From the NCBI GenBank assembly GCA_023014365.1, contig JAEBUN010000009.1, positions 930,001 to 994,000 of the forward strand: 64,000 nt of DNA. The letters are read 5' to 3'. Position numbers and translations under genes: made by a program. Shown here piece after piece: positions 1 through 64,000 of this stretch. The notes beneath the pieces were generated by a model. The model had not been told where the DNA came from and searched no databases. It saw only the letters and a list, made by a program, of their open reading frames with translations. Numbering within the stretch: the first letter of the stretch is position 1; the number at the start of each line of letters is the position of its first letter. The stretch comes from Lepiota brunneoincarnata (lineage: Eukaryota; Basidiomycota; Agaricomycetes; Agaricales; Agaricaceae).

Positions 1-373
1 ATAGTAGCAATAGCCAAGTCTGGTTGGCCAAGACGGGAAGCAGTAGTCGCTGCTCCGCTCTGGTACAAGCAGTTGAACCCAGCCTCAATAGCGCATCGAG
101 CACTGATACCATCGCAGATACCGGGGGCAACCTAATGAAGAATTGAGTTTCTTGACGGTTTGCAGAGGCGCCATTAGGTAAACTCACAACTATGCCGGGT
201 CTCGCAAGCATCTGCCTGAGGCGGGTGGCAGGATTGTGAGAAAGAGGACCCTCGAGGTAGTTCTTGGGGTCAAGGCGGGGGTTGCAGTAGACACCGTTGG
301 TCATGAAGTCATTGGCTGCAGAGCCGGATGCCTGAACAGTGGTAGTGTTGGAGAAGAAGTCGAGGCCGGGCAT
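1..373 (-). CDS. Isocitrate lyase / PEP mutase superfamily protein (3' part lies outside the window)
   Basis: Minus-strand gene running off the left edge. Exons are 373..188 and 131..1 (open). The 56 nt intron 187..132 starts GTGAGT and ends TTAG. The start at 373 opens MPGLDFFSNTTTV, followed by a segment with LRQMLARPGIV. After the intron comes VAPGICDGISARCAIEAGF, then YQSGAATTASRLGQPDLAIAT. The pattern of a short loop 'PGxxDxxSARxAxxAGF' followed by 'SGAA...GxPDL' is typical of the barrel of the PEP mutase/2-methylisocitrate lyase family, which cleaves or forms C-C and C-P bonds in small carboxylic acids. The Mg-binding and catalytic parts lie beyond the edge, so the substrate (methylisocitrate, dimethylmalate, oxaloacetate) cannot be told. 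Confidence 0.8.
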   Translation of the reverse strand, partial: MPGLDFFSNTTTVQASGSAANDFMTNGVYCNPRLDPKNYLEGPLSHNPATRLRQMLARPGIVVSLPNGASANRQETQFFIRLPPVSAMVSVLDALLRLGSTACTRAEQRLLLPVLANQTWLLLL

Positions 374-2694
374 GATCCTAAGGATTGAGAAGATTGAAAC
401 GCTACGGGGGAGAGAGCTCGAACACTAGAGAAGAGGAGCGACTGCTGATGAGGTATTGCAGCATCTTGAGCCTCTTTTTATACCAAGACTGGACATCTGA
501 ATTTGATACGATTGCAGTCGGAATCGGAGGACGTGCGGTCTTAGAGTAAGCAAATTTCAGGTGGTGAAACACCGAAAGGTGTGAAGGTAAGAAGCGGCTC
601 AACCAGAGATCTGAAGATTGCCCAAACGGGTGGTCGTGAGTTCAAGCAGGCGGAGTACGTCTCCAACGAAGCTGCGATCCACACCAGAAATTTTCTCAGC
701 GCCCCGAACTTTCAAAGCAGGAATAATTCGACTAGGAAGATACGGTGAGAAAGCGTCGATCGTGCTCACCTGTGAGAGAGAATATTAACAGTCTACGCGG
801 CGCGTAGAATTCTAAAAAAGATGATCTCATTCCCTCGACCATGAAATCTGCGCTGCTGGTGAATGAATGCCAAGAAATTAAGAAGCCGAAGTCGACCCTG
901 TCGCAAAAATAAGCAGATATCTGGCAATAATTTTGCGCGAGTTGCTCCGTGGGGAAGGGATCTCCGAAAGCGATACCATTGGGAGTAATCTTGACAGATA
1001 CGAGTGTAGCCGCTGCATTGCTTACGATGGGTCAAGAAGCAATTTAGCAGGCAATTCTGCGGAGCTAGAGCGGAAAACAGAGCTCATGCTCTCTCGCATG
1101 CCTGGCTTGGCAAGTCAACGGATGAGCGACTGGGTCCGTAATGGGACGCGCCAGATTGCGGGTATGCTCCTTCGAGAGTCAGAGCATAATTGTCGGATAT
1201 CAGAGCGAGTTCGACCATCGGCTTTGGGTAGGGGCAGTCCGAGAAAGTGGTACTAATTAGATCTTCAAGCACTGTGATCGATGTTTCATTCTTGGCCGCA
1301 TTTTTTCTGTCATCTAAATCGCATAAATGTGAGGCGATGAGACAAGTTATAGTCATCGCCGTACGATTCTGGAACGCCGAAAGTCCGCCGACAGACGTGT
1401 ATCAAGATGCCGAATGATACTCCGAGAGCATAGCGTCTATCACGATGTTTCCGAGATCGTCATAAGGGGATGCGATACACAAGACAGGCACTCACGACGC
1501 ACTGAGAGGGACCTGTAGCCAAGTGAAAGGGCGACTCTACCCGGTTATCAATTGCAGAGCGCGCCAAAAGATACATGTATTCAAAACCCAGGTTCGCCGT
1601 GGGCATCAAGGGTGTGGGTTCATTGGTCAAATTGGCAGAAAGCCAAGATATTGATAGGCATGGGTATGAGATCATATCCGGTAACGAGTCAGGGGAACTA
1701 GTGTTATCAGCGGAAGAATCAGAGCCGGGTCCCAGCCTGGTAGCAATCGGCCAGCCTTTTTCGTTGATGAGGCCATTCTAGTCCACCTGATAGGTAATTG
1801 CAATCGTCAACGGCAGCGCAGGAACCTTTCGTAGGCATATTATTCGCCGTTGGGTCCAGGAGTGCCATCCGATTGGTTTCCTACTTGAACATAGATAGGC
1901 GCAATCGTGAGAGATAGGAAATGCTCGTCCAGACTCCACACTCCTTGTAGGATCTATCAACGGGGAGCGGGACTTCTAAATCCGCACCAACCCGCGCCTC
2001 TGCCGTTCTGCGTTGACGCCGGGGCTACATCCCTGACCACCTGCGAGATTGGGTGAAGATATCTTGGCATCATAGATATGAGTGAGAGCGGAACAGGAAA
2101 CTCACGCCGTGCCGGTTTTCGGGATCTTACTCGAGACGGAGTCGCCTGAGAAAAAAAAAAGCCGAATAGCAACCCGTGAACGACGTATCAAAAGCACAAG
2201 CCAATTCTCATGGGTGGCTAGACAGAGAAATAGCAATGCAACGCCCACCAATTTGCGGCAATAAGACGGTCCCTTTTCTCTAGATGCTGGAGATACACTC
2301 TCCAGTCGATGAGAAATGTAGCAGGGGGGAAACTATGGTGATCGTGTGTATTTTGGTACCCCGAGTTGTCCCTGTTGCATTTGGCGCCGTGGGGAATACT
2401 TTAAGAACGGAGGGACTTACTCGACGTTACTCGATGATCTTATAGGCACTGTAGTGGTGACTGTGGTCAGTGATCGAGGGGCATTCACGCCCAAGCCGCT
2501 CGCAATGGTGTTTGCAACGGTCCGGCGTATGGGCCGGCCGATGAGGAGGTTCTAAATCTTCGCCGAAAACTTTATCAACTAATAAAATCTTCCTCATGCC
2601 CTGGCCAGGTCAATTGGATTGACCTAGTTGCATGTACTTGCCGTTCTATGGAAAAAAGCGAAATACTACTGGATGTAAATGCAGCGTATTCAAA
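374..2694. other. Long stretch without a recognisable gene
   Basis: About 2.3 kb between the divergent lyase and nuclease genes. It holds only short open frames on both strands (longest about 100 codons, near 933-1356). None has recognisable motifs, and I could not join any by convincing splice sites. It presumably contains the promoters of both flanking genes and may hide a diverged or lineage-specific small gene. Confidence 0.4.
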
Positions 2695-3704
2695 ATGAAT
2701 ATTCCGAAACACTGGCCCTAATGATCAGGGGCCTCGCCGTCGGCCCACTTCATCGTCTTCTCAGCAACTCGACCCCTTATCCTTGCTTTTGCAAAACCAG
2801 CCTCTATACAGATACGACGAACATCACAAAACATGGCTTCCCCTTCGCCCACCGCTCCTCTCATTCCATCAAACATTCACCAACATCCAGGTGCTTACAT
2901 GGAACATCGAGTTTTCATCCCCCTTTTTTACCCCAGAGGACCAGAGCCATATTGGATCATATCGAAAACCAGTTGCACAACACCCAAAATTTTGGGATCC
3001 CCACTATCATCTTTTTTCAGGAAGTCCACCAAGACGCATTCCCCGAGTTCCTATCCCATCCATTCCTCCAAGCACACTACGACCTGACGGATGTATCATG
3101 TGGGAAGTTTTCATCCCACTACGGTACCACATCTTTCATCCCTCGAGTCCTCTCTCCATTTGTGAGCTCCATCGCCCGCATACCATTCAAAACCAGTCGA
3201 ATGGGTCGGGACGCGTTGACAATCGACCTAGACCTCCCCCGCTACCCCGAAATTCCACACAGCTTTCCTTCCCGGCCGACCGTAGCTCGTATACGCCTAA
3301 TCAACACTCACCTTGAGTCACTCCGGGGACATGGTGATGCGGCCCGCCCTCGACAACTAAAAGCCATCTCTCGTTTGCTCTCTGCTGTTCATGGAGGCCT
3401 CGTCGCAGGCGACATGAACGCTATCGGTCCTACAGATCACCAGATACCACGAACGGTTGGCCTAGTTGACTGTTGGGGAGTGTTAAAACCACAAGCAACC
3501 CCAGAAGAGAGTCACACTTGGGGATACCAATCCCGTCCAAATTCACCCCATCCGCCGGGGAGACTGGATAAGGCTCTCGTCTCGGGTGGCCTACGTCCCG
3601 TGTTCATTGAACTGTTTGGCGTCGGTCAATATCTTGGTGGACCATGGAGAAAAATCTGGTTCAGTGACCACTATGGTGTATTGACTCGAGTCATGATCAT
3701 GTGA
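2695..3704 (+). CDS. Endonuclease/exonuclease/phosphatase (EEP) family protein, TDP2-like, with two frame doublets
   Basis: Mg-dependent phosphodiesterase-type fold. Motifs in order: LTWNIEF (2897-2914), FFQEVH, RLINTHLES, GDMNAI, RLDKALVS and WFSDHYGVL near the C-terminus. NTHLES plus the final SDH resembles tyrosyl-DNA phosphodiesterase 2 and related EEP enzymes that act on DNA or RNA ends; the exact substrate is not shown. The gene looks intronless. TWNIE lies in a different frame from the rest. Dropping one base of the CT doublet at 2923-2924 (Pro CCC/CCT) joins them. A second doublet, CT at 2712-2713 (His CAC/CAT), links the ATG at 2695 to the same frame. With both corrected the length is 1008 nt (335 aa), divisible by three, which supports this start. 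The downstream part is secure; the first 25 codons are inference. Confidence 0.75.
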
Positions 3705-3840
3705 GGGTTTCAGAACATATATAAATAACGTGGTCATGCATGCGGTAAAAGTACAATGCTGCTAGTAGGATGTGATCTGTATATAACGATACAATGCCAT
3801 TTGTTTGGCTATGTGGGTCCGCCCGCAAAGATCCAGTAAA

Positions 3841-4756
3841 TTAAATCGTTGAAGGCAGTTCATCTATTTGCCTCTTCAACTCCATCAACACCAGTCCTGC
3901 CTCCAGCAAACTTATAGGACACTTCGGACACCCATCCGCGCACGCACTCTTCAAAAACTCCATACCAAAAATCTTCTCTGTCGTTGGTCGCGCTGACAGC
4001 TCCGCCTTGGCTTTGTTCGCAAACTCGTGCCACCACTTTGGACTCCCGTATGCACTGTGCCCAAAGCTATTGCACTGAGGGCATTTGAGGCTTCGTGGAG
4101 GTTTGAGGAGTTCCGATGCAGCTTTTGCCCTGGTGCGGTGGAGGTTGAGCAATTGGTGGTAAGAATACGCGGAGATGTGTTTCATCTCGTCGCAGAGGGG
4201 CATATCAAGGAGATTGATTCCTAGTGTGTATTTTGATGCGAGTTTGGCTTCCTCATCTAGCTATAGTTGTGCGAGCGTAAGTCATAAGGAGGCCAAAAAA
4301 AACAAAAACCAAAAAAAGACTCACATCAAAACTGCACGCGATCCCATACACGCGTAGCGGACACTCTTTCAGATATCTCGGCGAAACCAGAATCTCCTTG
4401 AGCGCCTCCACAGCAATTACAAAGTCATATTTCAGCGCCGCGCCCAAAAGCGGTAAGAGCTCCTCCAACGAATTGATTGTCGGCCGCGGAACGGGATATA
4501 CATAGCGCAGTAGGGTCGTAAAAATCTGCCTGGTTTCTGATACCGGTATACGTGGGATGTGGTCATGGTCCGTTGGAGCCGAGGAGGTGGAAGGAGGTTG
4601 GGGGAGAGAGAACAAGTCGCGGAAGAATGGCGAAGCAGCTGTGAGTACACATTGGTGTGCCCGGATTTCTGTGGGTAGCCCTCCTCCTGTTACAATTATA
4701 ACGTCTGCGTCTGGAGCGTCAAAGTCATACGCATAGGCGTTTTTCGTGCCGCACAT
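3841..4756 (-). CDS. BTB/POZ domain protein
   Basis: Exons 4756..4325 and 4260..3841, with a 64 nt intron (GTGAGT...CTATAG); 283 aa. The N-terminal half is a BTB/POZ fold: DADVIIVTGGGLPTEIRAH is followed by HQCVLTAASPFFRDLFSL, the usual 'AHR.VLA..SPVF..mf' element. Then come 'LLRYVYP' and a conserved helical run (LLPLLGAALKYDF, ILVSPRYLKECPLRVYGIA). The C-terminal half holds two CxxC pairs (CPQC and CPKC) that might bind zinc. This family is greatly expanded in Agaricomycetes. BTB domains dimerise and often recruit cullin-3, but the partner here is unknown. Intact, no frame problem. Confidence 0.85.
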
Positions 4757-5937
4757 AGTAAGAGGTCGTATTCAGGATACCGGGGTGGAAGAGAGGGTAC
4801 GGATGCACCTTGCATATCTTCTCCCTCAGGATATATAACGCAGCCGATAGCAGTCCAAGATCCGTCCGGCCATCCAGAACAGATCTATCCAGCATAGGTT
4901 CCATCTAGTCCTCCGCGCGTCCGCTCTCATCCGTTTCCCACCCGTCATACATCATTGCCGAGCGTCATCTGTATCAGGGCAGACCCAGCCTACCTCATCC
5001 GTGATTCAAATGTTCACCCATTTGGCATCTGATATCCGAGCCTGCTGTTTGTAGATAGAGCTATGGCTCCTTGCTATGACCTCGGGTAACAGATCATATT
5101 GTTGATCCACATCATCCCCATCAAGCACAGGTGGGTGGGCACATCCAGACCCTACTAGTGGGAACTTTGTTGAGCGCTAAGAGCAACTTGGGGGAGCAGG
5201 GGATGGTTCGGTGGTGCGTAGTCAGAAAGTCCGTTGTGGTAACGGATGACAATGGAACGCCGTAAAGTCCCAACTTGAAAGTCGGTGGACCAGGATATAT
5301 ATATATATTCTTGGTATCCCGAACAGTATGCAGAGTTCAATGTACATGTAAGGAGCATCAGGAAGTACATAAAGGAGATGCGGAGAGGCCGGAACTCTTG
5401 ACCAGTGTTTTTTCCGGCCAGGCTATCTCATTGAGAAGTAACATAATGCTCATATCTCTCGGCGAATGAGGGAAAAGTCTCGTAAGCAGGACTTGGAAAC
5501 CGATGACCGCGTACGAGGTTCCAAATTTAGCTATTTGCACGGCATTGTGATCACAGGCAATAGACCCCAAAACTCTGAATCAGCTCGATGCTAAGGGGCA
5601 ACACACCGAGGACACCGTCTGGTGAGACGAATGCAGCTGTGGAGTAAACCGCTATCTTTGTTGAGATACGCTTGTCTTCGGAATTCGGAGTCTAGTGAGG
5701 CGCAGCATCTTGACAAAACGACACCCACATCATACCCAGTGGGTCTAAACAGCCACGACGAGTTGTTCGCGATCAGTTCAGAAGAAAGGCTGATGCTTGG
5801 AAGTAGCGGGCTTCCGCTCCGGCGATCAAGTGGTGCTTAGCGACAATGGAACAGCCAACTCCATCTTCTGAAAGATCAAATACCACAACATGATAGCCGC
5901 GTGTAACATTCTCGAGAAACCCTGTAGATACGGAACA
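4757..5937. other. Intergenic stretch, no gene seen
   Basis: About 1.2 kb between the BTB gene start and the end of the TMEM70-like gene. Only short scattered frames with no motifs. A TATA-like ATATATAAC on the plus strand at 4831-4839 (TATATA-type on the minus strand) lies about 75 bp upstream of the BTB start and could serve it. Confidence 0.35.
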
Positions 5938-6878
5938 TTAGGGCAGCAGTTCTTCGTGTACATTGAAGTGCCTTGAGGAGGAAGCAGAACTGATGAGATG
6001 GGGTCTCAACAACGTAGAATCAAGGGGCATACCGAACAACACTCCCAAGCTCCCGACATGTGCCTTGACCATCCTCTCCCCAAGCAACAACCCATCGCCC
6101 AAGAGGTTTCCCATCCTTGTCAGTAGTCTCCGCCACCGTCTCTTCCTGACCGGGCGTGATTTGCCGCGCGCCCTCCTGGGACTCGGGCAGGACAACCTTC
6201 TCTGCCAATTCCCATTTTGCAAAAGCGCGTCGTGTCTCGACCAAGAAACTCGGGTCGTACACCTAATAATCCAACGCCACATCTTGGCTGCGTGCAATGA
6301 TTGCAGGAGAGGGGAACGCGTACCTTGGTTATCCTCGGCTTTAGTGTCAAAGAAAGCGTGGTCATCTGCATGCCCTCCGCACCACCGTTCTCCTCCGGCT
6401 TGATATACTTGAGTTCTGTGACATAAGGTTTCCCGCACCACGACACCAGTCCAGTGCTAACTCCAGAAGTCGTAATCGCAATCGATGCGAGTGCCAGCCG
6501 GGCACTCATCGGAAGGTTAGACTCGATGACAAACATGAAAGGTGCGAGCGTAGTCGAGAGTGTCAACGAGGCGAGAGAGAAGATTTTGAGCCTGCGGAAA
6601 GTAGAGTCGAGAGGTCCAAGGTAGACTTTGCTGTAAACATCGCTGTCTTCTGTTTCTTTCGTTGTCGATGTCGAATTTGAAGCTGATCCAAAATTCGTCG
6701 TCTTTGCTGTGTTCCGACGCGCGACGGAAGCCGAGAGATGCCGGCAAGTCAAACTCGGTGATGCTGTGGACCTCTGGTGTCGCACTCTCACTAACACAGA
6801 GTTCCTATACGCGAGTGCTTGCAGAGGCGTAGCCCGAGTCAGTAATCTTTGGTGGTGAAGGGAAAACCGGGGCAACAT
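5938..6878 (-). CDS. TMEM70-like mitochondrial inner-membrane protein
   Basis: Exons 6878..6324, 6262..6033, 5971..5938 (819 nt, 272 aa). The start at 6878 gives an Arg/Ser-rich presequence without acidic residues (MLPRFSLHHQRLLTRA), typical of mitochondrial import; an upstream in-frame ATG at 6932 is possible. After a spacer comes YSKVYLGPLDSTFRRLKIFSL and two hydrophobic helices, then PYVTELKYI. This 'Y.G.l...l..lK.FSl' plus hairpin layout is that of the TMEM70/TMEM186/TMEM223 family, which assists assembly of respiratory complexes, especially ATP synthase, in animals. The C-terminal domain carries VYDPSFLVETRRAFAKWEL and ends RHFNVHEELLP. Divergent from the dynactin gene, with 88 bp between start codons. 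Confidence 0.7.
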
Positions 6879-6966
6879 GATGGTGGTGCGGGGTCGACGC
6901 GCTATGGGCCTATGGCCGGCAAAACCGACCATCTAAATTTGGTATGCTCGTCTGCCACCTGCCCCC
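6879..6966. promoter_or_regulatory. Compact bidirectional promoter, TMEM70-like / DCTN5
   Basis: Only 88 bp separate the two start codons (6878 minus, 6967 plus). No clear TATA box is seen. Both 5' UTRs must start inside this segment or within the neighbour's transcript, so the genes are probably co-expressed. Confidence 0.55.
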
Positions 6967-7746
6967 ATGGAACCTCCAATCTACTACTCACGCTCAGAGT
7001 ACATTGAGACTGTAAGATGATGCATCAAGCACACCCCAAATGCCCTCTTACAATCAGCCTCATCAGGACACAGGCAACAAGGTCTCGCGTCGGGCCACCA
7101 TAGCAGGCCCACAAAACATCGTTCTCGGTGGAAAGACCATCATCTCCAGCGGTGCTATAATCCGCGGTGACCTGAGAAGAACAGGCTCAGGCCACACTGT
7201 CGTCATTCAGCTGGGGCGATACTGCTTAATAGGCGAAGGATGCATCATGAGGTTGTCCCTCTGTTCCGCCAGAACGTCTTTCACAACCTGACCGAGCTCC
7301 TAGACCACCATACAAAACATTTCGCGGCGCGTTCAACTATTATCCCATGAAAATAGGTGACCATGTTCACATTGGCGCAAACTCGGTCATCGAAGCAGCC
7401 ACCATCGGCAACCACGTCGAGATCGGCAGGAACTGCATTATCGTCAGTCTGACTCCACCGTTTAGTCGAGCACGTCTAACCAGTCCAACTCAGGGCAAGT
7501 TTACTATCATTAAGGACTGTGTTAAGATCGCAGATGATACAGTACTTCCTCCGAATACTGTCGTTCCTACTCTTGCTCTCTTTGCAGGCTCCCCAGGTGG
7601 GTTTGTACTCCAGCGAAACAATCGCTTCGGCCGACCTTTGTGCAGGACACTTTGTTGAAGATCTACCCGAATCGACTCAAGAGATGATTGAAGCACAAAC
7701 CAAACAGTACTACACCCGTTTTCAGCCTCTCGATCGGCAGCAGTAG
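6967..7746 (+). CDS. DCTN5: Dynactin subunit 5 (p25)
   Basis: Exons 6967..7011, 7067..7251, 7304..7442, 7494..7596, 7646..7746; 573 nt, 190 aa, in frame throughout. Opens MEPPIYYSRSEYIET, then GNKVSRRATIAGPQNIVLGG. The body is a left-handed beta-helix of imperfect hexapeptides (IISSGAIIRGDL, IGDHVHIGANSVIEAATIGNHVEIGRN). The C-terminus contains VEDLPESTQEM and YYTRFQPL, hallmarks of the p25 subunit. Dynactin p25 sits at the pointed end of the dynactin complex and helps link dynein to cargo such as early endosomes. A reading-frame jump near 7597 is explained by a fifth exon: intron 7597..7645 runs GTGGGT to TGCAG. Confidence 0.95.
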
Positions 7747-8021
7747 CAATTTAGACAAGGCCTGACCAATAGTCACTAGAAAGCGAACGTCATCATTGAT
7801 TACAACGAAAGTCATAACTAAAAGCATAACAAAAACTGAGGGGGGAGAACTAACAATATGTAATATGCAAATGTCATAATATACTCGTGCAGGTGCAGTA
7901 CTTTTTGGCCATGTCTCTAGGTGTGTATGGGGGCGAAAGGAGTGGACGTGACACAACGGTGCGACAATGAATAGATAATTATGCTGAGATCACCGGTCTT
8001 GGGCAGACAAAGGTGAGAGAC

Positions 8022-10394
<2,373 letters not shown>

Positions 10395-10991
10395 GGTAGT
10401 GAAGAGGGAGAAAGGAAGGATGACTGGTTCAAATTTTGAGGCGGATTACATACGCGTCTCCTCGGACGGAATTACCCGAGGCTTCCAGAACATACCACGT
10501 GATACGTAACTGGGAAACCTTTGGTTGCGACGAATTTGGACTGGTCGTGTCGGACTGTCGGAACAGATATCCTAGTCTCCTCCTGGTGATTTCCTTGCGT
10601 TGATTGAGCTGCAGGTTAAGGGAGAATACCTTGGCTTTTGAAAGTTTTGTGTTTTCGGCCAGTCCAGTTTCCCACAGGACAGGGATGAGCGCTATCAGCT
10701 CCGTTCCTTTCCGTGTGGCCAGCATTACCAATCGAACGGATTTACAAAAGTGAACCTCATCACCGGAAGACGTGTCTCGCTGCGTAAAAATCACCGCATG
10801 TTCTTAACAGAGGGAGAGGCTGAAGCCTCTGTTCCTGCTTCAGGCTCTCAGGGCTCAACCGGCGAGAAAGTAGCCGACCCGGATTACCTCTGATATCCAC
10901 ACTGACTGTGCTAGCTGTACTCCCGCATAGTCCGCCGCACATTTCCCTTCCCCTCGCTCTTTGTTCCCCCCGTCCTACGCCATTTCTTCAC
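10395..10991. other. Divergent promoter region, HSP70 / APH kinase
   Basis: About 600 bp between two divergent starts. No gene or structured RNA is visible. Pyrimidine-rich runs (CCCTTCCCCTCGC) lie just upstream of the plus-strand start, common in fungal core promoters. I could not identify a clear array of heat-shock elements. Confidence 0.35.
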
Positions 10992-12522
10992 ATGCCTAAC
11001 AGCGCCTCCAGGAGGATCGGCGGTGAATATGGCGAAATACGTGCACACATCAACGTTGATAAACTGAACACATATCTCACCAAGAACGCCCCTATTATTA
11101 AAACGCCCGTCGATGTAAAGCAATTCAAGGCAAGAGCATCAGCGCTGTAAAGAAAAATAACTGACCCGACTGTTTCATTTACAGTTTGGGCAGGTAAAAA
11201 GCTCATTAGCTTAGCTATTCTGCAGGACTGATCTGGCCTCTCTTAGTCCAACCCGACCTATTTCCTGACCGACGCCAGGTGAGGAAGGCGCCCGTACACG
11301 CGCCCAGAGGATAATAACCTTTCTCCCATTTGCCCCCCAGCAAAACCCGTTGGGTTCTCCGCAAGAAGCCTGCAGGACAACTCCTATCCCAAACCGCCCA
11401 CCAGGTTGAACGCGAATACAGAGTACTCAGTGCCCTCCACAAGCACAATCAAAACTCTTCGACACAACCCGAACAAAAAGTTCCTGTTCCGGAGCCCATC
11501 ATCCTCTGTGAAGATGTTTCTGTCGTTGGCACTCCCTTCTATATCATGGAATTCCTCGAAGGACGCATCTTTACGGACACCCGCATGCCAGAGGTTTCTC
11601 CTCAGGATCGGCGAGAATGGTGAATCACAACCCCATTCCCTTCTATCCCATTAAACCTAACCATTACACCACCAGCTGGCTCTCTACGATTCGCGCCCTC
11701 GCGGCCCTCGCAGCGGTCGATCCTATTAGCGTTGGCCTCGCCAATTTTGGCCCTTCCACTGACTACTTCCCCCGCCAGATCAAATCTTTTACCCGCATCT
11801 CTGAAACTCAAGCCGCCGCTGTTGACGTTGAAACCGGAGAGAAGGTTGGAAGTATACCCTATTTTGATGAACTTGTCGCATGGTACCGTAACAACCTCCC
11901 AAACGAAGAGAAACTTGGTCTCCGTATCGTCCACGGAGACTACAAGCTTGATAACCTCATTTTCCATCCCAATGAAAACCGTGTGATCGGTATTCTGGAC
12001 TGGGAGTTGTCTACCTTGGGTAGTCCCGTACGTGAATGCATAGATGTGAATATTTGGCGAAGTCATCACTAACTTGTTTCGTCTTACTTTTTAGCTTCTT
12101 GACTTGGCCAACCTGACGCAGCCATGGGCAATTGACCCTGCCCGCCTCCCAGACGGCGTCATGAATGTGAAGGCTTTCAAAAACACTACCAAGGACGTTC
12201 CCATCCTACTGGAAGACCTTGAACGGGAATACTGTCAACTACTCGAACTGCCCTACCCTATCCCGGATATGCCTTTCGTCCGCAGCTGGGTGCTCTTTCG
12301 AGTATGTTCCCCGATACTCTTTTTTTTTTCGAAAAAGCATATTGCTCACCCCCGTTGCAGGGCTCTGTCATCGCACAAGGTATTGCGGCTCGTTATGCCA
12401 GACGCCAGGCCAGCTCGGAATTTGCCCATGTTTATATTCAGGGAATCCCGCTTTTTGGCAAACTTGCCCGCGCCGTCCTGGAGAGCGAAGGGATTGTCCT
12501 TGCGCACAAATCCAAGCTATGA
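10992..12522 (+). CDS. APH-fold phosphotransferase (ACAD10/11 kinase-domain type) with peroxisomal SKL tail
   Basis: Seven exons: 10992..11129, 11185..11193, 11247..11278, 11341..11619, 11676..12027, 12095..12301, 12361..12522. In frame. Intron 1 uses a GC donor (TTCAAG/GCAAGA) and exon 2 is only 9 nt (Phe-Gly-Gln). Motifs: QFKFGQSNPTYFL (nucleotide loop), WVLRKKP (beta-3 Lys), [14 protein letters not shown] (catalytic loop) and [12 protein letters not shown] (metal-binding Asp). These match the aminoglycoside-phosphotransferase-like kinase domain fused to acyl-CoA dehydrogenase in animal ACAD10/11, which phosphorylates 4-hydroxy acids during their catabolism. Here it stands alone, and the protein ends Ser-Lys-Leu, a canonical PTS1, so it should act in peroxisomes. 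The substrate is inference. Confidence 0.88.
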
Positions 12523-12694
12523 CCATATTCTGTACACATCCGTATCCCAGCAGACTAGCATGTTAGATTGTTGTAGGACGACTCCATCGTTTTATGCGAC
12601 TGGTGCAATGTACATTCCTTGAGATCCCTAAGCCTCACTATCATGTCTACGGAATAACTGCGAAAGGGTCCTGTGTCCTCTCTCCTTAGCGCGC

Positions 12695-15600
12695 TTATCC
12701 GGAGTTTTCGTCTCTCCGGACACCCCAGAGAGGAACCTCGGACTCTCCTGACCAATGACTTGGCCGATCGGGGGAGATGGTCAGAAAATTCATCATAACT
12801 GACCACAAACTATTCGCGTTCAACGCATTGGTATCTCCCAGAATCGCCTGGTCCGCGACCTCCGCCAACTTGCGTGCCTCCTCCGTGTCCCTCCTGGCCA
12901 CAATACTACTCGGCGGCGGTCTCTCAAGTTCATCCAACGCCCACGCATACCCCCACCCAGGAGAGTTCAAAACTTTCTCACGAGTTTTCAAATCAATTTG
13001 CTCAGCGGTGGAACCATTCGCACGTTTATATCCCCGAACTGCTTCGAGATGTTGGCTTTCCTTCTTCGCTGCCCGCTCCAGATTCTTCTTGCGTATCTTC
13101 TCGATGGACTTGTAGGTGTGGGCAAACCTTTGCCGGAAGTAGGTCTCGTTGTCCATGTACCGCCGGATGGCAAGTTCGGATATGGTGCCGATGAGCTCCT
13201 CTGGAACTGTGAATGCGCCAAGTTCTGCTTCAGACTCCAAAGGGCGTATAACACCCTGGGTGGATACTCGCTCACTAATCATGTCGAACTTTGTATTGTC
13301 CTGAAAGGTAGTAAGCCTCTACCTGGTAGGAGACAGATAGAAACCGTTCAGACCTTGATGTTCTCATAGACTGCCGGGTCCCCAGCATATCGCTCTTGGG
13401 GCATGATGGATTTAGTTGACTTCCTCCGATGAAATCGGGGTCCGCCAACGTCGCTCGAAGTAGTAGAATCCTTCCTAGGGGGGTCCACACCTCCGTTCAC
13501 GAAACCCTCCCGGATTGTGGAATCCGATTGACGGCGAAGGATGCTGCTGGCTCGGGCAAGGGCACGACGTAGTGACTGCCTCCGAGACAGGGGGGGAGTA
13601 GAATTGGGACTGCCCTTCGAGGAGGTCTGGCCACTACCAGGAGCACTCATCGAGGATGATCGTTTCTGAGCAGGTAGAGTCGACCCATGGACCTCCGTTG
13701 GCTCTGGTGACGCTACGTACTTGATCTCAAGACCCGACACAACTTGTTCCATCGCTGGAATCGAAGACCCACTTTGGGAGATTGGCGGGGTGAGGGGCAT
13801 TCCAGTGACGAACTTGACAAAAGAAGCCATCGATCGAAAACAATACTTCGCAGGTGTTGAGAATGAGAAGAGAACCGGTAGGACATGGCAAGTGCCTAAA
13901 ATCCGATCATATTTATTTGCTGAAATTTGCAGGGCCGGTTATACATACCGTCATAAACTTGGAGGTGCACTGAGGTCGGCCTAGGATAGCGTTCCTCCAT
14001 GCCTGCCAGCAGGGGGTATAGGCTCTTCGTTTGCTCTTGGACTGGAAATTTTTGGGGATTTGCCGCCCTGTGCGCCCTACATGTGGCATAAGAACGGATC
14101 TCTGGCCCGAGTTGAGGTACAACCGTGACATACGTGTAGATGATTTCATCCCGAAGTACCTCCTTGTCACTCGCGATGAACAGCAGTGGTGGCAAACCCC
14201 CCAGGTGGGAAAGCGCGGGACTAACGAGGGGGTGGGCCAGCAGGGCGTTCTGTGTGTAAAAGTGTACTTGTTGATTGATTTCCAGCCGATCTCCTGCTTT
14301 TGTGACAAGCGTGAGCTTTTGTAGGTCCACAGAGCTCACAGATGGGACAGAAATATTCTCTCCGACGTTAATAGGCATCCCCTGATTGATCCCCTAGAGG
14401 ATTGCTTGGAACTAGGTTCCGCGGTTTTTCCGGGATACTCGTCGATCCTCAATGCTTGTCGTAGTTTCTGGCGCAATGACGCGTGGACGTGGCTAGAAAT
14501 GTCATGCGGAGGTGGTGGCCATAAGATACTAGGGCTTGTGGAGGGATAAGCCTGTTGGCGGGATGATATCCTGTGAACATTGCTTCGGCAAAAAAGCTCC
14601 GCAACCTTAGAAATCTACGGACCGTATCCGTGTTGGCATGCACACTCGGGAAGGAGTGAGTCAGGTCACACCATGGAGATATCAGAATACCACCGGCTGG
14701 TATGGGTAGTCCTACATCTCGGATTACTTGAAGAAGGGCTAGGGACATCCCACCACCAGCCGAGTCGCCCGCTATTACAATATGGGCCGGGTCGATGGGG
14801 CAATGGTCAGCTTCGGGTGGGGGGCGAATAAGGTACAGATCTACGATTATTAGTCGAGGGTGGCTGCCTAGATAGGGTAATATAGTCGACGTACAAGCAG
14901 CGAGGACATCCTGGAGTCCACATGGAAAGGGATACTGAGGTGCCAGGCGGTAATTGACAGCTGCACGAGAAAGCGGCTAAGATACCCATGAAAGTGGTGC
15001 CCGAGCAGAAGGGCACCCACCAAAAACACGGCCGTTGATCTTACGTGCGTGGCGTTGTATACTGTACCTGTGCAACCAAATGAACACTCTCACTGCGTAG
15101 GGTGCTGCTTCTGCTGACCTTTCCTGATCCACGCTCCCAAAATAATAGCCACCTACGAACAATGAGTGAGGTGATAAAATCAGGGGAAACAGCTTACCAG
15201 CCATGGATATAAAGAATACAACGCATCTCATCCATATATTTTTCATAAGTTCCATCCTCAGTGTGAACGCTACATTCCGTAGGCGACCCGATGGGCTGCT
15301 GTGTAGATGTGTTTCCAGCTGTACCGGCTCTTCTCTGACTTTCGCGTGTTTTGTGACGTTTTTTTGCTTCGCGCCAGTCCTTTTTGGCAGTGATCCATTG
15401 ACCATCAACTCTTCTCGGGTATTCAGCTCAATCCGGATGAATGAGCCCAAAGAAATTGCGCACCCTTCGATGCCTCGGACTTGCCACCATTTTACGCCCC
15501 CTACAATTTCTCGAGCCTTATCCGGGCCTCCCAGAGCTCGTACCAGGTATGTAGCCGCTTGATCGCAGCTGGATATAGGCACAAGCACCCTCACAAGATG

Positions 15601-16023
15601 AGTCCAAGGTGAGGACGGTGTGCGGGTGTTTGAAAACCCTGGTCAAAGGGGGTGGGGGTCCGTACGCGCTTAAACATAAAACATGAATGTTAATACCTTG
15701 CAACTCCTCGACGGTGTGACTGTCATGTTCTCATGAGGCGACTCGTGGTGTACGAGGCACTAGACGTGCTTACAATGAGGCCTCGCGAAGGAAAGACTAA
15801 ATACACAGTGTCATAAGCGAGTCGGATACCGGAGGGGGAGAGCCCCACTCACCTTGATGATATTGAATGCTTCATCGTACAAAATCTCATCCTGTCTGAG
15901 GAGTTTATCTGGGTCCGCCGACTCCCTGGCCTTCACTCGGTCGAAATAGTGCTTAACGAAGGTGCCAAGCATGACCGGCCCAACCTTCAGCCCCATATCC
16001 CGGGTGAGCGAATTGGAAAGCAT
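12695..16023 (-). CDS. Alpha/beta hydrolase fold-3 esterase with a ~360-residue C-terminal extension; three frame breaks
   Basis: Thirteen exons: 16023..15853, 15796..15774, 15719..15697, 15638..15464, 15410..15198, 15152..15119, 15067..15021, 14960..14895, 14840..14623, 14570..14134, 14076..13949, 13895..13354, 13300..12695. About 893 aa after correction. Hormone-sensitive-lipase-type motifs: ILYIHGGGYYFGS oxyanion loop (~res. 199), [21 protein letters not shown] nucleophile (~S277), SDKEVLRDE acid, and GTCHVLP with the His (~515). The family includes steryl-acetyl hydrolases and lipases. Past residue ~530 lies a Ser/Arg-rich linker ([15 protein letters not shown]) and a helical domain of unknown function. 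Frame breaks: doublets 15199-15200 (Gly, inside HGGG) and 14531-14532 (Pro), plus one base apparently missing in the G run near 14385. Confidence 0.82.
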
Positions 16024-16442
16024 CGCGGTGGTCTACCGGAAGTTGTAGGCCTGAAAGGGGGACACAAGAGGAAGCGCTGATAACAAACATTGTATTGCAC
16101 ACATTGCACTGCAATTAGCGAACATATCACCGGTCCACAACTCCGACCTCCAGTTGCATCTCATCCTTATAAACCACCACCAGTGGCTCAGGGTAATTCA
16201 AACCCAGAGTGCCACCCCACGGCTCCGTCTGGATGAGGTGCCTACAACCTCCGACCCTTCGTGCAAAACATTGCAAGGATCAATCGGATAGTGCACCTGC
16301 TTTGAGTAGAATCCGAGAATCCAACACCCCGTCCCAGGCCGTAGCCGTGTAAGTAATGATCGGATATATGCAACGCCGACCCCACAAGGTGTCATATAAA
16401 CATGGTACTGAACGCCAAAGTTACTCCCCACTTCTTACTCCA
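16024..16442. promoter_or_regulatory. Divergent promoter region, hydrolase / TKL kinase
   Basis: 420 bp between two divergent starts. TATAAA at 16395-16400 lies 43 bp upstream of the kinase ATG at 16443 and is its likely TATA box. A second TATAAA-type element at 16167-16173 could serve either side. Confidence 0.5.
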
Positions 16443-18086
16443 ATGGTTTTCTCTTCCAAACATCCCGTACCTACTCTACAAGGCCAGGTGGTCAAGACGG
16501 AATCATACTATTTTGCTTGTGGCGGACTAGCCGACCTGTTTCGGGGTCAATGGAACAAGAAGCAGGGCGAACATATCCCAGTAGGTCGTTTCGACTCTAT
16601 TCCCCGCCGTATTCTTTATTTCTTACCAGCGTTGCTTTGGATAGGTAGTCATCAAGTTGATTCGAAGGTGCACCTGGAGCAATAAGACGGCAGCCGAGCG
16701 TAGTCGTCAGGTCAGAGCAATTTCGAGCGTATCTTTTCGGTGAAGACGTCTGAGCAGTAGCCCCGTTACTAGCGTTTCCTTCGAGAGTCCCAGCTGTGGG
16801 CTCGGTTACACCACCCGCACATCGTACCATTTCATGGTCTTATTTTTGAGCGAGACTATCCGGGTCTCGTCATGCCGTATTACAAAAATGGTGACCTCAT
16901 GAACTTCCTGCGAAAGAACCCACAAGCGAATAAGCTAGACCTCGTAAAAACCCCCCTCGCGTGTTACTTCCCTGTGCAAAATAACATACAATTCGTTTTT
17001 AGGTATGCGAAGTCGCAGCCGGTCTGGAGTACCTACACCATTTCAAACCCCATGCCGTCGTGCATGGTGACATCAAGGCAGTATGATATGAGCCACTGCG
17101 TCTTGCCCTCCATTCACTGACCACTGTTGTATGGCCCCAGTCTAACATTCTCGTAACCGACAACCACCAGGCTTGCCTCACTGATTTTGGCATGGCCAAG
17201 ATGCTCTCTGCCTCGGGTTTTACAACGTCAGCCGCCGGCGGGACTTGTAGATGGATGGCACCAGAGCTTCTTGAAGAGCTCGAACTACGACCCACTATTG
17301 CCTCCGATATATGGGCATTCGGGATGACCATGCTTCAGGTGGGCGGCCCGGCACGACATCATTTCACTGAACGCCAGTTAATCAATCCACGATAACAATC
17401 CACACCCTTAGACACACACCGGAAAATTACCCTTCGAAGAGTTGCGAAATGACGCAACAGTGGTCATCAGCTTGGCCAGAGGCTCCCTGCCCACCCGGCC
17501 CTCACAAATCGATGACTCAATGTGGGGGCTTTTGAAACGATGCTGGGCTACGGAACCAACGAAGCGCCCTAGAATCTCAACGTTGTCTATCGTTTTGAAC
17601 GTTATGTCACATCAGAGACTCACTCCTACTGAAGTAGACGACCTCATTGATTATCTGGAGAGCCAATTGCCTCGCCCCAACGAGTCCGAGGAATACTCAG
17701 GCTCTTCAGGAGTTCCCGGTAATCCGACTACATCCCCGACAGAAAAACTTGGGAAAAAGTCGCTTTTCAGCCCCAGGCGCAGGCTGTCGCTAGACCAGGA
17801 AGCCACGCGTGATGTGTCGCGTGTGTCAGAGAAAAAGTCCATCACGAGCCCATTGCGCCGGCGGACCGCAGACCCAAAGGTTCCTGACCTACCCACAGCG
17901 GGTGGTGCGAGCTGTCATGCGTTTCATTGCTCATGGCCGGGCTGCCGAGGGCGTTTCACTGCCCTCAAATCTCTTCAGGCGCATGAAGTCCAGCATTGGC
18001 TCTCTTGGAAAGACAGCAGTGAAGGTTTAGACACCGATATGAAAGTAATGCCAGGGTATTGCTTCTGTATTGGAATGAAGGGTTGA
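16443..18086 (+). CDS. TKL-type protein kinase with a C-terminal C2H2 zinc finger
   Basis: Six exons: 16443..16580, 16645..16710, 16773..16943, 17003..17080, 17141..17338, 17412..18086; 441 aa. Kinase motifs: GGLADLFRGQW glycine-loop equivalent, VVIKLIRR (Lys50), RFLRESQLWARLHHPHIV helix C, VVHGDIKASNILV catalytic loop (Asp148), LTDFGMAK (Asp166), RWMAPELL and DIWAFGM. All catalytic residues are present; the loop is HGD rather than HRD, so it is a non-RD kinase. After a Ser/Arg-rich linker there is one classical finger, C390-x4-C395-x12-H408-x3-H412 (FHCSWPGC...LQAHEVQH). Kinases of this group are expanded in mushrooms and mostly uncharacterised. An alternative upstream in-frame ATG lies at 16356. 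Confidence 0.85.
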
Positions 18087-18175
18087 AGCTTTGTTGCCAT
18101 TCTTGGAATCGTCGTTGAACACGGTACTTATCCACTTATGCACATCACGGTGATATTTTAGCCATACATGATGCC

Positions 18176-19113
18176 TCACGGAATGGCTCGCCCCTCCCTA
18201 GTTGCTTTGGCAGCTTCGCTCTGAGCCTCATCTCTGAGATAGCGCCCGTAAATCTCGATATAATGTTCCTTGAGCTAAATGATGGAGTGCAAGCCTCAGC
18301 ATACGGAGCTGTCAATAGTTACATCACCTACACTCTCCGTGCTCTTCACGCTCGGACGCTCACTCAAGGCCTGGGCATATCTTTCCCAAGCCTCACCAAC
18401 ATCACTGCGTTTGTAATCCCGATGCTCCGTAATGACCCAGTCGCGAGCAACCCATGGGGCAACCGCGGCGTCCACGATGCTGAACTCTCCGCCGAAGAAG
18501 AAGGGCCCTTTCACATTCTGCACAAGCTTCTTCTGAGCTTCGCACACTTCCTGAAGTGCTTTATCCTGCTTCTCGGGATCTTGAGCCTGTAAGAGGCGAT
18601 GGAAAGCAGGAAGATAGTTCTTGCTGAGGTGGTCTAGCCAGATTCTAGCGACAGCTCGCTGGAACGGGTCTTCCGGGAGTAGGTTGGGTTTGTATGTCGG
18701 ATAGGCGTCTTCCAAGAACTCGAGAAGAACCAAGGACTCGTAAAGAGCCTTCCCTTTGTACTCGATTGCGGGAACGAGGCCTTTCGGATTGATGTCTTGA
18801 GGTAGTTTAGGAATGAGTGTGAGTTGATTGAGTGCTGAGATATACCAAGGAAATGCTTCTCCTTTTTGTACGGGTTAACTTCTTTATATTGATAAGGGAT
18901 TCCCCTCTCTTCCAGGGCAATCCACACACGCTGAACAAACGGACAGAACTAAGCATTTGCAGTCAGCACTTTGATCCCAGGCAGCTGTCGGGATGGCATG
19001 ATACACACCCAACCGGACCAGAATACAAGATCCTGCGGCTCTTGATGCTTAGCCACAGTCTCAGCTGCAGTGCCGGTTGCATGAGGATGAATGTTCTCGT
19101 CTGGGATAGGCAT
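18176..19113 (-). CDS. Glutathione S-transferase, omega-like
   Basis: Four exons: 19113..19009, 18948..18846, 18795..18332, 18274..18176; 256 aa, in frame. The thioredoxin-like half carries FCPFVQRVWIALEERGIPY; Cys in CPF at the start of helix 1 is the catalytic cysteine of omega-class enzymes. It is followed by VNPYKK, INPKGLVPAI (cis-Pro) and ALYESLVLLEFLEDAYP (the E-S glutathione-binding pair). The all-helical half has FFFGGEFSIVDAAVAPWV (N-capping box region). Omega GSTs act as thiol transferases or glutathionyl reductases and are numerous in wood- and litter-decay fungi. Convergent with the kinase gene, 89 bp apart. Confidence 0.92.
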
Positions 19114-19311
19114 GGTGTGGTCGGAGGTGGAGGGTTACTCAAGTCCCACCCATCCAGTGGGAGCATGGAGAAATCATGGTCAAGAATAGCTGCGAAGAAT
19201 TGCGTCAATATGGCGACAAAGAAAGCGTGCTCCCATTGATTAGATAACCCTGTTTCACGAGAGATGTGCCAGATACATAGTAAATTTGAGTATCACAACA
19301 CGAGAAGAAAA

Positions 19312-22300
19312 TCATGGAAGGACAAGGATAGTTATCGGACCTTGACCATCTGCTCCCTCCCCTCGGTGGACTTCTTGGGTATGCCCACGGTCCCGGCGAA
19401 CATCGATGACTTCTACAATGTCCCCATCATTCCCAACTCCAGTAACAGCCGTGGAATCTTGCGGAGAACCGACAGCTTTCCTGCGGTTGAAAACCCTGAT
19501 TTTGGGCAGTTTCACATGACCGCACTCCATGGGGACAAAGCGCCAAACCATTGTTTCTTCTGCACCAGGTAATAAAATAGGTAATCGCCCGCTTCTAAGC
19601 CCAGAAACGACGAATGTATCGGCATTATCTGTCTCCAGCTGACAAAGAATATTGGCGGATTGGCTCGGGTGATAGTTGCGAACGGAAAGGCTTATAGTGA
19701 TAGGAACATGAAGTTTCGCAGTTGGAGGAGCATCCAAAAGAGCAACTACAGTTTCCTGCGAGAACTCCAGGGCTGGAATCGCGAGAAGCGTCTCAGAGGA
19801 TTCACCATACTCGCCCGTTTGAAGAATCCTGCAGACAAATCACTTGTAGCTGATGGTTAAATTTATTGTAGGAACCATACCTCCGCCAACGGATTGTGTA
19901 ATGGCCTGGGACGGGTTCTGGAGATGATGTTTCGTCTGCATGATTATTAGCAGGGATGTTGAACCGCACAAAAAGATTGAATTCATCTCCGGGTAAAAAC
20001 TCTGTCGATAATGAATTTTGACTTAGAGGGATAGTTTATGTCAATAATAAATCGCTCGCTTACCTCCTGGGAACACATCACCATTATCTGAGTTAACGGA
20101 TGTCTCAAGGACGCTATAAATGGCACTATCCTGTATCTTTTTGAGTGAGCCTTCAATCCAGGAAGCTGAGGATCTTACCTCTTCTTCAAATGATACATCT
20201 TCCACGTAGATGGACCAGGGTCCAGTGATCTGTACATTCGTAGTCACCAATGCATCGGCACCCCTTCCCTTATCTACATATTCTCCCTCATAGCTTCGTT
20301 GTTCCGCTAGTCCATCCCACTGTTCCAAGTCATGTTGTTGTTTAATATCATGGCTGACGCGGAAGGCATCCACCGTAGGCACGATAATCGTCTGCAGCTT
20401 CTCTGTAACATCATTAACCTGACGTTCCTCTTCCTCTTCGTCCATTGGAGATGAGGCCTCCGATGCCCTTGAGCGAACCGAGGTATCGAGCATCCTGTCT
20501 CCCGCGGCGCCTGTGCTGACGAGGCGGAGGGTCTTGACAACAGACGCACCGGGTTTGACTGTACCGCAGCGTACACCTCTAATCAAGCTGGAAGATTGTT
20601 CGTCATCCACAGCGATGCTATTAACTACAGGAGGTATAAGCTGATTCCTCGTTCACGAGAGGGGCCACTTACTGGTGGCGTCAGTTTCGGTGGGTTGCAA
20701 CAAAATGTCAAGTGTGACGTCAAGATCTTTGTCGTGGACATTTGTGACCTCGATTGTAATGGGATAAACCTCGTCCAGGTAAGCTGGAGCACTGTGGTTA
20801 ATAGAGACATCTAGTTCATGTGGTCGATGCTTGACACTAAGGCAAGGGTCAATGCAAAGGTGAAGATCGGAAGTGCAAAATACGTACATAGTCGAGGAAT
20901 ATTGTTCCCGTTTAAGAGTTGTGAATCGTGGGGGGTCAAGGGAAGACAACCACTTTCCGACTGTAAGTGATCCTCGGTGATTAGTGGAGGATTGCAGAGG
21001 AAGTTCAATCTTCCAAGTGTTCTGTTCCAATGTCAACATCAGTCTCACAACCTGTCGTGAATCAGCCTCGGGATAGGTAGGTCTTGTGTGGAGCCATACC
21101 CTAAGCACAGTCGGGGCATCTGAAGATGCTGTCCCTGATATCACCAAAACGCCCCCAGGGTTCCAGCGTAGGTTAGCCTCAGCAGTCCTAGGACTCGCTG
21201 CATCATCCATTTTGATCCATTGAACGGCAATTGCACTTGGCGCCTTCTTCGGAGAGTGACGAACGGTGATAGGAAACTCATCCTCTTTGTCTAAATATAT
21301 TTTCAGTGAAGAAAACGGTAGCGACGCGATTGAAGTGAAAGATGGTGCAGTAAGGGATATCTGAAAACCGGCGGCTTCGCCGATCATGACGGTCGGGGAC
21401 CAAAACACGACACTTGGTTTCACTTCAAAGAACATTAATACCATTCTAACGAAAGAAGGAACACCAGCGAACTCACGCATCGGTTGAGCATCGACGAGTT
21501 CGGCTACCAAAGATCTACCTGGAGACGTCGGCACGGTGCTCTGAAGGCTGGATGAGTACACAATGCAATACGATACAGATAGTGAGGCACCTGTAGCACA
21601 GCCATAAGGTCTTCTTCTAGGCTGCTAGAGTCTTCAGCATCTGGAACATCTATATCGCGAGTACTTGAGGATTGCATGGGTCCAAACGGGGACCGGACTG
21701 ACCATGTCCTATCATCTCCAACAACAAGCGAATGCTCAGTTCCACATCCCCGAGCTGCTTCGCACAAGCGTACCACGTTGTCAACAGTGGTATCAGCATT
21801 GAGCCCCAGTGCTCCCGGCGATAAGTCTTGGCTATCCGTTCGAAGAAGCTTCCAAGAAAGATTAGTCATGTCAGAGTAGTCGGTAAATCTTACCCTACCG
21901 GATGGCCATTTCATATTGACCAGAATCGCAATATGTCTGTGCTATGCGGTAAGCTATCCAGAGGGTGAGACGTCCCTGCCCCTGGTTTGAGGAGTCCCCC
22001 GGATTGTATTTCTTGAAAACTTCATACGCCTTGGTGTACAACTGGCGATTATATGGTCAGGACCTCCAGATGCGTTCCAAACTTTGGCACCCACTTCAAG
22101 GATGATGGTATTGTGGTCAACTTTCTTCTCATTTGTGAAGCCGGGGGACAATGCGATGGGGTTCCCCTTTTGCTAAATTGATACATTATCGACGCGCACA
22201 GATGTGGTAGTATCGAATGACGCACTTCTGCTTCTAAAGCCAACTGGAACTTTATCCGCCGCAGCTCGGTACATCGTGCGGCAGCATAATAATAAAAGCC

Positions 22301-23983
22301 CGGATGCTGAAGAGCAGAACTGGGGTTGATTCCCAGTTGTCGTGAGTCAACATCGAGGCTAGCCAGTCGTTGGGCACTTGGGGCCAGGATTTGAGAGTTA
22401 CCGAGACCCTGCGCGAGGGTCTGAGGTTTATGCACTGGTATGACCAAGGTGGAACGCGTGCCCTGTTCCAGTAATTCTGCAAAAATACGATTCCTGGAAA
22501 TAAATATCACCCATGACCACCAACAGAGAGACAGTGGCACCTACTGGCGAGCCATCCAGCTCCAAAACTCAAACGTCTCTTCGCCAATACCCCAACCCCT
22601 TGAAAAGTCGCCGAACTTGCGCGTATGCATGGAGTGGTGTGATAACGCAAGGCTATGTTCATTATTATAGAGGTAGAGTTTAGTAATCTAGTCAAGTGAA
22701 ATTCAAGTAACATTTTCCGTGCGGATGGCTGTTGGACATACTTTGACGTTGATGGTATCAGCCAGAACCTTTGCCTCGGCCCACCGTTTTGTCCGTGGTG
22801 GCAAGATCGCAGGAGATCCAAACATGATCACGAGCGTTCCATAAGCATCCTGATAGTGCCTGTGGACAAGTTCACAAAAGTCGCCAAACGGTGACAGGGA
22901 TAATCTCACTTAAGAGCTACTTCATCCTCTCCTCGAAATTCTGCGAAGCAGGCCATCTTGTATTCGTAGCGTACTGTCCACCCTTCAGGTCTCAGAGGCC
23001 GGGTGATGTTACCAATAGGAGCGTTGGAATAAGACGATACGGCGGTGGAATGTCTATTCCTTTTTCTCCGCACCCTTTTCGAGTGTGCTGTATAGTATTC
23101 CAGTGCTGGATCGTATAGAGCTTGAGAGAGACTTGATCGATGATTACTTTGAGTTTAGATTCCATGATGCGATACACACCTTTTCACAAATTCACCCAAC
23201 TCCGTAGGACTCACTGGACTCAGTACGAAGAGGGCCGCTCTTGAATCCAACCCGCTGTGACGTCGTATGTGTGTCAGCCTTGCGTCCAATGTAGGGTCAT
23301 CTACCAAACAGAAAAAGCTAAGCTTTCACGAATATCACACCATACACTAAACGTTTACCTAACAACTTTCGACTCGCCAGCAGGACGACTGTCAGTTTGA
23401 TGTTCCTCTCATTCGTAGACCTTTTCCTGTGCGCAATCTCGGCGGAGAGGTCTGTATCTCTCTTTCGCTCCTCCGCCTCCCTTTCCTTCTCCCTATCAGC
23501 GTCAGGGCCTTCCAAAGGAGATTTGGGGTCGTTCGATGGATGCTCATAAAGCCTCAGGAACATAACAAACACAGAGGGCACAAGCGTCGTGTGCTTGCGT
23601 ATCCATATTGGCGCGATTAGACCATCAGGGTGCAGTGGAGAGCTCGGAGTCAAGGGTGACAGTGGCGAATGCGCAGATGCATATTGAGAGTCCTCGGGTG
23701 GTACTAGCTTGCGAGGAGGAAATCGTGTTTCCCTATCAACCAAGACGACTTGGAACGTCTTTGATTTCTCCGGTTGCCATATCATGACCTTGCGTTGTGC
23801 GGTGAGAGCTTCGCGTAATCTGAAAATGAGGATATGGAATGGATCCTGGGATTTAACGGCAAGGGGCTGGGGCGATGTGGGTGTTGCTGGTAGCTGCTGA
23901 GCCGCACCATGCGGGACGTCCAAGCCCGCGACGAACATTACTGGCGCAAGCTGTGCCAGCAGTTCTGGAGGGTACGAGTTCAT
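19312..23983 (-). CDS. TRAPPC11: TRAPP complex subunit 11 (foie gras/Gryzun family)
   Basis: Sixteen exons: 23983..23359, 23300..23180, 23131..22910, 22859..22742, 22687..22545, 22493..22226, 22172..22095, 22041..21899, 21848..21703, 21640..21591, 21540..21477, 21422..20888, 20836..20673, 20624..20064, 20001..19881, 19828..19312. 3876 nt, 1291 aa, no frame problem. Starts MNSYPPELLAQLAPVMFVAGL. The foie gras domain shows RWAEAKVLADTINVK and the conserved HPGFYYYAAARCTE. It continues LYTKAYEVFKKYNPG, LWIAYRIAQTYCDSG and FFERIAKTYRREHWGSM. The C-terminal third is beta-rich (Gryzun). It is a subunit of the TRAPP tethering complex (TRAPPIII type), acting in ER-Golgi traffic and autophagy. An acidic low-complexity insert near 20430-20470 (SPMDEEEEERQ) is probably disordered. 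Confidence 0.93.
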
Positions 23984-24333
23984 GGTTGCATAAGGAAATT
24001 ACTTGAGCCTTAGAGTAAAATGCCAGGTGCGGTAGGTTGTGTGCTAACACCACCTGCTCCAAACATCTCTCGTTTGCATGTCAGAAATAATCAACCTCTT
24101 CCAGTAGTTCGAGGTGCACAGCATTTTACTATAAGCTTCAGAAATGCATCCCGTGTTCAAGGGTATACAGTATCGGAAGGTATCTGTGGGAGTAGGTGCC
24201 GTAGCCAAACATCCCCAATGGTGTATACCGAGTCAACCAATATCTTAACAAGCACAATGAAATGCGACCAGGGGTGGCAAGAGTAGCAACGCTATAAACA
24301 GTTAACACAAAAGCCAGACAACTTTGCTCGTCC
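23984..24333. other. TRAPPC11 upstream region / HUB1 3' flank
   Basis: 350 bp between the TRAPPC11 start and the HUB1 stop, both genes on the minus strand. It must carry the HUB1 polyadenylation region and the TRAPPC11 promoter. No ORF with motifs. Confidence 0.35.
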
Positions 24334-25529
24334 TCAACCATAGTACATCTCCATGCTCATTCCATCATGGATCTCATAATCGTCAAGTGAGATATGATTC
24401 TTATAGATTATGTTCCTGAAAATCGCGCATTACCATTTCAGTTGCCCACGCACGCCACGGAATGCCAACTTACGCCTTTTTCAGCTGAATCTTTTCCCCC
24501 TTCGTACCAATCTGCGCAGCGATCAACATCTTCAGGTCTTTCACTGTATCATTCGGGCTGCATTTCACCCGCACTACGGGGTATTTCGAGTCCGAGCTGG
24601 TGGTCATGTACCGGCGATGCGCATACCTTTCTGGCCCAGACGATCATTTGCGATAACCTGAGTAATAGTATTCAGCATAAGCTTACTCTGCAGGACTCAT
24701 CCGACGTACCTCGATGAGAGGTTCTTCCTGTAGAATCATGAGCATACTGAAGTGACAAGCACATCCGACATACCTCCTCCTCCTCGGATGTGTCCTGAAG
24801 ATCATGAGCATGCTGGAGCAACAAGTGCATCTGACATACCTCGTCCTCGGATATTTCCTGAAGGTCGTGAGTGAACTGAAACAAGGAGTAGATCCAACCT
24901 ACCTTGCTGGTCTTGGATTTTTTCTGAGGGCCGTGAGAGAGCTGAAACAACAACAAATGCATCTGACATACCCTGCTTGTCTCGGGTTTTTCCTGAGAAT
25001 TATCAGCATGATGAAGCGACAAGAAGTACATACACCTAATATACCTCATCGTCCTCGGACACGTCCTGAAACATTGTGAGGATGCTAGATCAACAAGCAC
25101 GTCCGACATACCTTGTCCTTGGATCTTTTCTGAGAATCGTGAGCAGGTTGAAGCAAAAATTGAATCCGACTTACCTTGCTAGTCTCGGGTTTTTCCTTAG
25201 GATCATCAGTATGATGCGATACCATGTACTGTAAATCTGACATTACCTCATCGTCCTCCGACACGTCCTGAAGATCGTGAGCATGCTAGAGCAACAAGCG
25301 CATGTGGTATACCTCGTCCTTGTGTCTTTTCTGGGGATTGTGAGTTGCTTTAAGCAAGGAGTGAATCCGACTTACCCTGCTAGTTTTGGGTTTCTCCTGA
25401 GGATTGTCAGCAGTTTGAAGCAGGAACAAATGTGCCTGACACACCCTGTTTATCTCGTATGTTCCCTGAAGACTGTCAGTGTTGAAGTGACAACAAGTGC
25501 TTCTGACATACCGCGACGCGTCCAGACAT
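24334..25529 (-). CDS. HUB1: HUB1/UBL5 ubiquitin-like splicing modulator with micro-exon-encoded N-terminal repeat
   Basis: Sixteen exons in 1196 bp: 25529..25512, 25465..25445, 25396..25376, 25330..25313, 25267..25247, 25195..25175, 25129..25112, 25065..25045, 24992..24972, 24923..24903, 24857..24840, 24794..24774, 24727..24710, 24657..24627, 24573..24474, 24415..24334. 471 nt, 156 aa, in frame. The last exons encode the HUB1 fold: [53 protein letters not shown], ending Gly. HUB1 binds spliceosomal partners such as Snu66 non-covalently and affects weak 5' splice sites. The Asp used in that contact (D22 of the standard protein) is kept, but the usual Lys-Lys-Trp-Tyr is Lys-Lys-Ala-Asn. The first 80 residues are an unusual charged repeat (see the repeat entry). 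The splice model rests on consistent GT-AG ends, branch sites and phase, not on transcript data. Confidence 0.88.
24710..25529 (-). repeat. Tandem array of micro-exon + intron units in HUB1
   Basis: Thirteen consecutive exons of 18 or 21 nt (start exon MSGRVA, then twelve), all beginning and ending between codons. They encode GTYEINR, EKPKTSR, KRHKDE, DVSEDDE, EKPETSK, KRSKDK, DVSEDDE, EKPETSR, KKSKTSK, EISEDE, DTSEEEE, EEPLIE. The order acidic / mixed / basic repeats every three exons, giving a higher-order unit of about 202-208 bp. Introns are 45-52 nt, mostly starting GTATGTCRGAT and ending near GCTCAYGATCTTCAG. CTCAY or CTGAY branch-like sites lie about 7-12 nt before the acceptor. The introns are similar to each other, so whole exon-intron modules were duplicated. 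Confidence 0.85.
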
Positions 25530-25752
25530 TGTGTGAGCGTATCGAAGCAATGAGTGTTAAGCCTCAAGTGCCCCGATTGTTAATCTGGCCCTGCAGGCAC
25601 AACAAGGTTAAACAATTTTTGTTTGCCTCTAAAAGCACCCAGTACAAATGATTAGATTGCAACAAGAGTGGGTATCATACAAATGAGAGACAAATCCGAG
25701 CTAATGATTGTACATGCACAGCCAAAATAAATAATCGCGACCCCAACAGCCG

Positions 25753-27733
25753 CTACGAGTATGTCGTCGAATCTTGCAGACGCCATCGCCACAATGGCCC
25801 CCACCACCAGATGGATCTCGGCCTCGCCTGAGGTTGCACAGGAGGGTTTGAAGCCGTTGGAGCGGAGGCGGCACCTTCCTCATCCAGGGATCCCCTCCTT
25901 CCTCCGCCCCGCTCCTGCCGGCTTTCTGGACTAGGACTCCTGCCATTTTCAATCCCCCCCAGCTCTTCACCGATCGGATGACGTCCGCTATCACTATCCT
26001 CACCGCGATCCCGACTCTGCCTATTTCGCCTCCATTCACTTCTCTCATAGAGCTCGTACTCCCCTTCGCGTCTGTCACCTTCCGCATCCATATCAACGCC
26101 CCTTCCCACGCTGTTTTCCCTCCTCGTTCTCGTGCGCCACAATAGATTACTAACTCCCCATGTAGAGCTTGAAGCATCAGACACCCCATTCCTCTCCATT
26201 TCTCGTATCCTCTCTACCCTCTCGGCCGCCTGTTTTTGCGCGGCAATCAGATGTGCGTGTCGTACGCTGGCATAGAACCGATGGACAGTGCGAGGTAGAA
26301 TGCGGGGAAGAGTCCTGAGACTTGTTCCGGATGATGTGCTCGAGGAAGACACGACAGACCGGGCAGGAGAGCCTGGCGGGGAATCAGAGTTCGCAGAGTG
26401 CGGCGATTCAGTTGATGAAGTTCCTTCAGGTGGTACTCGTATCCGAATACGAGACAACTGGCTAGGTGATCGGGTTGCTGACTCGGCCGAGGAGCTGTGG
26501 ACAATAGTCCTCATATCATGGTGTTCCCTCCCAAACGCCCCGGTAACATCGCGCCATACCCTTTGTGCACGCTTCTTCGTCTCCTGTCTTCGCTCTCTGG
26601 CCTCTCGTCGCCTGTTTTCTCGTTTGGCTTCCCTTCTCAGCTTTTCTTCCATATCGTCATCTCCACCCAACCCACTTCCACTTCCGGCACCAACCCACCA
26701 CCACCACCCCAGGAAGCTCTGCCATAATACGACAGCCCACATGAGACCGGGTAGCCAAGCGTATTCCTCTTCCCGGTGAACGTAAATAAAGTTCAGTGCA
26801 GTTGAGAAGAGAGCGAGAGTCAACGCCGCACAACCAAAGACGGCAGTTCCGCCATCAGTTCGCCAGGCTTGCTTCCTGTTGACAAGGAGACCCCAGATGA
26901 AAAGGGCAACAGTGAAGAGGAGAGAAAGCGTGGCATTGCACACATTCCTGACGGCGGCTGCGACATATGCTACTTCAAGGCTAGCATTGATGGGAATAAG
27001 TTGCATGACGGCGGCTACGATAGCCATTGGGCCTGGAGATCGAGGATAAGCGGTATTGCGGCATAAAATAAGTGCTACTGAACCCACCGAGAAGCGCGAA
27101 AATGAGTTGTTTCTCAAGGCGTGAAGGATAAAGAAGAGTCAAAAATTGAATGTGGGTTATCTGCAAACGGGGTGAGCCTTCCTGGGAAATAACAGAGAAA
27201 GACACGAACAGACCTGGATCAAGCCAGACGTCGAGGCATTCATCACAAGCCAGGTCGCTTTCTCTGCGATGCTCCATCCCTCGGGATCGTTATCGAGATC
27301 CATTGGTGGAACATTGACCGCAATATAGCTCAGCATATAAGGCCAGTTTTCACTTTCGGTCATGCTCGTGGACAGGACGACGTGGATGGTTGCGATCAGA
27401 GAGATAAGCAGAGTTGTAACCCCGGATACTTGGAGCACATAGTTAACAGGAGCCAGTGGCCAATGATACTGGGCAGTAAACATGAGATGGATGAAGAGAA
27501 CGACGGTGAGTGTGAGGACAACGCCAGTTAAAAGGATCTGGATCGGGAGCGAGCGAACAAAGGGGGGTCGGTACTTGAGATATGGGTCTTCTAAAAACCT
27601 GGAGCAACATTTAAAGGGGTAGAGACAGAATAGACACGGCATATACTCACTCTCCTTGGCCACGCTCCTGGGCAGCTACCAGCGTCACCAGCAGCAGAAT
27701 CGCTGCCAGCTTGAGAAGATGGCGAAATTTCAT
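25753..27733 (-). CDS. Polytopic membrane protein with signal peptide and long cytosolic-type tail (unknown function)
   Basis: Four exons: 27733..27651, 27598..27214, 27160..27088, 27032..25753; 606 aa, in frame. The start at 27733 yields a clear signal peptide (MKFRHLLKLAAILLLVTLVAA). About seven hydrophobic segments follow, for example IQILLTGVVLTLTVVLFIHL, LLISLIATIHVVL, VCNATLSLLFTVALFIWGLL and MWAVVLWQSFLGWWWW. The rest (~330 residues) is hydrophilic: a basic coiled-coil-like run (EEKLRREAKRENRRREARER), Ser/Pro-rich stretches and acidic patches. The topology resembles a receptor-like protein, but I recognise no family signature and assign no function. Confidence 0.75.
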
Positions 27734-28389
27734 TGGTGGATGTGTTGGCACATTGGCTGAGTGGAGAACGCAGAGGGCATGGGAACTCAATGTACAGCCT
27801 CGTCCCGTTACGTAAGTGTCTCAATCCCGACAAATCAAAATACAAAACCGCACGACACCTGTCCGCGTGTGGAACACACCTCAGAGGGCCCGCACAAAAC
27901 GCCTTCAGGGAAAGCTTGACCCCCATCTCAATTGACACCCATATTTCCCCACCCTAACTGTGGGCATGATAACTCTAAGAAAGGTCGAGTTCTTACCATA
28001 CAAGGTATAGTCCAAACGCGCTAAACGCCCGCAATATTGCTGGCTGCGTCGTTTCGGCAAACACACATGCGCCCCTCAGCGGTGCGGCCGCCGGTTCTGA
28101 AGCGCCCTTCAGGCCAGGCAACCTTCAAGATATTCAGTTGTCAACCCCTCTAGTTCCTTTGCTCCCTCCATCGAGGGGGAGGTCAACAAATCGGACGTGG
28201 AAACCCCACCCCGTACCCACCCCTAATCCACACCCCCCCGCCCCAGTCAGCTATTCCTCGCCTTCTGATCTACAGCCAACTTGGGGCAAATGAATATGAT
28301 GCCCGTGATAGGCCTCATGTTGTGATGTCATACATACATCACTCTTCTTTATCAGCCCAGCGCTGGAGAGGCATCCTTCCAGAGCATCG
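27734..28389. other. Divergent promoter region
   Basis: 656 bp between the membrane-protein start (minus) and the coiled-coil protein start (plus). C-rich tracts (CCCCACCCCGTACCCACCCC near 28205-28240) and no credible gene. Confidence 0.35.
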
Positions 28390-29762
28390 ATGGATCCACC
28401 AAGGTCGACCACTGCGGCTCACGCAACCTTGACTACCTCTCCTGTCGCTCCCAAGGCTGGAAACGGACCTGCCGTTCAGGCCAACCGAGCTGAAGCTGAA
28501 GCTGCCTCCGCAAAGGAAATATACTCTAACCTGTTCAGCACTCTCAACAATCTCGCTGTCAGTCACCAGCTTTGCCTTACTTGACCTCTTACTGGGGCTC
28601 ATTACTACGACAGGGAAATTATGATGCCTTGCACAATCAGATGATGCAAGTTGCTTTGCTCGGCGCTGAAATTGGGGGTGCCCAGGACGTCAAAGAGTCT
28701 GTCTAGCGGCTTATCCCATTTTGACATCATATTGATCGCTTACTTCCTCACAGGTTAATGACGGAACAAGACCACAGGCAGAAAGAAGATATTGAGGAAA
28801 TACAGAGTAAGTGTTTCTCACTTTTCCCAGCCATACAGTGCCCTTATCTGTGCCCAGATATCATCAACGATCTTTTGCGAAACGAAGGTGTCGATATGAG
28901 GGAGCAAGGTGCGCGTGTAAAGATATCTCGATACTCCCGACAGGCAATGATAGGGTTGCTAACGAACATGCATCACATAGTCGACCAAGAGATAGCCAAC
29001 CAAATCGATGAGATAATCAAGGAGCAAGTTGCTCAATGCCTGAAGGACCATTTACCGGAAGACATACAGCTCGAGTTGGCCGAGAACAAGCGCGAGTATG
29101 AGGAACTTCAGCTCGCCTTGCACAACTCGTGAGTGTGGTTCACGATGTGATCAGGAATAAGCATGAATTCGTTGTGCAGGGAATCTCGTCGCATGAATGG
29201 GACCTTGCGAGCCAATAAGGCTGATGCCGCACTTTGTACCATTCGTAAACCTAATGGAACTGTCAGCCCTCATTTCCCGAAGGACTTGAAAGGCCTTTTT
29301 AACCTGGACGGTAGGTCCAAGGACTTCCTGTCTGTACAAGTCAAAGCAACAATTCTCACACCCATGGGCTCCGCTATATCATTGCGGTCACACAGGCACT
29401 GTAGTCAAGACTTTGATGGCCGACTATGAACTTCCCGACGTAGGAGATTCCAGGGACGCAAATCTCAACAAATTCATGCAGTTCTGCGGCGTCAGGTATC
29501 AATTGGTGGTCATTCTTTTTTTCGTCTCTCTAGCCGTTCATCGTCGTTCCTGACTTCTTCTTGTTCTCTCTACCCCTCCTTCTCCCACAGGTCAAATCCA
29601 ACAATGCAAAGCCCGACAATGCCAATGCCGCCCTATAACGTCACCCGTCATATTATGAACACTTCCGAACATTCAGGCAGACGACTTGGTTCTTCCATAG
29701 TACCGCAAATATTCCTTTCTGCTTTCATTCCTGCCCCCTGTCTCTTACCAGCCAACAATTAA
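28390..29762 (+). CDS. Hypothetical coiled-coil protein
   Basis: Eight exons: 28390..28557, 28614..28696, 28754..28806, 28858..28908, 28981..29128, 29180..29310, 29396..29495, 29591..29762; 906 nt, 301 aa, in frame. Low-complexity N-terminus (Thr/Ala/Pro-rich), then a helical, charged middle: AKEIYSNLFSTLNNLAGNYD, EQDHRQKEDIEEIQ, DEIIKEQVAQCLKDHLPEDI, ELAENKREYEELQLALHNS. Then a conserved-looking block (VVKTLMADYELPD, NLNKFMQFCGV). No domain recognised. The exon chain is well supported by phase up to 29495; the last exon is less certain because its sequence looks non-conserved and other acceptors exist. Confidence 0.7.
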
Positions 29763-30245
29763 AAGTGATCTCCTGGAGAGATGCCTTGTCACCACCTAAT
29801 GGATTTCGTAGGTAGATTCCCGTCCAGGTTGATCGCTAATTGTTGCTTGTTCCATGGGGAGGAGTCTTGGTTATTGTAACACTGTCGGGGTGGTTGAATC
29901 CCAATCAAATCATGCAATAGACCAAATTCCTTCATACATGTTTTCTGTGGTATTTGAGTGTGCATGCGCCTGACGCCAGATGAGGCCGCTTAATGTGAAA
30001 CGTTTTCTAAGTACTTAGTCCCGATGATTTACGGGCTGTGTTCGGCTGGGCGCCCGTAAATGGAAGGAAATAAGGCTACTTAATGTTCGGTAAGTAGCTC
30101 TTAACCCAATTTGCGATGAGTATCAGTGGACAGGAGCCGCCAATGCACGTTGGGGCCCTGTCAATGTGACGCATCTGCCAAAAGTCCGCGTTACTAGAAC
30201 TCTATCACTCCCACCCTCAGTCAGATAGGAAGCTCAAGTACGATA
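29763..30245. other. Intergenic, no gene seen
   Basis: 483 bp between two plus-strand genes. Contains a partly repeated AAGTA/CTTAATG motif around 30005-30095 but no ORF of note. It should hold the 3' end of the upstream gene and the promoter of the CH-kinase. Confidence 0.35.
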
Positions 30246-32675
30246 ATGTGGGGCAATGACTGCCAGATTATGACCTGGCGCTCCGGTCTATCCACGGGCT
30301 CGCAAGCCAGCCGTAGCCTCACTTCTCCTCTATCTGCTGCGCTTTATGTGGAGAATTGCGAATTGATAAGGGAGGCCGTTCGGATACTCTGGAAGACGCT
30401 GGGGGAGCCGCACTTGGACTTGAAGAATTCCAGCCGCGAGAAGACCTCCGTGACCAGGGATGACGTTCTCGTTTCCAGCATGAGAGAGTTGGTAGAAGTG
30501 TTCGAGTTGAAGAACGCAGGGACACCAGACAATAGGCCTCGTTCTCTCAAGGATCTTTACCAGGCATCTAGAGGCTCCGAAACATATCAGGAGCTGAAAG
30601 AACTACGAGCCTTTGTGGCTGCATTGGAAAACGGGTATATTTTATGCAAGTAGGTGACTAGATATCATTGGGCGTGCGCACCCTCTGATGCCCGTGCTAT
30701 TGTAGATACATAAACAAAGTGCAGTCCAGGCGGGTCACATCTCCTCTAACACCTTCACTTTGTGGCTCAGTAGATGCTTGCCTGGAAAATCTCGAGCAGT
30801 TTTTGTCAGCTTGTGTAGCCTACAAGATACAGGAAGATGATCTGTTTGAGCCTGGAGATCTTACTATAGCGGATAATGAAAGCCTGGGCCGAGTCGCTAC
30901 CACCATCATTGCTCTCTCGAAACGCAAGAAGATGCGTAGTCGGTCTTTTGCATCAGCTAATGACGAACCGGATTCATTTGTTCCAGTAGTCCGGGGAGCT
31001 CCCCTCCGTGAGTACCCTTTACCCTGTCGCATGAAAATATTAATTCTTTTGGAAGGACATCGTGCTAGAGATCTCCAACCACCATGGCCTCCACAAGCGC
31101 GCTCCCAGGACGACACTAAGCCTCTCGAAACATACTCGCATCAGACCGTCTCTCGGTCAAGTCCGCAATTGTGTCCTGACCAAACGGTAGTAACGCTCTT
31201 CTCGACAATCTTCAGAGACAAAAACATGTACCGCGACTTCCTGGATCTTCAAGGAGACTTGGCGCAAGCAAGTCTTGACACGTTGCAACAAGTCAGTGAG
31301 GGCAGAGGCTTGCTGAATGTTCTTGGTGGATTTGACGTATACGCAGATAATAGACGATGAAGGGACTACAAAGATCCTCAAGAATACGCTTGCGACCGCC
31401 CTCTTGCGACTATCGTTAAAGTCTTCTCTCTATCCATCCCGCCTTGTGCTTAAGGGCGTCGAACGAGAGCCCTTTGCTTGCGCAAATGGAAATTTTGGGG
31501 ACGTGTACAAGGGGACATTCCGGGATCGCCCTGTCTGCATCAAAGTCGTGAAATTATACAAGAATTCTCAAGTCGATCATGCTCTCAAGGTTTTGGATTT
31601 TGGATACGTCATCAACCCTTCTCAGGCTAACATGAAATACTTCAACACAGGCATTCTCGAGAGAAGCGATCGTATGGAGTCGGGCCAAACATCCTAATGT
31701 CCTTCCTTTCTATGGAATCTATCAGCTGGATGAACAATACCGCAGACTATGCCTCGTGTCACCATGGATGGACAACGGGAACATGCGCGAGTATTTGGAC
31801 GCCAATCCACAAACGAATCGAGTCTCTTTAGTGAGTTTTGTGATTACCGGGACGCTTCGGATAATCTAATTGGAAAAGGCGAGGGATGTCGCCAGGGGCT
31901 TGAGATACTTGCATGACAGGAATATCATACATGGGGACCTAAAAGGCGTCAGTTCCCTACCTCAGTTTTGTTCTTCCTTCTAACCTTCCAATCTAGCCCA
32001 ACATTCTTGTAACACCTTATGGACAAGCGTGCCTCGGCGACTTTGGGACTTTCCTGTATATCTGATCCCAATGTTCTGCAATGGACATCGGTGGAAAGCT
32101 CCGCCCATTGTGGGGGTACTGTACGATGGAAGGCCCCGGAGCTCATCGATCCCGATAAAGATGATGGTGCAAGTAAAGCCAGTGATATATACGCATTTGC
32201 TTGCGTATGTTATGAGGTATGCTGTAGGAATTCTTTTTCCCTTTATTTTATTGACAAATCCATGCGACTAGATCTTTACTGGGGCGGTTCCGTTCCATGA
32301 AGTGCTTCGTGATTATGCCGTGATCCTGCTCATCATGGGTGGGAAGAGACCTTCAAAACCTGCGGACACTAGTGAAGCCTTCGCACAGAGAGGTCTAAAT
32401 ACTGTTATCTGGAACTTAATGGAAGCGTGTTGGAGCCCGGACGCGGGGCAACGTCCAACGGCAAAGGATGTTTTAAGACGACTTCCACGCTCTCTTCGTA
32501 GGCCAACTACCGTGATGGAAGCTGAAGACGAGGTTTTAACTAGGACTGTCTTCCGAGCTGGAATGCCCAGTGAGAAACAGGAGATACCTCGAGAGTTGGT
32601 AGATGTGTTGAGGAAGGTGAGCCTGCGATATTTGTGCGAGATACGTACTAATGTTCCCAGATATGCACATCCTAG
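30246..32675 (+). CDS. Calponin-homology domain / TKL kinase fusion, one frame doublet
   Basis: Nine exons: 30246..30649, 30706..31007, 31056..31291, 31347..31589, 31651..31830, 31879..31947, 31997..32216, 32272..32616, 32661..32675; 670 aa after correction. Residues ~110-220 form a CH domain: LRAFVAALENGYILCKYINKV, ENLEQFLSACVAYKIQEDDLF, EPGDLTIADN. The C-terminal half is a kinase: NGNFGDVYKGTF, VCIKVVKLY, FSREAIVWSRAKHPNVLPFYG, IIHGDLKGPNILV, GDFGLS, VRWKAPELI, ASDIYAFACVCYE and a final lobe with ACWSPDAGQRPTA. The frame changes inside the DFG motif at 32047-32048 (Gly GGG/GGA doublet). CH domains bind actin or signalling partners, so this may be a cytoskeleton-linked kinase; that role is inference. 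Confidence 0.82.
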
Positions 32676-33055
32676 GCTTATGAAACAATTATTGGTCGTT
32701 GGCATCACTATCATTGTACTTCCCACTCAAATGGAGATATCCCACTCTATCATGCATATCACTTAAACAGAGAAAAGGAGGCGGTCTTATGACGTCAGAG
32801 AATTGACCCGTCACCCGTCATATTCGCTTTCACCTTGACAATTATCGCAGGCATTCTCGCAATGACGCGTGCCATCCCATCGTTGGAAAGCTTGCCAGAT
32901 TGAGGGCACGAGTCGGGGGACGCCGAGGGCAGGAGAGGGTGAAGGTGCACTATCAACCAACACTGCGATAGATCGGCGAGATACAATCCTTGCTTTATGT
33001 AGCATAGCAACATGCCTACCCAACTACCCAATACTCACAAACACAGTTTGGCTAC
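32676..33055. other. Convergent 3' region, no gene seen
   Basis: 380 bp between the stops of the CH-kinase and RdRP1. Short open frames only. Both polyadenylation regions must fall here. Confidence 0.35.
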
Positions 33056-36000
33056 CTAATCTTCCTCGACAAGCTTCATTGCGTCGAAAATTGCTCCAAG
33101 ACACACCCATCCAAAAGATTTTGCTCCAAAAGTCTTCTTGTTTGTTTCTGCGAAGGACAGCTTCCATGCCATCCAAGCACGCTTCAAATATTCTTTCGCT
33201 GGTTTAGTCTCATCACCTTCAAGCACCTCCCTGGTCCTACGAACAACTCGTTCCTGTCAATTCTCTGAGTTTTCCTGTCCTGTCCTTGCGAAGTCGGGTT
33301 TGAGATGTCTTCTGTGCGATGGTTCCAATGATGATTTCCTCCTCCGAGATTGGTTTGAAAAGACGGTGAGATAGGCTGCAAGTTGATGCGATACCTGTCA
33401 GCTCGCCACAGAACCACTGGAGAAGGCTGGTGAGAGTGTCGATCAAAGCCTGACTCCCGGTGTGATTAGTGTTTCAAGAACTTCGCAACAGTGGGGTTCA
33501 ATGGCGTCGGAGATGCTGGTGAAAGCATTTCCACGAAGGCCGAGCGAAGAAAACTCTTGGGTGAGAGCCTCGATTTGCCCCGTAGCGGTGTCTTTCTTCG
33601 CCAATCTGTAGCGAGACTGGACGGGGAGCAAGGGTTCATGGGCCTTGAGATTGATCTCTCGGGAGAGTTTTCCGATTGCAGATTGACTCGGGTAGAATCG
33701 GCCTGAATTTGGGGAGACGTCAACGGTTTCTGGGGCATTCCAGTCGGGTTTAGGGAACCTGGTTCTTGGAATCTGGCTTTGTTCCACTACCCTGACCGGT
33801 TTTGGGATAGTCGACGGCGTCGCTGTGCAGTCGAGCAAGGGTAAGGCAGTTGGGGTCATTGATGCCATGTTCGCTCTGATCAGCGATAATTAACCAGTTG
33901 GTTGCAACGACGCCGATTACCTAAAGTAGGGCTCGATCATCAACTCCAGAATCGTATTGTGAGGCTCACATCAGATATGATATATTCCATGACGAACTGA
34001 GCAACGTCATTCATGGTGCATGGAGTGGTTGTCAATTTCTTCTCTGCTGGAAGATATTCAGCGGGTGGATACAACCTTATCGGCGTAAACTCGGGAAGAC
34101 TTTTGAGTGGTATGATGTTGTAGAGATCCCCGTCGAGATCTCCTCCACCCAAACAGGTTGTAAGAGGCCGATGGCCTAGAAAAAACATCCATTGATGATA
34201 GCGACGGGTGGAACACAGTTGAACATACCTCTGACGCTGAAAACCACGGTGTTGGGTAAAGGTTCCCTCGCAAAGCAAGAACCAAGGGGAGGTTGTCCAA
34301 TAGCGGTGGCCATCTGTACATCCCCAGGGTGGATTGTGGGTGATCGTGAAACGAGGACAGGCCCCTCCAGGTAGAAGATCTCCTCGCCCGGGCGTTTGAT
34401 GCAAGCAAAGATCTGACCTTCGTTTAAGTACTGATGGGTGTCGGCGACACCTACGAGAGTCCAAGCGTTCGGAATGGGAATTCGGGCGCGATGTTTGAGG
34501 TCACGTAGAACATGGTAAACTGCAACACGGAGGAATTGCTCATAAAACCGGTCTTGGGATAGGGTTTCCACACCAAACTTGGCTAGGTTGGATATCGTGG
34601 AGGCGAGCCTGAAGGAGGCGCCCAACCCATGAGTCTGCAGGAGGGAAGCGGTGGTGCCGAGGGTACGCGTGGCGTCGTGAGTTTCTTTCACTGCTCGCTC
34701 CTGGTACATGTGAAATACTTCGTAGGGCACCCCAAGGTCTTCTAGCAGCATGATAAGAGGTCGATTCAGGTAATAGGGTGTGGGTTTATCGATGGCCTCG
34801 ACGATCTCAATTTCGGTAGATCCAGGGGCGTCGAATTTGATCATAGACGGGCGAAGGGATATAGTTTTGTACCCCTTCAACCTGTAATCGACGGAAAGCA
34901 TGCCTTTGGAACCTTGAAAGCGAATCTGGTATGTGCGAGGGAAGTCTTCCATCCTTCCCTTCTTCCTACCGACAGCTCGCCAAATCTCCTGCGCGATCTC
35001 CTCCGACATATCACCTGAACCGTCAGTAAAAACGTAAGTTCCATCCTGCGATTTGATGTCCTCATCTATAAGGATCTCATCCACCTCCACAACGGCAGCA
35101 TCTGTTGCTGTGAAGGCCTGAGAGATTCGGGCCCCGTACCTAGCGGGGCAGTAAATAAGTTTGGGGTCGTACCAGAGGTCCTTGAAAGATCCGAGACTTT
35201 CAATGATTTTTGCCGCCGTGACGATTCCGTGCTTCGAGTCCCTAAACGTTTTTATGAACCTGTGTAAACCCCGGTGAGGACGTGTATATAGGTCGTCTGA
35301 AGCTTGACTAACCAAACTGAATGTTCTTTCAACGCCGATTGAGAGTAGGCCAGAAACTTAAACTTGCGGCCTGCGATCATCAGGCCATCGGCCATGATGG
35401 GACCGATGCGCTCCTGGACGAACTCTGCACTGTTAATATCCTTGTCAAACCGATACGGCAGATTATTCTCGTCTCGAAACTCGACCCTGAGAAAACATTC
35501 TTGATGAGCCTTGTCATATCGACGAATGACGCGGTTTGACTTGTCGAGGAAGGGACCATCGAGAAACATTGAGGTCGGTGAGATCGTCACATGCAAAGAG
35601 TGGAATAAATTCGCATCAGTAGGGAAGCAAGAGGCCATATCGCCTTGTTTCGCGAACTCCATGGCGAAGGTATCGAAACAATGTGATATGGTCTTCGTGG
35701 CAGAGCTATTGTACAAGAATTCCTTGGCATGGGGAGAAAACTGTTTGAGAAGTGCTGCAGCGTAGTTTTTGCCATGGGATACTACCATCCCCTGGATTTT
35801 GGGAACCAGTTCCAGGAGTTCGGTAGCATCGAGGGATAGGTTACAGATGAGAGCCTCCATCTGGTATGCGACACACCAATCAAAACTACGGATCCTGCTC
35901 CTTGCCAGTTGTAGTTGACTATGGGAGAAAAGCCCACGACGCTCCACGTCGATGCGAAAATCTTTGAGGTTTCGCAGGTCGGCAGCTTTACACAAGGAGG

Positions 36001-36784
36001 CGAATGTGCTCGAATGTTCCGGTGCTGTAAGGATCAGCCGTAAAGCAAGGGATATGAAGGGCATCGCGGGAGGGTTGTTGACTAGTGGAAAGGTGGTTAA
36101 CCGATGGAAGGGTTCCTTGTCACCATACAGAGACTTGCGGAAGAAGATGGGTGGTATTTCGAGCTGAAAGAAGACGATCGAATTTCCATCGAGTGGGGAG
36201 GTGTGGCAAGAAGCGCCCATAATCGAAGCTTGCCGAATCGCAATGATGTATTCGTGGGTATCATTATAGGCCTGCCTCACGGATATGTGTATCTCTCGTC
36301 GCTTGGGGTTGAAACGCAGATAGGCAGTTTGTCGCGCCTCTGCTTCGATTGAGAACACATCGTCCCGGCACATCCACCCAAACTGGATGGACTGAAGGGA
36401 TACTAATTCGTCCTGGAGTGCTTGTTCTCGATGTTTGCGCCCCCGTTCTTTTGCTGGATCGATCCACGGAGAATGGGAGAGTGTGTCGAGGAGTTCGGGA
36501 CGGGGTTTCTTGCCCTTCGAAAACTCGATTGGATTCTGCCCGAAACAGATTTGGTGGATAGGATATTTGGAACCGCAGGTGTATAGGAACCGACGTGCGA
36601 TGGTGAGATCCGTGATTGTGAGCGTTCCCGTACGAGTAGGTTCTCCTTGTTGGGTTCGATGGAGGTGGACATCAAAGTTCGCCTGCCAGTTGAAGAAAAG
36701 GGGGCCGTGTAAATGGGAAGCTAAGGCTTCCTTGACATTATATTGGTCGTAATCCCAGGGAATGTTTCGCATATGAATCTCCAT
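33056..36784 (-). CDS. Cellular RNA-dependent RNA polymerase, copy 1 (RNAi pathway)
   Basis: Four exons: 36784..35313, 35259..34229, 34175..33970, 33920..33056; ~1190 aa after correction. Conserved blocks: FGWMCRDDVFSIEAEAR, SMFLDGPFLDKSNRVIRRYD, FLAYSQSALKEHSVW, YCPARYGARISQAF, FTDGSGDMS, YQIRFQGSKGMLSVDYRL, NRPLIMLLEDLGVPYEVF, ILV-type GPVLVSRSPTIHPGDVQ and the catalytic loop CLGGGDLDGDLYNI (Asp847, 849, 851). This is the double-barrel RdRP that makes dsRNA for Dicer in quelling-type silencing. Three frame breaks near the 3' end: an extra G at 33790-33792, one base missing near 33450, and the Thr ACG/ACA doublet at 33248-33249. All lie after the catalytic core, so a truncated yet active protein cannot be fully excluded. 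Paralogue of the gene at 48200. Confidence 0.9.
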
Positions 36785-37212
36785 ATTGACTCCTGCCTAA
36801 CGGACAGCGGAGGGCGGTCCCACAGGCAGATGGAAAAAACGATGATGGGGTCCACAGAATTGGGGACAGCGGGAAACTGCCTATATAACAGCCTGTCAGC
36901 CCGTGACCCTTCTCCCTTTGTACGTGAGTGCTTGGGCCCTGAGCGTCGCATGCCATGTATTGGGCTGCGGTCGTAGGTTCTGGGATAGGTTCGAAAGAAT
37001 CTTCTGGGGTCCCATTACTGCGTGTCTGCTTAAACCAGCGTCAGAAGAGATGTGCTGCGCAGCGAGCTTAGAGTAGTGCCTTCGATGCTGGGTGGGAATC
37101 TACATCTTCGAAAGTTCTCAGTCAACCCATCGGACCGGTAACCTCATATATCCAAAGACCATGCTTACTCATTTCCGTTGGCCACAAGTTGCAGCATATT
37201 CATCGCATAACA
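36785..37212. promoter_or_regulatory. Divergent promoter, RdRP1 / NADH pyrophosphatase, with TATA element
   Basis: 428 bp between starts. GTTATATAG on the minus strand (plus 36881-36889) sits about 100 bp upstream of the RdRP1 ATG and is a plausible TATA box. No gene inside. Confidence 0.45.
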
Positions 37213-38923
37213 ATGACCAGCACATCGGAGACGTACGCACCCAACGAAAATTCCCAAGTGTACTTCCTAACCAACAGAAATATCTCAGTTACGTGAACAT
37301 GTTCGGCGGCTCACCTCTCAACCGCCTCTCCTGGTTGCGTACCTCACATCATTTTCTCAACGCCGTCGTCGCTCTCCCAAACGTCCCAATGGCTCCTCTT
37401 CAACGCCGGAAAACCGCTCATCATCTCAGACCCTTCGTCGCGACTTCAAATCGCGTACCTAACCACACCCGAAATCGAATCTCTCCTCGGATCACAACCT
37501 TTCTTTGGTCAAGGCCAACAGCTCGGAACACTCATCCCAGACGAAATCAACAACGTCCCGCATAGTGCGACAGAAGCCGCGCGTCACCATCCAGAATCGC
37601 TACGTATCGTCTTCCTGGGCATACACGAAAGACAGCCCAATGCAGATGTCTCCGCCGCATTCTCAATTTCCGAGTTTTCCACCCCCGATGCGGCAGGTAG
37701 AAGCGGTCAAGAAGCTAGACGGAACTCCGTATTTTTCTATGGATGTGGCTGACGGTGGATTGTTGACTGAGGTGAGATTGCAAGCGATTTTCCGGGAGAG
37801 TCAGAGCGGGAAGAGGCCGGGGCAAGCATTGGTTTGGTCGGAGCCGAGAGCGCTTATGTCCGAGTTGGATCATTTCACAGGTTCGGTGTTTGCGTGCGCG
37901 AGGACTTTGGCTGATTGGAATTATCGAAACAAGGTGTGTGTTGTTCATTGCCGATCAAATTTTTTTGTTGACTTTGGTTCAGTTTTGCCCGGGATGCGGA
38001 TCAAAGACATATTCCATGTGGGGTGGGTGGAAGATATCGTGTTCATCGCTGTTACCGTGGGCGGACAACACTGGAAAGAACCCATGTCCATCTGGGTAGG
38101 TGTAACTGTTGTGATACATCTTGGTAGCTCCTTAATCACTGTCACAGGAGGGGCCTACATAATTACACACACCCGCGGACAGACCCTGTCGTGATCATGA
38201 TAGCCATAGACGAGACGGGGAATAAAGTCCTTCTGGGGCGTGGTGTAAGCGCGTTGCCGTTTTTCCGAGTTGTGCCATCTTCATCGTATTTTTTTTTTCA
38301 GAGAAGATACCCTAGCAAGTTCTATTCCGCTTTTGCTGGCTTCATTGAGCCGGGGGAGTCCTTTGAGGATGCCGTAGCCCGAGAGATGTGGGAGGAGGCC
38401 GGAGTTCGCGTTTGGAATGTTCGATATCACTCTGGGCAACCTTGGGTATGTTCTCGAAGTGATCTCTCTGAACCAGACTTGATGTTCAACAACTATGGTT
38501 AGCCATACCCTGCCAGTCTCATGGTAGGCTTTTACGCTCGAGCAGATTCCAGACATCCCATCAGGACAGACCTGGATAACGAGCTTGTCGGTATGTATCT
38601 CTCATCAACAAAAAAAGCTCGAGTAACTAGTCAATACCGTAGATGCCCGGTGGTTCACAAAGGAAGAAATTCTCTCAGTCCTCAACCATCCTGCTGGAAC
38701 CAGGTTTACAAGGGCAGATCACAGGGCGGTGACGGAGCACGTAGAAGGAAAGAAGGATGGCGATCCCAATGCCAAGACGCTGACGCCTCCTGCGGGCCTG
38801 GTAGAGGAGACGCCGTTCAAATTGCCGCCAATTACTGCTATTGCTGGCGTGTTGATTCGGCATTGGGTAGATGGAAGGATTGGTTTTGGTGTGAATGGGC
38901 AGGATCTGGCACCAAATTTGTAA
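37213..38923 (+). CDS. NPY1: Nudix NADH pyrophosphatase (Npy1/NUDT12 type), two extra bases
   Basis: Seven exons: 37213..37232, 37289..37933, 37983..38095, 38148..38244, 38302..38445, 38503..38590, 38643..38923; 461 aa after correction. Opens MTSTSET, then VNMFGGSPLNRLSWLRTSH. Zinc ribbon FCPGCGSKTYSMWGGWKISC. Nudix box GFIEPGESFEDAVAREMWEEAGV, split here only for length, with the NADH-pyrophosphatase extension SGQPWPYPASLM. It hydrolyses NADH to NMNH and AMP and can act on NAD-capped RNA. Frame breaks: an extra base in a C run near 37388-37392 (before WLLFNAGKPL) and the Ala GCA/GCG doublet at 37695-37696. Removing two bases restores an exact multiple of three. Tail-to-tail with the PalI gene, 79 bp apart. 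Confidence 0.92.
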
Positions 38924-39002
38924 TGTTTTTATTGGGATGGGTATGGTCAGAACAGGGTTCATTAAATATGTTCGTCAAGGTCGTCAAGGTCATAAAGGGC
39001 CA

Positions 39003-39815
39003 TTAGTATCGTTCCATTTCCTTCTTCCGTCTACAATAACCATCACCCGGCCGATCTCATGCAATCAAAAATGATACAACTCACCTTACTCCACAACAAT
39101 AACATGCCCTCGCAGACAAACACACGACGGCAGCCCAGGTCAACACAACAGCAACAAGCACCATCCAGACACCATTCCCAAACTCGACGTAAAACTTGAA
39201 CTCTTCCAACTTGCTCACCTCATTCCTCGCTACAATAACCAGAGCCAGATCCACACCAAGGACGACACTGCTGAGAATGGCAGTGACGATAGCGAGAAAG
39301 AGGGTGAAGATGGCAAAGGGGCGAGAGTGGAGGAAGAGGGAGGCAATAAAGGTGAGGAAGGCGAGGCCGGCGGCAATGGGGTGGAGGACGAGAACGACGA
39401 GGAGAGCTTTTTCAACGGCATCAACCACGGCATCGGGGACTCCAATAATGGCACGGACGTCAGCTGGGACGGTGTAGCCTAGTTGAGGGCCGAAGCAGAG
39501 GCCGTCGTTAGTTAACCATGAGGGGGGGTTGAGTGCACTATCAGGGGAAATGAAAGGTGTTAATGATCGGGCGTGAAGGGGATATAATTAGCAATGGGGT
39601 CACCCTGTAGCACAGACGCCCCAAACACCGAAACGCAGCTCCGTCGCGATGCTTGTGGGTGGGGTAACATCTGAGGTGGATTGGAAGATGACGAGGTAAA
39701 TGGGTTTGATGATGGTGAGAGAGATGCCAACGAGGAGGAGGAGAACGAAGGCTATGACAAGGAGTGAGAAGGCAATTATAGAGATAATTCGGTAGGTTTG
39801 TAGAGGTCTGATCAT
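39003..39815 (-). CDS. PalI/SUR7-family four-helix membrane protein
   Basis: Exons 39815..39604, 39537..39085, 39030..39003; 230 aa, in frame. Four membrane helices: IISIIAFSLLVIAFVLLLLV, ALLVVLVLHPIAAGLAFLTF, FTLFLAIVTAILSSVVLGV and GVWMVLVAVVLTWAAVVCL. The large first loop carries FGVWGVC and, 20 residues later, LCFGPQLGY; the G-x-W-G-x-C plus second Cys is the SUR7/PalI (claudin-like) signature. Fungal PalI/Rim9 proteins sit in the plasma membrane in the ambient-pH sensing complex; SUR7 proteins mark eisosomes. Which subfamily this is cannot be decided from sequence alone. Short basic tail (RRKKEMERY). Confidence 0.78.
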
Positions 39816-40030
39816 GGTTTAAGGGGGGGTATCGTACGGGGGAGAGGTGAAGGTGGTGGGATGGCTGAGGAGCCCAAGGGGGGGGGGGGTGTGAGACGCC
39901 AGGGTGCCTTGTATGTATAGCTTGTTGTCGATTGTTGCGCCACAGGCGTCTTCCATGTGTGATATGGGAAAATGAAGTGTTCTTCGGAAGTTCCACAGAA
40001 CTTTGTATTGTATCGGTTGGTAGCATACCC

Positions 40031-41092
40031 TCAAGCCCGTGTTAATTGAGACCACAGCCCCACGAAAGGATTGGGTTTCCGCGCCTCCTTGGGCTTCACC
40101 CTTCTCACAAACTTGAGGCAGTCCCGCACCTCTCCTGCCCTCGGCGTCGACCATCTCTCAACAGCTTGAACGACCTTTTTCTCAAACCACCTCATCCCCG
40201 TCGCCTCCTTCTCCCACACACCCGTAGTCCACACCGCTAACGGTCCTCTCCCCTCAACGAAATGACTCTCCCTCTCCATTTCCCGCTCCTTCCTCACATC
40301 TTCGCGCTCTGTGCTCGGCGTTCCGTCCTTTTCGAATGCACGGGCTTCCCCCAATAGGCTGCGAGGTCTGCTCAATGGGTTTTTCTGGACTTTCGGGTTG
40401 GTGAGGCGCATGCGGTTGGCCATGACGATATCGGTAAAGATGCGATCACCAATGATGACGAGTTCATCGTCGGATATGGGGCGGGGAAGGGATGAGAAGT
40501 AGGTACGGATGGAGGAGATGCAGGAGTAGGCGGGTTTGAAGGACTTGTGTTGGAGAACGGGCACTTGGAGGTGGTGTGAGACTGATTCAGACTGAGGGGA
40601 ATTGAGCAAGGGTGCTGCGAGGGGAAAGGGAGCCGTAGATGACGAACCTGGATGCCTCCTGCGTCTGTGTAGGTGCCTGCAGAGTTGCTGACGATGATGA
40701 CATTGTCTTGACCAAAAATTCTGCGGCACTCGTCCCATGCTGGCTGTAACTAGAGTGGGTGGTTGGTTCTTTCAGCGGGGTGGAGAAGAGTACCTGCAGT
40801 TCGGGCACAAGCGTGTCTTTTTCTGGGACAGTCTTGGGTGATGTGTCAGTGCAGAATTGAAAGAACGATGTAAGAACATACGAGACAGTTGTCTTTGTCA
40901 AGTACGGCTGCGCGGTAGCCAGCCTTACGGAGAGCCGCAAAGTTGAGATAGCGTATATCTTTTGTGTTGGTCAGGATTATTATTTGTAGAGGGGTGAACG
41001 AATGAACCTTTTACGATAACATTGGGAACAACGATTCGCGGGTGGATGAAAAGCTGAAAGGGCGCGAGCAGGCCAGGAATATTCAATGGCAT
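40031..41092 (-). CDS. GEP4: Mitochondrial phosphatidylglycerophosphatase GEP4
   Basis: Five exons: 41092..41008, 40958..40882, 40832..40794, 40743..40648, 40591..40031; 858 nt, 285 aa, in frame. HAD-fold motif I VLDKDNCLT (nucleophile Asp in DKD), motif II IIVSNSAGT, motif IV GDRIFTDIVMANRM. The pattern LNFAALRKAGYRAAVLDKDN is typical of Gep4. The enzyme dephosphorylates phosphatidylglycerophosphate on the matrix side of the inner membrane, a step in cardiolipin synthesis. An insertion rich in charged residues (STEREDVRKEREMERES) separates motif IV from the C-terminal domain GRGPLAVWTTGVWEKEATGM. Confidence 0.93.
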
Positions 41093-41161
41093 AGGGAGAA
41101 ATGGTATGTTATTCCCACACAGCACACATCAGCAAATAATAAATTCTTGCCAGCATCCACC
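41093..41161. promoter_or_regulatory. Compact bidirectional promoter, GEP4 / clathrin light chain
   Basis: Just 69 bp between the two start codons. The segment is AT-rich (ACATCAGCAAATAATAAATTC) and must serve both genes. Confidence 0.55.
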
Positions 41162-42113
41162 ATGTCCGACTTTCTGGGCGCTTTCTCAACATCCACCGCG
41201 ACAGGAAGCAATGAAATCGATGACTTTGAGCGCGCTTCTTCTGCATTCCCTGATATCTCTCTCGACGGCTCCAGCGACATCCCAACAGTCCCTTCCACCA
41301 ACAAACCCAGTGCCGATGTAGGAGGCGGCTTCTTGTTTGACGATTTCGAATCTGCGCCGGCTGCTCCTCCTGTCAAGGTAACAGGGGACGACGAGATTGA
41401 GAAGTTTGAGAGCGACTTTCCCGAGCTTGATGTCGCGCCTGTGCCGGTCAGTGGGGGTCTGTTAGAATGGATGGGTTTCTGTGTGTGCTGAGAGGGTGTT
41501 CTTTCCAGGTCCAACCGCTTGCGCAGCCATCCTTTACAAGTTCCACACCGTTCGCTCCAAGACCACAACCCTCTGCTTTGGCTTCCACGCCCATCCTCTC
41601 TCAGACTATTGGTGAAGACGAGCCCGAGGTGATTAGGTATGCGGATAATTGAACGTTTCCATCAGGGTATCCACAAGTTCACAATCTGCAAGGGAGTGGC
41701 GAGAGAAGCAGCGAGCTGAGATCCAAGCTCGCGATGATGCCTCCAAAATCAAGCGTCAAGAGATGATCTCCAAGGCTGAACGCTCCATCGACGAATTTTA
41801 CGAGGATTATGCAAGGAAGAAAGAGAGGAACATCCGGGAGAATAAGTGCGCGCTCTTTTCTCCATCCACGATCTCGCTGCTCATTGTCGCATGTTTTAGG
41901 GATGCTGAGGCTGATTATCTCGCTTCATTGGAGGCTTCTCTCTCCTCCGGCACTACATGGGATCGTATTTGCGAGCTCATCGAATTGCAAAACTCTCAGA
42001 GCAAGACCATTGCTAGGACTGGTGCTGGCACTACTGACTTGACCAGGTTTAAAGAAGTTTTGCTCAGGCTGAGGAGAGAGGGCGACAAGGCGCCTGGCGC
42101 GGCTGGTTATTAG
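41162..42113 (+). CDS. CLC1: Clathrin light chain
   Basis: Four exons: 41162..41446, 41509..41636, 41693..41845, 41900..42113; 780 nt, 259 aa, in frame. Acidic N-terminus with FLGAFS and repeated DDFE motifs, then EPEVIREWREKQRAEIQARD at the start of the long heavy-chain-binding helix, SKAERSIDEFYEDYARKKERN, and the C-terminal GTTWDRICELIELQNSQSKT, where TWDRICEL(I) is diagnostic. It is the regulatory subunit of the clathrin triskelion at the Golgi, endosomes and plasma membrane. The length suits fungal light chains. Confidence 0.96.
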
Positions 42114-42179
42114 TTAGAGTGTGCATGTTTTGGACCCTGTGTGCTATATTCTGCTATGTTGAATGGACGTATGCTATGA

Positions 42180-43356
42180 CTAGAGCTTGGCCTGACTCTC
42201 TGCAGCAGCGGGCGAGACGTCACTTGCAGGAGCAACTGGAACCGCGGCAGGAACGGGCTCAGCCGCTGTAGACGTTAAGGTCGGGTGGGGCGAATGAGAC
42301 TCAATGAAATGGATAACTTCATCCACGAGTCTCTCCTTTACGCCGTCAGGTTCGTTCTGGAGCTCGTGATAGCCACCATCGAACAGAACAATCTTCTTTT
42401 TAATGGCCGGAATCTTGTCGTGGAAAGTCTGAGAGGCTTCGGTGGACGTTACTTGATCTGCCGTTCCGTGTACAATGAGAAGCTGGGCAAGCGGGTAGTA
42501 AGTTTTGGCAAGCAATGAGGAGCTAGGGTGAGACTGACTGGAAGAGAGCTAGGCCAGTGCTCGCAGTGTACTAAGAGAAGCGCTTCGCCCTGTGTAAGCA
42601 TATCGCTGATGCCCCTCAAAGTCCCAGACTGCTTGATGAGTGGGTCTTTGAGGTACGCGTCGTTGGACGACTTGTCGTGCGACAAGTGCTAATCAACGTT
42701 CAAGATCACTGGACAAGGGGCCAAAAGGCGCGAATGGAACCAACCTCGGCTTTCACAGGGGCAGGGATGAGCGTGTATGGGGCCAATAAACTTGCCTTTG
42801 AACCAACCCATTTGAGGAGTTTCGGAGTGGGTTTGGTCTGCAGGATGAGAGGACTTGTCGCAATGACTGCAGTAATCGATGTGACAACTGAACTATGTGG
42901 GGATTTGGGGTTTTGCGAGGCAAATCCAAGGACCTCGCCACCTCCCTGTTGCGAGCCATCAATACCAAGCATTTCTCTTCCAGCATTGGAACTCACCATG
43001 GAATGCCCCATGAGAAACAGGGGTACATCCTTGAACACCCGCTTTGCATGCTCTACAGCCCATGCAATATCACCCATCTGGTCCGCCCAACACGTCTTTC
43101 CATAACTACTCCCCTTGCTCCGCTTCGCTTCATCCTGCCCGGTGAGACCGAACCCCCGTTGGTCGACAGCAAAGACTGCGACTTCACGCTGGGCAATCAG
43201 GGGGTGGAAGTGGGTATACCGCCCGACGTGTTCCGCGAAGCCGTGCATAAAGACAATGACGGCTTTTGGTTTAGCATGCTCTGGGACATATGTACGAGTG
43301 TAGAACTGGGTTGAGGAAGGTCCTTGAAGCCAGGTTTCGGTGTATGGTGGTGACAT
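42180..43356 (-). CDS. YJU3: Monoacylglycerol lipase
   Basis: Four exons: 43356..42997, 42945..42745, 42688..42539, 42482..42180; 1014 nt, 337 aa, in frame. Serine-hydrolase motifs: VIVFMHGFAEHVGRY (oxyanion HG), VDQRGFGLT, LFLMGHSMGGGEVL (GHSMG nucleophile), LLIVHGTADQVTS (acid Asp), FDGGYHELQNEPD (His). HGFAEH plus GHSMGG identifies the MGL family, which splits monoacylglycerol to fatty acid and glycerol, typically on lipid droplets and outer mitochondrial membrane in yeast. A low-complexity Ala/Pro tail follows (AAEPVPAAVPVAPAS). Divergent from the ABC transporter, with starts 62 bp apart. Confidence 0.93.
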
Positions 43357-43418
43357 TTTGATATTGATCCGTGGGAAGGGTGTGTCGTCAGTTCTGCTCT
43401 TGCCTTTCTACTCTCATA
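43357..43418. promoter_or_regulatory. Compact bidirectional promoter, lipase / ABC transporter
   Basis: 62 bp between the lipase start (43356, minus) and the first ABC start (43419, plus); 137 bp if the second ABC start at 43494 is used. No TATA element seen. Confidence 0.45.
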
Positions 43419-46280
43419 ATGCCGGTCACTTGGGCCTGCGGCCTTGCCGTGCGCAGGCTGCAATACACCCCAATTTCATTACGGACGATCATAATGCCTC
43501 CGGCGCGGACTCTGGCTACGTGCAGGGACGGCACCCATTCCCTTGCCGTTACATCTCGTAGGCTATCAAGTTACCGGACTGGCATCTCAGCTCTCAACTC
43601 TTGGAATGGGGCAGTAGTACGCCAACTCCGGTGGAAGAGCACTGAGGCTGTCACAAAGCCCGAACCCCCTGCGACTGCTACGTCGAACCCAACGGACCCG
43701 AGTCCGTCGATACTCTCACGTTTGTTTGCCAGGACTCCCCAAGGCGCCTCCTCGTTTGGCAAAATCGCCGCTTTGGCCAAACCGGAGAAAAAGCCTCTGA
43801 TGATTGCTGTCGGGCTCTTGCTCGTCTCGTCAGCGGTATCAATGAGTGTTCCGTTTACGATCGGAAAGCTTATTGATTTCTTCTCGTCGCCGGACCCGGT
43901 AAGTGACAATATTCAAGGGTCGTATCCTGCTCAAATGCTCGCCTTAGCAAATTCCTTTTGGGATCAGTTTGTGGCAAGCGTCCGGAGTGTTGTTGCTGCT
44001 GTTCACAACTGGCGCGATTGCAAACTCGGGTCGCGCGATGCTAATGAGGCTCTCCGGTGCGTTGTTCCGTTGTTACTACGAACCGAATTCGTCTTAATAG
44101 GGTTGGATAGGCCAACGCATTGTCGCTCGGTTGCGTGAACATACCTATGCCGCTGCTTTGCGTCAAGAAGTCGAGTTTGTCGAACGTGGAGAGGGCGATG
44201 TCCTCAGTCGGCTTAGTGTTGACACGAGTATTGTCGGAGAGAGGTATGTACGTAGCTGTGCAACAGGCTTAGCATGGTTGTCTGAATATTGGGACAGTGT
44301 CACCAACAACCTCTCGGATGGTCTTCGAGCCATCGTCATGTCCTCCATCGGCTGTAATACTTCTTCTAGCCACTGTACCATAACACTGACCCTGACTTTG
44401 ACCCTTCCAGTGGGGGCGATGTTTTATACCTCACCAACTCTCACAATGTTGATGTTGGCTATTGTTCCTCCTGTATCATTGGGTGCCGTAGGTGGATTTA
44501 TCTGCAGGGCAAGCCAGCATTCTCAGCCATAGATAGGTCGTCTATGGTCGGTATCTCAAGAAACTCTCAAACAGGACACAAGAAGCTGTAGGTGAAATGA
44601 CCAAGGTATACTTAAGCCCGTTCTTGTTAATCGGGAAACTAAGAGCTGTGCCAGATCGCTACTGAATCTCTGTCAGCACTTAGAACAGTACACGCTTTCA
44701 ATGCCCTTCCTCAAGAAGAGAAGAAATTTCATGAGAGGGTCGTCAACGTATTGACCTTGGCCAGGAAAGAAGCCATTGCGAGTGGGATTTTCTTCGGAAG
44801 CACTGGCTGGAGTGGCAACGTGACCCTACTCGGACTGTTAGGCTACGGTTCGTAGACACGTGTTCACGCCCGGATAAACCCATGTTTATTGGCTTTAGGT
44901 GGTACTCTCGTTTCGCAAGGGGTGATCACTGTTGGGGATCTCACAAGTCTACTTCTGTATACTGTCTATGTCGGAAATGGTCTTCAGATGCTTATGTCAG
45001 TACCATATGTTTCCTCCCTCCGACTCTCAGCTTACAGCGGTCCGCTAGTTCATTCTTCGTAGGTCCTGAAGCACAAGGCTCTCACTCACACGCTCAGCCA
45101 CTTCTGTAGTCCTCAATCATGCGTGGAGTTGGTGCCGGGACTCGCATCTTCGAAATATTGGATCGCAAACCTGTCATTCCCATCTCTACAGGCGTCGAAC
45201 TTTCTCCAGATAGGCGTGGAACTATCAGATTTGAGCACGTTCATTTTGAATACCCTACCCGCAAGGAGGCCAAGGTCTTGAAGGACTTTAATCTTGAGAT
45301 CAAAGTTGGCGAGACTGTTGCTATTGTGTCTGTCTTTTTTTATTATACGTTCCAACTTGCCTTACCCGCTGACTGACAATGACAGTGGCGAAAGCGGTGG
45401 TGGGAAATCTTCTGTCCATTCACTCTTGCTCCGGTACTACGATCCCATTCACGGCAAGATCACTTTCGATGATCAAGGTAAGGGATGAACCTGACCCTGT
45501 CGATGGTATAGGATCGACTGACCAGGTACACAACAGATATCCGGGAGTTCTCAGCAACCTCTTGGCGCAGGATCATTGGCGTGGTTCCCCAGGATCCCGT
45601 CCTTTTCGCCGGAACAGTCGCATCCAACATCGCATTCGGTAATCCTGACGCGACAAGAGAGGATATCGAAGATGCTGCGCGCGAAGCCAATTGCGAGTTC
45701 ATATGGGGCATGCCGCAGGGGTTTGATACCGAAAGTATGTTCTCATTCCCTCCTCAATCTGAGACTCACCCTCATAACTATTCTTGCAGTTGGACGGCTT
45801 AGTTTGAGTGGTGGCCAACGCCAGCGCCTCGCATTCGCTCGTGCACTCCTCAAGAAGCCTGCTATACTCGCTCTGGACGAAGCGACGTCCGCACTCGATG
45901 CAGCATCCGAACGACGTGTAAATGATGCTATTGAGAAGATACTGAGGTCGAGGCAGACGACGTGTCTGTTTGTTGCGCATAGATTGTCGACGATTGCAAG
46001 AGCGGAGAGGGTTGTGGTGTTGGAGGGAGGGAGGATTGTGGAGAGTGGGATGTATAGAGAATTGGTTGCGAGGGGGGGATCTAAGTTTAGGGCTTTGATG
46101 GCGGCGCAGTTGAGTGCGGTGGGGCGTGAGGAGGGGTTGTCGATTAAGGGTGACGATGTGAGCGAGAAGACTGTGGAGGAGCCTGAGATTGTGGAGAGGG
46201 ATGAAGATGGTTACGAGGCTGAAGTGGTTGAAGGGAGACTGCAAGGGAAGAGTCAAAAGGTGATTCAAGAGGGCAAATAG
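43419..46280 (+). CDS. MDL1: Mitochondrial half-size ABC transporter (Mdl1/ABCB10 type)
   Basis: Thirteen exons: 43419..43898, 43948..44056, 44111..44243, 44298..44353, 44411..44487, 44537..44605, 44655..44847, 44899..44995, 45049..45058, 45110..45327, 45386..45477, 45537..45734, 45790..46280; 740 aa, in frame. Exon 9 is only 10 nt (completes ...LISFF). Long Arg/Ser-rich presequence; a second start at 43494 is possible. Membrane domain with [20 protein letters not shown] and [20 protein letters not shown]. Nucleotide domain: [11 protein letters not shown] (Walker A), [12 protein letters not shown] (Q-loop), [15 protein letters not shown] (signature), [12 protein letters not shown] (Walker B) and VAHRLST. 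Mdl1-type proteins sit in the inner mitochondrial membrane and export peptides or serve heme/redox homeostasis. The charged 60-residue C-terminal tail is extra. Confidence 0.92.
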
Positions 46281-46604
46281 ATCACTCCCGACAACCGAAG
46301 GCCAACTCATTTCATACGATCCTCGGACTCGTGGCAACTATCCCTATCAACACACCAACCTTAACACCCACCTCACGCACAATCGCCCCGGCCAGCATCG
46401 CTGTATTGAATAGCATCCATCAGACTATGGTTTGTGTTGTATCGCGGAAGATATCATTATTTATACATACAATATGTTAATCTGATATACAATTAGATAG
46501 AGTATAGCCCGGGATTGAGAGTCTAGCCATCTGTTCACCGAAAGTACACCGTGGTTGAGCGCAAGATTACAGGAGTCGAAGCCGCAGTCCGGTTGCCAAG
46601 CACC
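46281..46604. other. Convergent 3' region
   Basis: 324 bp between the stops of the ABC transporter and the BTB gene. AT-rich around 46450-46510 (TTATTTATACATACAATATG), fitting polyadenylation regions. No gene. Confidence 0.4.
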
Positions 46605-47448
46605 TCAGGCGGCAACTAATGGAGCACAAACTCCGGATACGACTCTCCTCTTGTTTGTTGCACAAGACCTGAAAAACAGCTGATCGACAACCTCGTCGAC
46701 AATCCTCATCTTCTCCTTCCGACTCAGACCCTTTCGTTTCCCACAGCTCTTACACCCCACCCTCTCCCGATACACCTCCCTCGCAGCAGCAAGCATCGTG
46801 AGTCTCTTGACACCCAACGTCAAGCCCATCTGTAGAGTCAGCGGCTGCTCACGTTGGCAGAGTGTGACGTAGGAAGAGCGGAGGAGGGCGGGATCGAGTT
46901 TGTATTGGTCCCAGATTGCAATTTTGCGGATGGGATCGAGGCCGGGTGGTGGAAGTGCGTGGAGGCGGGTGGTGGCGAGGGAGGTGACGGTAGGGATGTG
47001 GTATTTGGAGGAGATGGAAAGGAGGGAGAGGTAGTGTTCTGGAGTTTGGGGTTGGAGGGAGTGTGGTCTAAAATGAGCAGTGTTAACAGGAGAGAGGGCT
47101 CAAATTAGTAGGTAGAGGGAGTGTGTACATCGGGAGAAGGACTTGGAGGAGAATTTCGAGATCTGCTGCAGAGGTTTCGAGGAGATGGAGAGGGTGTGCG
47201 TCGTCGAATCCTGGAAAGTGGGCAAGTTGAGTAGATGGGAGGATGCTTTGCAGGACGAGGGATTTGGAGTGGAGGACGGAGAGGTCGAAGCGGAAGAGGG
47301 TGGTTCCTGCCTGGGATGGAATTAAGATTGGGCACGGAAAGGAGGATAAAATACGTACTTGGACGACGGTATCGCCTTCTGGGAGGTAATATGTTGGGTG
47401 TCTTTGCAAGGGAGCCTTGCTAGGTGAGCCGGTGGCGTTGGGTGGCAT
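46605..47448 (-). CDS. Small BTB-type protein
   Basis: Exons 47448..47359, 47310..47129, 47067..46605; 735 nt, 244 aa, in frame. PTYYLPEGDTVVQAGTTLFRF is followed by DLSVLHSKSLVLQSIL, a degenerate BTB 'F.v....L...S.vf' element, then LHLLETSAADLEILLQVLLP and EHYLSLLSISSKYHIPTV. The C-terminal part has CKSCGKRKG and a later single Cys-rich stretch. This arrangement (short BTB, then helical repeats) is common in mushroom genomes and its role is unknown. Start chosen at 47448 because it opens directly into the conserved part. Confidence 0.75.
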
Positions 47449-48199
47449 TTCTTCCTTGTGCAGTTCGGATTCCTGGATGAAGCATTGGCCCAGAGACTCA
47501 AGATGCCGCTTTTTATGGTGATCGAGAATGCCCCAGACGGAAACAACGTGTATCAATCCATAATTGACTGCAGCTTGCAAGCCGCTAAAAGGATCCTGAG
47601 TACACTGCTTTATAGAAAGCCTGGTCCCTGTTCGCTTCCGAGAGACTACTCTTGCATGTGAGTCCTCATCAAGCGGGATGACATCTAGACGCCAAGATCA
47701 ATGGTAAGAGGATATGTAAGGAAGAGATTTAAGGTTGGGCATGGAACTCTCGGAATATTAAATACTCACCAGAGGCTGAGTATTTTATTCAAAGTCTATG
47801 ATGACCCTGATAGTCCTTGCCTTACACCGAGTCACTGCGACCACCTGGCGCGTAACGACACGCAGGATATCTGCTTGGCTCGCAAAACAGACCGGCAGCA
47901 GTCACGGTGAAGCGTATTTGGAACGTTCCGCCATCACCTTCTATCGATGAACTGCGGACACCGACTTGGGGCCGGACGGGCTTCCCTTCTCGATGATTGG
48001 GCCCGGGTCAAGTGAACCCTTCCAGCAGGTTCTTTCACCTCCCCTGATGACCTAGCCCTGCTCTGCGCAAACGTGGGTATTGTGCTACCCCTGCCCGTAG
48101 AAAGAAGTGCCATAGGGAACCCACATATAAGAAGCTTCGGGGCATACGCAGCAGAGGTCTACCTTACTACCATTCAGAGCCCTCCCCTCTCGGCTTATC
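47449..48199. promoter_or_regulatory. Divergent promoter, BTB / RdRP2, with TATA element
   Basis: 751 bp between the starts. CATATAAG at 48124-48131 lies about 70 bp upstream of the RdRP2 ATG and is a likely TATA box. Short open frames near 47460-47900 carry no motifs. Confidence 0.45.
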
Positions 48200-51100
48200 A
48201 TGGAGATTTTCATGCATAATATCCCCGTTGGCCACGGGGAGTATGATGTCAAGACCGCCCTCGCGAAACACTTACATGGACCTCTCTTCCCCAACGTAAA
48301 AGCCAACTTCAAAGTCAACCTCCACCGGCTAAAACAAGGAAAACACACCATCACAGGCACGCTTACGTTGGCCGACCTCTTCGTCGCTCGTCGATTCCTC
48401 GATTTCTACGAATCACAACACCCCAGATATTTGATATGGCTGGGGGAAAACCGGTTATATTTCGAACGAAACAATGAGCCTCGGTCTGACGTGGTTGAGC
48501 TCCTCTCTCGCTCGCTCTGGATTGATCCAACCGAAGAACGAAAGCGCGAGGAGATATACCAGAAACTCTATTCCTCCTTCCTACCTCTAAATTTTGTTCA
48601 GTTTGGCTGGATGTGCAGAGACTCTGTGTTCTCGATCGAAAGCGAATCACGACAGAAACCGTGTCATGTCGCTTTCGATCCCGAACGACGAGAGATACAA
48701 ATAACGGTTCTGCCTGCGGGTAAACGTGCTTCCACTCACGTCATTGCTATTCGACAGTCCTCCATTCTCTCCATTTCTGCTCAGAAATCCCCTGATGGAC
48801 AGACAACCATATTCCTCCAGCTTGATATACCGTCAACCTTCCTACGCAGAAAAACCCTGAAGACGCAATTTTACCGGTCACCAACCTTCCCGTTGGCAAA
48901 CAATTCACACGCGACCCCTTACACATCTCTCGCCATGCGCCTTGGCCTCGCGTCCTCGAACGATCTAAAGAAATTCATCGATTTGTCCAAGCTAGCCAAC
49001 TCACGACGCGTACAATCATACCCCGTTGTGGCTGAACGCCGAGAACTATTTTCCAAGGCCCACTTGGAATGCCTGGGAGAGAAGATTCAGGCCTTTGACT
49101 GGTGCGTGGCGTTTCAGCTGGAGGCTTTATTGCGCAACATGGATCTCGACGCCACGGAGCTCCTAGGTCTTCTCCCGAAGGTCGAGAAGCTTGTGGCATC
49201 CCATGGAAGCCTCCACGCTGCGAACCTGCTAAGGATATTCGCGAGTCGAGCCCGGGCCCTCGCATGCAGCGATAGGGATACGGTTGGGCCTATGGTGTCT
49301 TGTTTTGATTCCTTCGAGCAGGAATACGCAGAACGAGATAATATAGCACTACCTATTCCTACCGACGGCAGCTTCTGCGGGTTATCGCACATCACGATCA
49401 CCCCCACCTACTATGTTTCTTACTGGACCATTTTTGGAGAAATCAAACCACGTCATCAGACTTTACGACCGAATTCATCAGGAGAGCTTTTTGAGGGTGG
49501 ATTTCCGTGAGGAAGACGGCTTACAACACCGCCTAGATCGTGATGTGAACGGGCGAGCATCTATTCGCGATCGCTTTGGCCCTCTTCTGAAAAAAGGTCT
49601 TATCATTGCTGGACGTAAATTCGATTTTCTCGCTTATTCGCAGTCCGCTTTAAGGGAACATTCAGTCTGGTAGGATCCACTCCCAGGTGATACATACACG
49701 CACACTGACTTAGTCAACGCCAAGGTTTCGTTAAACCATTTATCGATTCCAAGCATGGCAGGGTCGACGCCAAAAAGATCATTCAAAGCCTGGGTTCCTT
49801 CGACAACCTCTCCTACGATCCGACCCTCTTATATTGTCCAGCCAGGTACGGAGCGCGGTTGTCCCAGGCTTTTACGGCAACAGAAGCGTCCACTCTCAAG
49901 GTGGACAATATCCGCCGGGCCAAGGATATCAAGACAGAGGATGGAAAGTACATTTTCACTGACGGTTCGGGAGGTATGTCAGAGGACCTCGCCCGTGAAA
50001 TATGGCGAGTCATTGGTCCCGAAGGGAGCTCCACGTCAGACGACCTTCCGCATGCGTATCAAATCCGTTTTCAGGGGTCAAAAGGCATGGTCAGCATCGA
50101 CTACAGGCTGAATGGATCTAAAACAATCGCTCTCCGCCCATCAATGATCAAGTTTGACTATCCCGAATCAAAGGAAATAGAAATTGCCAGAGCGATTAAT
50201 CGACCCACTCCTTACCACCTCAACCGACCCCTGATAATGCTGCTGGAGGGCTTGGGAGTTCCATATCACGTTTTTCGAAAATTTCAGGATAAAGCGGTCG
50301 AAGATGCACAAAATGCGACTCGCTCCCTCACGGGCACGGCACAGTTGCTCGAAACTCACGGCCTGGGTTCCTCTTTCCGACTCTCTTCCGTCATGTCCAA
50401 CTTGGCGAAGCTGGACATAGACACGCTGCATGGAGACACATTCTATGACCAACTTCTTGGGGTCATGTTATACCACGTCTTGCGGGATCTCAAGAATAGT
50501 GCCCGCATCCCTATTCCGGATGCGTGGGCTCTCGTAGGCGTCGCTGACGCTCATCACTTCCTCAAGCCGGACGAAATCTTCGCCTGCATCAAACAACAAA
50601 ATGGAGAACTCACCTATCTGGAGGGACTTGTACTGGTTTCACGATCACCCAGCATCCATCCTGGAGATATACAGGTTGCTAGCGCTATTGGGAAACCACC
50701 TAAAGATTCGTGCTTCGCCCGAGAGCCCCTCTTCAACACCGTGGTATTTAGTGTCCAGGGTACGTCGACTTTTAAACCTTGGGCTGGATGGTAATATGAC
50801 GACATCACAGGGAAGCGACCCCTTCCTTCGTGTTTGGGTGGCGGTGATCTTGACGGAGACATTTACAACCTCCTCCCTTTAAGCCGTCATCCCCAGTCTA
50901 CCCCGCAGAAATTCTTCCAACCAGCCGATTATGCACCAGCAGAGAAGAAATTTCTTGATGCCCCTAGCACGATGGACGACGTTGCTGATTTTGTTATGGA
51001 GTACATCGTGTCAGATGTGGGTGGCCATAACAAGTGTGAACATGAATAATTGCTAAAAAAAAAAAGCTACTAGGTTATTGGCCTCATTGCTACCAACTGG

Positions 51101-51958
51101 CTCGTTATCGCAGACCAAAGTCGCTTTGGGATCAGGGACAAAGCTTGCCTTCAGCTCGCAAAACTCCACAGCGATGCTGTGGATTATCCGAAGACGGGAC
51201 GCGCCGTTAATGTCACAGACATACCCAAGCTAAAATTCCCAAAACCCGACTGGAGTGCTCCCGAAACTATTAAACCGGACCCAGTAAACTATTACAGAAG
51301 CCAGTCTGCCATCGGACAATTGTCCAGGGCGATCGACCTGGAGGCTCATGAGCCCTCGCTTTCAGTAGGACCCCTTCTACATGATCAGGAGGTTCGTCCA
51401 GAAAATCGGTCGATCGATGACGAACCCCGTGCAACTGATGACGCGAGGGTTTTAAGCGTGATCAGACAGCACGTCTCCAAGTATATCGAGGTCAACGATC
51501 CAGGAGAACAATCACCCATTAATTCAGTTGCGGATCTCTTTGCGTGGTTCTCAGAGGAGCTTGCGAATATCGCTTCCGCGAGCAGCCTTTCTCACCGTCA
51601 ATTCAAGCCATTGTCGGAAGAGGAGCTGATTGTTGGGACAATAGCTCAGAAGACTCCGCAGCCCCGTCTGCGAAAGGATAAAACATCGAAGATGAGAGAG
51701 TGGACCGATGGTCTCGTTCGACGAACGAGGGAGGCACTCGAAGGCGATGATACCGGTACCAGGACTACGAAGGACTATCTGCGACACGCGTGGACGGCGT
51801 GGAACCTGTCCCTTGTTGAAGGTCGGAAAGGCAGTTTTGGGGCTAAAACGTTTGGATGGATAGCACTTGGGGCACTGTTTGATGCCGTGAAGTTGATTCG
51901 AAGAGCGGGGATGAGGGATGTGCGGTTCCCTTTGTGGACGAACATTTCCGTACGATAA
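48200..51958 (+). CDS. Cellular RNA-dependent RNA polymerase, copy 2 (RNAi pathway)
   Basis: Four exons: 48200..49669, 49725..50759, 50811..51016, 51074..51958; ~1197 aa after correction. Block for block the same as copy 1: FGWMCRDSVFSIESESR, MFLTGPFLEKSNHVIRLYD, FTDGSGGMSEDLAREIW, YQIRFQGSKGMVSIDYRL, NRPLIMLLEGLGVPYHVF, SRSPSIHPGDIQ, and catalytic CLGGGDLDGDIYNL with Asp at 847, 849 and 851, identical numbering to copy 1. The C-terminal domain (GTIAQKTPQPRLRKDK, KTFGWIALGALFDAVKL) is open to the stop, unlike in copy 1. Frame doublets: 49408-49409 (Thr ACC/ACT) and 49728-49729 (Phe TTT/TTC, just after the exon-2 acceptor). Acts in RNA silencing by making dsRNA. Confidence 0.92.
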
Positions 51959-52459
51959 CAACGAAGATGAATGTATAGTACGCGTCAGAAAGCCCAACAC
52001 TACTTGCATTTCTAAACTGCTTCACGACAGTGACTTGAGCGGCAGTCGCGATCGGGACCAAAGAACAAGGAGATAAATGTGAGTGACTGGAACTATTCTT
52101 GCTAAATAGCGACCATCAGTGAGTTGTCCCCCGGGTTATCCTGCTGCCGCGGCTTAATAGTGAGGCATCCTCGGTGTCATTCAGGTTTTCGTTCACCAAC
52201 AAGAATCGTTCCCGTACACACAGGTGGAGCACCTTCTCATTGCCATTGCTCTACGAATAGGGTCATGTGTGCATCACATGAGAACCAATCTCCCAGGGCC
52301 CAGGCAATGTTCTGTTCGCGAAGCCCAGATCGCGGACAAGGAGTCATTCAACTTCGCAGACGGACCGAGTCTGCAGAAAATCACACAAGGAAATCCCCCT
52401 GGCGGGCCGCTATGGCTATAAGAGCCGTGTCCAGATCCCCAAGCGCATCTGAGTCCAAA
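51959..52459. promoter_or_regulatory. RdRP2 3' flank and GH28 promoter with TATA element
   Basis: 501 bp. TATAAGAG at 52417-52424 is about 40 bp upstream of the GH28 ATG, a good core-promoter position. CCCCC/GGCGGG runs just before it could bind zinc-finger regulators such as Cre1-type repressors; this is not shown. Confidence 0.4.
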
Positions 52460-54336
52460 ATGTTGCTGTCTTGTTTGGCACCCATTCTTCTCGGGCTTAC
52501 CGCCACCCTCGCAGCAGCAAAGTCCACCGTAGTATCCGCTGTAGATGCTCAGTGCACTCTACGCGCTTCTGGTGGCGACGACTCGCCTCAGTTTTTGAGA
52601 GCGGTCAAGTCGTGCTCGACTGTGTTGATCCCGAGATCCACTACGTTGAACATTGCCACGCGCCTGAATATGACTGGATTATCCAACAAGCGGATTGTGA
52701 GTGCACTCTCTAGGCTGATGGTGTAGTTCTACAATGACTCCGTTCAATCGAAGGAATTGGAAGGAACTTTGCGCTTTAACCCAGACATTCCCTATTGGAC
52801 CGGAGTGGGTCGATTGTTAATACTCTACATTATACTAGGGTCTCATGATCGGACAAGAACGCGTTTTTCATCCCATTCCAAAATCAAGTTACATTTTGGC
52901 TCCTGGGAGGACGGAACATTGTTCTGACAGGGGGAGGAACACTGGATGGCGTCGGTCAGGTTAGCTTTACTGTTCGCCAGTTGAATAAGCCCGCAAGTTT
53001 AATCCATTACAGCTCTGGTGGGACACTTTGTGAGTTATGCGCCCAGGCTTCCTATGCAGTGGTGATTCCAAAACATGTCGAAGACCCACCAACTCAACCC
53101 TCCTACGGCCGATCATATTGACCATATTCCAAGCTCGTAATGTGCTGGTCCAGAATATTAAAATGGTCAATGGACCCGAATGGCACAACATGGTACACTC
53201 TCCCGATTCGCGACTCTCGCAGCGACCCACTTACCGTCCCGAATTTGTATTAGGTTAATGAGGCACAGAATGTCGTGTATGACAACGTCAACATCCGTGC
53301 CGTCTCAAATAGCACTCATGGGCCGGCTAATACCGACGGGTGGAATGTATATCGAAGCGACAGTGTTACGATCCAGAACTCGGTCATCGTGAATGGAGAT
53401 GATTGCGTCGCTTTCAAACCCAGTACGTCTCTTCCCTTCCACCCCCCAAGAAAGGGCGTCTGGTTTTCAAAGGCTGAAATTGCAAATGAGATGCCACCAA
53501 TGTCCTTGTCCAAAATCTTGACTGTACCGGTTCTCAGTAAGTGGGGTTAACTGTACTCGTTGACTCGGCTAACAATGTTCGACGCAGTGGCATTTCTGTT
53601 GGGTAGGTCAAAACATAGCGCTTGGCCGTGTTGGAACACCAATCTCTTGTCTCCCAGTTCATTGGGGCAGTTTCCCGGAGTGTTTGATATCGTTCAAGAT
53701 GTAGTGTCGAGGTACGTGACGACGTCGGAGGCTGCCAAGGTCTGGGTTTTGACGAGATGTGTCCAGGAATGTCAAGATGACCAACGCCCAGAATGGGGCC
53801 CGAATTAAGGCATGGGCCGGTCCGAATGTAGGCAGCGGAATCGTTAAGAATGTGACGTTTGAGGGCTTTGTTGAAAGCCATGTCGACAATCCTGTTGTCA
53901 TCGACCAGGTCCGTACTAAGCAACAGGGTCATCTCCAAAACCATATGCAGACCCTTGTTCTTTTTACAGTGCTATGAGACACCTGCAGCGCTGTGTGCCC
54001 AGTTCCCTTCAAACACACTCATCCAAGATATTGTGTTCAAAAAGTCAGTGTCCCACGCTCCTGAGGTATATTTTAAATGACATTGCTCCCAGCATCTCCG
54101 GAACGTCAACCAAGTCTGTGGTTGCCGCGCTGACATGCTCTCGAGATGGACGCTGCAGCAACATAGAGGTTGATGATCTCCAGCTTAGGTGAGCGCTTCG
54201 CATTTAATCATGGGGAAAAGTAATAAATGGTAGAGTTCTCTTCAGCGCTCCATCGGGCACAGCTCAGTACACTTGCGCCAACGTCGTCCTCAGTGGAAAT
54301 TCTGCCAACTTGTTCCCCCAATGCACAGAGACGTAA
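52460..54336 (+). CDS. Glycoside hydrolase family 28, exopolygalacturonase-like (secreted)
   Basis: Thirteen exons: 52460..52696, 52754..52804, 52858..52959, 53013..53029, 53084..53192, 53254..53422, 53491..53536, 53588..53602, 53658..53711, 53767..53908, 53970..54043, 54093..54188, 54246..54336; 1203 nt, 400 aa, in frame. Signal peptide MLLSCLAPILLGLTATLAAA. The GH28 catalytic set is complete: NTDGWN, VNGDDCVAFKP, the SHGISVGS loop (rebuilt across a 15 nt exon) and ARIKAW. The wall-like repeats RPIILTIFQARNVLVQNIK and GIVKNVTFEGF build the parallel beta-helix. The enzyme cuts pectin, most likely releasing galacturonic acid from chain ends. Several N-glycosylation sequons (NMT, NST, NAT, NVT). 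Confidence 0.92.
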
Positions 54337-56363
54337 ATGGAACATTGTTTGATGTTCCGCCTGTTAGGGGAGAGCTGGTAGAGATGGTTACGAAAGTCGT
54401 TGATGGAAGCCGACAATAAATGTATTCAATCCAGACGTATGACATTTTCTGTTTTCAGGTTTAAATAACGAGCTCTTGGTAAAAATTTGTCCCCACTAAC
54501 ACCGGGCAGTGGTTGAAAGATAATCCTCCAGGGGTTTCTTGAAAAAGAAGCAATATTCCGCAAGAATGATTGACCTGCCTCTGCATATCAAAAGGGGATA
54601 CCAGATCTGAAAGACTTCGATTAATAGCCCCAGGAATTCCGAGCGCTCTGAGTCGTTGGTTCCCCGGAGAAAACGGAAGGAACCGAGTTTTGCATAGGGT
54701 GCTGATCGTAGTGGCTGATCTGGGACCGTACTTGAGCTTGACTATTATTTGTTGTGGCCTTGCACACGGCGGGATCTTCAATCTCGGCATTGTTTTCCAG
54801 ACACCAGGCCATAAGGAAGGGTTCCGTCAATGCCATCAGTGTACACGATGTGACCGGCCGTATGCGCGCAGTGTTACGAGAACGAGAGTCAGAGTCGCAG
54901 CCACGTAATATCATTTGGGTATTTGGTGCGTCACTTTGGATCTTCGTGAGAGGCGTAACTGAGGGACTGATGGTGCAAATCGGAGAGTGTTTGGAGTGCG
55001 TCAGCTTTCGGCCTTTGGAGCCTGAATAGAAAAATAGCCCTTAGCACGAAAAGCTGGTTGCTGCTATCGACAGTTTTTACGCTTGATCCCAGTGGATATC
55101 ATTGAACGTAGGACGGCCTCGCTTCTGGCTGAATACGGCAGCGGGATGGGTGACACTATTTTGACTGTATTGTCTCCATCGTCGGGAACGGCTGTTTGAC
55201 CGCTGTGCACCTCCAAGGGCATATACAGGGACATGGAGGAGCAAAGCAAGGGACGAGAGCCAGTGGCCTTGAGACACAATATGTGTAAACTATTGACTCA
55301 ACTGTCAACTTTGTGCGTAACCACGTTCGCGGGAAAAACACGAACTCGGTGGCCGTAATAATTCCCATTAGGAGCTTCCCCAAGGAGCCGCTCTTTCCTC
55401 CTCAGGAGTTCCACTGCAACGTATAGGGCATCTCTAGAACAGGAGACCCCACCACTCCCCGTTTTCGAGAGGCATTTTCACGTCTCGCGTAACAGGCGCC
55501 GGTGAGATACCGCGGCGATTATCAAGCCACACACTGCGAGATCAGATGGCTGTGAATGTCCCGTTCCTTTCTTTCTTGTTGTGAGAGGCCATGATAGTCG
55601 TTTCAGACCCTCTCTGGCCGACTCGGAGACAGTGTATCGTAAACATTCAACAGCGTCCCCCCGCCTTCAACTCTTGTATTCCCGACGTCGGAGAACATAT
55701 TTACCGAGACTGGATCTCAGTGGGACGCCCCATTCATGCTTGGTTCCGTCATTCTCGAGTTGGATGGGTAGAGTTTTCCGCCTGCTTTTTCTGTCTAGAC
55801 ACCTTTCGTGAAGTTGTTCGGCCGTTGAACGGAACTGTCAAGTCGAAAAGTATACGCTCGACAGTCGTGGCGGGAGCTATATATTTATGTCATATCTGAG
55901 GATATTTTTGCCATGAATAGGCGACCTGCCTCCGCTCTATTTTCAGGATATGAGATAATGAAGTGGAACAGCCTTGTGTGCCAGGAGACAAGGCACCTGC
56001 AAGAATGAATGGCAGCAGTGTATGATGCTCCTGAAAGTTGTGGTTCCGCTGCAGCGTCGGACCCGGAGTCTCAATTTCGTGTCATCCTTATGGCCGCACT
56101 GATGCACTCGCCATCAGATCAGACTGAGTGGTCCATGTGATCAAATCATTCATTGGTCGTAATGACGTTGCGAGTCGAGCAAAGTCAACGATGACTGAAT
56201 ACTAAAGCATTCTGTTCCTGGCAGTTCCGTACTTCCACCCGACCAGTCCGAGAATATGCTACGTAGAAAAACCTGAATCTCGTCTACCCTTGATATGCGC
56301 TCCAAGGAATTCAGTCCATGGCGGTTGGGGAATGAGCGGTAATACGTGTCTGTGGCGGTTTCG
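54337..56363. other. 2 kb stretch without a recognisable gene
   Basis: Between the GH28 and USO1 stops. Open frames of about 100 codons exist on both strands (for example plus 54570-54908 and 55591-55899), but none shows motifs, convincing splice partners or a family I know. It may hold a decayed gene or a lineage-specific small gene. Confidence 0.35.
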
Positions 56364-59300
56364 TCATTGATCATCATCCTCTTCCTCAGCCTCATCCTCT
56401 GATACTTCCAGTCCAGCGCCTTTGAGCTTTGCCTTGTCACGCTTCCTCTTATTGGTAACCTCATCCAACAACACTAGCAGATCCTCTTGCTCTTTTTCTG
56501 TTTCCTTTCGTTTCTCCTCGGAGGCCGATAATAGGGTGGTTAGTTCCGTAACCCGTTTCTGGAGCTGAGATACCTAGTCGCTGTCAGCTTCCACTAGAAG
56601 TTCTTCATTGGGTTCCCCTCACCTCGTCTTGATTCGTACTCGGCCGCTCCTTCAATTGCTTTTCTAGTGTTTCAATCTCTACTGCTTGTTTGCGTATCAT
56701 ATCACGCAAAGACGCCACCAACATAGCCGTTTCCGGGTTCTGTCCTGAAAAAAAAATCAAGGGGATAAATAAAGTGCTGAAATTGCGAATACTGAAACGG
56801 GGCATTTACCAGCTGAGGTTGATAATTGTTCGGGATTGGTAGGAAAGCCTCGTTGGATAGTATCTACATTTCCAGTACGGTGAGCCAGTATGGCCAAGGA
56901 TATTGAAACGTTCATTCTCACAGTAATTGGACTTCCAGAAATCTATAAAGGCCCAGTCAAACCATATCTCTCCCTCTTCTTGATCTGCTTGCTTCAGCCC
57001 TGCTGTCCCTGGCTTTGTAGAAAGTGGGGAGGATTGTACGACACTGTCAGGGCCGACTGCCCTGAAACGGTCATCTTCTCGCAAGCGAGAAACTTGCGCA
57101 ATCAAATTGTCGATGCCCAATCGATTGATGATCGGGTGGATTGTGGCTCTTGATATGATGAGATCTCATAGCGAGCTGGGCATATGCGCTCACCTTGTGA
57201 TCTCCCCGGGCTCCCGGTTGAACTCATAACATATACCTAGCAGGAAGGCGCATAGCGAAGGGACGAGAGTCTCTGCCTCTGACACTTGGTTGACTGGCTC
57301 CACCAACTGTGAGCAACAATGTCAATATGGCATACACACACAACAGGCTTGGAAGTCTCTTACCGTTCCCAATCCACCGGCGTCAAGGAAGTCTCGGACC
57401 GAGTTGGGGTCTTCCCAGAGCCACTGACTTAAGAGGCACAGATACCCGATTGCGACGCGATCCCACTCCCGCGTTTCTCTGTCTGAGGCATCGGGGCGCC
57501 CACGAGCAAGAAGAGTGAGAGAAAGGTTCTCGCTCAAGATTTGGATTAGGGCCTGAGGCAGCTCATCGTCATCTGGCTCATTTGGCGCGACAGGCGGTGT
57601 ACCATCGGCGGGCACAAAGAGCTGGCCTCCTTCTGGGCCCGATTGCAAATGAAGCGGACCAGGTTTTATTGACCGAGCAGAGGATTTGGATCGAGGTGAT
57701 GACCGTAGAAGATGTGCGAAAAGAAGGCAAGCAAAATATGTCGAGGAAATCTGGGCAAGATTCACGTTCGATGTATCGGGCGGAGACGCAAGAGCGTGCA
57801 AAAGAGGTGTTATGGGCGGGGCATTGCCTATTGTCTGCGACATTGTCATGCTCCGGGTGAGGACGACTACTTATTATGACGCACCTTCACTGGGCAACAT
57901 GGCCTGCAGAATTGCATGCCTGATTTCATCCTTGTCTACAAAGTTCTGAGACCAATCAACTAATGAAAGTACGGCGTCATCGTGACCGTACCTCGAATAC
58001 CTTTGCCGCGGCGACGCGGAGTTCCAACCCGTCCTTGAGCCGTTTAAGCACCATCGAGACCATTGTATTCTCCATGAAGAGCAATTTCTACAAGAGCATC
58101 GAGCGCAGAAGCAGGCTCTAGGCGGTCCCATTCTTCACCGTTGGTTTCGGGGACGGGCATGTATGGTGTCACTAGGATATCCGATAGTGGAAATTCATGC
58201 TGCTGACGGGGAGGAGGCGGAAGTGACTGATTGGTCGAGTGAGATAAGGTAGGGTTCTGCCAGCGTAAACATATATTACCTGTGTCTTGAGCTTGGTGGG
58301 GGCATTGGAGGCAAGGGCTATCTCGACAAGGCATCGCATGTAACCGAATGCAGCTCTGGGACTAGCTTTACGGAATTAACAAGTCAACTAAGCAAGAAAT
58401 TTGACTGACACTGTTCCCTTTAGTACCAATAAGCATACCCAACATTCCAATCACGAGGCTGGCATTGGCAGCTTTCTGGTCATCCCAGAATTGCAAAGCG
58501 AATTCCTGTGGTGCCGGCTCACGAAGCTGGATTGTATGAGGAAAAGAAAGCAGCGAGCACAGGACTGGTGGTAGCTGAGTCTCTCTGAAGTAGCTCTTGG
58601 CAATACAAATGAGTCTGAGCTCTACAGGGTAAACCTTAGTAGATTATACGAACCTGGTTCGAGGTATTGAAACGTAGCAATCCGTCAACACAGGTCAAGG
58701 CCGCCTGTGAGACAACACCGCCCTCTACCCCACCCTCTTGTGTCATGATATTGAACAACTTCTCAAATGCACCTTCGAAAGCGAGGACCTTTTGTATATC
58801 CTGATTTTGTGCGATTCAATGCTTGAACCATGGTCAGAGCCTCTATGATACATGAGTGGAAGATTTGGCAGGTTATAGTCTGGACACCGACCATTTCTAA
58901 TGATCTCCCTTTTGTCATCGAGTACCAAGATGACACTCCGCGGACCAGCAGAGACTTTGACAAAATAGCCTTGTACTACTTGACGCTTGTTCTGCAGAAG
59001 GAGGGCGAGGAACTGGATAGTCGCAAAACGGGTATAGAAGTTGTTGTCACCCAACAAGGTAAACAACGTATGAACAGTCTTCTCTGTTGCAAGGACGGCA
59101 TCGGAATACTTGTACCCTAGCTCTTTACCCAAATCACCAGTCTCGCACAGGATGGTCAAAGTCTCCAGTACAGCCCTCCCAATATCGGCGTCAATTTCAG
59201 CATCAGAAGTGAGTACATCCAACAGTCCTGAAAGGGCACGATCCCCCACTTCTTGCTTATGATCACGGGAGAGACCCTTCAAAGCCAAGACGGCCGCGCG

Positions 59301-59423
59301 ACGATCAGCGAGGAGAGTTGCGGGTGATAAACGGTCGCTAAGCCGGCCTATTGTTTCCGAGGCAGTTTGGGGTACCCCTGTGGGGCCTCGAAGGGCAACA
59401 TAAGTTTGCGAGAAGAACTCCAT
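56364..59423 (-). CDS. USO1: USO1/p115 vesicle-tethering protein
   Basis: Twelve exons: 59423..58892, 58842..58654, 58595..58412, 58353..58280, 58256..57992, 57945..57885, 57827..57364, 57306..57194, 57148..56922, 56863..56810, 56744..56623, 56573..56364; ~830 aa after correction. The armadillo head (SETIGRLSDRLSPATLLADRRAAVLALKG, split for length) contains DNNFYTRFATIQFLALLLQNK. Later blocks: REWDRVAIGYLCLLSQWLWEDP, GICYEFNREPGEIT, RLREDDRFRAVGPDSV. A coiled coil and acidic end (GLEVSEDEAEEEDDD) follow. Tethers ER-derived vesicles to the Golgi. The tail is short compared with yeast Uso1. Frame breaks: Ser TCA/TCG doublet 58801-58802 and an extra G near 58071. The 23 nt gap 58257-58279 is too short for a normal intron. 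Confidence 0.85.
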
Positions 59424-60268
59424 ACGAGGGTGGACAAATGAGTGCGTTGGGGGTGAGGTTTACGAGTCTCCCCACGTGCCTGGTTTACCCAAATATGGCA
59501 TATTGTTTTTCTCAGACTCTCATTCAGGGTCCTCTTGTGCTCAAAAAACCTTCCTCTCCAGGTTACTTTTTATTACCAGGGCTATCCAGAGCTCTCTCAG
59601 GGAATTCAACTCGTCCAAAAGCACGCACCAGGCCCAATCCGAATGTCCCTCGCAACCGCTGCATTGCCTCCCGGAACACAGGTCCTCATCAGCGGTTTCG
59701 AGCCGAGAGACGTGCGATGAACGGACTCCTTCAAGTGCTCGGTTGCTACCCGTCATATCCAAGATTAGCATTCTGGAACTTATTTCCACTCCAGCCCCAT
59801 TTTCTCCAGTGCAACGTTAAACTCTGCTGACTGTATGTATGCAAGGATCACTTGTCACTGTCGGGCAGGGATCGCTTGTACGGCCAGGGCCATCACACAT
59901 ACATATCGAGTTTTCAAGACTCAATCTCATCTCACCCTCGGACTTTTTTGACATCTCTCTCTCAAATTTGCTAATCAGCAACGGCAAATGGCACGACGCA
60001 ACCTGGGCAGGACATGCAGTTTTGCTACTTGCACCCCAAGGTGGCTTACAAAAGAGGCTACACCTGTGATCCCAGATAATTTGATTCCGAGGGACACGAC
60101 ACGCCCTGGGCGCAAACAAATGATATCCCAATTCATTAAAGAAATTTCTCATCGCCAGGGACTGGGCACGACATATTTGTTAATGGTGAAATCTCAGGTC
60201 CGCCATCACGTACCCGCTGGAGGATATATAGAGCCACACGACCAAGGGAGACGGGTTGTTAGGTTTCA
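59424..60268. promoter_or_regulatory. Divergent promoter region, USO1 / P450, with TATA element
   Basis: 845 bp. ATATATAG at 60224-60231 is about 40 bp upstream of the P450 ATG, a good TATA box. A plus-strand frame at 59535-59720 (VTFYYQGYPELSQGIQLVQ...) looks protein-like but has no clear start, splice partner or family, so I do not call it a gene. Confidence 0.4.
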
Positions 60269-62627
60269 ATGGCTCACGCCTTAATCCTGCTCGCCGCCCT
60301 AGTGCTCCTCATAGCACGCATCCTCTATCGTAGGCTCACCCGCATATCCATTGCCCACGTCCCTGGACCCAGCTCGGAGAGCTTTGTGTTCGGTAGTACT
60401 TCCTCCCCTCGGAACATTTATACGTGCTAACGTACGGGCAAGGTAACCTATGCGAGCTACTGCAGAGCCAGGTTGGGGAGGTGCGTCTTCAGACGTGTGA
60501 GTTGGCGATTGGCTGACGTCCACCTAGGCGGAATTTAAGTGGCAAGAGACATACGGCGATGTCGTCAGATTCAGAGGCGCGTTTGGCGTGAGCTTCTCAT
60601 GTATCTATGATATAGCTCGGGCAGCTGATTTTATATCAGGAAGATCGTCTCATGATATCTGATCCCAAGGCCCTTCAATATATATATTTAACCTCAGGGT
60701 ACAATTTCCAGAAGCAGCCGGAGAGGAGAGCCATCTCTGAGTTAATTTCCGGGAAAGGCATAATATGGGCGGATGGTGAGTCTAGAACATCTTGTTCGTC
60801 ACACTGCGCAGTTTGATCTTCTCCGCCTCCATACAGGTGATGATCACAAGAGACATCGTAAAATCCTGCTACCTGGATTTGGTGTGCACGAATCCAAGGC
60901 GTTCGCTCCCGTATTTAGCAGTTACGCCTCAAAAGTGTGTTAACTCCACCTCTACCACCGCTGATCCAGATCGCTTACCAGCTTGACAGGTTGTCGAGAA
61001 GTGGAAAGACATTATCGCGAACCAAGGTGGGGAGCCAGCAGTATTTGATATCCCTGCTTGGCTCTCGCGCGCTACGCTCGACTCGATTGGTGTCGGTTAG
61101 TCCCAAACAATTTGGACTGCCTAACGGCAACTTCTGACGAGGCTCAAAAGCTGCTTTTGATTACCACTTCGGCTCATTGGATGATTCGAATAACGTAGTC
61201 ACCAGTGTCTGGAAAGACGTGTTGTAAGGTCCCAGGCTTCCTTGCACCCACCACTACCCTAACGCCTGGGGACAACACACAGGACCTCAACCTTTGGCTC
61301 ACTCACGAGGCGTGATATTTTCGCTCAGGCAGTTATACAGTACCTCCCTTTCAGTCTTCTCTCGCGTATCCCGAACCCGAAAATGAAACATATGCGCTTT
61401 GCCGGGAAAGTACTCACCGAGGTGGCAAAATCCCTCATTATGGAGAAGACCGAGGCTGTCAACAAGGGGAAAGGCGCGCGCGACATTATGAGTATACTTG
61501 GTAAGTCCTGTTACCCCAGCGGCTTTGAACGCACCCACTAATGACGAAACTCAAACTGTTCCGACAGTCAAAGCCAACCTCTCTTCGAACAAAATGACTC
61601 AGCTAAGCGAGGAAGAAATGCTAGCGCAAATGAGGTTCGCAGCTATCTCAGGTACTAATGAACACTAGGATTTACAATCTGGGACCTGACTCCAGAACGC
61701 TTCTGCTGGCGGGCCACGAAACGACTTCAAATAGCATTGCATGGACACTATTTGAAATCTCCAAACGTCCGAAAATACAGACTCTGCTTCGTCGCGAAAT
61801 CAATAAAAAGATGCAAGAGATCCACCTGCGAGGGGACACCGAATTTGCGGCCACGGACTATGACTCTATGCCCTACTTGAACGCTGTTGTCAGGGTTAGT
61901 AACTTCGAGTTTTCAGTTGGTTTTCATCATGCGCACCATCCAACAGGAGTCCCTCCGGTACGACCCTCCAACCTACAACTCGTTCCGCCAAGCATCACGA
62001 GACGATATCCTCCCGCTCTCTAAACCGATCACTACGACAACCGGTGAAGTCATCACCAAACTCCCTATCCCCAAGGGCGTTAGAATCACTACTTCCATAG
62101 GTGCATATAATAGGTGAAACAAGCACTGTTACTATATCCATGATACGACGCGCTAACAATGATGGGCCGATATCATAGGAACAAAGATGTATTTGGTCCC
62201 GATGCAGACGAATTCAATCCTGATAGGTGGCTTCGAGAGGGTGGGATTGGCAAGGGCGTCTCTGTGGGCGTCTACAGCCACATGTGAGTGTTGAAACTAA
62301 CCCTTTTCTAATTAATGATAACTCATCGTTACTGTTGGACAGGCTGACCTTTGCTGCTGGGATAAGGTAACTCGTGATCCTCTCAAGCTCCACTTACATT
62401 GTTCACCGAAGCCATTCCATAGATCATGCATAGGCTGGAGATTTGCCGTCATTGAGCTGCAAGCATTTCTTGTGGAGCTTGTTGCCAATTTTGAGTTTTC
62501 GCTGACACCAGAAGCCCAGAGGCTTCGAAGGGAAGCGTGCTTTGTAATGATACCGACGATCGAGGGTGAAGTGGAGAAAGGGTGTCAATTGCCATTAAGG
62601 ATAAGCATAGCTCCCAGAGACGACTAG
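60269..62627 (+). CDS. Cytochrome P450 monooxygenase
   Basis: Fourteen exons: 60269..60392, 60443..60480, 60528..60587, 60640..60775, 60837..60934, 60990..61095, 61151..61223, 61283..61500, 61568..61634, 61696..61894, 61947..62113, 62179..62283, 62343..62366, 62423..62627; 1620 nt, 539 aa, in frame. N-terminal ER anchor MAHALILLAALVLLIARILY, then Pro-rich hinge HVPGPSS. I-helix LLLAGHETTSN (AGxET), K-helix ESLR, PERF-like FNPDRW and heme loop FAAGIRSCIGWRFAV with the axial Cys. WADGDDHKRHRKILLPGF is the C-helix region with W/HxxxR. Resembles CYP families (CYP5xxx type) expanded in basidiomycetes for xenobiotic or secondary metabolism; the substrate is unknown. Confidence 0.94.
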
Positions 62628-62803
62628 TGGCTGATTGATATTTTTATTTACCTGCGGGGTTTTTTTGATATACTAGACCACCCTTCGTCATACAGTTTCG
62701 TTCTGGCGCCGGTTATTAGGAATATTTACAAAGATTAGGCGCGTAATATAAGGAGACATAAGTTAACGAGATCCATCCGGCAGAGAGACGTAGTGTCCAT
62801 GTA

Positions 62804-64000
62804 TCACATTGCTTGACCTATTGTCAAAGATTCCGTCCACTGTTTCAAGAGCGTTCGCCGTACTGCCTCCCGACTGATAAGAGACACAAACTCCAACACT
62901 CTCCAAACATCTTGAAAATTGCTTGCAAGTCCCTAGGCTTATCCGAACGACACCAAGCTCTCGCCCCATATGGCGTTCGAAGTCCTTCAGGGTCACACCC
63001 GGATAAAGCTTACGCATATCTTCCTCAATTCCGAGGATGGTGGCTGCACCACCTGGATTGCACATACAGCCTGTCCGTAGAGATATTTTGTGCTTTGAGG
63101 CTGTATACTCGATGAAAGAGTTTGGTAAGAGTTCGCCATCAGGCTGGAAACGAAATTGTCAGACCAAACCCAGCGGCGATGGTGTGATAAGAAGACTGAC
63201 GCCCAGGAAGAGAAGAGATACTGTAGATCCAGGTATCTGCTTGGTCGCCGACGGATTTCAGCCGTCGGCTCGGTAATCGAGATAGAATATTCACGACCGG
63301 GCGTTTAGTTGTGTCGTGACGGATTTGCGCAAGGGTGGAAGTCAAGAAATGAAGGAGACAGGACAGGCGCAAAGGTAAGAAAGGTAGATATGCGGAAAGG
63401 AACCGTAGGCCATCAGTAATGGCAGGTAGGGTCAGGTAGTTGATTGTTCCATCCTGCGGAAAATCTATTTTAGCATAATGCCAGATAGTATTGTGTCTCG
63501 TCACTGACCTCAAACTGTTCATGAAGCTCATGAGCTCTAGTGACAATGGTTCCTGGCACCTGAACCACGTCTACGGTGCCACCGGCGAACCAAGGGCGCT
63601 GGAGCTGGGAAAGGAAGGAATTTTTAATTATCAGTGCTCCGACCCCCGTTGGAAAGCCGAACATCTTGTAAAAGGAGATGGCCACCGCATCAACATCAGT
63701 GGCTGAAAGCGAAAAGAGGGAGGTTGGTGCGAGGGCTGCAGCATCTAAAAGAGTGTGATACCCCAAGGAGGCAGCATAATCAACCAGGGACAAACTGATT
63801 TTGCTATTGGTAACGTTGGATTGGCCCGTCATCACGAAAAGTGCGGGTGCGAGGTCTTTTGACTGGGGCTTATTACGCAACAGCACAGTCTATGACGCAA
63901 GATTTGAATATAATTATCCAGGGTTGAAGAGACACAACTGACTTTCGCTGAAGTCACATCCATACCTCCGACGGGGGTAGAGGCGATGTATGTCGTCTGA
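62804..64000 (-). CDS. Class-V aminotransferase fold (cysteine desulfurase / Moco-sulfurase-like), 5' part outside the window
   Basis: Minus-strand gene entering from the right edge. Exons 64000..63966 (open), 63889..63509, 63453..63201, 63143..62804. PLP-enzyme features: ALFVMTGQSNVTNSK, then LLDAAALAPTSLFSLSATDVDAVAISFYKMFGFPTG (split), where the Asp in DAAAL binds the pyridine N and SFYKMFG holds the Schiff-base Lys. Then GVGALIIK, FAGGTVDVVQVPG, HEQFEDGTINYLTLPAI and RTGCMCNPGGAAT with Cys residues where the desulfurase active Cys lies. GC.CNPG is characteristic of molybdenum-cofactor-sulfurase-like proteins. No MOSC domain follows. Frame doublets at 63231-63232 (Thr ACC/ACT) and 62930-62931 (Gly GGG/GGA). 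Confidence 0.85.

Follow-up and report, generated by a model that had tools for sequence, protein, structure and literature searches.

A tandem array of predicted micro-exons at the 5' end of the HUB1 gene of Lepiota brunneoincarnata

The single HUB1 gene detected in the genome of Lepiota brunneoincarnata carries at its 5' end a tandem repeat in which each unit consists of one predicted micro-exon and one short intron. The explanation favored here, with a probability of roughly 0.68, is that tandem expansion of this unit gave the gene an N-terminal tail and that the introns of the array are spliced out. The locus looks like a natural case in which tandem duplication has multiplied the introns of a splicing-factor gene and the start codon of a conserved small protein has apparently been taken over by a repeat. 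An earlier sequence-only reading of the same DNA described the small exons and recorded neither the exon-intron repeat nor the replacement of the start methionine by leucine.

Results and Discussion

Gene structure

The gene model was re-derived from the minus strand, where it covers positions 25529-24334, corresponding to 1196 bp of the 64-kb window (the whole stretch of DNA that was analyzed). The 16 exons given for this interval by the sequence-only reading were recovered (Table 1), and they form a predicted coding sequence of 471 nt that encodes 156 amino acids with 0 internal stops. As that reading had also stated, the first thirteen exons are all 18 or 21 nt long (13/13); they are consecutive, symmetric multiples of three in phase 0. 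Exons 14-16 constitute the HUB1 core. Introns 1-13 are 45-52 nt long and have GT-AG boundaries, a regularity that is partly due to construction because the boundaries were placed there. The exon lengths vary by 3 nt only; the intron lengths of 45, 46, 48, 51 and 52 nt differ by amounts that shift the frame.

Three neighboring ORFs at 23318-23998, 25753-27138 and 27157-27675 (-) gave Pfam matches in 0/3 cases at E 0.01; the latter two contain hydrophobic stretches as judged by eye.

Table 1. Position and content of the exons and repeat features of the HUB1 gene, in window coordinates.
Feature	Position	Strand	Description
Exon 1	25512..25529	-	18 nt, MSGRVA, start codon; with its 5' flank resembles a decayed repeat unit
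Exon 2	25445..25465	-	21 nt, GTYEINR
Exon 3	25376..25396	-	21 nt, EKPKTSR, type A
Exon 4	25313..25330	-	18 nt, KRHKDE, type B
Exon 5	25247..25267	-	21 nt, DVSEDDE, type C
Exon 6	25175..25195	-	21 nt, EKPETSK, type A
Exon 7	25112..25129	-	18 nt, KRSKDK, type B
Exon 8	25045..25065	-	21 nt, DVSEDDE, type C
Exon 9	24972..24992	-	21 nt, EKPETSR, type A
Exon 10	24903..24923	-	21 nt, KKSKTSK, A/B intermediate
Exon 11	24840..24857	-	18 nt, EISEDE, B/C intermediate
Exon 12	24774..24794	-	21 nt, DTSEEEE, type C
Exon 13	24710..24727	-	18 nt, EEPLIE; LIE where canonical HUB1 has N-terminal MIE (phmmer)
Exon 14	24627..24657	-	31 nt, HUB1 core
Exon 15	24474..24573	-	100 nt, HUB1 core; contains the Asp that aligns with canonical position 22
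Exon 16	24334..24415	-	82 nt, end of HUB1 core and stop
Tandem array	24728..25511	-	introns 1-12 (45-52 nt) and micro-exons 2-12
Intron 13	24658..24709	-	presumed ancestral first intron; start resembles the start of the unit's intron

HUB1 identity and copy number

The last 73 of the 156 residues are HUB1/UBL5, and an ungapped alignment with human and yeast HUB1 covers residues 84-155, bearing out the identification made in the sequence-only reading. A phmmer search of the PDB matched human UBL5 (6ahd) with an E value of 1.3e-26 and yeast Hub1 (1m94) with 1.9e-21, the top matches being six distinct UBL5/Hub1 sequences with E values of 8e-27 to 2.6e-21 (cut at 1e-10). When the HUB1 core alone was used as the query, ubiquitin sequences came next with E values of 4e-11 or weaker. 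The Pfam ubiquitin family PF00240 scored 22.4 bits against a cut-off of 25.4, and seven further Pfam rows (E 0.028-0.75) likewise fell short of their own cut-offs. The C-terminus reads EMYYG followed by the stop, giving the Tyr-Tyr-X end without Gly-Gly. NDT is aligned to human DDT, so that the Asp at position 22 is kept, as is the YEIHDG motif. The available text of PMC8431670 describes a conserved Asp-Arg bridge between HUB1 and HIND, and the number 22 for the bridging Asp follows an excerpt of PMC6857937.

The residues LIEV align on the MIEV of human and yeast HUB1, with the start methionine replaced by leucine (CTC). The junction between exons 13 and 14 is supported by this alignment, because joining the two exons restores the I-E-V that is aligned to MIEV. 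Since the canonical start methionine is now leucine, the predicted protein starts at the first exon of the array, and translation as modeled depends on the array. The gene model is not canonical in length, with 156 amino acids compared with approximately 73 amino acids starting with MIE. That length and start are not a defining biochemical feature of HUB1, because structures are available for HUB1 chains extended at the N-terminus; the HUB1 core begins at residue 21 of the 1m94 chain and at residue 28 of the 1uh6 chain. Solved chains with at least 20 extra N-terminal residues indicate that N-terminal additions are compatible with the fold.

No second HUB1 was found in the 55.6-Mb genome when the core of this protein and human UBL5 were used as queries (E ≤10, best candidates scored), the only sequences matched in either search being exons 15 and 16 of this locus. 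A match to SNU66/SART-1 is present in the genome, as is PRP38. The ORF directly upstream of the SNU66 match and in the same orientation (L007 2024-2314 (-), contig C2 of genome G000) reads MEQSISLEETNQIRISLGLKPL, which we take to be the HIND consensus. The HIND-like SLEETNQIRISLGLKPL lies in this ORF. The ORF was taken as the putative SNU66 5' exon with its HIND, and the locus described here was taken as the working HUB1 of the organism. Pseudogene status appears unlikely, given the uninterrupted frame and preserved signals across the 16 exons and the failure to find a further copy.

Repeat structure of the array

Tandem Repeats Finder (TRF) reported a period of 66 at 24819-24997 and a period of 201 at 24961-25404 with 2.2 copies. 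The repeat unit of approximately 66 bp corresponds to one micro-exon plus one intron, and it has partly been multiplied as a 201-bp triplet. The exons fall into type A (EKPxTSx), type B (KRxKDx) and type C (DVSEDDE), which follow one another in the order A-B-C, A-B-C, A-(A/B)-(B/C)-C. The repeat includes the introns: the pairwise identity of introns 1-12 is 53-87% with a mean of 67.0 (66 pairs), and each array intron has a mean identity of 62.1-73.4% to the other 11. By comparison, 65 intron-like background sequences averaged 54.7% against the array introns with a maximum of 60.2%. The mean identity to introns 1-12 was 58.8% for intron 13, 53.2% for intron 14 and 53.1% for intron 15. Because the array is a tandem exon-intron repeat, the similar sizes and equal phase of its exons need no regulatory purpose.

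The ends of the array are less clear. Exons 1, 2 and 13 alone showed no significant similarity to exons 3-12 (p 0.39, 0.061 and 0.20). Derivation from the repeat can therefore be regarded as secure for exons 3-12 and introns 1-12, and as no more than likely for the two ends. The 70-nt flank above the start codon resembled introns 1-12 with p 0.0087 for the mean and 0.14 for the best match (3000 random segments), and the 48-nt flank together with exon 1 resembled the 12 units with p(mean) of 0.0044 and p(max) of 0.13 (5000 random 66-mers). The start codon and exon 1 within the segment 25512-25577 (-) resemble the end of an intron followed by an exon of the repeat, for which the best match was intron 7 plus exon 8 (p 0.13); it is as if the start codon had been derived from a decayed repeat unit. 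At the other end, only 2/696 genomic 26-mers starting with GT scored as high against the array introns as the first 26 nt of intron 13. The last 26 nt of this intron gave a p of 0.063, and the whole intron a p(mean) of 0.028 and a p(max) of 0.012. These resemblances at the array edges are only suggestive, because the compared lengths were chosen after looking. No further array units were seen upstream, the next 66 nt giving p 0.42.

A whole-genome DNA search with 1061 array bases, in which simple repeats and very common words were skipped, found only the array itself. Searches for related arrays gave 12 pattern stretches in viral contigs and 101 in prokaryotic contigs, with 0 confirmed in either set.

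Likelihood of the exon chain

The arrangement of short exons and introns was assessed with a chain search that used the donor GTRN[AGT], CTNA[CT] before an [ACT]AG acceptor, introns of 40-65 nt and exons of 12-27 nt that were free of stops and divisible by three; these signal patterns are loose and were chosen with the array already known. For the gene region the output was exactly the 13 introns of the model, and the opposite strand of the gene gave 1 intron. The maximum was 2 introns in window positions 1-24000 and 25801-64000 and in 1000 dinucleotide shuffles, the latter leaving tandem duplication unmodeled. Twenty background segments of 10 kb from the same genome (40 strands) gave 34 strands at 1 intron and 6 at 2. 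No similar array was thus seen in the 200 kb of background plus the window, where the chain maximum was 2. The comparison with shuffles and background rejects a chance origin of the array. The chain of 13 introns does not represent 13 independent events, because one good unit, once copied, supplies the rest.

Two further explanations were rejected. Corresponding blocks of the array differ at 13-25% of exon sites and 21-25% of intron sites, a divergence that would be too high for a duplicated misassembly and argues against a recent assembly artefact. A continuous unspliced coding repeat is contradicted by the introns, of which 1, 4, 7, 8 and 13 contain stops and 1, 7, 8, 12 and 13 shift the frame.

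Splice signals and sequence constraint

An array of such tiny exons had been described as about the hardest splicing substrate imaginable, a view that the signals do not support. The donor GTRNGT is found in 10/13 introns, the acceptor CAG in 12/13 and a CT[CG]A[CT] branch-like motif in 12/13 (introns 1-12, intron 13 being without a match). The branch-like motif starts 11 nt before the terminal acceptor triplet in ten introns and 12 nt before it in introns 7 and 12. The non-consensus donors are GTATAC in intron 4, GTAATG in intron 5 and GTATAT in intron 8.

GT, AG and CTNA have been kept despite divergence of the other intron columns. The non-signal intron columns (39 columns) gave a tree length of 3.16 substitutions per site for the 12 units, from which the neutral chance of four sites remaining unchanged over the unit tree is approximately 3e-6. 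Equivalent values from exon columns or from all columns were 2.5e-5 and 3e-5, and all three estimates are rough since the alignment is short, the splice sites of introns 5 and 12 are misplaced in it and the boundaries were set at GT/AG.

Constraint on the exons was less apparent. Substitution rates between corresponding blocks were 0.13, 0.25 and 0.18 for the exons and 0.24, 0.25 and 0.31 for the intron interior, a difference that did not reach significance (Fisher p values of 0.19, 1.0 and 0.16, or 0.027, 0.15 and 0.015 when gap columns were included). Over all units the mean p-distance was 0.43 for exon columns compared with 0.38 for the intron interior, and 22/32 changed codons in ten exon pairs were nonsynonymous (a raw count, uncorrected for opportunity). 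Strong purifying selection on the micro-exon sequence was looked for in the block and unit comparisons and was not clearly found. The charge pattern of the tail is kept between units as judged by eye. From these comparisons, the splice architecture looks maintained, while the tail seems to tolerate changes in its exact residues.

The 80 residues encoded by exons 1-12 comprise 20 K+R, 28 D+E, 17 S+T and 8 hydrophobic residues; the charged 80-residue extension noticed earlier is therefore found again, and exon 13 adds EEPLIE. The 86 residues of exons 1-13 contain six [ST]xx[DE] sites, presumably CK2-like motifs. The 80-residue tail is probably disordered. As regards the signal peptide typical of schistosome micro-exon genes, the predicted N-terminus MSGRVAGTYEINREKPK is not hydrophobic as judged by eye.

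Consequences of intron retention and exon skipping

Introns 2, 3, 5, 6, 9, 10 and 11 (7/13) are multiples of 3 and stop-free, and retention of any one of them would insert 15-17 residues with no truncation. Such a correlation among the seven frame-keeping introns is expected via common descent. Retention of any of the other six introns in the array region would give a stop or a frame shift, the stop being in frame when intron 4 or 8 is retained. Skipping of one unit would require an intron of 108-121 nt compared with the usual 45-52 nt.

These properties could point to a generator of isoforms, in which subsets of micro-exons would be skipped or introns retained and HUB1 tails of many lengths would be produced without any feedback by HUB1. 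The symmetry of 13/13 micro-exons and the 7/13 introns retainable without truncation agree with such a role. So do the statement in the available text of McGuire 2008 (PMC2397502) that cassette exons, where present, are shorter than constitutive exons, and the alternatively spliced fungal microexons of the truffle nank family reported in an excerpt of PMC4986451 citing Iotti 2012. However, cassette exons are rare in fungi: McGuire 2008 (PMC2397502) reports that in fungi and protists retained introns outnumber them by a factor of 37. The symmetry and the open introns, moreover, follow from copying one unit and count as roughly one event rather than many. Production of isoforms in this way is considered unlikely.

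The array might instead be dispensable 5' flank, with transcription beginning inside it and a short HUB1 being translated from an ATG in the tail of intron 12 or 13. In-frame ATGs with no stop before HUB1 are available, two in the tail of intron 12 (24728-24745 (-)) and one in the tail of intron 13 (24658-24678 (-)), and in the PDB alignments of HUB1/UBL5 the protein proper starts at MIE. Similar in-frame ATGs are, however, equally present in the tails of introns 5, 7, 8, 9 and 11, so those of introns 12 and 13 are not special, and a start in intron 13 would lose the conserved IE. Such a short product would also fail to account for the 13/13 exons being open and multiples of three, and for the preservation of donor, branch motif and acceptor within the array; a start inside it is considered quite improbable.

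A third possibility is that the array acts as a sensor, HUB1 activity setting the number of included units or the removal of introns 4, 5 and 8. Yeast HUB1 promotes the removal of introns with weak 5' splice sites and acts on the SRC1 and PRP5 transcripts, as given in the accessible part of PMC7615767; introns 4, 5 and 8 are without GTRNGT, and a retained intron 4 or 8 meets an in-frame stop. HUB1 dependence of these three introns is thus possible, provided that their non-consensus donors are weak in this organism. Against a sensor, donors are consensus in 10/13 introns. Because a retained intron 4 or 8 truncates HUB1, help by HUB1 at these introns would constitute positive feedback and not homeostasis. 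It is very doubtful that HUB1 activity is read out in this way. Equally hard to credit is the specific form in which the array would be an autoregulatory splicing reporter, HUB1 governing the removal of introns 4, 5 and 8 and hence its own level or tail composition.

Origin and predicted processing of the array

Tandem expansion accounts best for the structure described above. A unit of approximately 66 bp, composed of a phase-0 micro-exon of 18-21 nt and a mini-intron of 45-52 nt, would have been tandemly duplicated at the 5' end of HUB1, and a three-unit block of 201 bp would later have been duplicated too. If the edges of the array have been read correctly, the duplicated stretch would have consisted of the old 5' UTR, the first exon and the first donor, and 5' UTR sequence would have supplied the new introns with their 3' halves. 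Since every unit would include a donor, a branch-like motif and an acceptor, each copy would add 6-7 codons with the frame and splicing undisturbed. The ancestral start codon would have been displaced in this process, changing MIEV to LIEV.

The spliceosome would most likely remove each short intron by intron definition, since recognition across the intron is expected for introns of 45-52 nt. Because the introns are short and skipping a unit needs a longer intron (108-121 nt), mostly constitutive removal with some retention is expected; the alternatively spliced microexons of the truffle gene family mean that constitutive inclusion cannot be assumed. The resulting HUB1 would carry an 80-residue tail in which some blocks are basic, some acidic (SEDDE) and some mixed. 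The HUB1 core should still dock on the HIND of SNU66, and the tail would probably alter the partners or the level of HUB1. In this expansion the micro-exons are most likely by-products of the duplication.

The array offers 12 related introns and 13 micro-exons whose order is known. It makes testable how a fungal-type spliceosome handles consecutive exons of 18-21 nt and what effect a long mixed-charge tail has on HUB1. Automatic gene prediction could easily miss such a gene.

Comparison with known systems

The protein shares with human UBL5 and yeast Hub1 the ungapped 72-residue core, the Asp at position 22 and the YY end, with YEIHDG as in human, and differs from them by the 80-residue N-terminal extension plus EEP and by the Met to Leu change at the start. 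Both Trp of the human UBL5 stretch TRWNKIVLKKWY are absent here, as they are in yeast. Function can be shared between distant species, since C. elegans UBL-5 rescues an S. pombe hub1 deletion (PMC7615767).

Very small exons are in use in other fungi. The examples of Trichoderma Xlr2, Fusarium CYP621A and Phanerochaete P450 described in excerpts of PMC11121469 and PMC12940212 are isolated micro-exons, in contrast to the array of thirteen seen here. The accessible text of PMC11121469 states that functional microexons are undescribed in filamentous fungi, a statement against which the truffle nank microexons stand (PMC4986451, in the part available). These nank NACHT-ANK genes of Tuber melanosporum resemble HUB1 here in that several tiny exons occur within one fungal gene (PMC4986451, which cites Iotti 2012). 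According to the same source, their exons are codon-sized, they belong to an expanded NLR-type family and their alternative splicing has been reported; in HUB1 the exons are 18-21 nt, no second copy was detected and splicing is predicted.

The schistosome micro-exon genes (MEGs) likewise contain strings of tiny exons that are mostly multiples of 3, and according to PMC10526429 the proteins that they encode are secreted and their introns range from 100 to almost 5000 bp. HUB1 resembles these genes in having many consecutive tiny symmetric exons (13/13) and departs from them in its introns of 45-52 bp, which lack the length of schistosome MEG introns, in encoding a splicing factor and in having a repeat unit of exon plus intron. 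Among the matches listed in searches of the open-licence PMC literature, no paper was found that treats Hub1/UBL5 together with a microexon, and none on a micro-exon HUB1 in mushrooms or basidiomycetes, in line with the earlier remark that no micro-exon HUB1 had been reported.

For the mechanism there are precedents. Intron gain by tandem duplication is reported for potato (PMC4974935). The Cryptococcus gene CNN00420 gained introns when a repeat that contains an intron expanded, a case supported by ESTs (Sharpton 2008, PMC2395259), so that in both basidiomycete genes a tandem repeat including the whole intron multiplies introns. The excerpt of PMC2395259 gives a repeat of approximately 107 nt with near-identical copies and 6 introns for CNN00420, compared with a unit of approximately 66 nt and 12 diverged array introns in HUB1. 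The mechanism suggested for the origin of the HUB1 array therefore appears to have a precedent in CNN00420.
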